The translations under genes were made by a program, and so were the position numbers. Shown here in pieces: positions 1-64,000 of a DNA stretch of 64,000 bases. The notes beneath the pieces were generated by a model. It was given only the letters and a program-made list of their open reading frames with translations, was not told the origin of the DNA and did not search any database. The DNA comes from Marinifilum flexuosum (GTDB lineage Bacteria; Bacteroidota; Bacteroidia; Bacteroidales; Marinifilaceae): contig NZ_RAPQ01000011.1 in assembly GCF_003610555.1 (NCBI RefSeq), positions 248,001 through 312,000 on the forward strand, given 5' to 3'. The stretch's first letter is position 1; each line of letters begins with the position of its first letter.

Positions 1-1413
1 CAATATAATTGGTTTCGCAATCCCTTCGTTTAAAGCAATTTGTGCAGCTTTAAGCACATTAAAGTTATTACCTTCGGCAAATACAACACGCTTAGGGAAT
101 CTTTTTGCTTTGTTGAATACTGTTCTCAGTAATTCATTTTCTGTTCCCAATCGTTGTTTTAACTCTTCTGCGTAGGCATCCCAATCTGTAATTTCCTTTT
201 GTGCCACACCCGATTCAACAGCAGCTTTTGCAACTGCAATGGAAACACTCGAAACCAATCTAGGATCCAAAGCTTTTGGTATAATATAATGTCTACCAAA
301 TACGATATTGGCTTCGTTATAAGCGGCATGAACAGCCTCTGGAACAGGCTCTTTTGCTAATTTAGCTATGGCATTAACCGAAGCAATTTTCATTTCTTCG
401 TTAATAGCTGTAGCCCTAACATCAAGAGCTCCTCGGAAAATATATGGGAAACCCAATACATTGTTGATCTGGTTAGGATAATCAGATCGACCCGTAGCTA
501 CAATTACATCTTTACGAGCATCGAAAGCATCGTTGTATGAAATTTCAGGATCAGGATTTGCCAAAGCGAATACTACAGGGTTTTCAGCCATTGAAAGAAC
601 CATTTCTTTGCTCATGATTCCACCAACTGATAATCCTAAAAATACATCGGCACCCACCAAAGCTTGTTCAAGAGTATCAACATCTTGTGTTGTTATGAAT
701 TGTTTTTTCTGTGTATTTAAGTCGGTACGTTTTGAGTTGATTACACCACGACTATCGCACATGATTACATTTTCAGGCTTAACTCCTAATGAAATGTACA
801 GTTTGGTACAAGATATTGCAGCGGCTCCTGCTCCATTTACCACTACTTTTACATCTTCAATTTTTTTATTCCCAAGTTCTAAAGCATTTAATAAACCTGC
901 CGCAGAAATAATAGCAGTACCATGCTGATCGTCATGCATTACAGGAATATCTAACTCCTTTTTCAGTCTTTCTTCAATCTCGAAACATTCCGGAGCCTTA
1001 ATATCCTCAAGGTTAATACCTCCAAAAGTTGGAGCAATAGCTTTAACTGTTTCTACAAATTTATCTACATCAGTTGCATCCACTTCGATATCGAAAACAT
1101 CGATATCTGCAAATATTTTAAACAACAGACCCTTACCTTCCATAACCGGTTTCCCGGCCAATGCTCCAATATTACCTAAACCCAGAACTGCTGTTCCGTT
1201 AGAAATTACTGCTACAAGATTTCCTTTGCCAGTGTAACGATAGGCATCTGCAGCATTCTTTTCAATTTCGAGACATGGCTCGGCAACACCCGGACTATAG
1301 GCTAAAGCCAGATCTCGTTGAGTTCTGTATGGTTTTGTTGGAATAACCTCAATTTTACCAGGACGTCCTTCGGCGTGGTATCTTAAAGCATCTTTTGAAC
1401 TAATCTTTGCCAT
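1..1413 (-). CDS. maeB: NADP-dependent malic enzyme, MaeB type, partial (3' end beyond window)
   Basis: Oxidative decarboxylation of malate to pyruvate. Translating the minus strand from the ATG at 1411-1413 gives [16 protein letters not shown], then the malic signature SPGVAEPC, the [18 protein letters not shown] block, the metal/substrate stretch [12 protein letters not shown] and a Rossmann region VVNGAGAAA, with [10 protein letters not shown] further on. After about residue 430 the frame continues as [17 protein letters not shown], the start of a phosphotransacetylase-like domain. This is therefore the long (about 750 aa) MaeB form with a C-terminal PTA-like regulatory domain, which in known members is usually not catalytic. 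The gene runs off the left edge, so the last part of the PTA domain is not visible. The identification is firm; cofactor preference is inferred from the family. Confidence 0.95.
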
Positions 1414-1606
1414 TTGTTTGTTTTTCTTTGTGCAATACGCACGGTTAATAGTATTTTGTGAGTTGCAAAGATGCTAATAAAAGAGTGTAAGAAATGCCGG
1501 GAATTAGTTAAAAACTGTAATGATATCAGTATCTTACTGAATTACTTTTAATTAAGACTAGTGATAAATAAGAGAAATTTTTCTTGAATATACAGGAGGA
1601 ATGAAG

Positions 1607-2071
1607 CTATCTTTTGCTTTTAATCAGTAATGAGTGAGAAAACTTATTTTCAGCCAGGAATTTCTTGTCGTAAGTGTGACTATTACCTTCTAAATCTTCT
1701 ACAACAATTTTATTAATTTTCCATTCACCATTTTCGGATTTCTTTTTAAACAAGATTCTTCCCAAAAGCATTCCAACTTTTGTTTTTTTCTTGTTCTCAC
1801 AAGTGGTTTGAATCACTTGCTTCCCCGATGGAGACTCAAAGTAAATGTCAACCTTATTTAATCCCTGTAAAGAATAAGCTCTTAAAGAAAAATAAAGTGT
1901 TTCATCTGATTTGCTTACGTCGATTGACTTTTGAACCAAATTTACGGAGTGTAAATTGAATTTACCTTTTAATTCATTGTTCGCATAGACCGAAAATGAC
2001 AGCACACATATTGTCAAGAGTAGAATACCCTTGAAAAGAATCTTTTGAATGTGCTTGTAATTTAATCTCAT
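1607..2071 (-). CDS. Secreted protein of unknown function, 154 aa
   Basis: Not recognised. The N-terminus has a basic stretch (MRLNYKHIQK) and a hydrophobic core ending SVYAN, a good Sec signal peptide with cleavage near residue 30. The mature part is lysine-rich and mostly predicted beta, with a single cysteine near residue 92. It contains a phrase resembling carbohydrate- or matrix-binding beta-sandwich domains (NKVDIYFESPSGKQVI), but I cannot assign a family. It stands alone between the malic enzyme and the TPR gene, with the TPR gene's terminator just upstream, so it is probably its own transcription unit. Confidence 0.7.
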   Translation of the reverse strand: MRLNYKHIQKILFKGILLLTICVLSFSVYANNELKGKFNLHSVNLVQKSIDVSKSDETLYFSLRAYSLQGLNKVDIYFESPSGKQVIQTTCENKKKTKVGMLLGRILFKKKSENGEWKINKIVVEDLEGNSHTYDKKFLAENKFSHSLLIKSKR

Positions 2072-2114
2072 AATCGGATGGCATGAAAATACAATTTCCT
2101 ATACGAAAGAAAAC

Positions 2115-2146
2115 AAAAAGGGATACTCAATTTTGAGTATCCCTTT
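2115..2146 (-). terminator. Rho-independent terminator of the TPR gene
   Basis: A perfect inverted repeat, GGGATACTCAA / TTGAGTATCCC, with A and T tracts on both sides. It lies just downstream of the TPR gene stop. Confidence 0.85.
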
Positions 2147-2169
2147 CAATTTATATTATTTCTAAGAAA

Positions 2170-2904
2170 TTACTTGATCTCAGCCTTAACTGTAGCCATT
2201 GTTTGTAAAAGATCTTCTCTTGTTGGAGCCAATGCTTTTGCTTTGGTTAACTCAGCCATTGCTTTTTTGTAGAAACCTTGAGCTTTTGCTGATTCAGCTT
2301 TAAATTTTTCTGGCTCTTTGTTAGCAATTGGATTCGCTTTTTGCATGATAGTAGCACCTTGGTTGAAATACAACATACCTAAACCAACTAATGCATCAGC
2401 CTGGTATTTTGATTTACTTTCGCTAGCTTTCTTGTAAAGATCTTCAGCAGCATCCATTTTGTTTGCTTTTTGAGCTTTTTGTCCTGCAACCAAGTAATGC
2501 TTTGAAAGAGATGCAATTAATTTTGAATTTTTAGTAGGAATTGCTTCAATACCTTTTTTCAATGTAGCAACCATTTCGTCCATTTTCTTTTGCTTCTTTT
2601 GTACTGAAGCAAGATATTGGTATGATTTTGAAAGTTTATAGTTGTTTGAAACAGATTGAGCAAAGTATTTTTCAGCTTTAGCGTAATCTTTCAATTTATT
2701 TGCACAGTAAGCAGCATTAAAAACCAATGCAGGATCTTCGAATGTATCTTCAGCTCCTAAAAATGCTTCATATTTTTCAAGTGCAGTTTTGTAATCTTTC
2801 GATTTTACTGCAGCATTACCTTCATTTTTTAGTTGAGCAGCAGATTGTGCGAATAAGCTTGTGGCACAAAAACATACTGCGATAAATAAAATTAACTTTT
2901 TCAT
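2170..2904 (-). CDS. Periplasmic tetratricopeptide-repeat protein, 244 aa
   Basis: The signal peptide MKKLILFIAVCFCATSLFAQ ends in the A-Q junction common in Bacteroidota. The rest is helical and lysine/alanine-rich with about four to five TPR-like units: residues ~22-55 (LKNEGNAAVKSKDYKTALEKYE), ~58-90, ~92-125 and ~150-190. TPR proteins act as protein-binding scaffolds; the partner is not visible here. It is monocistronic, with a strong terminator downstream. Cysteine C67 of AAYCANKL is the only Cys in the mature part. Confidence 0.85.
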   Translation of the reverse strand: MKKLILFIAVCFCATSLFAQSAAQLKNEGNAAVKSKDYKTALEKYEAFLGAEDTFEDPALVFNAAYCANKLKDYAKAEKYFAQSVSNNYKLSKSYQYLASVQKKQKKMDEMVATLKKGIEAIPTKNSKLIASLSKHYLVAGQKAQKANKMDAAEDLYKKASESKSKYQADALVGLGMLYFNQGATIMQKANPIANKEPEKFKAESAKAQGFYKKAMAELTKAKALAPTREDLLQTMATVKAEIK

Positions 2905-3008
2905 ACTTTGAATTTTATGATTATTTGATTTTATATTTTTCTGTCAAAACAAGCCTAAAAATAACGATTTCAGAGAAAATTCAAATAGAATTAACACAAA
3001 AATATTCT

Positions 3009-3878
3009 TCAATAAAGATTGTTTAGAGGAAATTTATTTAATTGAGCCAATTCAATGGTTTCTTTCTGTAAATACTTATCATCAATCGTATAATTGTCGT
3101 ATTGAGTAAGCTGATTGTTCTTTATCAGGCTATTGAGTTTCTTCGTATATGCCTCTCCAATCTCCGAATAGCGATGCAATAATGGTACCAATTTACAAGG
3201 GTCATCGGTATTCGATCTCTCTAATCGAAACTCTTTGTAGGCACGAACCCTTGCAATGGTCTGATAATAATCATTTACCGACTCTTCTATGCTAGAATAT
3301 CTGCGCACGTAGATATGTGTAGAATCTCTTCCTACCAAGGCTTTAATTCTGTTCTCTCCTTTGTTGTACGACCATATGCCAAATACATTATTTCCTTCCT
3401 GAAAAAACCTGGATGACCCCCAACCTGATTCCAAAGCGGCTTGTCCAAGAACAATACTGGCAGGATGTGGTTTTAATCTATTCTTCAATTCGGATATTTC
3501 GGAACATTTGTACTGTTCGAACAATTGAAAAAGGAAAATACTATCGCTTTCAATGTAATTAGGATGCTGTGTAAGCCAGGTTTCAATGTGTTCTACTCGT
3601 TTAATTTTCTGATTTAAATTGTGTTGAGCCAAAAGAACCGATGGCAATAACATTTCCACAAACTTCTGCTTTTTCTCTTTTACAGGAAGCATTCGTAAGG
3701 AGATTACTTTGGTATATATATAAGGAGTAATGAGTGTATCAGCAAAGGCATGCACATCGTCTTTGCTTACAATCTCTGCATATTCCGGCCTAACCTTCTC
3801 ATGCGTGAATACCACACGTTCTGTACATGATACGCACATTAAAAGCAAGCAAATCAAAGAAATAAACAGTTGTTTCAT
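3009..3878 (-). CDS. Bax-like glucosaminidase-domain lipoprotein, 289 aa
   Basis: Lipoprotein signal MKQLFISLICLLLMCVSC with a lipobox cysteine at residue 18, so probably anchored in the outer membrane or facing the periplasm. Residues ~140-230 match the Bax/mannosyl-glycoprotein endo-beta-N-acetylglucosaminidase fold: the catalytic-Glu motif GQAALESGWGSSRF, then NNVFGIWSYN and a Tyr-rich YSSIEESVNDYYQTIA. Members cleave the glycan backbone of peptidoglycan. The N-terminal ~120 residues are a family-typical helical region. No operon partner is visible. Confidence 0.9.
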   Translation of the reverse strand: MKQLFISLICLLLMCVSCTERVVFTHEKVRPEYAEIVSKDDVHAFADTLITPYIYTKVISLRMLPVKEKKQKFVEMLLPSVLLAQHNLNQKIKRVEHIETWLTQHPNYIESDSIFLFQLFEQYKCSEISELKNRLKPHPASIVLGQAALESGWGSSRFFQEGNNVFGIWSYNKGENRIKALVGRDSTHIYVRRYSSIEESVNDYYQTIARVRAYKEFRLERSNTDDPCKLVPLLHRYSEIGEAYTKKLNSLIKNNQLTQYDNYTIDDKYLQKETIELAQLNKFPLNNLY

Positions 3879-4047
3879 GTTGAATTATTGTTAATTCCAG
3901 TTTGCTAAAATAGTATTTTATTTTGTGCTGGCAAATTTAAAACTAAAATGATCGTTGATTAGAGAAAGGTTGTTGGGGCAATCAGAAACCCTCTAAATAC
4001 CATTATACTGCGGAAGCAGCTTAATTTTAGGAAAACATGCATTGCAA
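3879..4047. other. Intergenic sequence upstream of the Bax-like gene
   Basis: AT-rich spacer between the divergently placed glucosaminidase start and the 42-bp repeat array. I see no gene or clear promoter. Confidence 0.4.
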
Positions 4048-4320
4048 GCTTGCATTCCATGTTCGACCACAAAAAAATGTGTATCTCACGCTTGCAATAC
4101 ACATTTTATTGCAGAGAAATATGCATTTCATGCATGCAAAGTTTATTTTACGCAAAAAAAATATACTTCACATGCTTGCAAAGAATGTTCCACCAGAAAA
4201 AAATGATTTGCACATGCTTGCATTGCTTGTTGATCTCCAAAAAAATATGCTTCTCATGCGTGCAAAGCATGTTTTACCAAAAGAAAATACTCTTTACATG
4301 AGTGTAAAGGGTGTTTTTTT
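4048..4320. repeat. 42-bp tandem repeat (minisatellite), about 6.5 degenerate copies
   Basis: Units start at 4048, 4090, 4132, 4174, 4216 and 4258, with a partial copy at 4300. Each opens with G-C-T/A-T-G-C-A-A-A-G or a close variant, has an A-run in the middle and ends in CAT. The spacing is exactly 42 bp throughout, while units differ at many positions, so the array is old. Because 42 is divisible by three, more than one frame is open across it and 14-residue peptide repeats appear in two plus-strand frames (from 4037 and 4050). I do not think these are genes: no signal, no promoter, two competing frames. Confidence 0.85.
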
Positions 4321-4363
4321 GTTTTCGAGGAGCTTTTTCATTAAAGTGTACCAAAAAAATCCA

Positions 4364-4393
4364 CAAAAAAAGCAGAACCTAATTGGCTCTGCT
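4364..4393 (-). terminator. Terminator of the cobalamin operon
   Basis: Inverted repeat AGCAGAaCC / GGcTCTGCT with an A-run on the plus strand (T-run on the transcribed minus strand), 25 bp beyond the cobC stop. Confidence 0.75.
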
Positions 4394-4417
4394 TAAGCTT
4401 ATACTATCAAAAGAAAC

Positions 4418-4948
4418 TTATACATTTAATACAACCACCTCGCCAAATGCTGGTGTTGCAATATTAAATGAATCTTCCAACTTGATGTTCTCTTCAATAG
4501 CCTGAATGGTTCGAATTACACCGCCGTGAGTAAATACTGCAACTTTATTGTGATCCTGTGCTTTCAATTCATTCCAAAATTCCAAAACACGATCGCGAAG
4601 CATTACAAACGACTCGCCATTAGAGCATTTAAGATTTACGAAATCTTCCATCCATTTCTCAAGAAACGGATCTTTAATTTCGTCCCAAACTTTTCCTTCC
4701 CAATCGCCAAAGTGCAATTCCATTAGTCTTTTTTCTTCTTCTGCTTGATCAGGATAAATATCGTTGGCTAGTTTTTTTGCTCTTGAAAGTGGACTTGTAT
4801 AAATTTTATCAAACTCCACTCCATCAAGGTTTTTCTTGACAGCTTCTAGCTCTTCAGGATATGTTTCGGCCAAATCAACATCTTTTTGTCCGTAGCAAAC
4901 TCCTTGTTCTACTGCTACTGCTGTATGACGAATTAAATAGATTTCCAT
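4418..4948 (-). CDS. cobC: Alpha-ribazole phosphatase CobC (histidine phosphatase family), 176 aa
   Basis: Removes the 5'-phosphate from alpha-ribazole-phosphate (or from cobalamin-5'-phosphate) at the end of nucleotide-loop assembly. It has the RHG-type motif IRHTAV at residues 6-11 (catalytic His8), the second acidic motif LHFGDWEGK near 80, and the second catalytic His in FTHGGVIRT near 140. The length is normal for the family. The 9-bp gap to cobS and the surrounding cob genes support CobC over a generic phosphoglycerate mutase. Last gene of the operon before the terminator. Confidence 0.93.
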   Translation of the reverse strand: MEIYLIRHTAVAVEQGVCYGQKDVDLAETYPEELEAVKKNLDGVEFDKIYTSPLSRAKKLANDIYPDQAEEEKRLMELHFGDWEGKVWDEIKDPFLEKWMEDFVNLKCSNGESFVMLRDRVLEFWNELKAQDHNKVAVFTHGGVIRTIQAIEENIKLEDSFNIATPAFGEVVVLNV

Positions 4949-4957
4949 TTTGTAATA

Positions 4958-5713
4958 TTAATAGTTTAAAAGTGATAAATAAGATAGGTAGAAGACAATT
5001 TCGCAAACCTGTTGAGTTGCACCAATGCAATCGCCTGTGTATCCGTTTATCCACTTGTTGTAATATCTTCCTAATAAGAATTTGCAAAGATATACAGGAA
5101 TTATAATCAGGAAAAATTTAGCATTTCCTAAAAGAGCCAAAGGCAAAATTCCTGTTAATACCATAAATATAAAATTACCAATGCTTAGTTTCTGCGAATA
5201 GTCTTTTGCTTTAGAATTCTCAACTCTTGCATATTGGTGTGTGTTTACCAAAGTGGCTGCTGCCATACGTGTTGTTGAATGTGCTGCAATTAAAATCCAA
5301 GGCAATTGGTTTGCCGATATGGAAAACTGACAATAAAACTTTGTCAATATCAGGAAGATGATTCCCGTAACACCAAATGCACCAATCAAGGAATCCTTCA
5401 TAATTTCCAGGATTCTTTCTTTGGTCCAACCGCCACCAAATCCGTCGCACACATCCATAAAACCATCTTCGTGTAAAGCTCCGGTTAGCAAGGCTGTTGC
5501 TACCATGCTCAATATTACTGCCAAATTAAAGGGTAAAAGGATGTTACTCATATAAAAAACAAGAGCCGCCACTCCACCAATTATTAGGCCAGCAATAGGA
5601 AAATATTTTATGGCTTCGTGCTGATATTCCTTTTTAAAATCAGCCCATTTAGGAAATGGAATTCTTGTGAAAAAGGATAATCCTGTAAAGAAAATATTGA
5701 ATTCGCGTTTCAT
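4958..5713 (-). CDS. cobS: Adenosylcobinamide-GDP ribazoletransferase CobS, 251 aa
   Basis: Joins AdoCbi-GDP and alpha-ribazole(-phosphate) to make adenosylcobalamin(-phosphate). An integral membrane protein with about six hydrophobic segments. The family signatures are present: FFTRIPFPKW near the N-terminus, HEDGFMDVCDGFGGG (~81-95; Asp-rich metal-binding loop) and the following ILEIMKDSLIGAFGV. It is separated from cobT by 319 bp holding a repeat-like element, so the two may not be on the same message. Confidence 0.95.
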   Translation of the reverse strand: MKREFNIFFTGLSFFTRIPFPKWADFKKEYQHEAIKYFPIAGLIIGGVAALVFYMSNILLPFNLAVILSMVATALLTGALHEDGFMDVCDGFGGGWTKERILEIMKDSLIGAFGVTGIIFLILTKFYCQFSISANQLPWILIAAHSTTRMAAATLVNTHQYARVENSKAKDYSQKLSIGNFIFMVLTGILPLALLGNAKFFLIIIPVYLCKFLLGRYYNKWINGYTGDCIGATQQVCEIVFYLSYLSLLNY

Positions 5714-6032
5714 AAATTATATTGAAATCAAATTAGCGGTTGACAACTTTTTTATCTCAATTCTTGAGACTGTTTTTAATAATCTTAACTCCTTCTCGTG
5801 ATGATTTTTTCCCTTTTAAGGGAACCGTAGCGAAGCGGAGCTCGTGAACACAATTGAAAATTAACTTAAATGTGAACAAAATCCCGACAGGGAAAAGGGT
5901 GAAAAAGAGAATTATAAACAAAGATACACCCTTCTGGCTGTCGCCATCTTCCCTCTGAGGGAAGAATTTAAAAATTAAAGGATTGGCAATCTAATTCTTT
6001 GTTACACTCCTTTCAAAAGAATAAATATATAC
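5714..6032. repeat. Intergenic region with palindromic, repeat-like sequence
   Basis: Non-coding gap inside the cob cluster. It holds a palindrome TTCCCTTTTAAGGGAA (about 5809-5824) followed by a GC-richer stretch GTAGCGAAGCGGAGC, and at about 5969-5985 a near-perfect hairpin CTTCCCTC T GAGGGAAG preceded by GGCTGTCGCC. The GC content and paired hairpins differ from the flanking genes and look like an interspersed repeat (REP/MITE-like remnant). Copy number elsewhere cannot be seen from this window. Confidence 0.45.
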
Positions 6033-7082
6033 TTACTCATTCACTACTTTATCGCTATTGCTTACGCCAGCATCCTCGAAACTAGCCATTTGATTCAGGA
6101 AGTTAACTGCTGATTCGATAATTGGATAAGCTACAGCAGCTCCGGTTCCTTCGCCCAATCGCATGCCCAAATCTAATATAGCATTGGCATTTAAATGTGC
6201 CAGCATATGCTTGTGCCCATTTTCGTTCGATTTGTGCGTAAAAATACAATATTCCAACACTTTAGGATTCATTTTAGATGCAGCCAAAAGTGCTGATGTA
6301 ATGATGAATCCGTCTACCATGATGACCATTTTCAGTTCGGCAGCTTTTAGCATTGCTCCTGCAATCATTACGATCTCAAATCCACCAAAGTGAGCGAATA
6401 TTTTTTCAATTGTTGAATCACCTTTATAGTTCTCAACAGCTGATTTTAAGATTTCATATTTTCTTTTCAAGCCTTCATCATCCCATCCGGTTCCTCGGCC
6501 AACACACTCCTTTAAATCTACATCAGCCAATAAATGCAATAAAACAGCTGCAGAAGAGGTGTTTGCAATACCCATTTCACCAAAACCAATGATATTGGTT
6601 CCACCTTTATGAGCTTGTTCAACCAAATCAGCTCCACTTTTAATGGCTAGTTGAAATTGTTCTGCAGTCATCGCGGCACCATTAAGGTACGATTTGGTTC
6701 CATGGGCAATTTTGGCATCAATTACATTCCACTCTTTGTCGAAATCGTAATTTACACCTGCATCAACAATTTTGATATCAATACCATTCTGACGACCAAA
6801 TACATTGATGGCAGCTCCTCCAGCCATAAAGTTGGCAACCATTTGCCAGGTTACTTCTTGTGGATAAGGGCTAACGCCATCCAATGCTATGCCATGATCA
6901 CCAGCAAAAACCATTATTGTAGGTTGTTTTAATTCTGGGGATAAGGTGTTTTGAATGCAACCTATCTTAACAGCCAATTGTTCCAACATTCCTAATGAAC
7001 CAATTGGTTTGGTTTTAAAATCAATTTTGTGTTGAAGTTGTTCAATCAACTCTTTGTTTGGAGTTTTTATATCGAAATTCAT
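6033..7082 (-). CDS. cobT: Nicotinate-nucleotide:base phosphoribosyltransferase CobT, paralog 1, 349 aa
   Basis: Transfers phosphoribose from nicotinate mononucleotide to a lower-ligand base, normally 5,6-dimethylbenzimidazole, giving alpha-ribazole-phosphate. Motifs: KPIGSLGMLE (~25-34), VFAGDHGI (~58-65), FGEMGIANTSSA (~166-177), VGRGTG, FGGFEIVMIAGAMLKAAE and the catalytic glutamate in MRLGEGTGA (Glu ~311). All expected active-site elements are kept. It lies 23 bp downstream of a second, clearly homologous cobT. Which base it activates cannot be read from sequence. Confidence 0.95.
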   Translation of the reverse strand: MNFDIKTPNKELIEQLQHKIDFKTKPIGSLGMLEQLAVKIGCIQNTLSPELKQPTIMVFAGDHGIALDGVSPYPQEVTWQMVANFMAGGAAINVFGRQNGIDIKIVDAGVNYDFDKEWNVIDAKIAHGTKSYLNGAAMTAEQFQLAIKSGADLVEQAHKGGTNIIGFGEMGIANTSSAAVLLHLLADVDLKECVGRGTGWDDEGLKRKYEILKSAVENYKGDSTIEKIFAHFGGFEIVMIAGAMLKAAELKMVIMVDGFIITSALLAASKMNPKVLEYCIFTHKSNENGHKHMLAHLNANAILDLGMRLGEGTGAAVAYPIIESAVNFLNQMASFEDAGVSNSDKVVNE

Positions 7083-7105
7083 ATTGAAATTGAGTTTAAT
7101 CTGGT

Positions 7106-8152
7106 TTATATTTCTTCTGTTGCTTCGCTAACGCCAGCATCCTGAAAGGAAGCCATCTCGTTCATGAATTGAGCTGCACTTTTTATTAAAGGAAAACAAA
7201 CCATTGCTCCGGTTGCTTCGCCCAAACGCATACTAATATCAAGAATTGGTTCGCCACCCATGATATTCAGCATTTTAATGTGAGCTTGTTCATTCGATTT
7301 GTGTGCAAATAAGCAATAATCCTTAACCTTAGGATTGATTTTAAATGCTGCCAGTAATGCCGATGTAATGATGAATCCATCAATTAAAAGTGTCATTTTT
7401 AGTTCGGCAGCTTTTAACATGGCCCCAACAATCATCACAATCTCAAATCCTCCAAAGTGAGTAAGCACATCAATTGGATCCTTTGATTGATTGTATTTTG
7501 AAAGGCCTTCGTTTAAAAGATCGAATTTACTCTTCACACCTTCTTTATCTAATCCGGTACCTCTGCCAACACACTCCTCCAAAGAAATATCACCTAAAAG
7601 GCTAAGTATTAGTGAAGCTGATGAAGTGTTTCCAATTCCTTTTTCACCGAAAATAATGAAATTGCAACCATTTTGGTGAATTTCTTCAATCACCTCGGCA
7701 CCTCGTTTAATTCCTTCGAGGCATTGTTCTTTAGTCATAGCTGGTTCTAGTCGGTAATTTTTAGTACCGTAGGCCAACTTTCTATTAATTATAGGAAGGC
7801 TTGGATCAAAATCATGATCAACACCCGCATCAACTACATTAAATTTGATACCATGTTGTTTGGCAAATACAGTTGATGCTGCGCCACCTTCCATATAATT
7901 GTATAGCATTTGATAGCTAACAGATTTTGGATAAAAACTAACTCCATCATCAGCAATACCATGATCTCCAGCAAATACAACCACATTAGGATTGTTAATT
8001 GTTGGATTTAGGCTATTTTGAATTTTCCCTAGCTGGAAAGCAATTTTTTCCAACATTCCCAACGAACCAATAGGTTTGGTTTTCGTATCAATCTTCTCCT
8101 GTAATTCTTTATTTAAATTATCTGATAAAGAATCAATTTTAAATTCAATCAT
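7106..8152 (-). CDS. cobT: CobT-family phosphoribosyltransferase, paralog 2, 348 aa
   Basis: Same fold and reaction class as its downstream neighbour: KPIGSLGMLE, VFAGDHGI, VGRGTG, FGGFEIVMIVGAMLKAAE and catalytic Glu ~312 in MRLGEATGA. The motif around the second active-site Glu reads FGEKGIGNTSSA, with Lys where paralog 1 and typical CobT have Met, and the base-pocket surroundings (MVCFPLIKSAA) also differ. Both copies look intact, so this is a retained duplication, not decay. Known tandem CobT pairs (ArsA/ArsB of Sporomusa) form a heterodimer that activates phenolic bases; that role here is only a possibility. Three bases separate it from the upstream gene. Confidence 0.92.
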   Translation of the reverse strand: MIEFKIDSLSDNLNKELQEKIDTKTKPIGSLGMLEKIAFQLGKIQNSLNPTINNPNVVVFAGDHGIADDGVSFYPKSVSYQMLYNYMEGGAASTVFAKQHGIKFNVVDAGVDHDFDPSLPIINRKLAYGTKNYRLEPAMTKEQCLEGIKRGAEVIEEIHQNGCNFIIFGEKGIGNTSSASLILSLLGDISLEECVGRGTGLDKEGVKSKFDLLNEGLSKYNQSKDPIDVLTHFGGFEIVMIVGAMLKAAELKMTLLIDGFIITSALLAAFKINPKVKDYCLFAHKSNEQAHIKMLNIMGGEPILDISMRLGEATGAMVCFPLIKSAAQFMNEMASFQDAGVSEATEEI

Positions 8153-8155
8153 CTG

Positions 8156-9304
8156 TTAATTTCTATTTTTACCAAGAATATTTTTTAATTCAGTTAAGCT
8201 CTTCTCCAACTGAACTTTACAATCATCGTTAGTTTCATTAGCGAATGCTACTTCCAGATCAGCCAATGCATCTGTTCTTTCCAATTTTACCAATGCAATT
8301 GAAGCTTTGCTTCTTACATCAGCATCTTTATCACGTAACAAACCAGGAATCCATTTCTTAGAAGACCAACAAGCCAATTCGATTACTTTATCAATTGCTT
8401 CCAATTTTTCTTCTTTCGATCCTGAAAGGTTTTTGTAATATTTTGATTGAAGGTCCTGAATGTCTTTTGTATAAATGATTTCATTCTTGAAGAAGTCAGG
8501 TCGCATTACAGATTTAGGGTATTTCACCATTTCATTATTTGTAGCCCAGCGAACAATACGAGGAAGCATCCAACGCATTCCAGGAGTACATTCTGGATGG
8601 CCAACAAATGAAGCCACTTTACCTTTTCCTACCGTGTTGGCTACAATAAATGGTCTGTTATTAGTCATGTTTGCAGGTGTTCCTTCAACAGTGTGAACAT
8701 CAGACAACATGGTTCCCAATGATCCTTCTTCAATTTCATCTTCCGCAGAAACCAAAACTGGTCCTTCATAATACTGACAGAATGAAATTTCACGATCTTT
8801 TAATTCAGGAAAGATTTTTTCTCCTTCTTCAGTTAAAGAGAATTTAGCCAAACCATGTCCACGATGATCATGCTCAATATCAATAGCCTTATAACCAGTA
8901 AGGTTTAAGCTTGGATAGTTAGGTGTATTGGTCATGATATATGCTCCGGCACAAATACCAACTACAGCTACACCTTTATCTTTTACCAAAGAAACAACTC
9001 TTTCGATACCTGACTCTCCAAGACTCATGGTTTCACTTCGTCCACTTCCGCCAGGGAATACAATTGCATCAAAATCAAGAATTTCATCAGATACAATTTG
9101 ACTTGCACGAATTACTTCACAATCAATTTTTGGATCAATTTTTAAAGCTTCAACAGCATCAGCAATACACCATGGGCTATCACCATTTTTGTCGAATACT
9201 CCGACTTTAATTCTTTGTTCAGCTTTGGTTTCTACTCGTTTACACGAATAGTTTACGCATATTAGTGTAAATAACAATACACCAATTGTAAGAAATTTGT
9301 TCAT
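8156..9304 (-). CDS. GATase-like (BPL_N domain) lipoprotein with HEAT-like C-terminus, 382 aa
   Basis: The N-terminus has a lipoprotein signal ending VNYSC (Cys ~20). Residues ~33-260 resemble the class-I glutamine-amidotransferase/biotin-ligase N-terminal fold: VGVFDKNGDSPWCIADAV, the strand-turn DAIVFPGGSGRSE, and a nucleophile elbow VVGICAGAYIMT with a Cys in the right place; a conserved-looking SFVGHPECTPG follows near 245. The last ~90 residues look like two HEAT-type helical repeats (LLRDKDADVRSKASIALVKL). It is packed into the cob operon (3 bp to cobT, 10 bp to cobU), so a role in cobamide salvage or precursor handling at the membrane is inferred, but the substrate is unknown. Confidence 0.75.
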   Translation of the reverse strand: MNKFLTIGVLLFTLICVNYSCKRVETKAEQRIKVGVFDKNGDSPWCIADAVEALKIDPKIDCEVIRASQIVSDEILDFDAIVFPGGSGRSETMSLGESGIERVVSLVKDKGVAVVGICAGAYIMTNTPNYPSLNLTGYKAIDIEHDHRGHGLAKFSLTEEGEKIFPELKDREISFCQYYEGPVLVSAEDEIEEGSLGTMLSDVHTVEGTPANMTNNRPFIVANTVGKGKVASFVGHPECTPGMRWMLPRIVRWATNNEMVKYPKSVMRPDFFKNEIIYTKDIQDLQSKYYKNLSGSKEEKLEAIDKVIELACWSSKKWIPGLLRDKDADVRSKASIALVKLERTDALADLEVAFANETNDDCKVQLEKSLTELKNILGKNRN

Positions 9305-9314
9305 GTTAGATTAG

Positions 9315-9839
9315 TTAGTGGTTTATATTAAGTGTGTTTTTTATTTCAAGAGGAATACCCGATATTACCATGCTAACAATATCAGCCTTAGCTGCAATAT
9401 ATTGGTTAATTGTTCCCTGGATGTCATTAAAGCGCATTGCCATATCATTGCCCGGATGACCACCCAGGCCTAATTCATTTGTTACAATAATCCAATCACA
9501 ATCTTGTGCGAATATTTTATCCAGCTCTTCTTTGGCTTGAGCTATTGTTTTATCATCATCATCTCCATTATCGAAGAAAAAATTATTGAGCCATAGGGTT
9601 ATACAGTCTAGTAAAATAACTCTGTTATTTACATCATGCTGACTTAAGAACTTTTCTTCTTCGATGTTGGTCCATTGAGCTCCCCTGCGAGCTTTGTGTG
9701 CTTCAATTCTTTTTCTATGATTATCATCCCAAATCCGTGAAGTGGCCATATATACAGGATTTGAAGTTTTACTTAAGATCAATTTTTCTGCAAATTCGCT
9801 TTTTCCAGATCTTTGTCCTCCCGTAATTAAATGAATCAT
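9315..9839 (-). CDS. cobU: Adenosylcobinamide kinase / adenosylcobinamide-phosphate guanylyltransferase CobU, 174 aa
   Basis: Phosphorylates adenosylcobinamide and then adds GMP to give AdoCbi-GDP, the substrate of CobS. P-loop GGQRSGKSEFAE at residues 7-18, a central EAHKARRGAQW motif near 50 (guanylylation His region) and VTNELGLGGHPGNDMAMRF near 130. The length is normal. It is 87 bp from cbiB upstream and 10 bp from the lipoprotein gene downstream, so it belongs to the same transcription direction and pathway. Confidence 0.95.
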   Translation of the reverse strand: MIHLITGGQRSGKSEFAEKLILSKTSNPVYMATSRIWDDNHRKRIEAHKARRGAQWTNIEEEKFLSQHDVNNRVILLDCITLWLNNFFFDNGDDDDKTIAQAKEELDKIFAQDCDWIIVTNELGLGGHPGNDMAMRFNDIQGTINQYIAAKADIVSMVISGIPLEIKNTLNINH

Positions 9840-9925
9840 AGCTAAATGTAAATATTATAATAAGAATTATTTGTTATGGTGAATTTACGAATTTATAATT
9901 CCGACAAGAATATTTTTTTCCTTTT

Positions 9926-10873
9926 TTAAAACAGGCTATTCCATGGTAAGTAACAGGCTATAATAATTAGAATACCCACAAAACAAACAGCATGGTTAAT
10001 GTATTTGATTTTATTGATTTCCTCATTTCTCAAAGGTCGATCATTCTCACCTATATAAGGCTTATTAACACTAACTCCTCCATAATCATGAGGACCTCCA
10101 AATCGACAATTTAAAATTCCTGCCAATGCTGATTCAGGATATCCTGCATTAGGACTTGTGTGTGCTTTTCCATATTTAAATATGAATTTTAAGCCACGAT
10201 AACTTAGTGTAACAAAAATCATTAATAAAGCAGTGATTCTTGCTGGTATAAAATTAACAACATCGTCCAAACGTGCTGCGAACCTACCAAATAATATGTA
10301 CTTGTCATTTTTGTAACCAATCATGGAATCCATGGTGTTAATCATTTTATAGCACATCATGCCAGGAACTCCACCTATAGCATAATAAAATAGAGGAGCT
10401 ATAACACCATCCGATAAGTTCTCTGATAAAGTTTCAAATACGGCCAATCGAATCTCTTGCTCAGACAGTTGAGAAGTATCACGTCCAACAATCCATGATA
10501 GTCTTTTACGTCCTGCTTCTAATCCTAAGCTATTTAGATGACGAAACACTTCAATTCCTTCCTGCAAGAGGCTTTTGTTGGCCAATCCATAAAATACAAA
10601 TACCGACGTAAAAATAAGATACGCGTAATCATTGATCTGTAATATTAAATATGAGCACAAGTAAAAAATAGCAAATACTGATGATGCAAGGAACAAACAC
10701 ATGATTGCACCTTTAATGAATCGATTCTTTCCTTTGTTCAACCATTTTGTCAGTATTGAAATTGAATTTCCAAAACCAACTATAGGGTGAGGTAACTTTC
10801 TGGGATCTCCAAAAATTAGATCCAAAACATATCCAATAAGAAGGGGTATTATAATGTATTTAATTTGCTCCAT
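9926..10873 (-). CDS. cbiB: Adenosylcobinamide-phosphate synthase CbiB, 315 aa
   Basis: Attaches (R)-1-amino-2-propanol(-phosphate) to adenosylcobyric acid. A membrane protein with hydrophobic segments at about 5-25, 55-80, 85-100, 200-225 and 290-312. Family signatures: DLIFGDPRKLPHPIVGFG at residues 18-35, LSENLSDGVIAPLFYYAIGG, KMINTMDSMIGY, RFAARLDDVVNFIPARIT and a late NAGYPESALAGIL. Its 5' end overlaps the 3' end of cobD by 25 bp, so the two are translationally coupled. Confidence 0.95.
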   Translation of the reverse strand: MEQIKYIIIPLLIGYVLDLIFGDPRKLPHPIVGFGNSISILTKWLNKGKNRFIKGAIMCLFLASSVFAIFYLCSYLILQINDYAYLIFTSVFVFYGLANKSLLQEGIEVFRHLNSLGLEAGRKRLSWIVGRDTSQLSEQEIRLAVFETLSENLSDGVIAPLFYYAIGGVPGMMCYKMINTMDSMIGYKNDKYILFGRFAARLDDVVNFIPARITALLMIFVTLSYRGLKFIFKYGKAHTSPNAGYPESALAGILNCRFGGPHDYGGVSVNKPYIGENDRPLRNEEINKIKYINHAVCFVGILIIIACYLPWNSLF

Positions 10874-11880
10874 TTTTGTAATGCATCAATTAGCAACTGA
10901 TTTTTTTCCTGGTTTAATGTTGCCACGCGAATATAAGAAGAATTTAGGCCACGAAAATTTTTAGCATCTCGAATCAAGATGCCAAATTCAGAAATTAGAT
11001 AGTTTTTTAACTCTGTAGAGTCACCTTTTTCTAGTTCGATTAAAAAATAGGAAGTTTTTGTAGGCTGAATTTTAATTCCTGAAATTTTGGCCAATTTTTC
11101 GGTAAATTTTTCCGCGCTTGATTTACAATGCTTTACAGGAGGCAAAACATCTGCTTTGTGCTGAATTAGGTATTTCCCAGCCTCAATTGCTAGTGAATTT
11201 ACCGTCCAGGGAGCCTTGTAGAATTCAATTTTCTGTACCAATGCCTTGTCTGCGATCAAATATCCCAATCTCAGGCCGGGAATTGCGAAATTTTTAGTGA
11301 GAGATTTTACGATGATAAGATTTTGATGCTTTTTGATCAAATCTATTGAAGATGAAATTGCATCGGTGAAATCTATATAGGCTTCATCAATTACAAAAAC
11401 AGAATTTGGATGATTCTGTAGCAAAATATCAAGATCTTTTTGTAATAAAATATCGCCAGTTGGATTATTAGGATTACAGATCCAAACGAGATCCGTATCG
11501 AAGTTGGAAAAAGAGGACAAGTCTTTCCAATTGATAAAGTCAAGCTTGTGTTTATTGATTCTACAGGCATCTTCGTATTCTGAAAATGTAGGAACAACAA
11601 TGGTAGAACTCGTATTACCATAGCATTGGGCGATAAGATAAAAGGCTTCTGTAGCACCGTTTACAGCCATCAACATATTGGTTTCAACATCAAGATCTTT
11701 TGCTAAAACATGGATAAAACTCTCTGCAGAAGCTTCAGGATAGGAGTCTATGGCATTCCAATTCTTTATCAGATGCCTTTTTAAAGCTTCGGAATACCCA
11801 CCGTACCAGACATTGGTGCTAAAATTGGCTTTAATGTCCTGTTTATATTTGTATCCATCATCTCCGTGTCCCTGTAACAT
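10849..11880 (-). CDS. cobD: Threonine-phosphate decarboxylase-like PLP enzyme CobD, 343 aa
   Basis: Supplies aminopropanol-phosphate for CbiB by decarboxylating L-threonine-phosphate. Class I/II aminotransferase fold: MLQGHGDDGY at the start (typical of CobD), VNGATEAFYLIA, WICNPNNPTGD, FVIDEAYIDF and the PLP lysine in IVKSLTKNFAIPGLRLGY near residue 210. I chose the ATG at 11878-11880; the longer reading from 11943 begins at TTG and adds 21 residues not expected in the family. A histidinol-phosphate aminotransferase is the alternative by homology, but the operon position and GHGDDG start favour CobD. First gene of the cob run. Confidence 0.88.
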   Translation of the reverse strand: MLQGHGDDGYKYKQDIKANFSTNVWYGGYSEALKRHLIKNWNAIDSYPEASAESFIHVLAKDLDVETNMLMAVNGATEAFYLIAQCYGNTSSTIVVPTFSEYEDACRINKHKLDFINWKDLSSFSNFDTDLVWICNPNNPTGDILLQKDLDILLQNHPNSVFVIDEAYIDFTDAISSSIDLIKKHQNLIIVKSLTKNFAIPGLRLGYLIADKALVQKIEFYKAPWTVNSLAIEAGKYLIQHKADVLPPVKHCKSSAEKFTEKLAKISGIKIQPTKTSYFLIELEKGDSTELKNYLISEFGILIRDAKNFRGLNSSYIRVATLNQEKNQLLIDALQKWSKLNTL

Positions 11881-11940
11881 GTTGTTATATAATATATAAA
11901 GGTTATAATTTATAAAGATATTACTTCTGGTAATTTCTTT

Positions 11941-11986
11941 CAAAAAAGAATGAGTTTACAAATGTAATTACAAGTGTAAACTCATC
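11941..11986 (-). terminator. Terminator of the pyrimidine genes
   Basis: Inverted repeat ATGAGTTTACA / TGTAAACTCAT around a GTAATTAC core. On the minus strand it is followed by TTCTTTTTTG, a terminator-type T-run, between pyrD and the cob run. The TTTACA/TGTAAA arms resemble motifs scattered in the gap at 14.2-15.2 kb, so an operator role is also possible. Confidence 0.6.
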
Positions 11987-12029
11987 ATATATTGATTAAA
12001 GAATTATTTCTTCAATAAATCAAGTTCAA

Positions 12030-12944
12030 TTACTGAATTTGCAATGCACCAATTAAATCATTGATATCTTGAACGTTGTGGCGTTTCATATAATCTTCTA
12101 AGCCCACAACTACCTTTTCAGTAACCTGTGGATCGATAAAATTCGCTGTTCCAATTTGAATTGCGGTAGCACCGGCCAAAATAAACTCAATGGCATCTTT
12201 GGCGTTCATTATGCCTCCTAATCCAACTATTGGAATGTTAACGGCATTAAATACTTGCCATACCATTCTAAGAGCAACTGGTTTTACTGCAGGACCTGAT
12301 AAACCTCCTGTAACGGTTGATAATAAAGGTTTTCTGGTTTCTGCATTGATTGCCATACCCAATAGGGTGTTGATTAATGATACTGAGTCGGCTCCTTCAG
12401 CTTCAACAGCCTTTGCTATTTCAGTAATATCCGTAACATTCGGCGATAGTTTTACCATTAAGTGCTTTTTATACACTTCGCGAACCGCTTTAACCACCGA
12501 AGCAGCAGATGCACAGCTGGTTCCGAATGCCATACCACCTTCCTTCACATTAGGACAAGAGATATTCAACTCAATGGCAGGAATGTGCTCCAGCTCGTTA
12601 ATCATAGCAGCTGTTTCTACATAATCTTCAATTACTGATCCTGAAACATTAACCAAGATGTTGGTATCGTAGTGTTTAATTCGTGGATATATTTCCTTGC
12701 AGAAGTTTTCAACTCCTTTATTTTGTAATCCTACTGCATTTAGCATTCCTGAAGGCGTTTCTGCCATTCTGGGATAAGGATTTCCTTCTCTATGGTGTCT
12801 GGTGGTACCTTTTACTATAATACCGCCTAAATTGCTTAAATCGATAAAATCTTCGAACTCTTCACCGAACCCAAAGGTTCCGGAAGCGGTCATTACCGGG
12901 TTTTTTAAGCTTAGATCTTTAAGTTTTACTCCTAAATTTACCAT
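12030..12944 (-). CDS. pyrD: Dihydroorotate dehydrogenase B, catalytic subunit PyrD, 304 aa
   Basis: Oxidises dihydroorotate to orotate with FMN; the class 1B enzyme passes electrons to Pyr[10 protein letters not shown] (~18-26), [32 protein letters not shown] (active-site Cys region, ~125-137), [10 protein letters not shown], a late [10 protein letters not shown], and FMN-phosphate loops [14 protein letters not shown] and [12 protein letters not shown] are all present. The start is set at ATG 12942-12944 ([15 protein letters not shown]), overlapping pyrK by 7 bp; the longer reading to 12989 lies inside pyrK. Confidence 0.96.
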
Positions 12945-13702
12945 TTCAGATCGTTTATATTGAATACCGGTCCTTCGGTACAAGTACATTTATTACCTTC
13001 CGTTGTTTCAGTTACGCAGCATAAGCAAGCTCCAAAGCCACATGCCATAGTGTTTTCAAGCGACACCTCGCAAGGGATGTTCTTTTGTGCAGAATATGCC
13101 GCAACGGCCTTCATCATTGGCTCCGGACCGCATGTAAATACGTAATCAAACTTTTCTTTTTCCAATACAGAGTGTTGTGTTGGGTATCCTTTTTCACCAA
13201 AGGAACCATCCTCCGTAGTAACCAGGATGTTACCGTATTCTTTATAAGCATCAAGCTCTACGGCATCTTTCTCTGATCTAACACCAAGAAGTGTAGTTAC
13301 ATTATTACCTGCTTCTTTTAGGTGTTTTGCAAGGTATAGCAAGGGAGCCACACCACAACCGCCACCAACAAGTAATGTATTGGCATTATTTGGAATGGAA
13401 TATTGATTACCCAATGGATAAACAATGTTTAATGTATCACCTTCTTTTAGTTCACCCAATTTTTTGGTTCCATCACCAATTTTTTTGATGTATAAGCTAA
13501 TTGTATTGCGCTCATAATCTACAAAATGGATTGATAATGGTCTTCTAAGGAAGGTTGTGTTGGAATCTTTTACCAAAACGTTTACAAATTGTCCTGGATG
13601 TATTTCCGGAAGTGGCTCTAAAGCCTTTACATCCAGCACAAAATGCTCATCGTTCAGCTCTTTTCTTTGTAGTACCTCAAAGTCTTGTACTAATTTTTTC
13701 AT
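12938..13702 (-). CDS. pyrK: Dihydroorotate dehydrogenase B, electron-transfer subunit PyrK, 254 aa
   Basis: FAD and [2Fe-2S] protein linking PyrD to NAD+. FAD-binding [10 protein letters not shown] (~50-59), NAD-binding [14 protein letters not shown] (~108-121) and [10 protein letters not shown], then a C-terminal cysteine cluster [13 protein letters not shown]...CTCTEGPVF that holds the 2Fe-2S centre. Start taken at ATG 13700-13702 ([14 protein letters not shown]); the in-frame extension to 13810 would overlap the upstream regulator gene and encodes an unlikely N-terminus. Translationally coupled to pyrD. Confidence 0.95.
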
Positions 13703-13763
13703 GGTGCCTAGCAATATTATATCTGTTAAGAATAAATCCAAGCAAAGATAATTCAAAAAATGC

Positions 13764-14201
13764 TTAAGATGGGTTGTATTCCCTAAAAGTTTTATCAGTA
13801 TAAAACACAACTACCTTTTCTATTTGTTTACCAGGAACGAATACGTTCATTTCTGAGAAGGATTCAGGCTGATTTACAGGCTTTGCAGGTGATTCCTTTT
13901 TTAATTTAGGTGGTTGAGGAGTAGTATTAGGTGTATCTTCTTCCTTTTCAAACTGAATCATCTCATTCTCGAAAAGTTTAGAAGTTTCTTGTGATGTATA
14001 CATTTCACCTTCTCCAAAAATAATCCAATCAATATTGACATGAGGGAAGGATCGTCTTATTTTTTGCACAAAATCGAGGCTAGGCTTGTTTCTACCTGAT
14101 AATATATGTGATATACTGGAGCGTTGCACGCCAATAGTATCGGCAAATTTTGAAGATGTTAAACCTTCACTGTTAATTAATTGAACGATTCTATCTTTCA
14201 T
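13764..14201 (-). CDS. XRE-family helix-turn-helix regulator, 145 aa
   Basis: Residues 1-60 form a Cro/CI-type HTH: MKDRIVQLINSEGLTSSKFA, then DTIGVQRSSISHILSGRNKP (recognition helix) and INWIIFGEGEM-like ending at about 60. Residues 60-110 are a low-complexity acidic/Pro-rich linker, and the C-terminal ~30 residues (VEKVVVFYTDKTFREYNPS type) form a short conserved tail seen in Bacteroidota homologues. Start chosen at ATG 14199-14201 because a good promoter ends at 14241, which puts the longer start (14270) upstream of the likely transcript. 61 bp before pyrK, so it may be cotranscribed with pyrKD. Target unknown. Confidence 0.88.
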   Translation of the reverse strand: MKDRIVQLINSEGLTSSKFADTIGVQRSSISHILSGRNKPSLDFVQKIRRSFPHVNIDWIIFGEGEMYTSQETSKLFENEMIQFEKEEDTPNTTPQPPKLKKESPAKPVNQPESFSEMNVFVPGKQIEKVVVFYTDKTFREYNPS

Positions 14202-14240
14202 AGGTTGATATTTTACAGATGTTAACTGTGTCTGTCGATA

Positions 14241-14271
14241 CAAAGGTAAAATAAAATTTACAAAAATCAAA
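14241..14271 (-). promoter_or_regulatory. Bacteroidota-type promoter for the XRE regulator
   Basis: On the minus strand, TTTG at 14268-14271 and TACCTTTG (TAnnTTTG) at 14241-14248 are separated by 19 bp, matching the known Bacteroidota primary-sigma consensus. Confidence 0.75.
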
Positions 14272-15204
14272 TTGAAAATTTAAATTGGTGTTACTTATGT
14301 GATTTATAAATGTGAATTGACATTTTAGACGGTTACAATTATCAATTACAATTGTAGATTACATTTCTAAACGCGCTAAGCTCCTAATTTCTCCATATAT
14401 AGACTTAAAAAGACTTTCCAGAATAAATAGAATTCATTAAGTAGCACCTAAACCAAAAGAGTATATAATACGCTAAATACAATTTATAACAACCTAAATG
14501 TCAGTAGTATAGTTCATTAGGTTTTGTTTACAAGTGTATTTATTAGAAATATAACAAGAATCAACACTATTTCGGTCTGTTTGATTAAAATACTATTCGA
14601 TTTTTAAGTCAATTAAAACTCGTAAATAGCTGAATAATAATATTATAACGACTGATATTTTACAATTATCACCCATATTGATACAATTTTATAGTGTTGT
14701 AAACCATACGATTAAAGTAATAATATAATACATCTCTATAAAATACTGGTTACTAGAATTAAATACTCTAGAATATTAACTATTATTAGATTTGTAACCT
14801 ATATTTAAATGATATAATACATTTGAAATGTGTATACAAAAAGCAATTGAGAATAAACAATCATCGAGACACGTAATCGCCCAATTGAGTTACAATTCTA
14901 AATTACATGTGTAAAAAGTTAATTTTCGAAGATGGGATTTGACTCCCATCTCAGTTTACAATATTAATTTAATGATGTAAACAAATAAAGTGAGAAAAAG
15001 ATGCTTTTGTTTACTTGAAAAGGATTGACAATTGTATTTTTTCAATCAAATGGCCTGATTGTTTACAAAAATTACAAGCTAATGAGCTTAAAAACGGTAA
15101 GAATTGCTGATAATATTCAGTAATTTAGGCAGATACAAGTATAAATAGCAAAATAATTATTGCTAAAATCTAGAAGAAAAATGATGTTTGCAAGATAAGA
15201 AAGC
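14272..15204. other. AT-rich intergenic region with repeated TTTACA/TGTAAA motifs
   Basis: No gene longer than a few dozen codons is believable here. The stretch is very AT-rich and contains many copies of TTACAATT, GTTTACA and TGTAAAC, some as palindromes: TACAATTGTA at about 14347-14356, and GTTTACAatat...gatGTAAAC at about 14952-14980. A hairpin GATGGGA tttgac TCCCATC sits at 14932-14951 without a clear T-run. It lies upstream of the XRE gene, so the motifs could be binding sites for that regulator, but AT bias alone could give part of the pattern. Confidence 0.4.
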
Positions 15205-15558
15205 CTATTTCGACTTTCTTATCTTTAGATATCCCATAAAAAGAATATAGATTGAGAATCCTACAATTAAGATTCTTAAAATAAGGTTTTCCGTTACACT
15301 CCCATTGGATGTTAAAATATCTCTTGATAATGCAGGAATCATAAATATTAAAAGCCCAAAAACCAAAACCAGCATTGCAATTGTAAATATCCGTCGGAGT
15401 TTGATTTGCTTTGGTGACAACTCCTTCTTTTTGGCCTGTTTTTTCTTTTTATGATGCTTTGATTTGCTTTGTGGTGTTTTCAATGCTTTTTTTAATCGAC
15501 TACCTACAAGAAAAGCAAATACGCATAGTCCTATTACGATATATAATTCTGTACTCAT
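15205..15558 (-). CDS. Small membrane protein of unknown function, 117 aa
   Basis: Three hydrophobic segments (residues ~4-20, ~57-77, ~92-108) separated by a very basic linker (about residues 23-55) rich in Lys with a KHHKKKKQAKKK run. Not recognised. Its start is directly adjacent to the stop of the metallopeptidase gene (no gap), which suggests cotranscription and translational coupling with it. Confidence 0.7.
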   Translation of the reverse strand: MSTELYIVIGLCVFAFLVGSRLKKALKTPQSKSKHHKKKKQAKKKELSPKQIKLRRIFTIAMLVLVFGLLIFMIPALSRDILTSNGSVTENLILRILIVGFSIYILFMGYLKIRKSK

Positions 15559-16281
15559 TTATATGATGTTTATAGAGTGTTTCTTTATTCTATTTTTCTT
15601 TTCTGTAAGATTGGGGCAATGACTTGCTAAAAGCTCCCAGAATTGGCTGGAATGGTTTTTAACGACTGTATGACACAATTCGTGAAGGATAACCATATCC
15701 GATAAATCTTCTGGCAAACGCATTAAATGCAAACTCAAATTTATTTTATTATCATGAGAGCAAGAGCCCCATCGGCTTTTGGTATTTTTGATTTGTACGG
15801 AATGGTACTTAAATCCATGTTGTTTCGCAAGAAATTCTATCCTCTTAGGCAAATAGTATTTTGCTTCGCGCCGAAGAGTTTCAATTATGGATTTTCTGAT
15901 AAACTCTTGTAAGCCTGTATTAATAATTTCCATTCCTTCGGGATAAATTACCTCAAGTATGCCATTATTAAGTTTCGAAGAATAAGACTTGGTAGTTACC
16001 TGAGTAATTCTCAGCTCGTGGTATTTGGTTTTAAATTTGGTATTCTGATCAAAAATGGTTTGCTGACTTTCCCTGGCATCTTTCTTCTGTTTAGCTTGAA
16101 TGATCCAGGCCTTGTTTTCTTCAGCAAACTTTATGGCTTCCTCGACGGAAATGCAATTGGGAACGTTTATCCAAATTCCTTTTGTTGGAGCCATGCGAAT
16201 TGATAACCGCCTGAAACGCTTATCGGTTCTTAGTGCAATTTCTCCAATGTCTTTAATATAGATGATTTTTTCTGTAGGCAT
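15559..16281 (-). CDS. YgjP-type zinc metallopeptidase (DUF45), 240 aa
   Basis: Residues ~190-235 hold the metal motif ILHELCHTVVKNHSSQFW (HExxH with a third His downstream), preceded by TKSRWGSCSHDNKINLSLHL, the signature of the DUF45/YgjP family. The N-terminal half is a beta-rich domain with RRLSIRMAPTKGIWINVP. Family members are often linked to restriction-modification or left as predicted metal-dependent hydrolases. No such genes are near. Substrate unknown. Confidence 0.9.
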   Translation of the reverse strand: MPTEKIIYIKDIGEIALRTDKRFRRLSIRMAPTKGIWINVPNCISVEEAIKFAEENKAWIIQAKQKKDARESQQTIFDQNTKFKTKYHELRITQVTTKSYSSKLNNGILEVIYPEGMEIINTGLQEFIRKSIIETLRREAKYYLPKRIEFLAKQHGFKYHSVQIKNTKSRWGSCSHDNKINLSLHLMRLPEDLSDMVILHELCHTVVKNHSSQFWELLASHCPNLTEKKNRIKKHSINII

Positions 16282-16282
16282 A

Positions 16283-16310
16283 AAAAAAGCTTTGCAAAAT
16301 GCAAAGCTAT
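16283..16310 (-). terminator. Terminator between the small unknown gene and the metallopeptidase gene
   Basis: AGCTTTGC / GCAAAGCT inverted repeat followed on the minus strand by seven T. It ends the sigma-factor-side transcript and separates it from the metallopeptidase gene, which starts only 2 bp further on. Confidence 0.8.
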
Positions 16311-16331
16311 TAAAATATCTAATTTTGGAAA

Positions 16332-16619
16332 TTACTTTTCCTTAATTAAGGTGCTTAATCTGGTAAATGATTCATCTACATTCTTAATCAAGTCGTTAAA
16401 AATTGACTTGTAATATGCCTTTACCATTTTAGGATTATCTTTTCCATCAGGATGGTTAACTCTTGCAATTAAATTATTTCTTGCAATAATAGTATCCTTG
16501 ATGATATCCATTACCTGCTCCCTGTTTTCCGGGTGCAAATAATTGTAGTTATAACAATCTGAAATAACCTCAAAACAAAGATAATCAATGTCTTTTTTTA
16601 AGCGTCTTCTACTAGCCAT
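16332..16619 (-). CDS. Small conserved-looking protein of unknown function, 95 aa
   Basis: Start set at ATG 16617-16619 (MASRRRLKKDIDYLCFEVIS); the longer in-frame reading to 16724 has a non-ATG start. All-helical by eye, with YNYNYLHPENREQVMDII and a C-terminal FNDLIKNVDESFTRLSTLI. No family recognised. It follows the sigma-factor gene by 105 bp on the same strand and ends at a terminator, so it may belong to the same unit. Confidence 0.7.
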   Translation of the reverse strand: MASRRRLKKDIDYLCFEVISDCYNYNYLHPENREQVMDIIKDTIIARNNLIARVNHPDGKDNPKMVKAYYKSIFNDLIKNVDESFTRLSTLIKEK

Positions 16620-16724
16620 CTTAATAGTTTTTGATGAATAAATCGGGATTCTTCCCTCTGATCGGGAACAAAGGTAATAAACCCCGATTAATTTATCATT
16701 TAAAAATAGATAAAACTTGAGCAC

Positions 16725-17219
16725 TTAGGAGTAGTCAGCCAATTGTTCAGCTAAAATTTTTCGCCCCTGGAATATTCTACTTTTAATGGTGCCAATTGGC
16801 AAATTTGCATGTTCAGCAATTTCGCGGTATTTAAATCCCTCTAAAAACATTTTAAAAGGCGTGCGCAAGGATTCTTCCAATTTGTTCAGTTCCTTCATGA
16901 TATCCTTATAGTTTTGTATAGAATAAGGATTGTCAAAACTTACATTTACCTTTCCTATATTGTTGTTTGTTTCATGAGCCATCCACTCACGTTGCTTTAA
17001 CTTCTTTCTATATGCATTTATGAACAAGTTCTTCATAATTGTATAAAGCCAAGCTTTAAGATTGTTATGGCTAAATTTTGCTTTGTATATGAAAGCCTTC
17101 AAAACGGTTTCCTGGCATAAATCCAATGCATCTTCTCTATTGTTGGTTAATCGGTAAGCATAAATTCTAAGTTGCTCTTCTAAATTAACGATCGTATTAT
17201 TAAATTCTATTGTTGTCAT
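16725..17219 (-). CDS. ECF-type RNA polymerase sigma factor, 164 aa
   Basis: Sigma-70 region 2 at about residues 10-75 (LRIYAYRLTNNREDALDLCQ, then ETVLKAFIY, and LKAWLYTIMKNLFINAYRK) and region 4 at ~110-160 (TPFKMFLEGFKYREIAEHAN, then LPIGTIKSRIFQGRKILAE). Start at ATG 17217-17219; an alternative to 17270 begins without ATG. It lies 185 bp downstream of the CarH-like regulator on the same strand, an arrangement known from light-responsive B12 regulators paired with ECF sigma factors. No anti-sigma gene is adjacent. Confidence 0.92.
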   Translation of the reverse strand: MTTIEFNNTIVNLEEQLRIYAYRLTNNREDALDLCQETVLKAFIYKAKFSHNNLKAWLYTIMKNLFINAYRKKLKQREWMAHETNNNIGKVNVSFDNPYSIQNYKDIMKELNKLEESLRTPFKMFLEGFKYREIAEHANLPIGTIKSRIFQGRKILAEQLADYS

Positions 17220-17323
17220 GATTGTACCTCTTATTGTTTTGTCTAATAAAAATAAAAAAAGATTAGACAAAAGTCAATAAATCCTTAAACAGAACTTTAA
17301 TAACAGTTCCTGATTCTAAATAA

Positions 17324-17358
17324 AAAAAGCCTACATTCTTTTAAATGAAAGGCTTTTG
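17324..17358 (-). terminator. Terminator of the CarH-like gene
   Basis: AAAAGCCT / AGGCTTTTTTT inverted repeat with a 17-base loop, T-run on the minus strand, just after the stop at 17405. It implies the sigma gene is transcribed separately or by read-through. Confidence 0.75.
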
Positions 17359-17404
17359 GCAATTCTATATTAGTCTTTCTAAATAAGACTAAAAAGTCTT
17401 TTAA

Positions 17405-18286
17405 TTACTTCAATTGAAGTAGCTTTTTAAATTTTTGTGGAGATGTAATCAATTTCATGGAATCAGGCACTTCTATCCCTTCTTGCTTAAGTTGTAAGCC
17501 AGTGACCATTAGCTCTATATTTTTAAAGGATTTTTCCATACTTAACAAGTAGACATTAATATCCTCTGGATTAATCGGCGAAATGAAAGAGCTGATAATA
17601 TAATCAGGATTGTAATCATTTACTGCGCTTACCAAATCCTTAAATGGCAGATTTTGTCCAAGATAAAGCGTACTGAATCCATTTCTTCTTAGTATATAAT
17701 TGTAGAATAGAATCCCGACTTCATGCAACTCACCTTCCTTTAAGTATATCAGCACTTTCGACGCACCTTCCACTGACTTTCCTGAAAGAGAATCGATCGA
17801 TGCAAATAATTTTTGTCTAATCAAATTTGAAATAAAGTGTTCCTGAGCTGGATTGATTGAGCCAACTTGCCAAAGCACTCCTATCCTTTCGAAAAAAGGG
17901 AAAAGTACTTCTACAATGGTTGATTCCATTCCGCTTTCGAGTATGTATCTGGACAAAATAGACTCAAACAATTCTTCATTAAAATTTACTGTTGCAAGCG
18001 TAAGTTTCTCTATGTGAAATCCAATACTTTTATTTGACCTTGACAACTCTAATATTTTAGCTTCTAGATCAATGGTGCTTAATTTAGCAAGGTGAGAAAT
18101 TTTAATTCCTGATGAATTAAGCATTGAAACATTAAGCAGTTTACGAAGGTCACTATCAGAATATGAGCGAATATTGGTCTTGCTCCTTTCAGGCTGAATG
18201 ATACCATATCTTCTTTCCCATATTCGAATGGTGTGAGCTTTTACTCCTGTTATTTTTTCAAGATCTTTTATGGAATATTTACTCAT
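17405..18286 (-). CDS. CarH/LitR-like MerR regulator with cobalamin-binding photoreceptor domain, 293 aa
   Basis: N-terminal MerR HTH at residues 4-70 (SIKDLEKITGVKAHTIRIWE), a four-helix cap at ~90-165 and a Rossmann B12-binding domain at ~175-293. The cap carries W139 and E149-H150, spaced exactly as the W-x9-EH motif that shields adenosylcobalamin in CarH, and the B12 domain has E186-x-H188-x-x-G191, the lower-axial His motif. These are the residues that define AdoCbl light sensors which release DNA on illumination. The family is established; the target genes here are inferred, with the nearby ECF sigma gene the first candidate. Confidence 0.88.
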   Translation of the reverse strand: MSKYSIKDLEKITGVKAHTIRIWERRYGIIQPERSKTNIRSYSDSDLRKLLNVSMLNSSGIKISHLAKLSTIDLEAKILELSRSNKSIGFHIEKLTLATVNFNEELFESILSRYILESGMESTIVEVLFPFFERIGVLWQVGSINPAQEHFISNLIRQKLFASIDSLSGKSVEGASKVLIYLKEGELHEVGILFYNYILRRNGFSTLYLGQNLPFKDLVSAVNDYNPDYIISSFISPINPEDINVYLLSMEKSFKNIELMVTGLQLKQEGIEVPDSMKLITSPQKFKKLLQLK

Positions 18287-18303
18287 ATTTTTCAGTTAGT
18301 GAG

Positions 18304-18325
18304 AAGAGTGAAAATCCACTCTCTT
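18304..18325. promoter_or_regulatory. Short palindrome upstream of the CarH-like gene
   Basis: AGAGTG aaaatc CACTCT lies about 20-40 bp upstream of the regulator's start. It could be an autoregulatory operator or a 5' UTR stem; I cannot tell which. Confidence 0.35.
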
Positions 18326-18343
18326 TAATAATTATTAAATCTA

Positions 18344-18382
18344 ATCAAAAAAACTAAAACCTGCATAAAATGGCAGGTTTTA
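18344..18382 (-). terminator. Terminator of the fasciclin gene
   Basis: CTAAAACCTGC / GCAGGTTTTAG stem followed on the minus strand by seven T. Confidence 0.85.
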
Positions 18383-18398
18383 GTATGTATTATAGAGA

Positions 18399-20186
18399 TT
18401 ATTCTGGCAATAAAACCTTATCGATTACATGAATTACTCCGTTAGTTCCCTGAATATCTGTTGCAGTTATGTTAGTATCTCCGTTAATTGTTACGCCCGA
18501 ACTTGTATCAATATCAAGCATACTTCCTTCATTTAGAGTTGATACCATGCCAGTTGATGCCTGATCTGATCTTACATTACCAGAAACAACATGGTAAAGC
18601 AAAATTGGAGTTAAAGTTTCTGCACTTAAGTCGTCAATTCCATCAACTCCTAAGGCTTCAAAAAGTGCTTCAAAAGCTGCGTCTGTTGGAGCAAATATTG
18701 TAAATGGTCCATCTCCACTTAAAGTTTCAGCTAAATCAGCCTTTACGACTGCGGCTACCAAATGCTCGAAGTTGTCGTTAGCAATTGCAATATCAACTAC
18801 ATTAGGAGGTAATAAAACCTTATCAATTACATGAATGACACCATTGAATGCTTCAATATCTGCTGATGTTACCGTTGTTTCTTTGTTTAGCTTTACTCCA
18901 TCGTTCGTGTCTAATCGTAACATTACAGGATCCATATCCGGACTGCTGGTAGCTAGTGTTTCCACATATCCCGGATTAATATCCGTTGACATAACCTTAC
19001 TGCCTAAAACATGATAAAGTAGAACTTGAGTTAGTGTTTCGACGGATAAATCCTCAATTCCTGAAACACCCAGATTGGTAAATAAATCCTGAAAGGCCTG
19101 ATTGGTTGGTGCAAAAACTGTAAATGCACCTTCTCCATCCATTGTTTCTACAAGACCAGCTTTGTCAAGAGCTGCTACCAGGCTGGAAAAATCGCCATTT
19201 GCTGCTGCAATATCTGCTATCGACTGTGCTTCCTCTTCTGCTTCAGGAATTAACACCTTATCAATTACATGTATTACCCCATTGGTTCCTTGTACATCAG
19301 TAGCAACAACATTACTTGATCCGTTGATAATAACTCCACCACCATCAGCATCTATTTCAAGATTAGCTTCGGTATTTAGGGTCGAAACTGTACCAGTGCT
19401 AACATCGGCAGCTCGAACATTTTCTGAAACAACGTGATAGGTAAGAATTGGGGTAAGATCTTCTGCTGACAAATCTTCAATTCCATTTATGCCCAGATCA
19501 GCAAATAAAGCCTCGAAAGCGGCATCAGTTGGAGCAAAAATCGTAAATGGCCCATCTCCTCTAAGTGCATCTACTAAATCAGCTTTAATTACTGCATCTA
19601 CTAAATGTGAGAATGTAGCATTTGCGATAGCTATGTCAACAACATCAGGAGGAAGAAGAACCTCGTCAATGATGTGAATCACGCCATTGGACGCCATAAC
19701 ATCGGCGCTGGTAACATTGGCGCTATTATTTAATTTTACGCCCGAATCAAGACCAACGAGTAAATTGATAGGGTAATCACCAGGAGTAAATGTACTTAGT
19801 GTTTGCACATAACCTTCAGACAAGTCTGTTGATTTTGCTTGAATACCCAATACATGATATAAAAGAATCGGGACTAAAGCTTCAGCACTCAATTCATCAA
19901 TACCTGAAACTCCCAAATCCGTAAACAATTGCTCGAAAGCAGCATTTGTCGGTCCGAATACCGTAAAAGGTCCATTGGTATTTAAAGCTTCTACCAAGTC
20001 TGCCTTTGTAAGAGCGGCAGCTAAAATTGAGAAGTTATCATTACCTACAACAATGTCAACAATATTTTTTTCCGTTGGCATTGGATTTGGCATGTCATTG
20101 TCATCATCTTCGCATGAAACATTAACTATTGCTGCGATCATTAGGAGAAATAACCCTAAACTAAATTTGTAATTCCTGAAATTCAT
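18399..20186 (-). CDS. Lipoprotein with four fasciclin (FAS1) domains, 595 aa
   Basis: Lipoprotein signal ending VNVSC (Cys ~25), then an acidic linker, then four FAS1 domains at about 40-175, 177-310, 320-455 and 457-595. Each has the H1/H2-type motifs FTVFAPTNxAF or FTIFAPTDAAF and NGVIHVIDxVLLP. Domains 2 and 4 are much more alike than 1 and 2, and 1 resembles 3, so the protein arose by duplication of a two-domain unit. FAS1 proteins usually mediate adhesion or matrix binding on the cell surface; the ligand is unknown. Monocistronic. Confidence 0.93.
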   Translation of the reverse strand: MNFRNYKFSLGLFLLMIAAIVNVSCEDDDNDMPNPMPTEKNIVDIVVGNDNFSILAAALTKADLVEALNTNGPFTVFGPTNAAFEQLFTDLGVSGIDELSAEALVPILLYHVLGIQAKSTDLSEGYVQTLSTFTPGDYPINLLVGLDSGVKLNNSANVTSADVMASNGVIHIIDEVLLPPDVVDIAIANATFSHLVDAVIKADLVDALRGDGPFTIFAPTDAAFEALFADLGINGIEDLSAEDLTPILTYHVVSENVRAADVSTGTVSTLNTEANLEIDADGGGVIINGSSNVVATDVQGTNGVIHVIDKVLIPEAEEEAQSIADIAAANGDFSSLVAALDKAGLVETMDGEGAFTVFAPTNQAFQDLFTNLGVSGIEDLSVETLTQVLLYHVLGSKVMSTDINPGYVETLATSSPDMDPVMLRLDTNDGVKLNKETTVTSADIEAFNGVIHVIDKVLLPPNVVDIAIANDNFEHLVAAVVKADLAETLSGDGPFTIFAPTDAAFEALFEALGVDGIDDLSAETLTPILLYHVVSGNVRSDQASTGMVSTLNEGSMLDIDTSSGVTINGDTNITATDIQGTNGVIHVIDKVLLPE

Positions 20187-20307
20187 GTCATTTTTTTTAA
20201 TGGTTCAATCAGGAAACAAATTCAATTCATTTTTTGTTCATCAAAATCGGAAAATAATTAGACAAAAATATAAAAATAAATACAACACTTTACTGTTTTT
20301 GGGCATT

Positions 20308-21612
20308 TTAAGATTTTACTTTTTCTGCAATTATTTGCGGAGGGTAAGTTAATTTTCCTTCCGTTTTAGCAACAATTGTCGAAACGGTGGCATCTCCGGT
20401 TACATTTACAACCGTTCTAAGCATGTCTAAAGGTCGATCTATACCAAGTATTAATGCCAGGCCTTCAATAGGAATACCAACGGATGTAAGAACGATAATA
20501 AGCATTACAATGCTTCCACCTGGTACACCCGGCGTTCCAATAGAAGCCAATGTAGCTGTTACAACAATTAAAAGCTGATCGTAGATATCCAATGGTACAC
20601 CAAACACCTGGGCAATAAAAACCGCTGCAATGGCTTGATAACAACTTGTTCCATCCATATTGATGGTGACTCCAACTGGCAAAACAAAACTTGCAACTTC
20701 GTTTGAAACACCCATTTTATTTTCAACACACTCCATAGTTACAGGAAGTGTTGCTGCACTGGAACTTGTAGAAAATGCTAGTAATTGAGCCGGAGAGATT
20801 GATTTGTAGAAGTCAGTATACTTTATTGGAGTAAAAATTCGTAAGAATAATGGATATATTAAAAAGATCATGATCAATAATCCCGCTATTACTGTTATTG
20901 CATACCATCCCAATGCAGTAAAAAGGTCTACATCTCCTGAAAAATCAACAATTAATCCGGCAATTAATGCAAATACTCCATATGGTGCAAAAAGCATGAT
21001 GATATCGATGATTTTTAGAATAATAGCATCTATTCCATCAAAAAAATCCTTTACTGCTTTTACCTTTTTTTCTTCCAGAATTACCATTGCAATCCCAAAT
21101 AAAATGGCAAAGAATATGATTTGCAGCATTTTGGTATTGTCTGTGGCTGCTTTGAAGAAATTGTCTGGTACCACGTCAACTAAAAACTGAAGTGGAGATT
21201 CTTCCTTGATATGATCGGCTTGATTCTTCTTAAGGCTAATATCTGATCCAAACCTTTCCTGAAGTTCTATTTTTTTGTGCTCTGGGAAGGTGTTTCCAGG
21301 TTCAAAATTATTTACGAGTAAAAGTCCAAAACTAACTGCTATAACTGTAGAAATCACATAAAGTGAAATGGTTTTTATTCCTATGCGTGAGAGTTTTGAG
21401 ATGTTTGAAAGACTTGAAATCCCCTTAACCAATGAAACAAATATTAGTGGTACAGCTATAAGTTTTAAAAGGTTTAAAAAGATTGCACCCCATGGTTTTA
21501 TCCAATCTGTAGTGAATTTGGTTAAATCAAAATAAACAGCAAGCATTCCGGCAACAATACCTAAAGCCATTCCTATTAATATTTTCACATAAAGGGGTAA
21601 TCTTTTCCACAT
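20308..21612 (-). CDS. Dicarboxylate/amino acid:cation symporter (DAACS family), 434 aa
   Basis: Sodium- or proton-coupled uptake of glutamate, aspartate or C4-dicarboxylates. About eight membrane helices, plus the two re-entrant hairpins: LLAFSTSSSAATLPVTMEC (HP1, serine-rich) and IGTPGVPGGSIVMLIIVL (HP2), and the TM7 motif NMDGTSCYQAIAAVFIAQ. A hydrophilic insert at ~105-145 is longer than in GltP. The distinction between glutamate and dicarboxylate substrate cannot be settled by eye. Monocistronic. Confidence 0.92.
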   Translation of the reverse strand: MWKRLPLYVKILIGMALGIVAGMLAVYFDLTKFTTDWIKPWGAIFLNLLKLIAVPLIFVSLVKGISSLSNISKLSRIGIKTISLYVISTVIAVSFGLLLVNNFEPGNTFPEHKKIELQERFGSDISLKKNQADHIKEESPLQFLVDVVPDNFFKAATDNTKMLQIIFFAILFGIAMVILEEKKVKAVKDFFDGIDAIILKIIDIIMLFAPYGVFALIAGLIVDFSGDVDLFTALGWYAITVIAGLLIMIFLIYPLFLRIFTPIKYTDFYKSISPAQLLAFSTSSSAATLPVTMECVENKMGVSNEVASFVLPVGVTINMDGTSCYQAIAAVFIAQVFGVPLDIYDQLLIVVTATLASIGTPGVPGGSIVMLIIVLTSVGIPIEGLALILGIDRPLDMLRTVVNVTGDATVSTIVAKTEGKLTYPPQIIAEKVKS

Positions 21613-21660
21613 AAGCTGTATTTTTAATAAGCTTTAAAGGTAGTTTTATGAAATAAAAAA

Positions 21661-21696
21661 ACAAAGCCCGAAAACCAATTGGTTTTCGGGCTTTGT
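21661..21696 (-). terminator. Terminator of slyD
   Basis: A perfect 18-bp-arm palindrome with AAAGCCCGAAAACC arms, followed by A/T runs on both sides; it could work in both directions. Confidence 0.9.
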
Positions 21697-21714
21697 ATAT
21701 TTTTTGAATTGCTA

Positions 21715-22257
21715 TTAGCAACCACAACCGCTTCCGCAGCCTCCGTCATTACAACTTCCGCTATCACATCCACCTTGTGGTGCATAAACTGCTTGTTTTT
21801 CTTCGTCGGTAGCATCTCTTACTTCGATAACTTCACCTTTAAAATACAAGTCATCACCAGCTAATGGGTGATTGAAGTCCATTTTAACAGTTGCATCTGC
21901 TACTTCTAATACGATACCGTTCATTCTACGACCTGAACTATCCTGCATTGGAACCACGTTTCCTTCTTTAATCATTTCTGCGTCAAACTCTCCGTTTACT
22001 TCAAAAATATTTTTAGGAAGGTCAATAACAGCTTGCTCAGAAGCTTCACCGTATGCTTCTGCAGTTTCTAATTTAAATTCGAATGATTCACCTACTTTTA
22101 ATCCCATTAGGTTAGATTCGAATTTTTCAAGCATTTGACCAGCTCCACACAAGAATGTTAGTGGAGTTTCAGTAACTGCTTTTTCAATGATTTCACCAGC
22201 TGGATCAGTTTTTAATTCGTAAATAACTGATACCATTTTATCTTTTGCAATAGTCAT
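21715..22257 (-). CDS. slyD: SlyD-like FKBP peptidyl-prolyl isomerase with Cys-rich metal tail, 180 aa
   Basis: Cytoplasmic prolyl isomerase/chaperone. FKBP half at ~1-70 and 125-155 (VSVIYELKTDPAGEIIEKA; GAGQMLEKFESNLMGLKVGE; HPLAGDDLYFKGEV) with the insert-in-flap chaperone domain between (~72-122). The last 19 residues contain six cysteines in a Gly/Asp/Ser-rich tail, replacing the His-rich tail of E. coli SlyD and suited to binding Ni or Zn. Monocistronic. Confidence 0.92.
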   Translation of the reverse strand: MTIAKDKMVSVIYELKTDPAGEIIEKAVTETPLTFLCGAGQMLEKFESNLMGLKVGESFEFKLETAEAYGEASEQAVIDLPKNIFEVNGEFDAEMIKEGNVVPMQDSSGRRMNGIVLEVADATVKMDFNHPLAGDDLYFKGEVIEVRDATDEEKQAVYAPQGGCDSGSCNDGGCGSGCGC

Positions 22258-22380
22258 AATATCTTTTTTTAGTATTTTATTCTTTAGACTTTCTTATAAA
22301 TCCGATACAAAGAAAGTACATTTATTTCTTTATTCAAATAAAATAGGAGTTCTTGGTCTAATATTAACAGATTTTAGTAT

Positions 22381-22866
22381 TTATTTGTAATTGGCTGGGT
22401 TCAGAGTGTCGGGACGCCAATTGTAAAGAAATGATTTAACCCGATCGAAATCATAACCTTTATCTTTTTCTAAATTACCTGTGTTTTGAGTATGGATTCT
22501 CTCTCCTTTAGCATTTAGCACCAGCATTACAGGAAAACCAAAGCGTTGAGGATAACCAAGATCCATTAAAACGTCTTTGTTTTTATTTTCTTTGCTATAA
22601 TTTACTTCTAAGAATACATAATTATCATTCAAAAGCTTGTTAATTTCTTCTTGGTTATGAAGATATCGGTGCATTTTAATACACCATGGGCACCAATTTC
22701 CCCCAACTTGAATTAAAACATGTTTCCCTTCTTTTTTTGCTTTAGCCACAGCCTCAGTAATATCCCTTTTTGCATCAGCATTTGGATTATAGATCTTTTG
22801 AGCCGATAAGCTATTCATAATGAATAAAGTCAGACTTAAAGTCAAAAACAACTTAAATGTTTTCAT
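22381..22866 (-). CDS. Secreted thioredoxin-fold protein with WCPWC motif, 161 aa
   Basis: Signal peptide MKTFKLFLTLSLTLFIMNSL ending SAQ. The mature part is a thioredoxin-like domain with VQVGGNWCPWCIKMHRYL (residues ~53-70; redox CxxC), the expected NYVFLEVNYS strand and a cis-Pro region RFGFPVMLVL. Members of this DUF255/thioredoxin_7-like group act as periplasmic disulfide reductases; partner unknown. Monocistronic, divergent from bioA. Confidence 0.88.
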   Translation of the reverse strand: MKTFKLFLTLSLTLFIMNSLSAQKIYNPNADAKRDITEAVAKAKKEGKHVLIQVGGNWCPWCIKMHRYLHNQEEINKLLNDNYVFLEVNYSKENKNKDVLMDLGYPQRFGFPVMLVLNAKGERIHTQNTGNLEKDKGYDFDRVKSFLYNWRPDTLNPANYK

Positions 22867-23108
22867 TTGTTCAGTATTTATACATTCCTCAGATTTAATT
22901 AATGTTCGAAATTAGTGATTTATTTCAATGAGAGGGGGGTGAAATTGATTTTTAACAAGGAAATAACAGCCTAACTTTATATCTTGTGTAATTATCGTCT
23001 AGATTGTAAGTGTTTTAGGGGTATATGTTATAAAAATATATTCAAATCCTATTCTTGTTACCTAAGAAATCATAGCTTTACGCAAGAAATTAAAAGAATT
23101 TAAATTGT
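22867..23108. other. Divergent intergenic region ahead of bioA
   Basis: 242 bp between the thioredoxin-like gene and bioA. It must carry the biotin operon promoter, but I find no clean TAnnTTTG (closest TAGCTTTA at 23073-23080) and no clear BirA operator. Confidence 0.4.
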
Positions 23109-24395
23109 ATGAGTACGCAAGGGAAAATAGACCTTAGTTTTGATAAAAACCACATTTGGCACCCTTACACCTCGATGAAAGATCCATTACCAGTATATCC
23201 GGTGGTCTCAGCAGATGGTGTAAAGTTAAAACTGGAAGATGGTCGTGAACTTATTGACGGAATGTCATCTTGGTGGTGCGCTGTTCATGGATACAATCAT
23301 CCTGTGTTAAATGAAGCTGTTGAAAAGCAACTACAAAACATGTCTCATGTGATGTTCGGCGGTATAACACACCAGCCGGCAGTTGACCTTGCTAAGTTAT
23401 TGGTAAAAGTTACTCCCAAATCTTTAGAAAAGGTATTTTATTGTGATTCAGGTTCGGTTGCTGTTGAAGTGGCAATGAAAATGGCAATGCAGTACAGGTT
23501 TGCTACAAATAATCTTAAGAAGAATAAATTTCTTACAATACGCTCCGGTTATCATGGCGATACTTTTAATGCCATGTCAGTCTGTGATCCGCATACTGGA
23601 ATGCATGAAATTTTCACGGGAGTATTACCAATAAATTATTTTGTAGAAGCTCCCTCTTGCAAATTTAATGAGAATTGGGATGAAGAAGCATTTACTCCAA
23701 TGGATAAAATGATTAGGGAGCATCATGAAGAATTAACAGCTGTTATCCTTGAGCCGATTGTTCAAGGTGCAGGTGGAATGAGATTCTACCATCCTGAATA
23801 TTTGAAAAAATTGAGACTGATTTGCGATGAATTCGACATTTTATTGATATTGGATGAAATTGCAACAGGATTTGGAAGAACTGGTAAAATGTTTGCCTGC
23901 GAATACGCGAATATAGAGCCAGACATTATGACCGTCGGCAAGGCGATTACTGGTGGATACATATCATTTGCAGCAACTTTAACCAATTTAAAAGTAAGCG
24001 AAGGAATTTCTTCTGGTGCACCAGGAAATTTTATGCACGGCCCTACTTTTATGGGAAATCCAATGGCTTGTGCAGTAGGAATAGCCAGTATTTCTCTGCT
24101 ATTAAGTAATAATTGGCAAACTAAAGTAAATAGGATAGAAAGTGTTCTTGAACAGGAATTAAAGGCCGCAAGAAGCTTTAATAATGTTGCTGAAGTACGT
24201 ATTTTAGGGGCAATTGGCGTTATTGAAATGAATGAACCTGTTGATATGGCCAGTATGCAAAAGAAATTTGTTGAAAATGGAATCTGGGTTCGCCCATTTG
24301 GCAAGAATGTATACCTAATGCCTCCGTTTATTATTAGTGACGAAGATTTGATTTTCTTATGTAAAAAGCTTATTTCTATAGTTAAAGATTCTTAA
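23109..24395 (+). CDS. bioA: Adenosylmethionine-8-amino-7-oxononanoate aminotransferase BioA, 428 aa
   Basis: Converts KAPA to DAPA using SAM as amino donor. Class III aminotransferase: [18 protein letters not shown] at 16-33 (BioA signature), [15 protein letters not shown] (substrate pocket), a PLP-phosphate loop [31 protein letters not shown] and the PLP lysine in [10 protein letters not shown] near residue 280. First gene of the five-gene biotin run, followed 7 bp later by bioF. Confidence 0.97.
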
Positions 24396-24402
24396 TATTG
24401 TG

Positions 24403-25524
24403 ATGAGTAGTTTATTGGATAAATACAAAGAGGAATTAAGCAAATTAGAGGATTCGGGAAACTTGAGATCACTAAAAAAAATCTCACATAATGACTTCAA
24501 AGTGAACCTCTCCTCCAATGATTATTTAGGAGTAAGTAAGAAAAATATTCCAAGACCTAAGGGAAATTCTTTTGGATCGGGTTCATCACGTTTACTGACG
24601 GGGAACTTTCCGGAATATGAACAGTTGGAAGAAGAATTAGAAAGATTGTACACGCGCTCCGCTCTATTTTTCAACTCCGGATATCATGCAAATATCGGAA
24701 TTTTATCCGCCTTATCCGGAAAAGGAGATTTAATCTTGTCTGATAAGTTAAATCATGCTAGTATTATTGATGGGATTCGCCTATCGAATGCTGAATACAT
24801 GCGTTTTAAGCACTTGGACTACAATCAGCTAGAAACAATACTGCAAAACAAAAGAAATCAATATGATAAGATATTTATTATAAGTGAATCGATTTTTAGT
24901 ATGGATGGCGATGAAGCTGATGTTCAAAAACTTATCGAATTAAAGAAAAAGTACAATTGCTTTTTATATCTCGACGAAGCTCATTCGTTAGGAGTAAGAG
25001 GTGAAAAGGGATTAGGATTAGCCGAAGAGCTTGATTTTATGCATGAAATAGACCTTTTGGTAGGTACTTTTGGCAAAGCCATGAACTCAATAGGGGCATT
25101 TGTAATTTGCGATTCAATCATTAAAAAGTACCTGATTAATCGAATGAGATCCTTAATTTTCACAACTGCCTTGCCTCCTATCGTAATCAGTTGGAATATT
25201 ATCATGCTGCGCACTATCGTTAAAATGCAAATAGAAAGAGAGCATGTAATGATGTTAGCTAATAAACTGAGAGATAAACTTATAAAATTAGGCTTAAAAA
25301 CAGATGGTAATTCGAATATTGTTCCGGTAATTATCGGCGATAGTCAAAAATGTGTAAATTTAGCTGAGTATCTGCAAAAGAAAGGATTTTTGGTCTTTCC
25401 AATTAGACCACCAGCTGTTCCTGTTGGCACTTCGCGTTTGCGTTTATCGATTTGTGCCGATATGAACTGGGAAGAATTACAAGATGTACCACGATTGATA
25501 AAAGAGTATTGCGATGAAAACTAA
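24403..25524 (+). CDS. bioF: 8-amino-7-oxononanoate synthase BioF, 373 aa
   Basis: Condenses pimeloyl-ACP with alanine to KAPA. Alpha-oxoamine synthase fold: NLSSNDYLGVS at ~32-42, FGSGSSRLLTGNFPEYEQLE, FFNSGYHANIGILSAL, YLDEAHSLGVRGEKGLG, and the PLP lysine in LVGTFGKAMNSIGAF near 228. The start is ATG 24403; a GTG one codon upstream is possible. Its last 11 bp overlap bioG. Confidence 0.95.
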   Translation: MSSLLDKYKEELSKLEDSGNLRSLKKISHNDFKVNLSSNDYLGVSKKNIPRPKGNSFGSGSSRLLTGNFPEYEQLEEELERLYTRSALFFNSGYHANIGILSALSGKGDLILSDKLNHASIIDGIRLSNAEYMRFKHLDYNQLETILQNKRNQYDKIFIISESIFSMDGDEADVQKLIELKKKYNCFLYLDEAHSLGVRGEKGLGLAEELDFMHEIDLLVGTFGKAMNSIGAFVICDSIIKKYLINRMRSLIFTTALPPIVISWNIIMLRTIVKMQIEREHVMMLANKLRDKLIKLGLKTDGNSNIVPVIIGDSQKCVNLAEYLQKKGFLVFPIRPPAVPVGTSRLRLSICADMNWEELQDVPRLIKEYCDEN

Positions 25525-26203
25525 ATGGTTACACAAAACTTCAAAAAAGAAGTGTATTCTTTTTTTTAACGGATGGAGCTGTGATGAAAAGCCATTGCAG
25601 AATTTAACTTCAAAGGAATATGATGTTCTTAGTTGTTATGATTTTAGGGATATCTTACTTCCCAAGGAGGTGAATCGTCTTTTTGAAAATTACGATGAGA
25701 TTTATCTTATAGCTTGGTCTTTAGGTGTTTATGTGTCAAATCTTTTGTTAAAAACTCGAAAAAGTTTATTTGCTGACGCCATAGCGATTAATGGCACCAT
25801 AAATCCAATTGATAACCTAAAAGGTATACCTCCTGCTGTGTTTCAAGCTACTATAGATGGGTTAAACTTAAAGAGTTTGGAAAAGTTTTGGATGAGAATG
25901 TGTGGAGGAAAATCTGCCTTTACTCACTTTAAATCGAATGTTCCAACTAGAGAATTCGATGATCAGTTATTGGAATTGAAAGAGTTACAGAAGCTTATTC
26001 AAAACCACTTTGTAGATTGGAACATATACAATAAAGCCTTAATTGGCAAACAGGATTTGATATTTACTGCAGACAATCAAAAACTTTCATGGAAAGAATC
26101 TATTGATATTGTAGAGAGAGAATATCCTCATTATTGCTTTGACAAATGGAATTCGTGGGATGATATAATTGAAGATTTAAGTTGTGAGAAATCAGAATAT
26201 TAA
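25514..26203 (+). CDS. bioG: Pimeloyl-ACP methyl ester esterase BioG (DUF452), 229 aa
   Basis: Removes the methyl ester from pimeloyl-ACP so BioF can use it. Alpha/beta-hydrolase of the BioG type: oxyanion region FFNGWSCDEKPL (17-28), a nucleophile serine in IAWSLGVYVSN (~73), and a late HYCFDKW with the catalytic His. BioG replaces BioH in this operon. Overlaps bioF by 11 bp and bioC by 20 bp, so the three are tightly coupled. Confidence 0.92.
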   Translation: MKTKWLHKTSKKKCILFFNGWSCDEKPLQNLTSKEYDVLSCYDFRDILLPKEVNRLFENYDEIYLIAWSLGVYVSNLLLKTRKSLFADAIAINGTINPIDNLKGIPPAVFQATIDGLNLKSLEKFWMRMCGGKSAFTHFKSNVPTREFDDQLLELKELQKLIQNHFVDWNIYNKALIGKQDLIFTADNQKLSWKESIDIVEREYPHYCFDKWNSWDDIIEDLSCEKSEY

Positions 26204-26945
26204 CAAAGAAAATGTTCAAAAAAGCTTTGTAAAAAGCATTGAAACTTATCGCAAGCATGCTATTGTACAAGAAGCTATTGCATCGAGATTAATAAATGAG
26301 TTATTGAACATTAAAAAGAATAATTTTCAAAAGGTTCTTGAAATTGGATGTGGACCAGCAGTTCTAACCGAGAAGTTTTTTCGCCATTTCAAGGCAACGG
26401 AATACTTTGCCAATGACATTGTTGAAGAGTATAAAGATGTACTGCAAAACATAGACAATAGTATTCGATTTTTTGGAGGAGATATTGAGTCAATTGAGCT
26501 CCCTAAGAACCTTGATTTGGTCATATCAAGTTCTACTTTTCAATGGTTTACAGACTTGGAGTTGTTTTTGAGTAATATTTATGATGCCCTAAATCCCGAA
26601 TCTCTGTTGGTATTTAGTTCCTTTGGTCCCGATAACTATCGAGAGATTAGAGATGTAGAAGGAAAAGGATTAAACTATTTATCATTTGGAAAGCATGAAA
26701 GGTTACTGTCTGATAAATTTGATATCATATGGAGTGATAGAGAAACAATTAAAAGATACTTTGCTGACCCGGTAGGCGTATTAAAACACATGAAGCAAAC
26801 TGGAGTAAATGGACTTCCAGGTAAAGTATGGACAAAGAGTGACTTGAAAAGATTTGAAGAGGATTATTCGGACCTATTTGGAACCGAATTAGGCGTTCCT
26901 TTAACCTATCAGCCAATTTACTTTATTGCAAAACCTAAAAAATAA
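26184..26945 (+). CDS. bioC: Malonyl-ACP O-methyltransferase BioC, 253 aa
   Basis: Methylates malonyl-ACP to disguise it for fatty-acid synthase and start pimelate synthesis. Motif I VLEIGCGPAVLTEKF (~51-65), an acidic post-I region, FGGDIESIELP, and SSTFQWFTDLELFL, typical of BioC. The start is a GTG (26184-26186) inside the end of bioG; no ATG fits before the conserved VQKSFVKSIETYRKHA block. Confidence 0.93.
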   Translation: MRNQNINKENVQKSFVKSIETYRKHAIVQEAIASRLINELLNIKKNNFQKVLEIGCGPAVLTEKFFRHFKATEYFANDIVEEYKDVLQNIDNSIRFFGGDIESIELPKNLDLVISSSTFQWFTDLELFLSNIYDALNPESLLVFSSFGPDNYREIRDVEGKGLNYLSFGKHERLLSDKFDIIWSDRETIKRYFADPVGVLKHMKQTGVNGLPGKVWTKSDLKRFEEDYSDLFGTELGVPLTYQPIYFIAKPKK

Positions 26946-26950
26946 ATTAC

Positions 26951-27628
26951 ATGTCGATATATTTTATTGCTGGCATCGATACAGATGCTGGAAAATCTTT
27001 TGCCACAGGACTATTAGCCAGGCACTTACTAAACAAGCAAGTGAATGTTGTAACACAAAAATTTGCACAAACAGGATGTAAAGGAATATCAGAAGACATT
27101 CAAACTCATCGCGAAATAATGGGGATTGAATTAATGGATGTTGATAAAGACAAAACCACTTGTCCTTTTGTTTTTGACTATCCTGCATCACCTCATTTGG
27201 CTGCTGAAATGCAAAATAAAACAATCAATATTGAGAAAATCAATAATTCAAGTAAACAATTAGATGATGAGTTTGAAGTTGTTCTACTTGAAGGTGTTGG
27301 AGGTTTAAATGTTCCTATTACATTAGATTATTCACTACTGGATTTTTTGGAGGAAAAGAAATATCCAACCATTTTGGTTAGCTCTTCCAAATTGGGTAGC
27401 ATCAATCACACCCTACTTAGCCTGGAAATTTTACAGAAGAGAAATATTCCACTGCATGGGTTAATTTATAATCACTTTCCTGCCAATAGTGAATTTATCT
27501 TGAAAGACTCAATAAAAGTTTTCGAACACTATTTGAATAAAATGAATTTTGATTGTCCGATTGTTGAAATTCCGGTAATCGATGATTTTAAAAAATCAGA
27601 AGTTGATTTCTCTGCATTTTTCGAATAA
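26951..27628 (+). CDS. bioD: Dethiobiotin synthetase BioD, 225 aa
   Basis: Closes the ureido ring of dethiobiotin from DAPA, CO2 and ATP. P-loop IAGIDTDAGKSFATGLLA (5-22), the KFAQTGC switch region, LLEGVGGLNVPIT (~115-127) and a late LIYNHFP. Last gene of the run; bioB is not in this window. Confidence 0.95.
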   Translation: MSIYFIAGIDTDAGKSFATGLLARHLLNKQVNVVTQKFAQTGCKGISEDIQTHREIMGIELMDVDKDKTTCPFVFDYPASPHLAAEMQNKTINIEKINNSSKQLDDEFEVVLLEGVGGLNVPITLDYSLLDFLEEKKYPTILVSSSKLGSINHTLLSLEILQKRNIPLHGLIYNHFPANSEFILKDSIKVFEHYLNKMNFDCPIVEIPVIDDFKKSEVDFSAFFE

Positions 27629-28024
27629 AGATATCCTAAAGTTAGAATGTGATAAATTTCACATAAACAGCGAAAATTTTAAAAGGAAAATACGTAAATA
27701 TTCTGACCAAGAACTAAGGTAGCAAATAAATAATGGATTCTGAGAGACTTTAAAGCTTGTATTAACCTATCAAACTATCGCATATTCAGGCATTTGATAA
27801 AAAATTAAACAAGACTCAATCAAGCAAAATCTAGGAGAAAACTAGCTTTTTAATACCAATTTTTGTAAAAAAGTTAATTTTTAAATTTAAACCAGATAAA
27901 AAGATCCCATAATGCTTGTAACTTAAATGAAATTTCTATTTTTTTGTAAACCCTTATTTAAAAAGATTCCATATAGATAAAATATTAGGGAATTGAGGGA
28001 AAAATCAAAAAACAGCAAATTTGT
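27629..28024. other. Intergenic region after bioD
   Basis: 396 bp, AT-rich, between bioD and the flavin reductase. I see no ORF, no strong hairpin with a T-run and no repeat. It presumably carries the end of the bio transcript and the next promoter. Confidence 0.4.
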
Positions 28025-28669
28025 ATGAGATCACATAAAGTTATTGAAATAAGAAATCTTACTCTATCTACTTATATTATAAAAATGGAGAAGAAAGATT
28101 TTACTTTTAAAACTGGACAATATATCACCTTAGGATTTTCTGGTAGTATCGACCGAAGAGAATATTCTATTTATAGTTCTGAACAAGATAATTTTTTAGA
28201 GGTATTGATTAAAGAGGTGGAAGATGGTTTGGTATCCAAAAAATTAAAGAGGTGTAAACCTGGCGATTACCTTGATGTTGATGGGCCATTTGGTCATTTT
28301 TCCTTGAAGGAAGATGAAATATCCAAAAAGAAATTTTTGTTTATTGCTACGGGAACGGGTATCTCTCCCATTCACAGCTTCATAGCAACTCATCCCAATA
28401 TGGATTACCAACTGTTACATGGAGTACGAATGAAAGAGGAAGCCTATGAAAGAGAATCCTACCAAAACAACAACTATATTCTATGTACTTCCAGAGAAAA
28501 ATCTGGTGATTTTCATGGAAGAGTTACAGAATATTTGAAAGAAAACCCTGTGCCTTCTGATACAGTATGCTATTTGTGTGGCAATTGCCATATGATTTAT
28601 GAAGCATACGATATTCTTGAGAAGCAAGGAATTAACTTAGGTCCTATTCATACGGAAGTATATTTTTAA
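28025..28669 (+). CDS. Ferredoxin-NADP reductase-like flavoprotein, 214 aa
   Basis: Compact FNR-superfamily protein: FAD-binding RREYSIYSS near 50, GPFGHF near 92, NAD(P)-binding IATGTGISPIHSFI near 113-126 and a C-terminal CYLCGNCHMIYEAYDIL typical of the NAD(P) half. No extra iron-sulfur or heme domain. It could reduce ferredoxin, flavodoxin or another partner. The next gene is a radical SAM enzyme needing electrons, which is suggestive only. Confidence 0.85.
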   Translation: MRSHKVIEIRNLTLSTYIIKMEKKDFTFKTGQYITLGFSGSIDRREYSIYSSEQDNFLEVLIKEVEDGLVSKKLKRCKPGDYLDVDGPFGHFSLKEDEISKKKFLFIATGTGISPIHSFIATHPNMDYQLLHGVRMKEEAYERESYQNNNYILCTSREKSGDFHGRVTEYLKENPVPSDTVCYLCGNCHMIYEAYDILEKQGINLGPIHTEVYF

Positions 28670-28754
28670 AATGTTGTAAACTAATTTAATGGGTGAACAA
28701 ATTGTTTGTAAAAAGCAATTGAATTAACTCATTATAATTCTTAATTATTGAAGA

Positions 28755-30098
28755 ATGAAATATCACTTAGTATCATTGGGTTGCCAAATGAATGCTTCCG
28801 ACGGAGAACGTGTTCGTTCTGTTATTGAAAAAATGGGATACCAGTGGACCGATCGTGAAGAGGAGGCTAATTTAATTGGAATATTGGCTTGTTCGGTACG
28901 ACAAAAAGCGATTGATAAAGTATATTCCAAAATTCATAAATGGAATATTTGGAAGAACAAGAGAAACCTTGTCACCTTTGTTTCCGGTTGTATATTACCA
29001 TCTGATTTAGAGAAGTTTTTAAAATTATTCGATATCATATTTCAGATGAAAGATTTGCTAAAATTGCCTGAAATGATTCAGCAATATGGAATTGCTACTC
29101 CTGTGGGATTGCAAAATGGCTTTGATTCTCGGAACGAAAACATTTCGGAATTTTGGAATGTGAAACCAAACTACACTTCAATTTTTGAGGCATTTGTGCC
29201 AATACAAAATGGTTGCGATAAGTTCTGTTCCTTTTGTGCAGTTCCATATACCAGGGGGCGAGAGGTGTCTCGTCCATCTGATGAAATCATAAATGAGCTT
29301 AAAAATTTAGTGGAAAAAGGATTCAAATCCATTACTTTACTAGGACAGAATGTTAATTCTTATGGATTAGATAAAAATGGTAAAGAGATTGATTTCCCGG
29401 AACTTTTAAGACGCATTGGTCAGTTAGGAAATCAATTCAAGAAGGAATTTTGGGTTTATTTTACTTCTCCACATCCTCGTGACATGACAGATGAAGTGAT
29501 TGAGGTAATTGCTGAATATGATTGTCTTGCAAAGCAGATTCACCTTCCTATACAATCGGGTGATGATAAGGTTTTAATTCATATGAACAGAAAACATGGT
29601 GTTGAGAAATATCGCCAAATTGTTCAAACCATACGAAGATTAATTCCTCAGGCAACTTTGTTTACTGATATTATTGTTGGATTTACGGGTGAGAATGACG
29701 AGCAGTTCGAAAATACACGAAAGGCTATGGATGAATTCCAGTACAATATGGCATATATTGCAATGTACTCTCCTCGCCCTGGAGCTTTAAGCCACAGGTG
29801 GTTTGATGACGTAAGTTTAGATATAAAAAAACAACGCCATCATCAGTTGACCGAAGACTTAAAAATTCATTCAAGAGCTTATAATGAAAGCATGGTGGGT
29901 AAAACATTCCGGGTTTTGGTTAAAGGAGAAGCAAGACACGATGGATATTTGGCTGCACTAACAGAAGGAAAGATAAATGTTCGATTTTTATCGTCAGACA
30001 TGGCTTTAATAGGTGAGTTTGTTGACATTAAAATTACATCGGCTGTTGATTTTTCGGTTGAAGGAGAATTGGTTGTTGTAAATGAAAAAGTAGCGTGA
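28755..30098 (+). CDS. miaB: MiaB-family tRNA methylthiotransferase (divergent), 447 aa
   Basis: Adds a methylthio group to i6A37 of tRNAs by family inference. N-terminal UPF0004 domain with three cluster cysteines (GCQMN at C10, LACSVR at C47, VSGC at C77), a radical SAM core with CxxxCxxC in NGCDKFCSFCAVPYTRGRE (~153-171) and a TRAM-like C-terminus (~380-447). The region LACSVRQKAIDKVYSKIHKW departs from the usual MiaB NTCSVREKA, and an FD-rich linker precedes the core, so this is an unusual member. Its stop overlaps the GTG start of mtaB (GTGA). Confidence 0.82.
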   Translation: MKYHLVSLGCQMNASDGERVRSVIEKMGYQWTDREEEANLIGILACSVRQKAIDKVYSKIHKWNIWKNKRNLVTFVSGCILPSDLEKFLKLFDIIFQMKDLLKLPEMIQQYGIATPVGLQNGFDSRNENISEFWNVKPNYTSIFEAFVPIQNGCDKFCSFCAVPYTRGREVSRPSDEIINELKNLVEKGFKSITLLGQNVNSYGLDKNGKEIDFPELLRRIGQLGNQFKKEFWVYFTSPHPRDMTDEVIEVIAEYDCLAKQIHLPIQSGDDKVLIHMNRKHGVEKYRQIVQTIRRLIPQATLFTDIIVGFTGENDEQFENTRKAMDEFQYNMAYIAMYSPRPGALSHRWFDDVSLDIKKQRHHQLTEDLKIHSRAYNESMVGKTFRVLVKGEARHDGYLAALTEGKINVRFLSSDMALIGEFVDIKITSAVDFSVEGELVVVNEKVA

Positions 30099-31378
30099 AA
30101 AAAGTAGCTTTTAAAACATTAGGTTGTAGATTAAATCAGTATGAAACAGATGCCATAGCTTCTCATTTCCAGAATAATGGCTTTAAACTGGTTCCGTTTG
30201 ATAAGGAAGCGGATGTGTATGTAATTAACTCATGCACCGTTACACATCAAAGTGATCATAAATCCAGAAACTTTATCAATCAGGCAAACCGAAAAAATCC
30301 TGATTCTGTTTTGGTCGTAACCGGATGTATGGCAAACAATGCCAAAACTGAATTGGAAGGTCGAGATGAAATCAATTATGTGGTGGAAAATGACCAGAAA
30401 AGTTCGGTTTATTCATTGGTTGAAGCACATTATAATGGTGAAATTTTTCATCCATCGAAGATGAATTCTGATCTGTTCGCATATGGTTCAACAGATAAAG
30501 GATTTCACACAAGAAGTATGGTTAAAATACAGGATGGTTGTGATAATTTCTGTACGTTTTGTATCATACCATCGGTACGTGGCAGAGCTGTAAGTAGGCC
30601 TATTCAGGACATTTTAAACAATGTAAAAAGTGTAGTTGCAAATGGTGCGAAAGAGGTGGTTTTAACTGGTGTAAACATAGGCCGCTACGAATATGAACAT
30701 TACAGATTCGACGATATTGTGGAGCAAATTCTCGATTTGAATGGAGATTTCCGATTGCGCATTTCATCTATAGAACCCGATGGATTTGGTGATAAATTTC
30801 TTGGTCTGTTAAATCATCCTAAGATGACTCCTCACCTTCACCTTTGTTTGCAAAGCGGATCAGATTCTATTCTTTTGCAAATGAGACGAATGTATAACAT
30901 TAAACGATTTAAGGAAATTGTAAATAAAGTTCGTTCAATTCGTCCTGACTTTAATATCACTACGGATATTATTATTGGATTTCCTAACGAATCGGATCAA
31001 GATTTTGAATCTACATGTAATATCATAAAAGAGCTACAATTTGGCCATGTTCATGCTTTTAAATATTCGATAAGAAAAGGAACAAGAGCCGAACGAATGA
31101 CAGCACAAGTAGATGAAAGAATTAAAACGTTAAGAAGTGAAACCTTAAGAAAGGTTGCTGAAGATGTAAAACTCCAATATAGAAATCAGTTTATTGGTAA
31201 AGAACAAATTGTTTTGGTTGAAAAAACTGATGGCGAAAATGCAAAAGGATACGGAGAACACTACTTGCCAGTAGAGTTTAAGGGATACGAACTTAAGAAG
31301 AATCATTTCTACAAAGTAAAAATAACTGATATTAATAAGGATATAGATCCTGTATTAATTGGTGAACAAGTAAAATAA
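30095..31378 (+). CDS. mtaB: tRNA (N6-threonylcarbamoyladenosine) methylthiotransferase MtaB, 427 aa
   Basis: Converts t6A37 to ms2t6A37 in tRNAs. UPF0004 domain with TLGCRLNQYE (C11), INSCTVT (C47) and VTGCMA (C81), radical SAM motif QDGCDNFCTFCIIPSVRGR (~145-163), VLTGVNIGRY and a TRAM domain at the C-terminus. The start is GTG at 30095, overlapping the previous stop by 4 bp, so the two methylthiotransferases are translationally coupled. A strong terminator follows. Confidence 0.93.
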   Translation: MKKVAFKTLGCRLNQYETDAIASHFQNNGFKLVPFDKEADVYVINSCTVTHQSDHKSRNFINQANRKNPDSVLVVTGCMANNAKTELEGRDEINYVVENDQKSSVYSLVEAHYNGEIFHPSKMNSDLFAYGSTDKGFHTRSMVKIQDGCDNFCTFCIIPSVRGRAVSRPIQDILNNVKSVVANGAKEVVLTGVNIGRYEYEHYRFDDIVEQILDLNGDFRLRISSIEPDGFGDKFLGLLNHPKMTPHLHLCLQSGSDSILLQMRRMYNIKRFKEIVNKVRSIRPDFNITTDIIIGFPNESDQDFESTCNIIKELQFGHVHAFKYSIRKGTRAERMTAQVDERIKTLRSETLRKVAEDVKLQYRNQFIGKEQIVLVEKTDGENAKGYGEHYLPVEFKGYELKKNHFYKVKITDINKDIDPVLIGEQVK

Positions 31379-31405
31379 AAAAAGACGCATTTTGCGTCTT
31401 TTTTT
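31377..31405. terminator. Bidirectional terminator after mtaB
   Basis: AAAAAAAGACGCA / TGCGTCTTTTTTT between the convergent mtaB and the universal stress gene. Confidence 0.92.
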
Positions 31406-31424
31406 ATTAGTTCTAATTGTCTAT

Positions 31425-32549
31425 CTAGTGGAACACCAATATTGGCATATGAGTTTTTATAAATAGTTTTCGAGACATTTGTCCGAAGAATAATCTTTGC
31501 AACAAATTGTGCTTTCTAGCCAAAATTGCAATTAGTCCAACATCATGATCATGAATATACTTTTCAATCCCTTCCATCTTTTCATCTTCATGAATTATTC
31601 TGCAGCTTACTTCAGAATCTCCTAAAGCTCGCTTTAAATACTTGCGGATAATTTGCATTCGGTGTTCTTCCATTGGATCATCAGTAGATTTATCATCGAA
31701 ATGAACACAATGAATTTTCATATCGTAAGGCTGTGTAATGTATTTAAGATTGGCAATTGCCCTAAAATCTGCTTTATCAAAATCAGTTGCATACATGATA
31801 TTGCGGATCTCATCAAAATCAACTTCATCGCCCTGATCGGATAAAATCAACATGGGAACATCTGTTTCTTCAATTACATTGGAAACTACACTTCCTAAAA
31901 GGTTTGTAGTACCCGCAGTTTCGCCTCTACTACCCATTATCATTAAATCGGGTTGATACTTGCTACACATGTTTAAAATTTCGGATGATGCAGTCCCTCC
32001 ACTAAGTGCATAATCTACTTCAATTCCTTCAACCTTCTCCTTCTCTAGTCTATTACGGATATCGTAATACAATTCCTTAATTTTCGCCTTTGCATTCTTC
32101 TCTACCTCTGATAATACTTCTACAACCGTGGAGTTGTATGTATAGCTATCGGAAAATGGAACAGTTTCTATGGCTGATGCAAAATAGGTATGAAAAAGTA
32201 AAATATCTGCATTAAACTTTTTCGCTATTCCCACTGCAGAATCGCATAGTTTTGGAGAGAAATCTGAAAAATCAACAGGAACCAAAATGCGATTTACATC
32301 AATATTCTGATGTGGAAAAGCTGCATCTAAATCTTCCTGTGCGTAACTTAAATCGAGTTCTTCTATAATTTTTAAAGCTCGATTGAGATCTTCTTCTTTT
32401 ATTCTAACCTTTACTCCACCTCCAATGGCGGATTGAATCAGGTTTAAATTTTTCAAATAGCACTCTACTCCTTCTGATTCCAGACGAGTTTGAAGCAACT
32501 GGGCTCTAGAGTAACTATAGGTCGCTAATGTTATCATCCTGTCCTTCAT
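31425..32549 (-). CDS. DUF2007-like domain fused to tandem universal stress domains, 374 aa
   Basis: Residues ~5-70 (ITLATYSYSRAQLLQTRLE ... VKVRIKEEDLNRALKIIEEL) match the short DUF2007 'putative signal transducing' domain. Two UspA domains follow: ~88-235 starting NRILVPVDFSDFSPKLCDSA and ending in an ATP-loop-like MIMGSRGETAGTTNLLGS, and ~245-374 starting NIMYATDFDKADFRAI and lacking the full G-x2-G-x9-GS loop. So the second domain probably does not bind ATP. Start at ATG 32547-32549, with 32537 as the alternative; the 32591 reading is not ATG. Role: stress signalling, unspecified. Confidence 0.88.
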   Translation of the reverse strand: MKDRMITLATYSYSRAQLLQTRLESEGVECYLKNLNLIQSAIGGGVKVRIKEEDLNRALKIIEELDLSYAQEDLDAAFPHQNIDVNRILVPVDFSDFSPKLCDSAVGIAKKFNADILLFHTYFASAIETVPFSDSYTYNSTVVEVLSEVEKNAKAKIKELYYDIRNRLEKEKVEGIEVDYALSGGTASSEILNMCSKYQPDLMIMGSRGETAGTTNLLGSVVSNVIEETDVPMLILSDQGDEVDFDEIRNIMYATDFDKADFRAIANLKYITQPYDMKIHCVHFDDKSTDDPMEEHRMQIIRKYLKRALGDSEVSCRIIHEDEKMEGIEKYIHDHDVGLIAILARKHNLLQRLFFGQMSRKLFIKTHMPILVFH

Positions 32550-32591
32550 AAGCCTGAGTTTAGTTATACAGTTATACCATTTAAATTTCAA

Positions 32592-32969
32592 AGTGAGCTT
32601 TTAGCGAAACCGTGAAATGCTTAAATTGAAATGCCGATATATAATTAGTTAGGCATTTGGACTTATGCGAACAAATGACATCTGTTAATTAATAATCGGT
32701 ACTACTAATAAGTTACAAAAAAATAGATGTCTTGCCAAAGAAGCCAAGGAATACAGATTGATTAAAAACAGTGTGTTTTACACTGTTCTGCTAGGATATT
32801 ACTTTAAATTAATTCTCTAAAGTCCTTTCCTAATAAACTTGTTATCCGTACTTTTGCAATTCGTAGTCGAATAAAGAATTGATATTCTTGAAAAATCAAA
32901 AAAGAATAGTTAATTTTGCGGCTCGATAAAAACACTTAATTATTAAGTATTAATTAAATTATTTAAGTT
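32592..32969. other. Divergent intergenic region carrying the rpsF promoter
   Basis: About 380 bp between the stress protein and rpsF. It holds two TAnnTTTG elements on the plus strand (TACTTTTG at 32849-32856 and TAATTTTG at 32911-32918). Confidence 0.5.
32888..32918 (+). promoter_or_regulatory. Promoter of the rpsF-rpsR-rplI operon
   Basis: TTG at 32888-32890, 20-bp spacer, TAATTTTG at 32911-32918, followed by a short leader to the rpsF start at 32970. It matches the Bacteroidota consensus. Confidence 0.8.
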
Positions 32970-33320
32970 ATGTTGAATCATTATGAAACCGTTTTCATTG
33001 TAACTCCCGTTTTATCTGAGGCTCAGGTAAAGGAAGCGGTAGAAAAATTCAAGACTCTTATTACCGAAAATGGCGGTAAGATTGAAAATGAAGAGAACTG
33101 GGGACTGCGCAAGCTGGCTTATCCAATTCAGAAAAAAAGCACTGGTTTTTACCAATTGCTTCAATTTGAAGCTCCAGGTGAATTCATCGAGAAATTAGAA
33201 GTTAACTACAGACGTGACGAAAGAATCATGCGTTTCTTAACTTTCAAGCTTGATAAATACGCTTATGAGTATTCAATTAAAAGAAAAGGAAACCTTAAAG
33301 AAACTAAAGAGGAGAAATAA
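32970..33320 (+). CDS. rpsF: 30S ribosomal protein S6, 116 aa
   Basis: [19 protein letters not shown] at the start and [17 protein letters not shown] at ~45-61 are S6 hallmarks, followed by a lysine/glutamate-rich tail. First gene of the S6-S18-L9 operon. Confidence 0.98.
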
Positions 33321-33323
33321 GCT

Positions 33324-33593
33324 ATGGCACAGAATCAATCAGAAATCAGATATCTAACCCCACCTTCAGTAGAAATCAAAAAGAAAAAATACTGTCGTTT
33401 CAAGAAAAATAAGATCAAGTACATTGATTACAAAGATCCTGAATTCTTGAAGAAATTCTTAAACGAGCAAGGTAAAATTTTACCTCGTCGTATCACAGGT
33501 ACTTCTTTAAAATATCAAAGAAAGGTAGCTACTGCTGTTAAACGTGCTCGTCACTTAGCATTACTACCATACGTAACTGACATGATGAAATAA
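33324..33593 (+). CDS. rpsR: 30S ribosomal protein S18, 89 aa
   Basis: [19 protein letters not shown] and the C-terminal core [20 protein letters not shown] are typical of S18. S18 binds S6 on the 30S platform, consistent with the 3-bp gap after rpsF. Confidence 0.98.
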
Positions 33594-33602
33594 TCTTTAA
33601 AG

Positions 33603-33609
33603 AAGGAGG
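33603..33609 (+). promoter_or_regulatory. Strong Shine-Dalgarno before rplI
   Basis: AAGGAGG lies 8 bases before the rplI ATG. Perfect SD sequences are uncommon in Bacteroidota and in most genes of this window. Confidence 0.7.
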
Positions 33610-33616
33610 AAACGAA

Positions 33617-34060
33617 ATGGAAGTAATCTTAAAACAAGATATCCATACTTTAGGATATAAGAACGATATCGTAACTGTTAAGAATGGTTACGGAAGAAAC
33701 TATTTAATTCCTAACGGTCTTGCTATTTTGGCTACAGAGTCGGCTAAGAAAATGCATGCTGAAAACATGAGACAAAGAGCTCATAAAGAGGAAAAAATTA
33801 AGAACGAAGCACTAGAAGTTGCTAAGAAATTAGAAGGTGTTACTTTAAGTTTAGGTGCTAAAACTAGTACTACTGGTAAAATCTTCGGTTCTGTTAACAA
33901 CATCCAAATCGCTGAAGCATTAGTTGAAAAAGGATTTGAAATTGACAGAAAAGTGATTTCTATTAAAGACGCTGTAAAAGAGATCGGTAAATATACCGCT
34001 TCAATCAAGCTTCATAAAGAAGTTAAGGTTGAGATCGAATTTGAAGTAGTGTCAGAATAA
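33617..34060 (+). CDS. rplI: 50S ribosomal protein L9, 147 aa
   Basis: MEVILKQDIHTLGYKNDIVT, then VKNGYGRNYLIPNGLA at 21-36 is the L9 N-terminal domain signature, with a long central helix and C-terminal RNA-binding domain (~75-147). Last gene before the terminator. Confidence 0.98.
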   Translation: MEVILKQDIHTLGYKNDIVTVKNGYGRNYLIPNGLAILATESAKKMHAENMRQRAHKEEKIKNEALEVAKKLEGVTLSLGAKTSTTGKIFGSVNNIQIAEALVEKGFEIDRKVISIKDAVKEIGKYTASIKLHKEVKVEIEFEVVSE

Positions 34061-34132
34061 TTCGCTTCAAAACAAAATTAATTTAAGTTTTTAACAGACA
34101 GACTTAAAGCTTTTCAAACAAACAGATATAAG

Positions 34133-34165
34133 CCACACCGATTAACGCTCGGTGTGGTTTTTTTC
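34133..34165 (+). terminator. Terminator of the rpsF operon
   Basis: CCACACCG / CGGTGTGG stem with a nine-base loop and seven T. Confidence 0.9.
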
Positions 34166-34176
34166 TTTTCAGAATT

Positions 34177-34683
34177 TCATCTTTGCGTTCCAAAATTCTG
34201 AGTCCAGTAATTCCCAACCCGCCCTAAGCCCATCTCTTTAAAGTTGCCATTCATGATATTGGCGCAATGTCCTTGACTCTTTAACCAAATTTCAATTACC
34301 TGTTGCTCACTGGTATAGCCATATGCAATATTTTCTCCAGCGGTGGAGTAATTATACTCTACTTCTTGTAAGCGTGTGCTTAGAGTACTTCCTTTAGGTG
34401 ATTCATGAGAAAAAAAGTCATTTTCATACATATCGGCACTATGATTGATTGCAGCCTCCTCAAGCTTGACATTCCATAAAACAGCATCAACCGGTGGGTA
34501 ATAAGTATCACCACAGGTTCTTCCTTCTGCTCTAGCATCATTTACCAAATTCAACAATACTTGAGCATCAATTTTAAGGGGTTGGGATATAATCTCTTCT
34601 TCTATGATTACTGTTTCATCGCTACGACACGCACTTAATACCAATAAAATGGTAGCAATACCTACACATAATAAATTTCTCAT
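34177..34683 (-). CDS. CAP/SCP-domain lipoprotein (YkwD-like), 168 aa
   Basis: Lipoprotein signal ending VLSAC (Cys ~19). The rest is one CAP domain: LLNLVNDARAEGR, AINHSADMYENDFFSHESPK (~78-97), STAGENIAYGY and HCANIMNGNFKEMGLGR near the end, with the two conserved His (H79 and H93 regions) and Glu typical of the CAP cavity. Function of bacterial CAP proteins is mostly unknown. Monocistronic. Confidence 0.92.
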   Translation of the reverse strand: MRNLLCVGIATILLVLSACRSDETVIIEEEIISQPLKIDAQVLLNLVNDARAEGRTCGDTYYPPVDAVLWNVKLEEAAINHSADMYENDFFSHESPKGSTLSTRLQEVEYNYSTAGENIAYGYTSEQQVIEIWLKSQGHCANIMNGNFKEMGLGRVGNYWTQNFGTQR

Positions 34684-34845
34684 TCTTGAAAGCTTTAGAA
34701 TTAATATTGTAGGTTGACATTAAAAAGGTGGTCACCCAAATATAGTTCTTTTTAATAATAATTAAACTACATGTACCTTATTTAGAATTCGATGAGATTC
34801 CCATAAATAATAACCTGCAAAGTTTTTTCTCAGTTGAAATTTATG

Positions 34846-34853
34846 TAAATTTG
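34846..34853 (+). promoter_or_regulatory. Likely -7 element for the following secreted protein gene
   Basis: TAAATTTG fits TAnnTTTG and puts transcription start near 34860, which favours the ATG at 34887 over an earlier start. Confidence 0.5.
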
Positions 34854-34886
34854 GTTTTAACACAAGCGTATTTTAAAGCAGAATTG

Positions 34887-35594
34887 ATGAAGCATATTTA
34901 CTCTACCCTTTTATTCTTGATGATTTCCATTCTTTGTTTTGGGCAAAGAGACTACTCATACATGCCTTCTAAGAGGAATTTTAAAGTTAAATATGTGAAT
35001 TACGATCATAAAAATCGAAAAGTGTATACCGAGATTTGGCAATTGGCTGGTAAATCAAAAGATGAATCAGGAAAAATAAGATATAATATCGAATCAGAGA
35101 TTACAACAGTCAAGCAAAACACTTTTTATCAATACTTTCATTTTACCTCCAAAGATTCCAACTTCTATATTGGTGCTGAAAGATACCTGGACCCTATCAA
35201 ATTGGATTCCTACCAGAAAATGGTTGTTAAAATCGATGCAGATAGAGTTGTTTTACCTATTAAACCAATTCCCGGTAAAATTCTTCCCGAAGCTAGTTGT
35301 CAAGCCGACATACTTCGAGGTACAGGCTCTGTTTTAATGTCTATGACTGTTTTGTTGGTAAATCGAAAGGTAGATGGTATTGAAACTATTGAAACGCCTG
35401 CAGGCAAATTTAAATGCTATAAGATTTCTTCGGATAAAATATATTTCTCAGGAATATCAAGAAACAAAACAAAGCTTGTAGAGTGGTATGCAATTAACGT
35501 AGGTCTTATTAAAATGGAAGAATACCACAAAAAGGGCAAACTAATTTTTTACAAGCAAATTGAAAGTATTGCTGAAGATTTCTTTATTCCATAG
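34887..35594 (+). CDS. Secreted DUF3108-like protein, 235 aa
   Basis: Signal peptide MKHIYSTLLFLMISILCFGQ. The mature part is beta-rich, with VYTEIWQLAGKS, a central GTGSVLMSMTVLLVNRKVDG and late ETIETPAGKFKCYKISSDKI followed by VEWYAINVGLIKMEEY. That last block (threshold on thiol-containing substrate, then 'WYA..GLIK.E') is characteristic of DUF3108-like outer-membrane-associated proteins of unknown role. Start chosen at 34887 from the promoter position and the signal peptide. Confidence 0.75.
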   Translation: MKHIYSTLLFLMISILCFGQRDYSYMPSKRNFKVKYVNYDHKNRKVYTEIWQLAGKSKDESGKIRYNIESEITTVKQNTFYQYFHFTSKDSNFYIGAERYLDPIKLDSYQKMVVKIDADRVVLPIKPIPGKILPEASCQADILRGTGSVLMSMTVLLVNRKVDGIETIETPAGKFKCYKISSDKIYFSGISRNKTKLVEWYAINVGLIKMEEYHKKGKLIFYKQIESIAEDFFIP

Positions 35595-35610
35595 TGAAAT
35601 TATTTGCCAT

Positions 35611-36480
35611 CTAGTGCAGGTAAGACCATACCAAACGTACAGCTTGTCCGTAATAGGAAGAACCAAATAAATTTAAGTGATTCAGTACATGATATAACAG
35701 GTAAATATTTTCCCTGTAATCGTAGCCTTGTGGTAAAGGATTGTGTTTGCTATAAGATTGATAGAATTCGTTGGTAAAACCACCAAAGAGCTTTGTCATG
35801 GCCAAATCAGCTTCGCGATGGCCGTAATATACCGCAGGATCAATTAAGACCGGATTTGAGCCCAAATCACACAAGTAATTTCCTCCCCATAAATCTCCAT
35901 GCAATAAACAAGGTTTTTCTTCACTTCCTTCCAGTATCTCTTCTATCCTATTTTCAAGAACCAAAAAACCGTTTTTTAATTCATTTCCAACCAGTTGATT
36001 TTGTTCTGCCAATTTATATTGATACAACAATCTTTTGTTATAGTAAAAGTCAATCCAACTTTCAGATTCAGTACCCTTTGGAATATTTAACTGTGGTGTT
36101 GAACCTATATAATTGTCTTCTTTAAAACCAAATTTAAAACTGGTATGTCTATGCAAATCTGCCAATTGCTTTCCAAATTTTATAAAGAAGTTTTGATCCT
36201 TATGTCCTGGCTCAATGAACTCCATCAGTAATAATTCTTCTTCAACACAATAAACATCAGGTGTTCTGATGCAAGCAGTTTTTTGAATCTCTTTAAGGCC
36301 ACTAGCTTCCTTAAAAAAAACATCAGAATGTTCAGAACCTGTTTTAAGTAAACAGGTTCTGCCATCCTCAAATTTAATTAAATTGGTTTGAGCAATAGAA
36401 CCGCCGGATACAGATTTTTGTTTCTGTATTTTGCATCCTGCCCAGTTTTCGATTTTCTCAATAATTTGAGATTTTATCAT
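35611..36480 (-). CDS. Fructosamine/ketosamine-3-kinase family protein, 289 aa
   Basis: Phosphorylates sugar adducts on protein lysines, which then detach (deglycation). FN3K signatures: VSGGSIAQTNLIKFEDG (~24-40), LLKTGSEHSDVFFKEASGL, LLMEFIEPG, catalytic loop CLLHGDLWGGNYLCD (~196-210) and metal-binding LIDPAVYYGHREADLAM. It overlaps the next gene (LMW phosphatase) by 4 bp (ATGA), a pairing reported for bacterial ribulosamine/erythrulosamine kinases. Substrate among fructosamine, ribulosamine or erythrulosamine not decidable here. Confidence 0.92.
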   Translation of the reverse strand: MIKSQIIEKIENWAGCKIQKQKSVSGGSIAQTNLIKFEDGRTCLLKTGSEHSDVFFKEASGLKEIQKTACIRTPDVYCVEEELLLMEFIEPGHKDQNFFIKFGKQLADLHRHTSFKFGFKEDNYIGSTPQLNIPKGTESESWIDFYYNKRLLYQYKLAEQNQLVGNELKNGFLVLENRIEEILEGSEEKPCLLHGDLWGGNYLCDLGSNPVLIDPAVYYGHREADLAMTKLFGGFTNEFYQSYSKHNPLPQGYDYRENIYLLYHVLNHLNLFGSSYYGQAVRLVWSYLH

Positions 36481-36950
36481 TTATCGATTTGTTTTAGTAA
36501 TCCATCACATGCATCTTCTAAAATATCCAGAACCAATTCAAAGCCATCGGCTCCACCATAATAGGGATCAGGGACCGAATCGAAATGTTTGTATTGGCTA
36601 CAATAATCAGTCATTAATTTGATTTTACACAAATCTTCAGAACTTCTTACCATTCCCTTAAGATCGGATACATTTTGAGAATCCATACCTAAAATGAGAT
36701 CAAAATCATCAAAATCATTCTTTGGATTGAACTGTCTGGCAATGCTTGTTAGGTCATAATCTCTTCGAGCTGCATGAGTTCTCATCCTACTGTCCGCCCT
36801 CTCTCCAACATGCCATCCACCTGTTCCGGCAGAATCACATTCGAATTCATCATCCATCAGATTTACTTTTAAATATCCATTCATAACTGCCTCGGCACTG
36901 GGCGATCGGCATATATTTCCCAAGCACACAAAAAGTAATTTTTTCTTCAT
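36477..36950 (-). CDS. Low-molecular-weight protein-tyrosine-phosphatase family, 157 aa
   Basis: Phosphatase P-loop VCLGNICRSPSAEAVM at residues 8-23 (C-x5-R-S) and the catalytic-Asp loop VPDPYYGGADGFE near 125. It could act on phosphotyrosine or phosphoarginine. Its overlap with an FN3K-family kinase makes ribulosamine-5-phosphate or erythrulosamine-4-phosphate good alternatives, since LMW-PTP enzymes are known to dephosphorylate them. Confidence 0.93.
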   Translation of the reverse strand: MKKKLLFVCLGNICRSPSAEAVMNGYLKVNLMDDEFECDSAGTGGWHVGERADSRMRTHAARRDYDLTSIARQFNPKNDFDDFDLILGMDSQNVSDLKGMVRSSEDLCKIKLMTDYCSQYKHFDSVPDPYYGGADGFELVLDILEDACDGLLKQIDK

Positions 36951-36960
36951 TAAAATGATT

Positions 36961-37170
36961 TTAATTGGTTAAGAAATCAAAGATATTTCCTAATTGACTA
37001 GTTGTTCCTTTATATAATTCTGTATAAGAACACCTGGAACATGTAATAGTAGTAAATTTTTTATTTTGAACATCGAAAATCTTAGCAAACCTACCTCCTG
37101 TTGCTCTAAATTCATCCGTTTCAAACTTATTGTTCCCACATTTAGGGCAAATGTATTTTGATGTATTCAT
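36961..37170 (-). CDS. Small zinc-ribbon protein, 69 aa
   Basis: Two CxxC pairs, ICPKCGN (res 8-11) and TCSRCSY (~44-47), form a zinc ribbon, with NKKFTTITCSRCSYTELYKG between and after. It resembles the short YpzJ/COG3478 predicted nucleic-acid-binding family. 10 bp upstream of the phosphatase gene, so probably in the same unit. Function unknown. Confidence 0.85.
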   Translation of the reverse strand: MNTSKYICPKCGNNKFETDEFRATGGRFAKIFDVQNKKFTTITCSRCSYTELYKGTTSQLGNIFDFLTN

Positions 37171-37306
37171 TTTCAGTTCGTTTATGATACTTATATTAAA
37201 AGTAATAAAAATCTCATTAAAGCTATTTTTTTAAATGGCTAAAATTAAATAACATTTTTTTAACAGAAATATTCGGACTTAAGAGTCTTGTTTAATTTAT
37301 TTTTTT

Positions 37307-37314
37307 TAAGTTTG
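37307..37314 (+). promoter_or_regulatory. Likely -7 element for the Cys leader and cysEK
   Basis: TAAGTTTG fits TAnnTTTG; a TTG lies about 16 bp upstream. Transcription would start about 37320, only some 10 bases before the leader ATG. Confidence 0.6.
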
Positions 37315-37331
37315 CTTTTAGAAACTTCAAA

Positions 37332-37487
37332 ATGAAAAGGAATATAAAACATATCAAAGTCAAGCAATCAAATCGAAAACCTTCGATTGCATTTGGTATG
37401 GCATCAATTCAACAATCCTTTTCAAATTATTCCCAAATATTCGAATACAATAACAATCAAGTCTGTTGTTGTTGCTGTTGTTGCTAG
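37332..37487 (+). CDS. Cysteine leader peptide of the cysE-cysK operon, 51 aa
   Basis: A short ORF with a plausible promoter starts MKRNIKHIKVKQSNRKPS and ends NNNQV followed by seven consecutive cysteines (codons TGT/TGC, 37464-37484) and two stop codons, TAG TAG. It is 92 bp upstream of cysE, the first enzyme of cysteine synthesis, whose product route makes exactly the amino acid encoded. Seven Cys in a row is far beyond chance. By analogy with amino-acid leader peptides, ribosome stalling at low Cys-tRNA would increase cysEK expression. I find no clear T-run terminator, so the mechanism may be translational or Rho-linked. Confidence 0.85.
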   Translation: MKRNIKHIKVKQSNRKPSIAFGMASIQQSFSNYSQIFEYNNNQVCCCCCCC

Positions 37488-37518
37488 TAGATAATTAATC
37501 TTACTAACAATCCCCTCA

Positions 37519-37540
37519 TAGGTATACTTGAATGTTTACC
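37519..37540 (+). promoter_or_regulatory. Small stem-loop between the Cys leader and cysE
   Basis: AGGTA...TTACCT with a second AC/GT pairing, 40 bp before cysE and without a T-run. It could sequester or expose the cysE translation start depending on leader translation. Confidence 0.35.
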
Positions 37541-37579
37541 TGAATAATTTCGTATCAACACATTAAAAATCATAAAACA

Positions 37580-38419
37580 ATGAGTTATTTAAGTAAAGTA
37601 ATGGATGAATTGCAAGCTTCCAGAAACAACAATGAGATTGACATGCCTGCAAGAGATCTTGCACACCGATTTGTTGAAGAGGCCATGAATACCCTATTTC
37701 CTATTAGTGCCAGGAGAAGTAAGAGTTGTTGTGCCGAAGAATCTTTACTTTATCAAATGGAATCAACTTTAAAGCTATTACTACTGCCCGTAAACTTTAA
37801 ATTGAATAAATCTGTGGAGCAAATTACGCACGATTTTATGATAGAAATTCCATCAGTCTACCGAGCACTGTTGAAAGACGCTGAAGCTATACAGAAATTT
37901 GACCCTGCTGCGGATACTATTGGAGAGGTGATAATTGCTTATCCAGGTTTTTTTGCCATAATGGTATATCGTTTAAGTCATGTCCTGTACCGCTTGGGAG
38001 TTCCAACTGTACCAAGGCTTATGAGTGAGTATGCACATACAAAAACAGGTATTGATATTCACCCGGGAGCAACCATTGGAGAATCCTTTTTTATCGATCA
38101 TGGAACTGGTGTGGTAATTGGCGAAACTGCAATTATAAAGAATAATGTAAAAATATATCAGGGAGTGACTTTAGGTGCATTGCAGGTTAAAAAAAGCCTG
38201 GCCAAAAAGAAAAGGCATCCTACTGTAGAGGACAATGTAATTATCTATTCCAGCGCTACCATATTAGGTGGTGACACTGTAATTGGAAGAAACAGTATTA
38301 TTGGAGGTAATGTGTGGCTAACTTCAAGTGTAGAATCAAATAGTATTGTTTACCACAAACATGAAACCAAGGTCAGAACAAACCTTGATGAAAGTAAGAT
38401 TATCAATTTTCAAATTTAA
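37580..38419 (+). CDS. cysE: Serine O-acetyltransferase CysE, 279 aa
   Basis: Acetylates serine with acetyl-CoA, the committed step to cysteine. Helical N-terminal domain (~30-150), then the left-handed beta-helix: [20 protein letters not shown] (res ~159-178; catalytic Asp/His), [20 protein letters not shown], and [19 protein letters not shown]. The NIGGKHP-type CoA motif is modified. Followed 11 bp later by cysK, matching the cysteine synthase complex. Confidence 0.95.
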
Positions 38420-38430
38420 ATATCAAACAA

Positions 38431-39339
38431 ATGAAAATCAACAATATTTTAGAAGGAATTGGAAATACTCCGGTAGTGAAACTTAATAAAATCTTTGACG
38501 GAGCTAATGTATGGATGAAGCTGGAAAGATCGAACCCTGGAGGAAGCATTAAAGACAGAATTGCGTTATCCATGGTAGAAGCCGCAGAAAAAGATGGTAC
38601 CTTAAAAGAAGGATCAGTAATCATTGAACCAACTTCTGGAAATACAGGAGTTGGATTGGCCATGGTAGCTGCCGTTAAAGGATATAAGTTAATATTGGTA
38701 ATGCCGGAATCAATGTCGGTTGAAAGGCGAAGTTTAATGGCTGCATATGGCGCCGAATTTGTACTTACTCCAAGAGAATTGGGAATGAAAGGTGCGATTG
38801 AAAAGGCGGAGGAATTAATTGCGAGTAATCCTAATTCATGGATGCCTTCACAATTTGACAATGAAGCCAATGTTGATATACACAGAACTACAACTGCAAA
38901 AGAAATTATAGCAGATTTCCCTGATGGATTGGATTACCTAATAACAGGTGTTGGAACGGGAGGTCATATTAGTGGAGTTGCTGAAATTTTGAAGGAAAAA
39001 TTTCCAAATTTAAAGGTACTTGCCGTAGAACCTGAAGCGTCTCCGGTAATTAGTGGAGGTCAGCCAGGGCCACACCCTTTGCAGGGTATTGGTGCAGGCT
39101 TTATACCTAAAAACTTAAATACGGAAATACTTGACGGAGCAATTCAGGTAAGCAAAGACGATGCCTTTGCCAAAGTAAAAGAACTTGCAGTTAAGGAAGG
39201 TGTACTTGCAGGTATTTCAACTGGTGCATCACTTGCTGCTGTTAGCAAACAATTAAATTCAGTAGAAGCTGGTGCGACAGTTCTTACCTTTAACTATGAT
39301 ACAGGCGAAAGATATCTTTCGATAGAAGAGCTATTTTAA
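38431..39339 (+). CDS. cysK: Cysteine synthase A, CysK, 302 aa
   Basis: Replaces the acetyl of O-acetylserine with sulfide. PLP lysine in [14 protein letters not shown] (~36), [17 protein letters not shown] (~67-83), phosphate loop [11 protein letters not shown] (~172) and [16 protein letters not shown] at the C-terminus. CysE-CysK adjacency and the upstream Cys leader agree on cysteine synthesis. Confidence 0.97.
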
Positions 39340-39346
39340 AAACATA

Positions 39347-39380
39347 AAGAGGGTGTCAAGTTAAAATTTGACACCCTCTT
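39347..39380. terminator. Bidirectional terminator after cysK
   Basis: AAGAGGGTGTCAA / TTGACACCCTCTT stem between convergent cysK and the plug-domain genes. Confidence 0.9.
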
Positions 39381-39397
39381 ATATTATTTTCTGGAAA

Positions 39398-39985
39398 TTA
39401 CTTCTTGGTAATTACCCTTACTACTCCATTTCCACCTCTAACTCCATAGATTGCAGCATCACTTCCTTTGACAATTACAATTTTAGCAATATTGGTTGGT
39501 GATAAATTAGACAATACTGCATAATCTGTCATAACTCCATCAATCTCAATGTTTGCCGCACTTGATCCATAAAATGACGACTTTCCTCTTATAATTATTT
39601 CTCCATTTGAAATTTGCAATGAAGGGAATTCATTTCTAATGATATCTATAAAAGAAGTATATTTTGAGTAATTCTTTTGACTAGAATACTTCTTTGCCAA
39701 TTCTTTAAATGAATCAACTATTAGAATATGTCCTTTATCAATTGCAATTTCTGCTGCGTTAGGAATTTTAGCCAACTTTAAATTACCTATTAATTTATTA
39801 CTCTTCTTTTTGACTTTAATCGTGTATTTATTAAAACCTTTGGCTGTAACTATTAATTTATCTTTTTCATTACACTCACACTTAAACTCACCTAAATAAT
39901 TCGTTTTAATGGTTTCCTTGGTACTTTTTACCCTTACATTAGCATTGACAACTGGTATAGAATCAAATACTACAACTTTACCCAT
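39398..39985 (-). CDS. Barrel-less TonB-plug-like protein, paralog 1 (start uncertain), 195 aa
   Basis: Carboxypeptidase-regulatory-like beta domain at ~1-70 (VFDSIPVVNANVRVKSTKET) then a linker and a TonB plug-like domain at ~95-195: GEIIIRGKSSFYGSSAANIE, DGVMTDYAVLSNLS, IVKGSDAAIYGVRGGNGVVR. The usual outer-membrane barrel is missing. Upstream of the ATG the same frame runs about 70 more bases and encodes a textbook signal peptide (IIFLLTLSQFIFVFTKAQ), but no ATG/GTG/TTG is in frame; the frame joins paralog 2 across a run of seven A on the minus strand. So either an unusual start (ATT/ATA), a -1 frameshift from paralog 2, or loss of the start codon. Confidence 0.7.
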   Translation of the reverse strand: MGKVVVFDSIPVVNANVRVKSTKETIKTNYLGEFKCECNEKDKLIVTAKGFNKYTIKVKKKSNKLIGNLKLAKIPNAAEIAIDKGHILIVDSFKELAKKYSSQKNYSKYTSFIDIIRNEFPSLQISNGEIIIRGKSSFYGSSAANIEIDGVMTDYAVLSNLSPTNIAKIVIVKGSDAAIYGVRGGNGVVRVITKK

Positions 39986-40047
39986 TACTAGTGATGTCTG
40001 GGCTTTGGTAAAAACAAAAATGAATTGTGATAATGTGAGTAAGAAAA

Positions 40048-40719
40048 TTATTTTTTTGTTTTGATCACAATCATCCCATTTGTACCCCGAGCACCATACC
40101 TTGCAGCTTCACTACCTTTTACCACTTCTATACTAGCTATAGTATTAGGATTTAGAGACTTCAGCATACCTAAGTCCACTAGTACTCCATCCACTTCGAT
40201 TCCAGCACTACTAGATAGTTGAATTGAAGAGGGACCTCTTATTATTATCTTATTTGATGTAATTTTTAATAAAGGAAATTCATTGTTAAGAGCTTCCATT
40301 AGAGTGCTATATTTTGAGTAATCTTTATAATTAGGACCTTGATTTACAAACTCTCTAAACTTATCCAACTCTAGTATATGAACAGCTTTAATTGCCTTCT
40401 CTCCTGAACCTGTTTTAGAAGAAAGCTTCAAATCAATGATAATATTTTCACTCTCGTTCTTTTTAATTTTATATGTTTTCTTAATAAAACCTATTGCTGA
40501 AAATGTAATTTTATCCTTCATTTGGCAAACACATGTAAATGCTCCCGTCTCATCAGTTTTAACAGTCTTTTTACTACTTTGAATAATTACATTAGCGTTT
40601 ACTACAGGTATTGCTTTATAGGTTGTAAGTTTTCCTTTAATTACAATTTCTTGGCTAAAGCAATTTAAATGAGAAAATATTAGCAATAGTAGAATTATTG
40701 TGCTTGTGAAAGTTTTCAT
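40048..40719 (-). CDS. Barrel-less TonB-plug-like protein, paralog 2, 223 aa
   Basis: Signal peptide MKTFTSTIILLLLIFSHLNC ending FSQ, a carboxypeptidase-regulatory-like domain at ~22-95 (TYKAIPVVNANVIIQSSKKT) and a plug-like domain at ~120-223 (LEVDGVLVDLGMLKSLNP type; EVVKGSEAARYGARGTNGMI). It lacks the barrel of a TonB receptor. Start set at ATG 40717-40719 (signal peptide); the frame runs up to 40797 but adds a non-signal extension. Possible roles: periplasmic interaction module for a SusC-like receptor, or relic; neither shown. Confidence 0.8.
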   Translation of the reverse strand: MKTFTSTIILLLLIFSHLNCFSQEIVIKGKLTTYKAIPVVNANVIIQSSKKTVKTDETGAFTCVCQMKDKITFSAIGFIKKTYKIKKNESENIIIDLKLSSKTGSGEKAIKAVHILELDKFREFVNQGPNYKDYSKYSTLMEALNNEFPLLKITSNKIIIRGPSSIQLSSSAGIEVDGVLVDLGMLKSLNPNTIASIEVVKGSEAARYGARGTNGMIVIKTKK

Positions 40720-40939
40720 GATAATTAATATTTTATGATTCTTCCAAATTAACAAAAATAACATAAAATTCAAACCATTCACTTTACTGATATTCATCCA
40801 ATTTTGAAATCTTTATGAACAGTATTATAATCAATGGCCGACCTGGTTTTTATTAGCAAGGCCTTACCTTCCTCATAAAATTTCATCCACTCTTAATGCA
40901 AATTATCAGCCAAAATAAGATAGTAATGAAATTAAAAAA
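40720..40939. other. Intergenic region between plug protein 2 and the permeases
   Basis: 220 bp with no visible gene, hairpin or repeat. Confidence 0.4.
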
Positions 40940-42208
40940 TCATCCATCATCTCTAATTGCTTCAATTGGACGAACCGCCATTGCTTTTTTAGCTGGAATT
41001 ATCCCGGCAACCAAGCCTGAAATGATTAAAATTACCAAAGCAATTATTGCAATATTAAAGTCAACCTCTGGATTGGAGAACATGCTTTGATCTCCTCCAC
41101 CATTTTGGATCGCTTTTGTAATGATCTCCAATAAAAACACGCCAAAAACAAGACCAATCCAACCTGCTATGGCTGTTAACACTACAGATTCTGTAAGTAT
41201 TGAACTAATGATTACTGACGGAGAAGCTCCCAAAGCTCGTTGTATTCCAATTTCTTTGGTTCGCTTTTTCACGATGAATAGCATGATATTACTAACTCCG
41301 ATGATTCCTGCAAGGAGTGTGCCTGTTCCAACAATCCATATTAAGCCAGCTATACCTATAAATAGATTGTTAATTTGAATAAACTCTTTCTCTACATTGT
41401 TACTTCCAAATGCTCTTTGATCATTAGGATGAATTGCATGACGTCTTCTTAACAAATTCTTCACCTTTTCTTCAACCAAACTTGCAGAGTATTCTTTTTT
41501 TGAAGTAATAGAGTAATGCCCCACTCGATTGCCGTAATTATATGTCTTTTGCAATGTTGTAAATGGAATAATAACACATTGATTTTGCCAGTCACCCCAC
41601 CCTTGATTATGCATGGATTTAAAGGTTCCTACTATTTGAAAATAAACTCCATTAATTTTAATATACTTTCCTAAAGGCTCCTCGTCTTCTTCAAATAGAA
41701 CTTCAATTACTCGCCTACCAATTACTGCAGTCTTTCTCTTGTCTCTAATGTCCATCTTGTTGATAAATCTACCTGCAGTAATCGTCACAGGATCAATATC
41801 ATTAACCTCTGGAACATCTCCTAGAATACTAAATGCACCCGTTTTTAATCCTCTGATTACATTATTCTCACCATCTCCACCACCCCAAGCCTGAATACGG
41901 GGTGCTAAAATCTCAATTTCGTGAATGTTATCCAAAATGGCTTTTGTGTCCTGATTGGTGAAATTATATCGTCTCCCTTGTTTGTATCCTTTATATGGTT
42001 TACTCGTTGGCTGCGCCCATATAAATACTGAGTTTGTTGCAAAATCTCCCATGCCATGGTAAACACCATTCTCTAGACCTCTCCCAGAACCTAGCATGAT
42101 GATTAACATGAAAATCCCCCAGAAAACACCAAAAGCAGTTAGGAATGTTCTTAATTTGTTACTCTTAAGTGCCATATATATTTCGGTCCATCGATCTCTG
42201 TCAAACAT
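40940..42208 (-). CDS. ABC transporter permease, MacB/FtsX type, 422 aa
   Basis: One N-terminal transmembrane helix (~18-40), a MacB-type periplasmic domain (~45-250) and three C-terminal helices (~285-310, ~335-365, ~385-410) of the FtsX fold, with the coupling-helix motif RTKEIGIQRALGASPSVIISSIL, preceded by IVKK. This family exports molecules or transmits mechanical signals using a cytoplasmic ATPase. 51 bp from a second permease with the same architecture; no ATPase gene is in the cluster. Confidence 0.92.
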   Translation of the reverse strand: MFDRDRWTEIYMALKSNKLRTFLTAFGVFWGIFMLIIMLGSGRGLENGVYHGMGDFATNSVFIWAQPTSKPYKGYKQGRRYNFTNQDTKAILDNIHEIEILAPRIQAWGGGDGENNVIRGLKTGAFSILGDVPEVNDIDPVTITAGRFINKMDIRDKRKTAVIGRRVIEVLFEEDEEPLGKYIKINGVYFQIVGTFKSMHNQGWGDWQNQCVIIPFTTLQKTYNYGNRVGHYSITSKKEYSASLVEEKVKNLLRRRHAIHPNDQRAFGSNNVEKEFIQINNLFIGIAGLIWIVGTGTLLAGIIGVSNIMLFIVKKRTKEIGIQRALGASPSVIISSILTESVVLTAIAGWIGLVFGVFLLEIITKAIQNGGGDQSMFSNPEVDFNIAIIALVILIISGLVAGIIPAKKAMAVRPIEAIRDDG

Positions 42209-42259
42209 GATAATTCATTTAGCGGTTTAAAGTTTATTTTATTGAAATGAGTTTTACTT

Positions 42260-43486
42260 TTATTCGTCAGCCAAAGCTTCTATTGGCTTTACATTTGCTG
42301 CCTTCCAGGCTGGGAAAAATCCTGCCAATAAACCAGCAATAACCAGTACAGCCGTTGCCTGTAAGCCAACACTCAAGTCTACTGATGGATTCATAAAAAA
42401 TTCTATTTGGGTATGTGGGGCCAGAAGCTCTAATAACAACACTCCCATAACCAAACCCATATATCCTGCCACAGAAGTAATTAAAACAGATTCTAGTAAA
42501 ATTAATGCTACAATAGATTTAGGAGTTGCACCAAGTGCTTTTCGAATCCCAATTTCACGGGTTCTTTCACGCACAACAATAATCATGATATTACTAACAC
42601 CTACAATTCCTGCAATAATGGTAAATGCTCCAATGATCCAAACAAAAATTCTAATGCCTGAAAACAATGCCATAGTGCGCTGATAACCTTCCATGTTGTT
42701 ATTAATCCACATGGCTCTTCTGTCTTTTGGATCAAACTTGTGACGGGCAGCAAAACTCTTTCTTAAATGATTCTCCATTTGTTGTAATGCCTCAATATCA
42801 TTAGTATTGGTTGTAAAAGACATATTGGAAATTCGATTGGCTCCATTAAACACTCTTTGAGCAGTTGATACTGGGACATAAACTCTTTGTAAATCTCTAT
42901 CTGAATGATCGGTAAAGACTCCTATAACCTGAAATGGAATACCATTGATTTTAATGTATTTTCCAACAGGTTCTTCTTTTTTAAAAAGCGCATCTTCTAA
43001 AATGGTGCTTATTGCAACCACTTTTCTAAATTGATTTATATCAACATCATTTAAGAATCTTCCTTTAAGTGATGTTGTGTTCTCTAAAACTTCAGTGTCG
43101 GGATGTACTGCAATAATTTCATAGGAAACGTACTCTGATTTGTATGAAATCACGTTATTTCTATAAATGGAATAGCGAGAACTAATTTTATCTACATCAA
43201 GTCCAGAATCTTTAGTGCGAGTATAATCCTCATTAGTAAACTGTATTCTTCTGCCAGGTTGCATGCCATCAAAAGCCATGCTGGTTCTACCGCTATAGAT
43301 CCAAAGACTATTCATAGCATCGCGTTTGAACTGATCTAAAACCCCATTTTGTAGTCCATTACCAGATCCCAAAAGGATAATCAGCATAAATATTCCCCAG
43401 GAAACACTAAAGCCTGTAAGGATGGTTCGAAGTTTATTTTTTCGGATGGTTTCAAAAATCTCCTGCCATTTGTCAAGATCAATCAT
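42260..43486 (-). CDS. ABC transporter permease, MacB/FtsX type, 408 aa
   Basis: Same layout as its neighbour: TM1 near 18-42, MacB-PCD domain, then FtsX helices with RTREIGIRKALGATPKSIVALI and a terminal GFFPAWKAANVKPIEAL. Start at ATG 43484-43486 (an extra codon upstream is TTG). Two homologous permeases in tandem suggest a heterodimeric exporter; the ATPase and any membrane-fusion protein are not in this window. Confidence 0.92.
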   Translation of the reverse strand: MIDLDKWQEIFETIRKNKLRTILTGFSVSWGIFMLIILLGSGNGLQNGVLDQFKRDAMNSLWIYSGRTSMAFDGMQPGRRIQFTNEDYTRTKDSGLDVDKISSRYSIYRNNVISYKSEYVSYEIIAVHPDTEVLENTTSLKGRFLNDVDINQFRKVVAISTILEDALFKKEEPVGKYIKINGIPFQVIGVFTDHSDRDLQRVYVPVSTAQRVFNGANRISNMSFTTNTNDIEALQQMENHLRKSFAARHKFDPKDRRAMWINNNMEGYQRTMALFSGIRIFVWIIGAFTIIAGIVGVSNIMIIVVRERTREIGIRKALGATPKSIVALILLESVLITSVAGYMGLVMGVLLLELLAPHTQIEFFMNPSVDLSVGLQATAVLVIAGLLAGFFPAWKAANVKPIEALADE

Positions 43487-43697
43487 CAATTAAAGTATTA
43501 GAGTTACACAATTAGCAATGAAAAAATTCAGTGCCACAATTTGTGATATCCTAATATTTTGGTGGTAATAAAATAATTGGAAGGCTTTCTACCTGCAATA
43601 TAGAGAAACTAGAAATAGATGTCAATGTAAAAATGAAAAAAGATCATCATCTCAAGTGTTAAATAATGTTTAAAAATGCACATTTTCTACACTGAAG
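43487..43697. other. Spacer between permease genes and the sRNA region
   Basis: No gene visible; AT-rich. Confidence 0.4.
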
Positions 43698-43699
43698 GC

Positions 43700-43729
43700 T
43701 TGCTATTTCACAAATACTTTCTACTTTTG
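43700..43729 (+). promoter_or_regulatory. Promoter of candidate small RNA 1
   Basis: TTG at 43700-43702, 19-bp spacer, TACTTTTG at 43722-43729: a strong Bacteroidota-type promoter with no ORF behind it. Confidence 0.75.
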
Positions 43730-43735
43730 CGGCGA

Positions 43736-43884
43736 ATTAAAGCTCACATAGGTATTACTGCTTGTTATTGTCAGGATATCAAGCCAGTAGACCAATTGAA
43801 AATTAGGGGATTTTCATAAACTGAGTTTTTAGTTAGTTGGTTAATGGTTAGATAAAAATGGCTGAAGAATTCAGCCATTTTTTA
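43736..43884 (+). ncRNA. Candidate small RNA 1, about 150 nt
   Basis: Between the promoter above and a perfect terminator palindrome (AAAAATGGCTGA / TCAGCCATTTTTT, 43854-43883) lies about 150 nt of structured, non-coding sequence. It includes a stem TACTGcTTG...CAAGcCAGTA around a loop and a second hairpin TGAAAAT tagggg ATTTTCA. No ORF longer than a few codons fits. A 6S-like or regulatory RNA is possible; sequence alone does not say which. Confidence 0.6.
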
Positions 43885-43915
43885 TTCTATTACATTTAAT
43901 CTTTTTTAACTTTCC

Positions 43916-43950
43916 TTTGCAGCTCTTAACCGCGTATTGCCTTACCTTTG
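43916..43950 (+). promoter_or_regulatory. Promoter of candidate small RNA 2
   Basis: TTTG at 43916-43919 and TACCTTTG at 43943-43950 (spacer 23, long but within published limits). Confidence 0.6.
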
Positions 43951-43956
43951 AAATGT

Positions 43957-44055
43957 ATTCAATAAGAAAAAAGAGTAGAGTAGTTTTATCATAGATTGAG
44001 ATTAAGGTTAACACTTAGTGTTAGGAAAGGATCGGAGGAGTTCGATCCTTTTTTG
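43957..44055 (+). ncRNA. Candidate small RNA 2 or leader of the methyltransferase gene, about 100 nt
   Basis: Short transcript region ending in a strong terminator AAAGGATCG / CGATCCTTTTTT (44026-44054), with a second palindrome AACACT t AGTGTT at 44010-44022 just before. It stops 48 bp ahead of the methyltransferase start, so it could instead be an attenuator for that gene. I could not match it to a known riboswitch. Confidence 0.55.
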
Positions 44056-44102
44056 TTGCCTTAACTTGATAATTCTTCTGTTTTTTTCTTCCTTAGATAA
44101 GT

Positions 44103-44729
44103 ATGAATAGGAAAGACATTTATAAAGGAATACCTTTTGATAAAATACCATGGAAACGTGAGACTCCTCCTGATATTTTAATCAATACCATGAGCTTAGC
44201 TCCATTATCTTCGCATTTACTCGATTTAGGATGTGGATTGGGACATTATGCAGCCTATTTTGCACAAAAAGGATACAAAATATCAGGAATTGATATTTCT
44301 CATACAGCTATCAAGTATGCTAAGCAATTGTTTGAAACCAAGAAGTTAAAGGGAGATTTCTATGGGCTTGATTTGTGTAAACCAACCAATATTGCATTGC
44401 CCCCAATAAAACTAGCCTACGAATTTGAAGTCCTACATCATATTTATCCCGAATATAGGGAAAGGTATGTGCAGAATGTTTGTAAGCTTTTGTCCGAAAA
44501 ATCATATTACCTTTCTATCAGTTTTAGCGAAAAGGATCAAAACTTTGGAGGAAAAGGCAAGTATAGAAAGACTCCAATTGGAACCGAACTCTATTTCTCA
44601 TCCGTAAAAGAAGTTCAGGATTTAATGAGTAAGTATTTTAGAATATTGGAGATTAAGGAAATAGAATTGGAAGGAAAGCCTATTCCACACCAGGCAGTAT
44701 TTTGCCTGATGCAGAAAGTTAAATTTTAA
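44103..44729 (+). CDS. Class I SAM-dependent methyltransferase, 208 aa
   Basis: Motif I HLLDLGCGLGHYAAYFAQ (~38-55), a motif-II acidic GIDISHTAIKYAKQL and a substrate loop DLCKPTNIALPPIKLAYEFE. The compact length and IDIS post-motif resemble thiopurine/tellurite-type small-molecule methyltransferases. Substrate unknown. Convergent with the thioesterase gene and overlapping it by 4 bp at the ends. Confidence 0.85.
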   Translation: MNRKDIYKGIPFDKIPWKRETPPDILINTMSLAPLSSHLLDLGCGLGHYAAYFAQKGYKISGIDISHTAIKYAKQLFETKKLKGDFYGLDLCKPTNIALPPIKLAYEFEVLHHIYPEYRERYVQNVCKLLSEKSYYLSISFSEKDQNFGGKGKYRKTPIGTELYFSSVKEVQDLMSKYFRILEIKEIELEGKPIPHQAVFCLMQKVKF

Positions 44730-45130
44730 ACAAGATATTCTCCAAACAGTTCATCGAAGACCTCTCCTTTACTCAATCTGCCATTTACAAGGCAAATGAC
44801 AAATACTTTTCCTTTGGCGCAAAGTTTATTATCTGAAGTTCGGTAAATATCCTCGTTGAATACCAATTTTAAACCTTCTCTTTCAATATTTAAACGCACT
44901 TCAAACTCATCACCACTGGTTAAAGAGGTTTTGTAGTCAATCTCTATGCGTGACACCATTGCATCAACTCCTTCTTCGTGCAATTTCTTAAAATTACTTC
45001 CAATCGATTCTAAAAACTCATGACGAGCATGCTCTAAATAGTTTTGGTAAACCGAGTTGTTTACTACTCCTTGAATATCGCACTCGTAATCGCGTACTTT
45101 AAGTGGTAATGTATAGATGTATTTGCTCAT
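44726..45130 (-). CDS. Acyl-CoA thioesterase, YbgC/4HBT family, 134 aa
   Basis: Hotdog-fold thioesterase: LKVRDYECDIQGVVNNSVYQ (~9-28) is the family active-site block (Asp and Val/Asn), followed by LEHARHEFLESIG. Hydrolyses short acyl-CoA or acyl-ACP; physiological substrate unknown. Confidence 0.92.
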   Translation of the reverse strand: MSKYIYTLPLKVRDYECDIQGVVNNSVYQNYLEHARHEFLESIGSNFKKLHEEGVDAMVSRIEIDYKTSLTSGDEFEVRLNIEREGLKLVFNEDIYRTSDNKLCAKGKVFVICLVNGRLSKGEVFDELFGEYLV

Positions 45131-45187
45131 TTGATATTTGTTTTGAAAGCATAAAACTATACAAATGATTTGAGGAATTTAAAGGTT

Positions 45188-46267
45188 TTATGAATTTTGA
45201 ATGTAATCGTTAATGGAATATACAATAAGCGGCCTCATTTTTCCTTTTAACCTGAGTTGAGCTGTCGGCTTATAATTGCTAAAACCATTTTGTTTCTTCA
45301 GCTCATTCATTACATTTTCAGAAACCAAAATACTACTATCAAACTCATTGCATCTTTTACACAAGCGAGAAGCTGTATTAAGTGGATTACCGTGATATGC
45401 CAACTCTTTCTTGATCTCTCCTACCTCTGCAACTGTAACCATTCCCAATTCCGATCCAGCTTTAAACTTAGGTATCATCCCATATCTTTTGGTATAATAG
45501 GCACTCTTTGTTTTCATCATGGTTTGATATCGAAAAAAAACATTCAAACAATCTTTGTATTTGATATCTGCATTTTGTTTCCAGGTTAGTACAACTTCAT
45601 CGCCTACATACTGATAGATTTGCGCTTCTGTATTGGATATTATCTTAGTTAAGTCATAAAAACAATCCTGAATCATCTCACTGTACTTAATATGGCCTAA
45701 CTTCTCGGCATAAGTGGTTGACGAATTAAGATCCATGATTAAAAATAACCTTGATTCTTCGCGCGGACGATGATACTTGCCCAACAGAAAATTCACCAAT
45801 ACTCCTTGTCCAAATTTCTCAGCAACACCAAGCACAAACAAAGCAAGAAATACACATCCAGCCCAAAATAATATTCCTGTGAACATTCTCCATGAAATAA
45901 CATAGTCGGTATAATGTATCCATACCTGGCGATCGAGCTTAAATCCTTCCTGTTTAAAGGCAGAAACAAGCATTATAACAAGAGAATTAAATATGATGAT
46001 ATTGAACAAGTAGAATGAGGATTTTACCAAAAGAGCATAAAGAAAACTCTTTTTACGAAACATTCTTGACAAGTATCTAATTTCGAGAAAGGCTATTAGC
46101 CCTGCACTTAAAAAAGTAATTAATAAACCTATACTTAACACGATAGGCAAATCGAAAGGGACTCCTTCAAATCGTAATACCGACCACTCGTAAATAATAA
46201 TAAATACTGCTGCCAATATCCAAAATGATATCAGAAACAATACTTTATTTCTATCGGTACGGTTCAT
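45188..46267 (-). CDS. Membrane-bound class III adenylate/guanylate cyclase, 359 aa
   Basis: About four N-terminal transmembrane helices (~10-30, 40-62, 78-102, 128-150), then a class III cyclase domain at ~165-350 with metal-binding Asp in FLIMDLNSSTTYAEKLGH, the second Asp region IYQYVGDEVVLTW and the transition-state Asn/Arg region YHGNPLNTASRLCKRC. The C-terminal LRLKGKMRPLIVYSI is typical of bacterial cyclases related to the mammalian type. cAMP or cGMP output cannot be distinguished here; the signal sensed by the membrane part is unknown. Confidence 0.9.
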   Translation of the reverse strand: MNRTDRNKVLFLISFWILAAVFIIIYEWSVLRFEGVPFDLPIVLSIGLLITFLSAGLIAFLEIRYLSRMFRKKSFLYALLVKSSFYLFNIIIFNSLVIMLVSAFKQEGFKLDRQVWIHYTDYVISWRMFTGILFWAGCVFLALFVLGVAEKFGQGVLVNFLLGKYHRPREESRLFLIMDLNSSTTYAEKLGHIKYSEMIQDCFYDLTKIISNTEAQIYQYVGDEVVLTWKQNADIKYKDCLNVFFRYQTMMKTKSAYYTKRYGMIPKFKAGSELGMVTVAEVGEIKKELAYHGNPLNTASRLCKRCNEFDSSILVSENVMNELKKQNGFSNYKPTAQLRLKGKMRPLIVYSINDYIQNS

Positions 46268-46593
46268 TAAATCAGGCTCAAAGTGAAAGTATTAACCCGA
46301 GTTCAATTCAAGCTGTGGCTATATTTTTAATTGAACTTAGGGTATTAGTAAAGTTACGGTTTATTGAGAATATCATTACAATAAGATTTGTTGACTCATA
46401 ATAGATTGTGTACTGATATAAAAAGAACCGGAAGATCGATTTGCATCGAAAATCCGGTTCTACACTACTACTTAAACTTACGCCTAATTTTAACTTAGGC
46501 AGACCAATTGGTGTGACTCATGCACCAAATTAGTAAAGTGTGGGACTGCGATTAAGGGGATTTCAACAGTCCCGTGGCGAATAGCATATCTAA
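46268..46593. other. Intergenic region with two hairpins
   Basis: 326 bp between cyclase and the C25 peptidase gene. It holds AGAACCGGA...TCCGGTTCT at about 46422-46462 and GGGACTG...CAGTCCC at about 46540-46573; both lie downstream of the peptidase stop. Confidence 0.5.
46540..46573 (-). terminator. Candidate terminator of the C25 peptidase gene
   Basis: GGGACTG / CAGTCCC inverted repeat just beyond the stop, with only a weak T-run on the minus strand. Confidence 0.5.
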
Positions 46594-49542
46594 TTATTTC
46601 ACCACTAACTTCTTAGTCCAGCTTTCTTCTCCAGAGCTTATTTGTACAATGTATATTCCACTGCTTAAATTGCTGATATCAAACTTATCTGAGCCATCTG
46701 AAATAAATGTATTAACAACTGTACCTGCAAGGTTGATAATCTTTACACTTAGTTCTCCTGAAATTCCATTTTGTTCCAACTTAAAATAATCAGTTGCAGG
46801 ATTAGGATACAGCTTAATGCTTGTATTCTCACCTAATGCTCTGTCTCTAGAGCTGCTTCCACTTCCTACCTGAATGCCATAATCCTCTATTTCACCATAG
46901 GTAGTATTTCCACAAGCCTGAGGTGTTACATTGTAAGTAACGCGCACTCTCATTCGTGTAGCACCTATGCTGGCTGTTGCAGGAACCTGAATACTACCAG
47001 TAGCTGTTCCAACACTGCTTCCGTAATTGTAGTTTAATACATATTCTTCGTCCGCTCCGCTAAACTCTCCATCGCGATTCCAATCGAACCATGCACTTAC
47101 CTGGTTTCTTGAATCAGGACGACCTATGCTTACTGTAATATCATAGCTCTGTCCCTGTTCAACATTTGCTACCTGAGAAGTATTGTCAGAATACCCATTG
47201 CAAGTTGTATTGTTATTGATCGTTTCAAATGAAACGTTCGAAATGTACTCGTAAGAACTACAGCCATTTGTTGTTGCTTCACAGTAAGTTTGAGAAACTG
47301 GTGCGCTTACCGTAATCATATTGGTAATGGTTTTGGTATCGGTGCTACCGCTATTGGCTGCCGTTAAAGACACCGAGTAAGTTCCTTCAGTATTATAGGT
47401 TACTGTAGGGTTTTGAGAGGTACTTACCGTTGGAGTACCACCTGTAAAAGACCAATTCCATGAAGTAGGATTATTGGATGATAAATCCGTAAAGTTGATG
47501 CTTTCTCCAGTGGAAATACTTGTTTTATTTGCAGTAAAATTGGCTACCACTTCTTCTGCGCCACTTCCTGTGATGTTGATATCGGCAACATACGGAATCT
47601 TGTTGTAAGCTGTAACTGTTAGCTTAATCACTCCACTCGATGGCAATGGACTAATGCTCACATTTGCTGATCCATTGTTAATTTTAGCAGTACCAATAAT
47701 CTCACCATTAAGCGTCATCGAAACCCATGCATCGTTGGTATTACTGTTTACACTAAAGCTGTTAGAACCCGGCGTAGCCGTTGCAGTATGATTCACCTGC
47801 ATAGCTGTAGGTGTCTTGGTTCTTACTTGTAAAGAAGGATCTCCAAATACAGTCCAGGTATCAATCATCTTCTCTCCGCCCGATCCGTAAACATCTACCA
47901 TTTTAAACATCCCGTTAAGTGCCATTCCAGTAAAAGTTCTTCTAATGTTATTGGCATAGCTCTCAATTAGAATGTCGTTCATCTCATTCTGTGCAATCAT
48001 AGGTGGTACCCACGATTGATTAATGGTAGAAGCACAAATGGCCATTGCACCTGTAGGTTTGCCATTGTGAGTAGCGCGCAACCAAGTTTCAGCAAAACAA
48101 GTCATGTTCTTAAAGTTCCCGTTCACACAAGCCACATCGAAAATAAAAGGCAGTTTGTTATCATTGGTAAGGTTGTTCACATTGGTATTGGTATACACCA
48201 TACTTGCGAAGCCGGTATTGGATCCGTGCCCAACATAATTTATGATTCCTTTACCGGCATTCAGCAAGTTGGTTAATTGTGCAGCCGATCCACCATCCTG
48301 GTAACAGTGAGAAATGGTATATCCATAACCTTCCAGTTTGGTTTGAATGGCGTTCATATGCTCTTCGTCAGATGGGTTATACCCTTCGTCGGATGCAATT
48401 CCTACACCCGATGCAAGCCATGTATCGGTAGAATTAACATCACGTTCGTAATGTATGGTTCTTTCTACTTGAGTGGTAACCTGTGCAGCGGTTTGTGCCG
48501 AAAAACGACCCACAAAAATGTCGATGTAATGATCGTTCCCTACAATAAAACCATAGTTATTATCTGAGTCACCTGCACTTGTAGATGATGTAGGAACCTG
48601 TGGTGCATCACCAACCAATAACAAATAAGTTAAACCATTGGTGTTGTAATAATTGCTTACATAGGTTTTAATAGCCGATGCACTACCAATGGTGCTGTAT
48701 GCAACCATCTCAACAGGAATCCCTTTCTGCTTTTTCCAGGCAACGAAATCAGCCATTTCGTCCATATAGTCGTCGTAACAAATAATCAGCATGTTACCTG
48801 GTTCATCGTTCAAGGCCGTGTATTTGGTATTCGATGGCGCATAGTTCAAGAAATGAGATTCATATACCTTATCGAATCCTTTATCAGGTGCTGCAGATTT
48901 GGCTCCGGATAAAGTGTTCTTGGTAGATGCTTTTCCGGTTGCACTCACCTTCAGCTCCATATGTGTATAGATTCTTAAGATATTCTGAATCGGATTGTAT
49001 GCAATTGGGTTCACTACCAATGCCTGACCACGAACGCTTCTTAAGATGTAAGGATCGTTAAGTGAAGCCAAATTAGTTGGGTAGTAATCATCGTGCTGAT
49101 ATGCCTCTCCATAGGCATAAGGAATAGACTTTGGATCGATATCGCGAGTAAGATCACCTTTTGAAGGAACCACATTGAAATTCTTGATCTCGATAAATTC
49201 TGAGGACAAAACTTCCACTTGCATATCCGCACTCGATGGAATCATAATGGACTGAGCAAAACGTGGTAAAGCCGGGTTTCCCTTCTCAAGAATGTCTCCC
49301 ATATTGTTGGCTTCCACCTTGTAAGCATTCTCTGAAGCTATGTAGAGCAAATCATAGGAGTTTAGCTTAAAGTCGATTAGGTAATCACTACCAACGGCCG
49401 ATTTTAAAACCAGCTCATTCTTGTCGTAACGAGTGTTTGGATCAATCTTAATGTGTTCTCGCTTCTGAGCCGAAGCACTTACTGAAATGAGCATGCCTAT
49501 GGCAATAACCCATACTCTAAAAAAGTAAATATTCTTTTTCAT
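46594..49542 (-). CDS. Gingipain-type (C25) cysteine peptidase with PKD, GEVED and T9SS sorting domains, 982 aa
   Basis: Signal peptide ending SASAQ (~27). A C25 N-terminal region (~28-215) and catalytic domain (~240-590) follow: a His in YVGHGSNTGF (~435) and the Cys in FDVACVNGNFKN (~470), both spaced as in gingipains, with LLLVGDAPQVP before them. Then a PKD domain (~665-750), a GEVED-like domain (~755-890) and a C-terminal type A sorting domain (~908-982; IKLYPNPATDYF and NLSSGIYIVQI). So it is exported by the type IX system and anchored to the surface or released. Substrate specificity (Arg or Lys) not visible. Confidence 0.95.
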   Translation of the reverse strand: MKKNIYFFRVWVIAIGMLISVSASAQKREHIKIDPNTRYDKNELVLKSAVGSDYLIDFKLNSYDLLYIASENAYKVEANNMGDILEKGNPALPRFAQSIMIPSSADMQVEVLSSEFIEIKNFNVVPSKGDLTRDIDPKSIPYAYGEAYQHDDYYPTNLASLNDPYILRSVRGQALVVNPIAYNPIQNILRIYTHMELKVSATGKASTKNTLSGAKSAAPDKGFDKVYESHFLNYAPSNTKYTALNDEPGNMLIICYDDYMDEMADFVAWKKQKGIPVEMVAYSTIGSASAIKTYVSNYYNTNGLTYLLLVGDAPQVPTSSTSAGDSDNNYGFIVGNDHYIDIFVGRFSAQTAAQVTTQVERTIHYERDVNSTDTWLASGVGIASDEGYNPSDEEHMNAIQTKLEGYGYTISHCYQDGGSAAQLTNLLNAGKGIINYVGHGSNTGFASMVYTNTNVNNLTNDNKLPFIFDVACVNGNFKNMTCFAETWLRATHNGKPTGAMAICASTINQSWVPPMIAQNEMNDILIESYANNIRRTFTGMALNGMFKMVDVYGSGGEKMIDTWTVFGDPSLQVRTKTPTAMQVNHTATATPGSNSFSVNSNTNDAWVSMTLNGEIIGTAKINNGSANVSISPLPSSGVIKLTVTAYNKIPYVADINITGSGAEEVVANFTANKTSISTGESINFTDLSSNNPTSWNWSFTGGTPTVSTSQNPTVTYNTEGTYSVSLTAANSGSTDTKTITNMITVSAPVSQTYCEATTNGCSSYEYISNVSFETINNNTTCNGYSDNTSQVANVEQGQSYDITVSIGRPDSRNQVSAWFDWNRDGEFSGADEEYVLNYNYGSSVGTATGSIQVPATASIGATRMRVRVTYNVTPQACGNTTYGEIEDYGIQVGSGSSSRDRALGENTSIKLYPNPATDYFKLEQNGISGELSVKIINLAGTVVNTFISDGSDKFDISNLSSGIYIVQISSGEESWTKKLVVK

Positions 49543-50102
49543 AAATTAAAATTTAGAATTAGTTAATATGTATTATCAATAAATAAATATTAAAATGGTA
49601 GTGAGTCAAGTTACCACCTATCTTTCGATAGATTTATTCATTTATTACACCCCTTAATTCCGAATAAAGCAAAAAGGTAACCCTCGAAATAAGAAAAATT
49701 ATAGTTTATTTTAAATATTTATTATTTGAAAGCTCTACACCTCCTACGAACACTACATGTGTAGCATAATAAAATAAAGTAAAAAAAAATTAAAACCTCT
49801 ATAAAGCACTAATAACAAGTGGTAATACATCTTACAATACAACTACACTTATCTGGTGAATATTCTTATTTAGAATAAAAATTACTTTAAAAACCACTTT
49901 AAAACACATCTATAAAATGAGAATCAATTCATTAGCCTGTTAAGTAAATATTTTTCTTTTTGTTGTTCACCGACGAAAAATGGCGGTGAAGTATAGCTTG
50001 GAATGAAAACAGAGAATAATATTTACATATTAATTGATTAATTTTTTATCATGCAATTAATAAATCTTAACTTTAACTTCATGTAAATGAAATAATATCA
50101 GT
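49543..50102. other. AT-rich intergenic region upstream of the C25 peptidase and the HU-like gene
   Basis: 560 bp of very AT-rich sequence between divergent genes. It should carry both promoters; no clean TAnnTTTG pair, hairpin or repeat stands out. Confidence 0.4.
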
Positions 50103-50801
50103 ATGATTCCCTATTACCTACAGAAAAACCCTTTTAATAAGGATGCAAAAAAGTACATTGGAAAAGCAGTTTTAATGGAAAAACTGGATGTCAATGAGAT
50201 TATTTCACTCTGTGCTGCAAGAGGAAATAAAATACCTGAGTATATGGTTGAAAGTGTTCTGAAGCGATTTGAAGAAGTAATTGAGGATGCTCTAAAGAAA
50301 GGAATTGCAATAAATACTCCCATCATTAACATTGCTCCTACTTTAACCGGCACTTTCAATGGGCAACATGATCAATTTGATAAGAACAGACATCAACTAC
50401 ATTTTCGTGTATCAGAAGGAACATTTTTAAAAAGACTTGCAGAAGAAAGTGAACTATTTAAAGTGGATCCACCAAATTCCTTTGTACAGATTCACTCCGT
50501 TAAAAGTTTAAGCTCTCCTACTGAAGACTATCAATTTGAAGCTGGGTCGATACTTGAATTAAAAGGGAAAAGCCTCAAATACGATAAACAAGATCAGCAG
50601 CAAGGCATATTCCTGGTGAATGAAGAAAGTCAAAAGGAGTACCGAATGGAATTAAGCATTAAAAGTACCAAGAGTTATCAAATGTTCCAGATTCCTTTGG
50701 ATATTGAAAAAGGTAGTTACATGCTTGAAATACGATGCCTGCCTCCTCGTTACACAAGCATTAGGCATGGTCGCTTCTACAAAGCCATTAGTATTTTATA
50801 A
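50103..50801 (+). CDS. HU-like DNA-binding domain protein with DUF4469 C-terminus, 232 aa
   Basis: Residues ~20-125 are an HU/IHF-like fold (VNEIISLCAARGNKIPEYMV, then ESVLKRFEEVIEDALKKGIA) extended by a beta region, and ~130-232 form an Ig-like DUF4469 domain (FEAGSILELKGKSLKY ... MLEIRCLPPRYTSIRHGRF). This combination is common in Bacteroidota, where it is a predicted nucleoid-associated or viscoelastic DNA-binding protein; function not established. Monocistronic, directly upstream of a 23-bp repeat array. Confidence 0.9.
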   Translation: MIPYYLQKNPFNKDAKKYIGKAVLMEKLDVNEIISLCAARGNKIPEYMVESVLKRFEEVIEDALKKGIAINTPIINIAPTLTGTFNGQHDQFDKNRHQLHFRVSEGTFLKRLAEESELFKVDPPNSFVQIHSVKSLSSPTEDYQFEAGSILELKGKSLKYDKQDQQQGIFLVNEESQKEYRMELSIKSTKSYQMFQIPLDIEKGSYMLEIRCLPPRYTSIRHGRFYKAISIL

Positions 50802-50825
50802 ACTTCGTCTACTACTTGTTATCGT

Positions 50826-50985
50826 ATTAAGTACTTGAAATGGACCGTATCAAGCCTATGATACGGTGTGAATCAAGACTATGAAACGAAAAGGATCAAG
50901 CTTATGATACTGTGCGAATCAAGGCTATGAAACGTAACGTTGCAAGGCTTGATACGATTGGCATGAAGTATCTGATACGGTAGGT
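50826..50985. repeat. 23-bp tandem repeat, about seven copies
   Basis: Copies start at 50826, 50849, 50872, 50895, 50918, 50941 and 50963, so the period is 23 bp (last step 22). The better units read G-T-A-T-C-A-A-G-C-C-T-A-T-G-A-T-A-C-G-G; several contain an internal inverted repeat GTATCA...TGATAC. Degenerate at several positions. Non-coding. Iteron-like in layout, but no replication genes are near, so its role is unknown. Confidence 0.85.
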
Positions 50986-51100
50986 TTCCTTATAATTAGA
51001 TAGCATAAAGTTGCTGGGGAATATAGCTTTCGTTAGTCTACTACGAGACACTACTCTCCGGATAGATTGCTTTAATTATTGCTATACCTGTCAGGTTAGA

Positions 51101-51140
51101 AAAACAAAAACCTGTCAGGAATAATACCTGACAGGTTTCG
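51101..51140 (-). terminator. Terminator of the arginine/carAB transcript
   Basis: AACCTGTCAGG / CCTGACAGGTT stem followed on the minus strand by TTTTTGTTTTT. A partial copy of the arm (CTGTCAGGTT) lies 20 bp further on. Confidence 0.8.
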
Positions 51141-51153
51141 CATTTTATATACT

Positions 51154-51193
51154 TTCTGAGGGTATCACTCAAAGTGATGCTCTCAGTTTTTTT
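51154..51193. terminator. Hairpin with T-run between carB and the HU-like gene
   Basis: CTGAGGGTATCACT / AGTGATGCTCTCAG followed by seven T on the plus strand; it would stop plus-strand read-through towards carB. Confidence 0.7.
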
Positions 51194-51208
51194 ATTGCAA
51201 GTAGCCAT

Positions 51209-51237
51209 TGATACCCTCACTTGGAGTGAGAGCATCA
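51209..51237. repeat. Second hairpin with the same core as the one at 51154
   Basis: TGATACCCTCACTT / GGAGTGAGAGCATCA, sharing GATACCCTCA-type sequence with the preceding hairpin in opposite order; a small repeated stem-loop. Confidence 0.5.
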
Positions 51238-51248
51238 AAGAATCTTTT

Positions 51249-54200
51249 CTACCAATCCTGCTTTTGCTCTACGTAATCGCTAAAGCTTTCGATTTTAAGA
51301 TCGGCTTCGGACTTTTTGCAGATAGAATAGATGAAGGCAGATGCCAAACGTGCATTGGTTACCAATGGAACGTTTAAGTCGATGGCAGTACGTCTGATTT
51401 GGTAATCGTTGTTCAGCTCATCCTTGCTTAAGTTCTTTGGAATATTTACAACCAAATCAACCTTACGATCGCGAATCAAACTTACTGCTGTTTGCTCCTC
51501 GTTTTCATCTGGCCATGCTACGGCTTCAACCGTTACACCATTTTCCTGAAGGAACTTTGCAGTACCTCTTGTTCCGTATAACTTATAGCCACGCTCTTCC
51601 AGCATCTTCGAGCTCTTCAATAGCTCTATCTTCGAGCGAATAGGACCACTACTAATCAACACCGCCTTCTTCGGTACGCGATAACCAACTGATATCATTG
51701 ATTTTAATATTGCATCGTAGTAGTCGGCGCCCAAACAGCCAACTTCACCGGTTGAAGACATGTCTACACCCAATACAGGGTCGGCTTTTGACAGTCTTGA
51801 GAAGGAGAATTGTGATGCTTTTACACCAATATGTTCCAGCTCAAACATTGATGGAAGATTGTTTGGAATCGGTACATCCAACATGGCCTGAGTTGCCGTT
51901 TCTACGAAATTATAGTCCATTACTTTCGATACAAATGGGAAACTACGGCTGGCACGAAGGTTACACTCGATTACCTTAATGTCGTTGTCTTTTGCCAACA
52001 ACTGCATGTTGAATGGTCCAGTAATGTTCAATGATTTTGCAATCTTACGCGCAATCTTTCTGATTCTGCGTATGGTTTCGAAGTACAATTTCTGTGGTGG
52101 GAACACCAGGGTTGCATCTCCAGAGTGAACCCCTGCAAACTCAACGTGTTCAGAAATGGCATCAATCACAATTTCACCATTCTTGGCAACTCCGTCGAAC
52201 TCAATCTCTTTGGCTTCCTGAATAAACTCACTCACAACTACCGGATACTGCTTAGAAACCTGTGCAGCCAAATCAAGGAAGTGTTCCAACTCCTCGCGGT
52301 TCGATACCACGTTCATGGCAGCTCCTGAAAGCACGTAACTCGGACGAATTAATACAGGGAATCCCACTTCATCAATAAACTCGTGAATGGCTCCAATACT
52401 GGTCAACTCGCTCCATCGTGGCTGATCAACTCCCAATTCATCCAACATGGCCGAGAAAGTCTGACGATTCTCTGCTCTGTCAATCGATTCAGGAGAAGTA
52501 CCCAATACATTCACATCAGCATTATGAAGACGCATTGCCAGGTTCTGTGGAATCTGTCCACCAACCGATACAATCACTCCTCTTGGCGATTCCAAATCGA
52601 TGATATCCAACACTCTTTCGAAGGAAAGTTCGTCAAAGTACAATCTGTCGCAAACATCGTAATCGGTACTTACCGTTTCCGGATTGTAATTGATCATTAC
52701 CGAACGTAAACCTTCTTTGTTTACTGCATTCAGGGCATTTACACTACACCAGTCGAACTCTACCGATGAACCAATACGATATGCTCCCGATCCCAACACA
52801 ATAACTGATTTGTTATCGGATACATAGTCGATGTCATTTTCATCGCCACTATAAGTCAAATAAATGTAGTTGGTTTGTGCAGGATACTCCGCTGCAAGGG
52901 TATCAATTTGCTTCACAACCGGAACAATTCCCTTCTCTTTACGATGCTTTCTTACTGCCAACAATTCGGCTTCCATATTGGTATTTTCCGGCTTCAGAAC
53001 GAATCTTGCCAACTGGAAATCCGAGAATCCATATACTTTAGCTGCTTTAAGCAATTCATCAGGTAAAGTCTGTAAGTTACTATGCTTTTGCAGATCCCAC
53101 TTAATCTTAGTGATGTGCTCTAACTTGCTTAGGAACCATTTGTCGATCTTGGTTAGGTCGTGTACCTGATCGATGCTGTAGCCCTGTTCGAATGCCTGTG
53201 CAATGGAGAAAATACGCATATCGGTTGGATGCGTAAGCTCCTTCTCTACATCTTCGAACTTGGAGTGTACATTCCCAACAAATCCGTGCATTCCCTGTCC
53301 AATCATACGCAAACCTTTCTGTATGGCTTCCTCGAAGTTACGACCAATGGCCATTACCTCACCAACCGACTTCATACTCGATCCGATCTCTTTGGTCACA
53401 CCTTCGAATTTGTTCAAATCCCAACGAGGAATCTTACAAACTACATAGTCAAGCGCTGGCTCGAAACATGCAGTTGTGGTTTGTGTTACCGCATTCTTTA
53501 GCTCATGTAGTGCATAGCCTAAACCAAGCTTGGCAGCTACAAATGCCAATGGATAACCCGTTGCTTTCGATGCCAGTGCCGATGATCTCGACAGACGTGC
53601 ATTCACCTCGATCACACGGTAATCTTCTGATTCAGGATCCAGTGCATACTGTACGTTACACTCTCCCACAACGCCCATGTGACGGATAATCTTAATGGCC
53701 AAAGCTCTTAACTTGTGATACTCCGAGTTGGTAAGTGTTTGAGATGGTGCAATTACAATACTTTCCCCGGTATGGATTCCCAGTGGATCGAAGTTTTCCA
53801 TATTACAAACCGTAATACAGTTGTCGTAAGCATCACGTACCACCTCATATTCTACCTCTTTCCAGCCTTTCAGCGACTCTTCAACCAAAATCTGGCTAGA
53901 GTAGGATAAAGCGTTCTCAGCAAGCTTTTTCAGCTCATCCATATTGGAACAGAAACCTGAACCTTGTCCTCCCAAGGTAAAGGCTGCACGCACAATAATC
54001 GGGAAACCTAATTTCTCTGCTGCATCCAATGCCCCTTGCACCGATTCTACAGCATAAGATTGAGGCGTTTTTACATCGATTTTGCGCAATTCGTTGGCAA
54101 AAATCTCTCTGTCCTCGGTTTTGATAATGGCTTCGATTGGTGTACCCAATACCTTTAGGTTGTACTTTTCAAGAATTCCTGATTCGAAAAGTTCTACCCC

Positions 54201-54500
54201 GCAGTTCAGCGCAGTTTGTCCTCCAAAAGCTAAAAGAATACCATCAGGTTTTTCCTTTAAGATTACTTGTTCCACAAAAAAGGGAGTAACCGGCAAAAAA
54301 TAAATTTGATCGGCAACTCCCTTGGAAGTTTGTACGGTTGCGATATTCGGGTTAATCAATACGGTGTAAATACCTTCCTCTTTCATGGCTTTTAATGCCT
54401 GCGATCCGGAATAGTCAAATTCACCAGCTTCACCAATTTTCAGGGCTCCTGAACCTAATACGAGTACTTTCTTTATTTTATCTTTAATCATTTCTGTCAT
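51249..54500 (-). CDS. carB: Carbamoyl-phosphate synthase large subunit CarB, 1083 aa
   Basis: Makes carbamoyl phosphate from bicarbonate, glutamine-derived ammonia and two ATP, feeding arginine and pyrimidines. Two homologous ATP-grasp halves: GSGALKIGEAGEFDYSGSQA (~16-35) with LAFGGQTALNCGVELF, and GSGAYRIGSSVEFDWCS (~565) with VIVSVGGQIPQNLAMRL; oligomerisation helix between; an allosteric MGS-like domain at the C-terminus (KAVLISSGPIRSKIELLKSS). Full length. Last gene of the arginine operon, after carA. Confidence 0.97.
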   Translation of the reverse strand: MTEMIKDKIKKVLVLGSGALKIGEAGEFDYSGSQALKAMKEEGIYTVLINPNIATVQTSKGVADQIYFLPVTPFFVEQVILKEKPDGILLAFGGQTALNCGVELFESGILEKYNLKVLGTPIEAIIKTEDREIFANELRKIDVKTPQSYAVESVQGALDAAEKLGFPIIVRAAFTLGGQGSGFCSNMDELKKLAENALSYSSQILVEESLKGWKEVEYEVVRDAYDNCITVCNMENFDPLGIHTGESIVIAPSQTLTNSEYHKLRALAIKIIRHMGVVGECNVQYALDPESEDYRVIEVNARLSRSSALASKATGYPLAFVAAKLGLGYALHELKNAVTQTTTACFEPALDYVVCKIPRWDLNKFEGVTKEIGSSMKSVGEVMAIGRNFEEAIQKGLRMIGQGMHGFVGNVHSKFEDVEKELTHPTDMRIFSIAQAFEQGYSIDQVHDLTKIDKWFLSKLEHITKIKWDLQKHSNLQTLPDELLKAAKVYGFSDFQLARFVLKPENTNMEAELLAVRKHRKEKGIVPVVKQIDTLAAEYPAQTNYIYLTYSGDENDIDYVSDNKSVIVLGSGAYRIGSSVEFDWCSVNALNAVNKEGLRSVMINYNPETVSTDYDVCDRLYFDELSFERVLDIIDLESPRGVIVSVGGQIPQNLAMRLHNADVNVLGTSPESIDRAENRQTFSAMLDELGVDQPRWSELTSIGAIHEFIDEVGFPVLIRPSYVLSGAAMNVVSNREELEHFLDLAAQVSKQYPVVVSEFIQEAKEIEFDGVAKNGEIVIDAISEHVEFAGVHSGDATLVFPPQKLYFETIRRIRKIARKIAKSLNITGPFNMQLLAKDNDIKVIECNLRASRSFPFVSKVMDYNFVETATQAMLDVPIPNNLPSMFELEHIGVKASQFSFSRLSKADPVLGVDMSSTGEVGCLGADYYDAILKSMISVGYRVPKKAVLISSGPIRSKIELLKSSKMLEERGYKLYGTRGTAKFLQENGVTVEAVAWPDENEEQTAVSLIRDRKVDLVVNIPKNLSKDELNNDYQIRRTAIDLNVPLVTNARLASAFIYSICKKSEADLKIESFSDYVEQKQDW

Positions 54501-54565
54501 CTTTTATCCACTAGCTAAAGCTTGTGGCAATTCATCAATTACCTTTTTCCTTTACACTTTTTCCT

Positions 54566-55648
54566 TTACCCTTGATTCTTTTCCATCATTTCAATGAAAT
54601 CATCAAAAAGGAATTCTGTATCAGTTGGACCGCTGGATGCTTCAGGGTGAAACTGAGAAGCGAAAAATGGTTTGCTCACATGCTTGATTCCTTCACAGGT
54701 ATTGTCGTTGGCATTAACGAATAATGGCTTCCACTCTTTCGGTAAAGTATCATTGTTGATTGCATAACCATGGTTCTGAGAGGTAATAAAACAGCGTTTG
54801 GTTCCTTCCAAAACTACAGGCTGATTGTGACTTCTATGTCCGTATTTTAGTTTATAAGTATCAGCTCCGGCAGCCAATGCCATTAACTGAGTTCCCAGAC
54901 AAATTCCCATAATTGGTGTATCCTGCTCAAATGCTTTCTTTAGGTTAGCAATGGCAGCTGTATTTTGCTTCGGATCACCGGGACCATTAGAGATGAATAA
55001 TCCGTCGTATTCTTCCTGGGTAAAGTCATAGTCGTGTGGAACTCGAATGACTGTTGTATCGCGCTTTAAAAGACATCTGATGATGTTGTTCTTTACTCCG
55101 CAATCCAACAATAGTACCTTGTGCTTTCCTTCGCCATAAACTTTCTTCTCTGGTGTGCTAACCTGTGCAACCAAGTTTTCAAGGTTAGGATCTTTCCATT
55201 CAGGTTCATTCTCTTCAAAAACAATTTTAGCCAGCATACTTCCCTGTTCACGAAGTTTTTTGGTCAATGCACGTGTGTCTACACCGTAAACTCCTGGAAT
55301 TTTGTGCTCTTTCATCCAATCTGCAAGACTTAAACTTGCATTCCAGTGACTAAATTCTTCTGTGTAATCCGATACAATAAATGCTGATACCTGAATCTTT
55401 TCTGATTCGTAAAATCGGAACAGATCATCCTCTTGCAATGTTCCCGGAACACCGTAGTTCCCAATCAATGGGAAGGTACTCACCAAAATCTGCCCTTTAT
55501 ACGAAGGGTCAGTCAAACTTTCCGGATAACCGGTCATTGCTGTGTTAAACACCATCTCTCCTGCCACGGAGCCCTCATACCCAAAAGATGTACCGATGTA
55601 CTCTGATCCATCTTGTAAAATTAGTTTTGCTTTTGTCTGTTGTGACAT
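54566..55648 (-). CDS. carA: Carbamoyl-phosphate synthase small subunit CarA, 360 aa
   Basis: Glutaminase subunit. N-terminal domain with LILQDGSEYIGTSFGYEGSV, then the class I amidotransferase: GDPKQNTAAIANLKK, nucleophile GICLGTQLMALAAGADTYKL (~230-249, Cys ~232), GHRSHNQPV and the catalytic pair FHPEASSGP. Feeds ammonia to CarB through a tunnel. Spaced 63 bp from argH. Confidence 0.96.
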   Translation of the reverse strand: MSQQTKAKLILQDGSEYIGTSFGYEGSVAGEMVFNTAMTGYPESLTDPSYKGQILVSTFPLIGNYGVPGTLQEDDLFRFYESEKIQVSAFIVSDYTEEFSHWNASLSLADWMKEHKIPGVYGVDTRALTKKLREQGSMLAKIVFEENEPEWKDPNLENLVAQVSTPEKKVYGEGKHKVLLLDCGVKNNIIRCLLKRDTTVIRVPHDYDFTQEEYDGLFISNGPGDPKQNTAAIANLKKAFEQDTPIMGICLGTQLMALAAGADTYKLKYGHRSHNQPVVLEGTKRCFITSQNHGYAINNDTLPKEWKPLFVNANDNTCEGIKHVSKPFFASQFHPEASSGPTDTEFLFDDFIEMMEKNQG

Positions 55649-55710
55649 AAAAGTTCTATAAAATGGTTATTAAATTCGATTAATAGTTAAATGTGCAGTT
55701 TCTACTACCC

Positions 55711-57048
55711 TTATATTCTATTTAGTAAGTTCATATAAGCCTCCTTGGTCTTGTGGAAATTGAATGCCACGAATGTTTCATTCATTTTGCATACAATTCT
55801 GTCGTTGCATAAATTCCCAAGACTTCCTTCGTGAACATGATTAATTTCGCCCTCGTGCTTAAACGCTCCTTCTTCTACCAATTGTCCTACCTTCTTGTAT
55901 GCATCACGGAAAGGAACCCCGTCCACAACCATCTTGTTCACTTCTTCAACCGTAAACAGATACTGGTAACGCTCGTCATTTAACACTTCTTCGTTTATCT
56001 TCACTTCTGATAGCATGATTCTGGTCATTTCCAGGCATGAAAGCATCTTATCAAACGAAGGCATAAAGAATTCCTTGGTCAGCTGATAATCTCTGTGATA
56101 TCCTGATGGAAGATTAGAAGTTACTGCCTGAATTTGCGCAGGAAGCATTTGCAATGCATTGGCATTTGCTCGAATAACCTCGAATACATCAGGATTCTTC
56201 TTGTGTGGCATGATACTACTACCTGTTGTTAACTCATCAGGAAAACTTAGGAAGTTAAAGTTCTGCGAGTTGTACAAGCATGCATCCATGGCTAGTTTGG
56301 CAATGGTCATGGCCATATTGGCTAGTGCTGATAGAACTGTAAACTCCATCTTTCCACGCCCCATTTGCGCGTATACAACATTGTAGCTAAGGTTATCAAA
56401 ACCTAGCAAATCGGTTGTCATTTGACGATTTAAAGGGAAAGATGAACCGTATCCTGCTCCCGATCCCAATGGATTTTGATTTACTACTTTATATGCTGAT
56501 TGAAGCACCAGTAGGTCGTCCGTTAAACTTTCAGCATATGACCCAAACCACAAACCAAAAGATGATGGCATCGCCACTTGCAAGTGTGTATACCCTGGAA
56601 TCAGGACATCCTTATATGTATTACTTTTTTCAATCAACAAGTCGAATAGTAATCTTGCCTCACGAACGATCTCCTCTAGTTTGTTTCGAGTAAACAGCTT
56701 CAAGTCCAAAAGAACCTGATCATTTCTCGATCTTCCACTGTGTATTTTCTTACCGATATCTCCTAAAGCTTGAGTAAGTAAATATTCAATTTGAGAGTGA
56801 ACATCCTCGATACCGTCCTCAATCACAAAAGCATCGTTTTTAATGGATGAATATATTTTTCTTAGTTCTTCCTGAATTAACTTCAATTCCTTCTTTTCCA
56901 ACAGACCAATAGACTGTAGCATTTCAATGTGAGCAAGTGATCCAAGTACATCAAATGCAGCCAGTTCCAAATCTAATTCACGGTCCATTCCAACCGTAAA
57001 TTGTTCAATCTTCTTATCAACTTGTACGCCTTTATCCCAAAGTTTCAT
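55711..57048 (-). CDS. argH: Argininosuccinate lyase ArgH, 445 aa
   Basis: Cleaves argininosuccinate to arginine and fumarate. Superfamily signatures: DVHSQIEYLL (~85-95), GSGAGYGSSFPLNR (~191-204) and the mobile loop GSSIMPHKKNPDVFE (~274-288, catalytic Ser). VAMPSSFGLWFGSYAESL lies between. Normal length. Confidence 0.96.
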   Translation of the reverse strand: MKLWDKGVQVDKKIEQFTVGMDRELDLELAAFDVLGSLAHIEMLQSIGLLEKKELKLIQEELRKIYSSIKNDAFVIEDGIEDVHSQIEYLLTQALGDIGKKIHSGRSRNDQVLLDLKLFTRNKLEEIVREARLLFDLLIEKSNTYKDVLIPGYTHLQVAMPSSFGLWFGSYAESLTDDLLVLQSAYKVVNQNPLGSGAGYGSSFPLNRQMTTDLLGFDNLSYNVVYAQMGRGKMEFTVLSALANMAMTIAKLAMDACLYNSQNFNFLSFPDELTTGSSIMPHKKNPDVFEVIRANANALQMLPAQIQAVTSNLPSGYHRDYQLTKEFFMPSFDKMLSCLEMTRIMLSEVKINEEVLNDERYQYLFTVEEVNKMVVDGVPFRDAYKKVGQLVEEGAFKHEGEINHVHEGSLGNLCNDRIVCKMNETFVAFNFHKTKEAYMNLLNRI

Positions 57049-57073
57049 ATTCGTGTGATTTAAGTATTTTAGG

Positions 57074-58150
57074 TTATTTATTTGTTGTCAATTTTAATCC
57101 GTTCAACAAGTTATAATATTTTTCGATGCCTTCCCCAATTTCTTTCACATAGATAAACTCATCTGCTGTATGTGATCTTGCTGAATCTCCTGGGCCCAAT
57201 TTTAATGTGGGAAATCCTTTCATTATTGCCTGATCGGATGTGGTTGGAGAGCCATAATAGTCCATTCTTTGCTCTAAACCAGCTTGAATTAATGGGTGTT
57301 CCAAAGGAATACCTGACGAGTTCATTCTGAATGATCTTGCCTTTACATCGCTTTCAACATTCGCTTTAATAATTTCAAAAGCTTTCTCGTTAGAGTAATG
57401 CTCGTTGGTTCTAACATCCACAACATAGGTACATGATGCTGGAATTACATTGTGCTGTTTTCCTGCATTAATCTGCGTTACAGTCATTTTAACCGGCCCA
57501 AGCATTTCTGATTCATTCTCAAACTTAAAAGAATGAAACCATTCGATATCTTTTAAGGCAAGACTTATGGCATTTACACCTTCGTTTCTGGCAGCATGTC
57601 CAGGAACTCCAATGGCTTCACAATCAAGCACCATTAGTCCCTTTTCTGCAATGGCCATTTCCATTAGGGTTGGTTCTCCTACAATGCCAACGTCAATTCT
57701 TCCAATTTCATCCTGAACCAGCTCAAAGCCATTCTTTCCTGATATTTCCTCTTCTGCTGAAGCACAAAATACTCTATTGTACTCTTGCTCGGTCTCATCC
57801 AGTGCCATGAAAGTTGCCATTAGTGATACCAAACAACCTCCTGCATCATTACTTCCCAATCCGTAAAGTTTATCATCTACATCTTCAGGATTGTAAGGAT
57901 CTTTGGTCCACTTTTCGTTTGGCTTTACGGTATCCAAATGAGAATTCATAAGCAAAACTGGTTTACCTTCCTTAAAATTCTTATTGAATATCCATACGTT
58001 ATTGCCTTTTCTGTACACCTTATATCCAAAGTCTGATAGCTTCTTCTCCATCACATCAGCAACAAGGTTTTCCTCTTTACTGAAAGACTGGATCGAAATC
58101 AGCTCTTTTAATGTACTTAGGGCGATATTTGTGTATTTATCTAAATTCAT
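57074..58150 (-). CDS. argE: M20 deacylase of arginine synthesis (ArgE-like), 358 aa
   Basis: M20 metallopeptidase: LLMNSHLDTVKPNEKW (metal His), YGLGSNDAGGCLVSLMA (bridging Asp), ASAEEEISGKNGFE (catalytic Glu) and a late GPGDSARSHTADEF. Start at ATG 58148-58150 (MNLDKYTNIALST); the 58207 reading overlaps argB. In Bacteroidota the pathway often runs through N-succinyl or N-acetyl citrulline, so the true substrate may be the acylated citrulline and not acetylornithine; the sequence does not decide. Confidence 0.88.
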   Translation of the reverse strand: MNLDKYTNIALSTLKELISIQSFSKEENLVADVMEKKLSDFGYKVYRKGNNVWIFNKNFKEGKPVLLMNSHLDTVKPNEKWTKDPYNPEDVDDKLYGLGSNDAGGCLVSLMATFMALDETEQEYNRVFCASAEEEISGKNGFELVQDEIGRIDVGIVGEPTLMEMAIAEKGLMVLDCEAIGVPGHAARNEGVNAISLALKDIEWFHSFKFENESEMLGPVKMTVTQINAGKQHNVIPASCTYVVDVRTNEHYSNEKAFEIIKANVESDVKARSFRMNSSGIPLEHPLIQAGLEQRMDYYGSPTTSDQAIMKGFPTLKLGPGDSARSHTADEFIYVKEIGEGIEKYYNLLNGLKLTTNK

Positions 58151-58157
58151 AGTTCGT

Positions 58158-58934
58158 CTATTGAATAATCTGCGTGCCTGATGAATGATTGCTCTCCATT
58201 GAAACAAAATTACCGATGATTACTTCCTCAACTCCTTTCGATAAAGCATAAAATGCATTTTCAGTTTTTGGCATCATCCCAGTATTAATGACACCATCTT
58301 TTACCATTTGGGCACACTGTTCTGTATTCAAAACCGGCATTACACTACTATCATCATCGGCATCCATTAAGACTCCTAACTTTTCGAAACTGTATACTAG
58401 CTTCACCTTGTAAAAACGGCTTAAAGCAGCAGCAACTTCGGTTGCAATGGTATCTGCGTTGGTGTTTAGCAATTGACCTTTACCGTCATGTGTTATCGGC
58501 GCAATTACCAAAGTAGAGTTGCACTCAATCTGTTTGCACAAAGCCAATGTATTCACTTTCGTGATGTCGCCTACAAAGCCAAAATCAATTGTTGGATGAT
58601 TACGCTTTTCTGCCAGAATTAAATCTTGATCAGCTCCACACATTCCCATCGCATTAACTCCTCTGGCCTGAAGTGATGCCACAATATTCTTGTTCACCAA
58701 TCCAGCATAGACCATGGTTACCAGCTTTAAGTTTTCAGCATCGGTAATTCTTCTGCCATTCACCATTTTGGTTTTCACTCCAAGTTCTCCTGAAAGATCC
58801 GATGCCAGCTTTCCTCCTCCATGTACCAAAACCACTTTGCCACTCAAGTTTGAAAATGCATCCAGAAAGTCATTCAGTTTATCTGGATCATCAATTACGT
58901 TTCCACCAATTTTTACTACTGTTAGTTCGCTCAT
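58158..58934 (-). CDS. argB: Acylglutamate kinase ArgB, 258 aa
   Basis: Phosphorylates N-acylglutamate. VVKIGGNVIDDPDKL (5-19), VLVHGGGKLASDLSGELGVK (~35-54) and TKMVNGRRITDAENLKLV are typical; INTGMMPKTENAFYALSKGV is the nucleotide/substrate lid region. Whether it takes acetyl or succinyl glutamate, as in Bacteroides, is not visible. Confidence 0.93.
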   Translation of the reverse strand: MSELTVVKIGGNVIDDPDKLNDFLDAFSNLSGKVVLVHGGGKLASDLSGELGVKTKMVNGRRITDAENLKLVTMVYAGLVNKNIVASLQARGVNAMGMCGADQDLILAEKRNHPTIDFGFVGDITKVNTLALCKQIECNSTLVIAPITHDGKGQLLNTNADTIATEVAAALSRFYKVKLVYSFEKLGVLMDADDDSSVMPVLNTEQCAQMVKDGVINTGMMPKTENAFYALSKGVEEVIIGNFVSMESNHSSGTQIIQ

Positions 58935-58968
58935 TTCTCTTTACAATTTGGGTTTTTACTAGTTTGTG

Positions 58969-60105
58969 TTAAGCCGCGCAAGTGCTTGCCAATACACAAT
59001 TAAATGCTTCAATGAATTGGTCTGCCTCTTCCTTTGTAATCGAAAGTGGTGGCAACAAACGAAGTGTGTTCTGTCCTGAAGAACCTGTAAATATTCCATG
59101 TTCTTTCAATAGCTTCGTTCTAATTTCCGACATGTTTTTAATGTCGATACCAATCATTAAGCCTTTCCCCCTTATTGCTTTTATCGCTTGGTTTTCTTTT
59201 AATTTATCGATTAAATAATTACCAATTTCTACTGCATTTTCAAGCAGATGCTCTTCTTTAATTGTTTCCAGAACAGCTGTTGCAGCAGCACATGCCAGAT
59301 GATTTCCTCCAAATGTGGTTCCCAACATTCCTTTCCATGCTTTGATTTCTGGTGCTATCAGAACTCCTGCAATTGGAAAACCATTTCCCATTCCTTTTGC
59401 TGTGGTAATGATATCTGGTTTTACATCTGAATACTGGTGTGCAAAAAACTTTCCACTTCTTCCAAAACCCGATTGAATCTCATCCAAAATCAACAGCACA
59501 TCATTCTGTTCGCATGCTGATTTTGTTGCTTTCAAGAAATCGACACTTGGTTCAAATACACCATTAACACCTTGAATTCCTTCTATGATCACCGCTGAAA
59601 CATCACCTTTTTCAAGTTCTTTTACCAGACTCTCCGTATCATTCATTTCAACAAAAATCACATTGTGTTTTGCATTGAATTCTGACGATAATTTTGGATT
59701 GTCAGTAATCGAAAGTGCTCCCCCGGTTCTACCATGAAATGCTCCTTTAATAGAGATTATTTTTGATTTCTGATTGTGGAATGATGCTATTTTCAATGCA
59801 TTCTCATTGGCTTCCGCTCCCGAGTTGCATAGGAATAGCTGGTAATCATCATATTCGCTAAGCTGGCCTAATTTACTGGCCAGCTTATCTTGCAATTCGT
59901 TCTTTACCGCATTGGAATAGAAACCTAAACAATGCAGTTGATTTTCAATCCTAAACATGTAATGTGGATGAGAATGACCTATGGAGATCACTCCATGGCC
60001 GCCATAAAAATCCAGGTATTGATTTCCCTTGTCATCAGAAAGTTTCATGCCTTTTCCGTTAACAAGATTTATATCGTAACAATTATATACGTCGAATAAT
60101 TTCAT
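58969..60105 (-). CDS. argD: Acylornithine aminotransferase ArgD, 378 aa
   Basis: Class III aminotransferase: FYGGHGVISIGHSHP (~30), FLCNSGAEANENALKIASF, AVIIEGIQGVNGV, LILDEIQSGFGRSGKFFAHQ and PLP lysine in ITTAKGMGNGFPIAG (~235). A strong Shine-Dalgarno-like AAGGAGGAAA precedes its start on the minus strand. Transfers an amino group to the acylglutamate semialdehyde made by ArgC. Confidence 0.95.
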   Translation of the reverse strand: MKLFDVYNCYDINLVNGKGMKLSDDKGNQYLDFYGGHGVISIGHSHPHYMFRIENQLHCLGFYSNAVKNELQDKLASKLGQLSEYDDYQLFLCNSGAEANENALKIASFHNQKSKIISIKGAFHGRTGGALSITDNPKLSSEFNAKHNVIFVEMNDTESLVKELEKGDVSAVIIEGIQGVNGVFEPSVDFLKATKSACEQNDVLLILDEIQSGFGRSGKFFAHQYSDVKPDIITTAKGMGNGFPIAGVLIAPEIKAWKGMLGTTFGGNHLACAAATAVLETIKEEHLLENAVEIGNYLIDKLKENQAIKAIRGKGLMIGIDIKNMSEIRTKLLKEHGIFTGSSGQNTLRLLPPLSITKEEADQFIEAFNCVLASTCAA

Positions 60106-60120
60106 CTTTTTTTCCTCCTT

Positions 60121-61086
60121 TTAAAAACCTACAGGTTTTAAGCCTAATCCTTCTTTTTCATTCAATCCAAACATGATGTTCATGTTCTGAACTGCCTGTC
60201 CTGATGCTCCTTTTAATAGATTATCTACGACCGAGATAATCATTAATTTATTTCCATGTTTCTCAAGATATAACACGCATTTATTGGTGTTAACTACTTG
60301 TTTTACATCAGGTGTTACATCAGAAATTGAAACAAAAGGGTGTTCTGAATAATAAGATTGATATTTCTCTTTTGCTTCTTCAATGCTCCACTTGCAATCA
60401 GTATAGATTGTTGCCATGATTCCTCTGCTAAAATTCCCTCTTACCGGAATAAAGTTGATTGCTTTTGAGTAATCAGGCTGCAACTGAAGCATAGATTCAG
60501 TAATTTCAGCCAAATGTTGATGTGTAAAGGCTTTGTAAACTGCTACATTGTTATTCTTCCAGCTAAAATGAGAAGTTACCGTTGGATTTTGTCCTGCTCC
60601 GGTCGATCCTGTTATAGAATTTACATGGATTTCTTCATTTAATTGCTTTTCTTCTGCCAATGGAAGTAAGCCCAATTCAATACAGGTAGCAAAACATCCT
60701 GGATTTGCAATTCTATTAGCCGTTTCAATGCTTTCCTTATTCAATTCTGGCAATCCGTAAACAAAACCACCATTATTGTTTTTAGGTCTGTAATCAGTAC
60801 TTAAATCAATAATATACAAATCATTCGGCAAGTTATTCTGTTCTAAGAAAGCCTTGGTTTTTCCATGGCCCGAACAAATAAATATCACATCAACCACTGA
60901 ATAATCAGCTTCTCCAAAAATTAAATCTGTATCACCAAGTAAATCCTTGTGCACATCAGTAATTGAATGGCCTGCATGGCTTGTACTTTGTACAAAAGCA
61001 ATATTTACAATTGGGTGCCAAACTAATATGCGTAGCAATTCTCCTGCAGTATATCCTGCACCACCTATAATTCCAACATTCACCAT
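60121..61086 (-). CDS. argC: N-acylglutamyl-phosphate reductase ArgC, 321 aa
   Basis: NADPH-binding VGIIGGAGYTAGELLRIL at 4-21, IDLSTDYR (~92) and active-site NPGCFATCIELGLLPLA (Cys ~149). Produces the semialdehyde used by ArgD. One base separates it from argG. Confidence 0.95.
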   Translation of the reverse strand: MVNVGIIGGAGYTAGELLRILVWHPIVNIAFVQSTSHAGHSITDVHKDLLGDTDLIFGEADYSVVDVIFICSGHGKTKAFLEQNNLPNDLYIIDLSTDYRPKNNNGGFVYGLPELNKESIETANRIANPGCFATCIELGLLPLAEEKQLNEEIHVNSITGSTGAGQNPTVTSHFSWKNNNVAVYKAFTHQHLAEITESMLQLQPDYSKAINFIPVRGNFSRGIMATIYTDCKWSIEEAKEKYQSYYSEHPFVSISDVTPDVKQVVNTNKCVLYLEKHGNKLMIISVVDNLLKGASGQAVQNMNIMFGLNEKEGLGLKPVGF

Positions 61087-61087
61087 C

Positions 61088-62287
61088 TTATTGCTTATTT
61101 ACGGTATGATAAATTTGAAGAGAATTTGCAAGGATGTTTGTAAAACCTTTTACATCATCTGCTGTCCAACCTTCATTGCTTTCGCCATATTGACCAAACA
61201 AGTCAGACATCAAATCATTTGGAGATTCAATTCCTTCAACAAGAAACTGTTTTGGGCTCATATTAATGAAAACTGTACCATTCACATTCTTTTGTGAATC
61301 AAGAAGGAAAGTTTCCATATTTCTCATTACTGGCTCCAAATATTGCGCTTCGTGAAGCAACATTCCATAGAAATTGGAAATCTGTTCTTTCCAGTACATT
61401 TGCCACTTTGTTAAAGTGTGCTTTTCCAAAGTCTCATGAGCTTTTATAATCATTAGAGGAGCTGCAGCTTCGAATGCTACTCTACCTTTCGTACCAATAA
61501 TGGTATCACCTACGTGCATGTCTCTTCCGATACCGAAAGCTGCACCAGCGGCTTCTATTTTTTGTATTGCCTCTAAAGCGTGGGCTACCTTTTCGCCATT
61601 AACTGCCACCAATTCACCTTCTTTAAACTCAATGCTTAACTTCTCAGGCTCTGTTTTTTCAACTTGCTTTGGATAAGCTTCCTCAGGCAATGGCTCGCTT
61701 GAAGTTAGCGTCTCTTTTCCTCCAATACTGGTTCCCCAGATTCCAGCATTAATCGAGTACTTCATTTTCTCGAAGTTCGCATTAATACCATGATCTTTCA
61801 AGTACTGAATTTCAGTTTCTCTGCTTAATTCAAGATCTCTGGTTGGAGTAATAATTTCGGCATTTGGAGCCATGATTTTAAAAATCAAATCGAATCGAAT
61901 CTGATCATTTCCAGCTCCCGTGCTACCGTGAGCAATATAATCTGCATTAATGGAATGAGCATATTGAGCAATGGCCATTGCCTGAAATGCTCTCTCTGAG
62001 CTTACTGATAATGGGTATGTATTGTTTTTAAGCACATTCCCCATAATCATGTACTTGATACATTTTTCGTAGTATTCTTTTGTAATATCCAGCGATACGT
62101 GTTCAACAACGCCCAATTGTTTGGTTCTATCTTCAATTTCAGCCAGTTCTTCATCGCTAAAACCACCTGTATTTCCTAATGCTGTGTACACATCCATCCC
62201 CAACTCCTTAGAAAGGTAAAGTGCACAATATGTTGTATCTAATCCGCCGCTATATGCTAATACTACTTTTTTCTTATCTGTTGTCAT
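61088..62287 (-). CDS. argG: Argininosuccinate synthase ArgG, 399 aa
   Basis: ATP-pyrophosphatase P-loop VVLAYSGGLDTTYCALYL at 8-25, then YIAHGSTGAGNDQIRFDL (~116-133) and APNAEIITPTRDLEL. Joins citrulline and aspartate. The central loops (FGIGRDMHVGDTIIGTKGRV) are intact. First long gene after the GNAT. Confidence 0.96.
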   Translation of the reverse strand: MTTDKKKVVLAYSGGLDTTYCALYLSKELGMDVYTALGNTGGFSDEELAEIEDRTKQLGVVEHVSLDITKEYYEKCIKYMIMGNVLKNNTYPLSVSSERAFQAMAIAQYAHSINADYIAHGSTGAGNDQIRFDLIFKIMAPNAEIITPTRDLELSRETEIQYLKDHGINANFEKMKYSINAGIWGTSIGGKETLTSSEPLPEEAYPKQVEKTEPEKLSIEFKEGELVAVNGEKVAHALEAIQKIEAAGAAFGIGRDMHVGDTIIGTKGRVAFEAAAPLMIIKAHETLEKHTLTKWQMYWKEQISNFYGMLLHEAQYLEPVMRNMETFLLDSQKNVNGTVFINMSPKQFLVEGIESPNDLMSDLFGQYGESNEGWTADDVKGFTNILANSLQIYHTVNKQ

Positions 62288-62317
62288 TGTTTTTTCTTTT
62301 TAGATTGATTGAATTGT

Positions 62318-62905
62318 TTATTTGCTTTCGTTTGGATTGGGTGTACCATTTTTACTCGGATTGAATAACATCCCTGTACAAAGGCACATTTTCCTATCCG
62401 TTCTTTGCAGAATATCGTAGTTCACACAACTACTACATCCTTTCCAAAATGATTCATCAGCTGTTAATTCTGAGAATGTTACTGGTCTGTAACCCAAATC
62501 CGAATTGATCTTCATTACAGGAAGGCTGGTGGTTAAACCAAAGATTTTAGCTTGAGGATATCGCTTCCTTGACAACTTAAATGCTTCTGCCTTGATTAAT
62601 TTCGCTAATCCTACCGCTCTGTATTCCGGATCAACAATTAAACCTGAATTGGCAACATACTTACCATGTTCCCAGGTTTCTACATAACAGAATCCTATTA
62701 CTTTAAAATCGTCAAAAGCAATGATAGCTTTTCCTTCCTGAATCTTTTGCACTAGGTACAAAGGATTTCTTTTTGCAATTCCGGTACCGCGAATTTTTGC
62801 AGCCCTTTCAATCATATCACAAATTTCTGTCGCATAATCAATATGCCTTAAATCTGCTACAATGACACTTATTTTTTGCTCAACTTCCATTAATGTGTCT
62901 ATCAT
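62318..62905 (-). CDS. GNAT N-acetyltransferase, probable N-acylglutamate synthase, 195 aa
   Basis: First enzyme gene of the arginine operon. GNAT core at ~15-140 with LIVDPEYRAVGLAKLIKAEA (acetyl-CoA P-loop region), preceded by IAFDDFKVIGFCYVE. The C-terminal ~50 residues carry four cysteines (WKGCSSCVNYD and MCLCTGMLF), unusual for a GNAT and possibly a metal site. The position, and the absence of another acylglutamate synthase in the operon, make it the likely ArgA functional equivalent; that is inference. Start 62905, or the inner ATG at 62888-62890 (MEVEQKISV). Confidence 0.85.
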   Translation of the reverse strand: MIDTLMEVEQKISVIVADLRHIDYATEICDMIERAAKIRGTGIAKRNPLYLVQKIQEGKAIIAFDDFKVIGFCYVETWEHGKYVANSGLIVDPEYRAVGLAKLIKAEAFKLSRKRYPQAKIFGLTTSLPVMKINSDLGYRPVTFSELTADESFWKGCSSCVNYDILQRTDRKMCLCTGMLFNPSKNGTPNPNESK

Positions 62906-62915
62906 TTGTTAGTCT

Positions 62916-63056
62916 CTAGGTTTCCCAAAATAATGCTACACCAGTAAGGCATAACCACTTGTTATTAATATCAATAAAGAATGTTTCTTTTAGTTTGCTG
63001 TTGTTTAAATTCCGAAACCATCGTCGTCGGAATTCTAAGGAGTTGTTTCTAATCAT
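62916..63056 (-). CDS. Arginine leader peptide 4, 46 aa
   Basis: MIRNNSLEFRRRWFRNL and 29 more residues, ending TAG 10 bases before the GNAT start. It has CGA CGA CGA at residues 10-12 and further Arg (AGA at 3, CGG at 15). The three CGA codons lie in the loop of a stem AATTCCGA / TCGGAATT (63008-63036) with no T-run, so this last unit may act on translation of the GNAT. Confidence 0.7.
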   Translation of the reverse strand: MIRNNSLEFRRRWFRNLNNSKLKETFFIDINNKWLCLTGVALFWET

Positions 63057-63071
63057 CTTATTTTGTTTTAA

Positions 63072-63224
63072 TTATTTCACACAAAAAAAGCCTACCGCAG
63101 GAACGGTAAGCTTAATACAGTTTATATATATCTGACAATCAGATACAGCAAGCTCATCCGTCCCTCCTGGGTAACAGTTACTTCGCAAATGGCGTCGGCT
63201 TTCTGTATAGATTATACTTTTCAT
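63072..63224 (-). CDS. Arginine leader peptide 3, 50 aa
   Basis: MKSIIYTESRRHLRSNC and on; Arg codons CGA CGC at 10-11 and CGA at 14. The frame continues across terminator 3 (63083-63112). This is the weakest of the four leaders because the run is only RR..R, but it fits the position and codon pattern. Confidence 0.55.
   Translation of the reverse strand: MKSIIYTESRRHLRSNCYPGGTDELAVSDCQIYINCIKLTVPAVGFFCVK
63083..63112 (-). terminator. Attenuator terminator 3
   Basis: AAGCTTACCG / CGGTAGGC stem (one G-U) followed by TTTTTTT on the minus strand. Confidence 0.8.
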
Positions 63225-63261
63225 TTTTATATTCTTTAATTCAATTGCTTTTCAATAGTTC

Positions 63262-63296
63262 AAAAAAAAGGCTTACCGGGAAAAACGGTAAGCCTT
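63262..63296 (-). terminator. Attenuator terminator 2
   Basis: AAGGCTTACCG / CGGTAAGCCTT stem with eight T on the minus strand, just after leader 2. Confidence 0.9.
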
Positions 63297-63313
63297 CTAA
63301 ATATTGTTCTTAA

Positions 63314-63418
63314 TCATTGATTACACGACAACAAGACTAAATCCGCTTTCCCTAAAGGTGCGCTCATTCGTCGTCGTCGGATGTAAAACAATTGAATCAT
63401 TTGGTTTTTCTTATTCAT
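63314..63418 (-). CDS. Arginine leader peptide 2, 34 aa
   Basis: MNKKNQMIQLFYIRRRRMS followed by APLGKADLVLLSCNQ and stop. Four consecutive CGA codons at residues 14-17. An inner ATG at 63398-63400 is an alternative start. Immediately followed by terminator 2. Confidence 0.8.
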   Translation of the reverse strand: MNKKNQMIQLFYIRRRRMSAPLGKADLVLLSCNQ

Positions 63419-63426
63419 TAAATTTC

Positions 63427-63452
63427 AAAAAAAAACTTTCCGAATTGGAAAG
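63427..63452 (-). terminator. Attenuator terminator 1
   Basis: CTTTCC / GGAAAG stem with a five-base loop, followed by nine T on the minus strand; it sits between leaders 1 and 2. Confidence 0.8.
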
Positions 63453-63487
63453 CTTGGAAAAAATCATACCAACACTTGTCCTTATCG

Positions 63488-63538
63488 TTACAATAAAGAT
63501 CTTAAAATGCGTCGTCGAATGATTAATACTTTTTCCAT
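63488..63538 (-). CDS. Arginine leader peptide 1, 16 aa
   Basis: MEKVLIIRRRILRSLL, a compact classical leader: CGA CGA CGC at residues 8-10 and AGA at 13, 4 Arg of 16. It starts about 20 bases after the likely promoter (TATCTTTG) and is followed by terminator 1. Confidence 0.8.
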   Translation of the reverse strand: MEKVLIIRRRILRSLL

Positions 63539-63560
63539 GTTTCTTTTGATTTGTTGGACA

Positions 63561-63568
63561 CAAAGATA
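63561..63568 (-). promoter_or_regulatory. -7 element of the arginine operon promoter
   Basis: TATCTTTG on the minus strand fits TAnnTTTG; no clean TTTG lies at the expected -33 distance. Confidence 0.6.
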
Positions 63569-63570
63569 AG

Positions 63571-63899
63571 GGCAAAAAATATTAAAATCCTAATGAAAAA
63601 GTATTTTTTTTACAATACTCTATTTTGAAAACCTTTGCGTAAGAAAAACTGAAATAAATTACTAATACCCCATTAAAAAGCAAGGGTAAAGATTTGATTA
63701 TCTTGCTTTATAGCACCTTTTAGCATATACACCTTCTACATGTAGACAACAATTAAAGATACATTAGTCTTTTTTTATGTTCTCACTCATAGCTTAATTA
63801 ATGATTTTTAACACTTTAAATGTTGATTTTTTTCAAACCATTTATAAATTACGTCGTAGAATTGCTTTAGTTGTCAAAAATTAAATAGTTGAAATCATT
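63571..63899. other. AT-rich intergenic region between the arg promoter and the last gene
   Basis: About 330 bp with no ORF, hairpin or repeat that I can support. Confidence 0.4.
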
Positions 63900-64000
63900 A
63901 TGGAGTGGAAAAAAATTGTTGGGTTTGTGTTGTTTGGTTTAGCTGTTGTTACTTTTATTCTTACTTTCTCCTTTCCTTTTATTCTTGCCGGAACTAAAAA
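63900..64000 (+). CDS. Membrane-anchored protein, partial (3' end beyond window)
   Basis: ATG at 63900 opens MEWKKIVGFVLFGLAVVTFI followed by LTFSFPFILAGTKK, one transmembrane segment or uncleaved signal anchor. Only about 34 residues are visible, so no family can be named. Confidence 0.5.
   Translation, partial: MEWKKIVGFVLFGLAVVTFILTFSFPFILAGTK

What the first reader, a model, noticed from the sequence alone, without database searches (positions are those of the whole stretch)
62906..63570. Four-stage tandem arginine attenuator ahead of the arginine/carAB operon
Seen: on the minus strand, between a TAnnTTTG promoter element and the first enzyme gene, four short ORFs in series carry Arg runs (RRR, RRRR, RR..R, RRR), almost all written with CGA/CGC. 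The first two are followed by, and the third overlaps, a stem-loop with 7-9 T; the fourth has its CGA codons in the loop of a stem just ahead of the GNAT gene. Known: ribosome-mediated attenuation uses one leader rich in the end-product residue plus a terminator. Inference: a cascade of such units gives graded or fail-safe arginine control. I do not know of a published tandem arginine attenuator of this form.
Basis: partly seen in the sequence, partly recalled or inferred. Interest (0 to 1): 0.95.

Follow-up and report, generated by a model that had tools for sequence, protein, structure and literature searches.

The report
Serial arginine attenuators before arg operon
A marine Bacteroidota lineage in which the usual arginine repressor was not found seems to control its arginine-making operon with several short arginine-rich "test" genes in a row, three of them followed by a transcription stop signal; single devices of this kind are classical, a series of them for one signal was not seen in the papers searched here.

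Summary
On the minus strand, between one TAnnTTTG element and the GNAT-argG-C-D-B-E-H-carAB operon, lie four ATG-started short ORFs with Arg runs; three hairpin terminators follow the first three. None of 5000 dinucleotide shuffles gave four such ORFs. All four ORFs and three terminators are present in 24 of 24 leader-bearing loci (22 genomes of 6 genera, 2 named Labilibaculum records); core Arg residues persist through synonymous changes. Units 1-3 show alternative protector, antiterminator and terminator pairings, unit 2 most weakly. ArgR was found in 0 of 12 leader genomes tested and 14 of 18 examined relatives without the leader, but is missing from other relatives too. The same genome has single his and trp leaders and a double ilv leader, each with terminators. 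I read units 1-3 as classical ribosome-mediated attenuators in series for one signal. Unit 4 differs: only a weak terminator-like hairpin, no predicted unmasking of the GNAT start, but a C-terminus constrained at protein level that ends in TAG 7-17 nt before GNAT; it may couple translation or be an arrest peptide. Nothing was tested at the bench. New variant of a known kind.

The parts
63561..63568 (-).
   Evidence: TAnnTTTG lies 30-32 nt before ORF1 in 23 of 23 loci; within the leader 1 of 23 (L013) has another match
63488..63538 (-). Unit 1 leader ORF, MEKVLIIRRRILRSLL, Arg codons CGA CGA CGC and AGA
   Evidence: present in 23 of 23 loci; the 3 core Arg are invariant in 17 of 17 distinct ORFs
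63480..63498 (-). Unit 1 protector hairpin, CTTTATT with GATAAGG
   Evidence: one pair has both sides changed in 7 of 20 sequences
63447..63481 (-). Unit 1 predicted antiterminator, GGACAAGTGTTGG with CCAAGCTTTCC
   Evidence: one search gives little covariation support
63427..63455 (-). Unit 1 intrinsic terminator and T run
63314..63418 (-). Unit 2 leader ORF with RRRR (CGA x4 at 63379-63368); in-frame ATG at 63400
63327..63375 (-). Unit 2 protector pairing, Arg codons GACGA with TTGTC
   Evidence: five-pair core kept in 19-20 of 20 sequences, without variation
63262..63298 (-). Unit 2 intrinsic terminator and T run
63072..63224 (-). Unit 3 leader ORF with SRRHLRSNCYPGGTDEL core; runs through terminator 3 in this genome
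   Evidence: codons 9-24 pN/pS 0.19
63158..63177 (-). Unit 3 protector hairpin, CTGTTACC with GGGACGG
   Evidence: one pair UA to CG in 5 of 20 sequences; 100% of cells paired
63099..63165 (-). Unit 3 predicted antiterminator, AGGGACGGATGAGCTTG with the terminator 5' arm
63083..63113 (-). Unit 3 intrinsic terminator and T run
62916..63056 (-). Unit 4 leader ORF, 46 aa, RRRWFR plus conserved C-terminal INNKWLCLTGVALFWET; stop TAG; holds a weak terminator-like hairpin at 62955-62935
   Evidence: codons 26-46 pN/pS 0.17; TAG in 23 of 23
62318..62905 (-). First operon gene, GNAT-type acetyltransferase
   Evidence: one weak N-acetyltransferase match, 21.8 bits against a cut-off of 154
51249..62287 (-). 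argG, argC, argD, argB, argE-like, argH, carA, carB
   Evidence: argC, argB, argH, carA, carB above an NCBIfam cut-off; argG, argD and the ArgE/DapE match below it

Best explanation
The leader is a serial, ribosome-mediated transcription attenuator for arginine, standing where relatives have the ArgR repressor. One transcript from the TAnnTTTG promoter carries three complete attenuator units. When charged tRNA-Arg of the isoacceptor that reads CGA and CGC is plentiful, the ribosome runs past the Arg codons, the antiterminator strand is covered or sequestered, and RNA polymerase stops at the terminator. When it is scarce, the ribosome stalls on the CGA/CGC run, the antiterminator captures the 5' arm of the terminator, and transcription goes on to the next unit. 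Full expression needs readthrough at all three, so the response should be steeper and the basal level lower than with one unit. The fourth Arg-run ORF ends 7-17 nt before GNAT and most likely tunes that gene's translation, by coupling or by a stalled ribosome. Shown here: the anatomy, its conservation, alternative pairings by prediction and alignment, no ArgR by profile search. Inferred: leader translation, stalling, termination, the multiplicative response, and the role of unit 4.
For: Four Arg ORFs, none of 5000 shuffles reaching four. 22 of 56 family genomes hold unit 3; all four ORFs and three terminators are in 24 of 24 leader-bearing loci examined. Core Arg residues persist through codon changes. 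Distance from the last Arg to the terminator is nearly fixed in unit 2 (63-71 nt) and unit 3 (62-70 nt), less so in unit 1 (32-46 nt). With a ribosome placed on the Arg codons the mean probability that the terminator 5' arm pairs upstream is 0.85, 0.68 and 0.95 in units 1-3, against 0.48, 0.45 and 0.52 for shuffled spacers, 23 loci. Protector hairpins have one pair with both sides changed in 7 of 20 (unit 1) and 5 of 20 (unit 3) sequences. The unit 3 antiterminator has 91.3% of cells paired against 37-55% when slid. ArgR: 0 of 12 leader genomes, 14 of 18 examined relatives without the leader. The same genome has one His-rich, one Trp-rich and two Ile/Val/Leu-rich leaders with terminators. 80 tRNA places, typed, include tRNA-Arg ACG x4, TCT x2, CCT x1, CCG x1 and no TCG, so CGA and CGC would share one isoacceptor; CGA is 11 of 16 leader Arg codons against 15% in window genes.
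Against: No expression data. Unit 2's antiterminator is weak alone: in the median genome 15% of shuffles do as well. Unit 1's antiterminator pairs no better than column shuffles (101 of 500 as high). Two-sided changes are few and may be one or two events. In unit 3 the antiterminator is favoured without any ribosome as well (0.73-0.99), and in 4 of 14 loci, this genome included, ORF3 extends through its own terminator. In unit 1 capture did not rise on stalling in 1 of 14 loci (L033). The loci are kin, so counts are not independent and the ArgR difference may be one event; ArgR was also not found in 18 of the 45 other genomes (those that are not leader genomes), so its absence is not peculiar to leader genomes. 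6 further GNAT genomes (4 with ArgR) were not checked for a leader. 34 of 56 family genomes have no unit 3 match, among them one of the same genus (G004, 80% complete, no GNAT match either). Only 150 of 500 tRNA candidates were scored, so a missed tRNA is possible.
Confidence: 0.82

Rival explanations
1. Only some units work (for example units 1 and 3); the others are decaying duplicates or plain terminators, so the device is in effect a single or double attenuator.
For: Unit 2's antiterminator is weak against shuffles. ORF3 runs through terminator 3 in this genome. The terminators of units 2 and 3 resemble each other (1 of 300 shuffles as high), which fits duplication.
Against: All four Arg runs and three terminators are kept in 24 of 24 leader-bearing loci of 6 genera. 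The Arg core of units 1 and 3 has no nonsynonymous change among distinct ORFs; unit 2 has a few.
Confidence: 0.12
2. Unit 4 acts by translational coupling only: ribosomes ending at the ORF4 TAG restart at GNAT 7-17 nt downstream, and the Arg run throttles this.
For: Stop-to-start gap of 7-17 nt in 23 of 23 loci. PMC4833913 (passages) reports that leader genes peak at 11-14 bp from the next gene in Bacteroidetes.
Against: Coupling alone does not need a conserved C-terminal peptide (pN/pS 0.17), and it would lower GNAT in arginine starvation, the opposite of what a biosynthetic gene needs (inference).
Confidence: 0.35
3. The short ORFs make functional small proteins and the Arg runs are incidental.
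For: Protein-level constraint in ORF3 codons 9-24 and ORF4 codons 26-46.
Against: ORF1 and ORF2 outside the Arg run are less constrained (pN/pS 0.39-0.77). Three of the four Arg runs sit ahead of a terminator with alternative pairings. Profiles of ORF3 and ORF4 match once in this genome and, among the other 246 genomes of an order sample, only with E of 0.001-0.007 in 2 and 3 genomes.
Confidence: 0.05
4. The CGACGACGA core is a DNA or RNA protein-binding site, not a codon run.
For: Near-identical CGACGACG cores in units 1, 2 and 4 of this genome.
Against: The core changes synonymously while Arg stays: unit 4 Arg12 is CGA 6, CGC 10, AGG 5 of 21 distinct ORFs. In unit 3 the run is broken as RRHLR. 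No Rfam family at gathering score in 19 loci, L003 among them; one search gave 8 sub-gathering matches in the window stretch, two of them to the Phe leader family over units 1 and 2.
Confidence: 0.03

Closest known systems
Classical amino-acid leader-peptide attenuators, trp and his type (described in PMC3641672 section 11 and PMC9413887 passages)
   Same: Short ORF rich in the end-product codon, terminator, alternative antiterminator, before the operon that makes that amino acid
   Different: Described there as one unit per leader; here three units plus a fourth Arg ORF in series for one amino acid, arginine
Salmonella mgtCBR tandem attenuators (PMC3641672, abstract and section 11 read)
   Same: Two leader ORFs on one transcript, each affecting transcription
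   Different: Two different signals (ATP, proline) and no intrinsic terminators; here one signal repeated, with intrinsic terminators
BT_4401 5' UTR of Bacteroides thetaiotaomicron (PMC7366714, passages)
   Same: Same phylum; a 462-nt 5' UTR with several putative short ORFs (sORF_378 to -381), in a passage on sORFs reminiscent of attenuating leader peptides
   Different: Gene of unknown function, no amino acid named in the passages, ORFs not validated there
Leader-peptide attenuation in Flavobacterium psychrophilum (PMC9723704, passages)
   Same: Same phylum; leader-peptide clues upstream of amino-acid biosynthesis operons
   Different: The passages name no arginine leader and no serial arrangement; its supplements were not open to me
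Salmonella speF orf34 (PMC6386406, abstract)
   Same: Consecutive Arg codons sense arginine by ribosome pausing
   Different: One ORF with two Arg codons; acts through Rho, translation and RNase G; controls polyamine synthesis
Tandem riboswitches and double T-boxes (PMC9413887 passages; metE leader as told in PMC3641672)
   Same: Serial cis-acting sensors on one leader
   Different: Sensing by aptamer or tRNA binding, not by leader translation
Fungal arginine attenuator peptide (recalled; only named in listings)
   Same: For unit 4: an arginine-linked short ORF before an arginine or carbamoyl-phosphate gene, with constraint at peptide level
   Different: Eukaryotic; stalls with excess arginine; no such stalling is shown here

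Membership tests
Ribosome-mediated amino-acid transcription attenuator (units 1-3) | Short ORF with a run of the regulated amino acid | tested here: met
   in 24 of 24 leader-bearing loci
Ribosome-mediated amino-acid transcription attenuator (units 1-3) | Intrinsic terminator downstream of each leader ORF | tested here: met
   three terminators in 24 of 24 loci; in 4 of 14 loci ORF3 runs through the third
Ribosome-mediated amino-acid transcription attenuator (units 1 and 3) | Antiterminator exclusive with the terminator, favoured when the ribosome stalls at the key codons | tested here: met
   by prediction; limits: unit 3 is favoured without a ribosome too, unit 1 has little covariation support
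Ribosome-mediated amino-acid transcription attenuator (unit 2) | Antiterminator exclusive with the terminator, favoured when the ribosome stalls at the key codons | tested here: inconclusive
   capture rises on stalling in 14 of 14 loci; median 15% of shuffles as high
Ribosome-mediated amino-acid transcription attenuator | Controlled operon makes the sensed amino acid | tested here: met
   argG, C, D, B, E-like, H, carA, carB
Ribosome-mediated amino-acid transcription attenuator | Leader translated; stalling and termination respond to amino-acid supply | not testable with these tools
   needs RNA and ribosome data
Ribosome-mediated transcription attenuator (unit 4) | Terminator controlled by the leader ORF | tested here: inconclusive
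   A terminator-like site is listed at 62955-62935 and in some relatives (L005, L008; L137); the hairpin is weak (-3.4 to -9.3 kcal/mol) with a variable U run and no consensus fold of note
Translational attenuator (unit 4) | Stalling unmasks the start of the next gene | tested here: not met
   mean unpaired probability around the GNAT start 0.53 without and 0.52 with a stalled ribosome, 23 loci
Arrest peptide (unit 4, AAP or TnaC logic) | Peptide-level conservation up to a stall site near the regulated start | tested here: met
   codons 26-46 pN/pS 0.17, TAG in 23 of 23 loci
Arrest peptide (unit 4, AAP or TnaC logic) | Ligand-dependent stalling | not testable with these tools
   needs toeprinting
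Riboswitch or T-box | Match to a known RNA family | tested here: not met
   no match at gathering score in 19 loci, L003 among them; 8 matches in the window stretch, all below gathering

The most novel reading that the evidence does not exclude
Arginine is sensed twice on one leader by two principles: by tRNA charging at three serial transcription attenuators, and by the nascent ORF4 peptide, whose conserved C-terminus arrests the ribosome at the TAG when arginine is plentiful and so covers the GNAT start 7-17 nt downstream. This would be a bacterial counterpart of the fungal arginine attenuator peptide.
Probability: 0.15. Interest if true: 0.9.

Novelty: new variant of a known kind. Interest (0 to 1): 0.72.

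Why it matters
Serial attenuators for one signal would be a repressor-free way to build a steep, low-leak switch out of RNA and translation alone. The lineage makes it testable: most examined relatives without the leader have ArgR (14 of 18), and the ilv leader has two units in this lineage but at most one Ile/Val/Leu-rich ORF in three outgroups. Whether repeating an attenuator multiplies the dynamic range could be measured by deleting units one at a time.

Tried and rejected
Duplication of units: local alignment among the four units of this genome gave a clear signal only for the terminators of units 2 and 3 (1 of 300 shuffles as high). The unit 1/unit 2 hit was the overlap of my own windows and was discarded; the unit 1/unit 4 hit (9 of 300) looked like A-rich start context.

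A strict Arg-ORF-plus-terminator test found units in 2 of those 80, both Labilibaculum. Arg-rich short ORFs before GNAT occur in other loci (which printed ORFs only for loci under 48% G+C), but without terminators by my criteria; left as a lead.

Wider peptide search: apart from this genome, ORF3 and ORF4 profiles gave 2 and 3 weak matches (E 0.001-0.007) in a sample of 247 genomes of the order, taken as chance and not opened. In the 34 family genomes without an ORF3 match I did not search for units 1, 2 and 4, apart from the 18 GNAT loci read (13 of them in the same family), which do not show the four-unit leader; 2 of the 18 had under 600 nt upstream (L016, L024), and a few had single Arg-rich ORFs (for example L028).

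Unit 4 accessibility: the first run worked for 10 of 23 loci, because the others were cut short; one search repeated it on 23 with the same answer.

ArgR was sought only with PF02863 (found in 8 of 14 control genomes, Bacteroides ihuae among them); a diverged repressor could be missed. The second match of the leader in the own genome (G000:C1, 37 bases) looked like an A+T-rich chance match and was left.

Literature: nine searches showed no serial single-signal leader-peptide attenuator and no arginine-rich leader before a bacterial arg operon in the listings, abstracts and passages seen. Listings were partial where hits were many (30 of 81, 15 of 490). The library holds open-licence papers only. 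The nearest to an exception is PMC4997734 (passages): a carA leader peptide in Pseudomonas aeruginosa, with attenuation linked to pyrimidines.

Full report
What is there. The window lies on G000:C4 of a 5.17 Mb genome in 16 contigs. Relatives with the same leader include two Labilibaculum records, a genus that NCBI places in Marinifilaceae; the window's own genus is not named by any search. The minus strand carries GNAT, argG, argC, argD, argB, an argE-like gene, argH, carA and carB. Ahead of GNAT lie four short Arg-run ORFs and three terminators. 11 of 16 Arg codons are CGA, although CGA is 15% and AGA 45% of Arg codons in 41 window ORFs of 200 aa or more. Four ATG-ORFs with 3 Arg in 5 residues never arose in 5000 dinucleotide shuffles. 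A TAnnTTTG element lies 30-32 nt before ORF1 in 23 of 23 loci, and 22 of 23 have no second one inside the leader, so the units most likely sit on one transcript.

Conservation. GNAT relatives were found in 36 of 57 related genomes. DNA was held for 30 of the 36; 12 of these show the four-unit leader and 18 do not (two of the 18 had under 600 nt upstream). L033 and L034 show it too. A profile of ORF3 matched 22 of 56 family genomes, of 6 genera: the same 12 and 10 more, and those 10 all have four units and three terminators. That makes 24 of 24 leader-bearing loci. L010 equals L009 in these units and was dropped later, leaving 23. Among distinct ORFs the core Arg residues are invariant in unit 1 (17 of 17) and unit 3 (19 of 19); unit 2 has a few replacements; unit 4 keeps Arg12 in 21 of 21 with three codons. 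The distance from the last Arg to the terminator is 63-71 nt in unit 2, 62-70 in unit 3 and 32-46 in unit 1 (14 loci).

Switching. Each unit was folded with a ribosome on Arg codons, at the stop, or nowhere (14 loci). In unit 2, capture of the terminator 5' arm rises from 0.00-0.42 to 0.57-0.82 on stalling, in 14 of 14 loci. In unit 1 it rises in 13 of 14 and exceeds the at-stop value in 14 of 14. In unit 3 it is high with a stalled ribosome (0.81-0.99) and without any ribosome (0.73-0.99), and a ribosome at the stop would cover it. Against shuffled spacers the observed capture exceeds the shuffle mean in 23 of 23 loci for each unit; in the median locus 5%, 15% and 0% of 60 shuffles do as well for units 1, 2 and 3. 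Alignments: the unit 1 protector hairpin has one pair changed on both sides in 7 of 20 sequences, the unit 3 protector in 5 of 20; the unit 3 antiterminator keeps 91.3% of cells paired. Against this, the unit 1 antiterminator is no better than column shuffles on cells paired (101 of 500 as high), the unit 2 antiterminator is modest (84.4% paired), and the two-sided changes may be one or two events.

Regulator context. ArgR (PF02863) was found in 27 of 57 genomes and in none of the 12 four-unit genomes. Of the 18 relatives whose DNA showed no such leader, 14 have it; Fisher p = 2e-5 without correction for kinship. Six more GNAT genomes, 4 with ArgR, were not checked for a leader. ArgR was also not found in 18 of the 45 genomes that are not leader genomes, so absence alone does not predict the leader. 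The four-unit genomes may be one clade and the difference one event; I built no tree.

Internal controls. In the same genome hisG is preceded by MKFIALHHRHHHFTYPQVS and a terminator, trpE by a leader with WWWH and a terminator, and ilvD by two Ile/Val/Leu-rich leaders, each followed by its own terminator. Of 12 further four-unit genomes, 11 show both ilv ORFs and 12 both terminators; in the twelfth (L182) one ORF passed my filter. Of 4 outgroup genomes asked, 3 gave an ilvD locus: one has one such ORF with a terminator after it (L187), one has one such ORF with a terminator-like site found only ahead of its Ile/Val run (L188), one a terminator only (L189). So this lineage uses leader-peptide attenuation at several operons and repeats units at two.

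Codon choice. 80 tRNA places were found, from 150 scored of 500 candidates, and ARAGORN on fetched stretches gives tRNA-Arg ACG x4, TCT x2, CCT x1, CCG x1, none with TCG. CGA and CGC would then be read by the ACG isoacceptor, presumably as inosine; that CGA is a slow codon for it is recalled. Using CGA rather than the common AGA would make the leader sense that isoacceptor.

Unit 4. Its last 21 codons have pN/pS 0.17, the ten before them 0.77; ORF3 codons 9-24 have 0.19. The stop is TAG in 23 of 23 loci, 7-17 nt before GNAT, and stalling does not change the predicted exposure of the GNAT start. A weak terminator-like hairpin sits in the C-terminal codons (-3.4 to -9.3 kcal/mol over 23 loci with a variable U run), and the consensus fold is near zero energy (-0.44 kcal/mol). 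Coupling, a weak terminator, or a peptide that arrests at the stop and covers the GNAT start all fit; none is shown.

Literature. [quoted passage not shown] abstract and section 11 read). In the same phylum, leader-peptide clues for amino-acid operons are reported in F. psychrophilum (PMC9723704, passages), and a B. thetaiotaomicron 5' UTR with several putative sORFs is mentioned (PMC7366714, passages). Tandem terminators in some rimP leaders appear in PMC2965389 (passages). PMC8274638 (listing and start of abstract) reports two leader peptides for ermB. The nine searches named in Tried and rejected showed no serial arginine attenuator in what was listed or read.

Verdict. The feature is real and conserved, and three serial arginine attenuators are the best reading. 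The fourth ORF is a different and open question.

Noticed in passing
L142, about 1001-1303 (G000:C1, upstream of ilvD): Two Ile/Val/Leu-rich leader ORFs in series, each followed by a terminator; both ORFs kept in 11 of 12 further four-unit genomes, at most one in three outgroup loci.
   Followed up: partly
L141 about 1173-1306; reverse complement of L143 about 1286-1428: Single His-rich and Trp-rich leader ORFs, each with a terminator, before hisG and trpE of the same genome.
   Followed up: partly
L056, L090, L101, L103, L104; L074, L080, L084, L088; L048, L052, L060: upstream of GNAT: One or two Arg-rich short ORFs before GNAT in Flavobacteriaceae, Cytophagales-type and Balneolaceae records (groupings partly recalled) without my crude ArgR motif in the DNA held; no terminator by my criteria. 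May be another form of arginine leader.
   Followed up: partly
L076, L090, L101, L103, L104, about 20-120 nt upstream of the GNAT match: A shared hairpin-like element of the type GGAACTTAGGTGAGTCCGGTTCC (variants differ) soon after the Arg-rich ORF; no Rfam match at gathering score.
   Followed up: partly
window 63224-63072: ORF3 runs through its own terminator in this genome and in L004, L006 and L008, 4 of 14 loci; in the other 10 it ends between 2 nt inside and 11 nt before the hairpin.
   Followed up: no
window 63200-63153 and 62981-62919: ORF3 centre (SRRHLRSNCYPGGTDE) and ORF4 C-terminus are constrained at protein level more than the other non-Arg parts of the leader peptides.
   Followed up: partly
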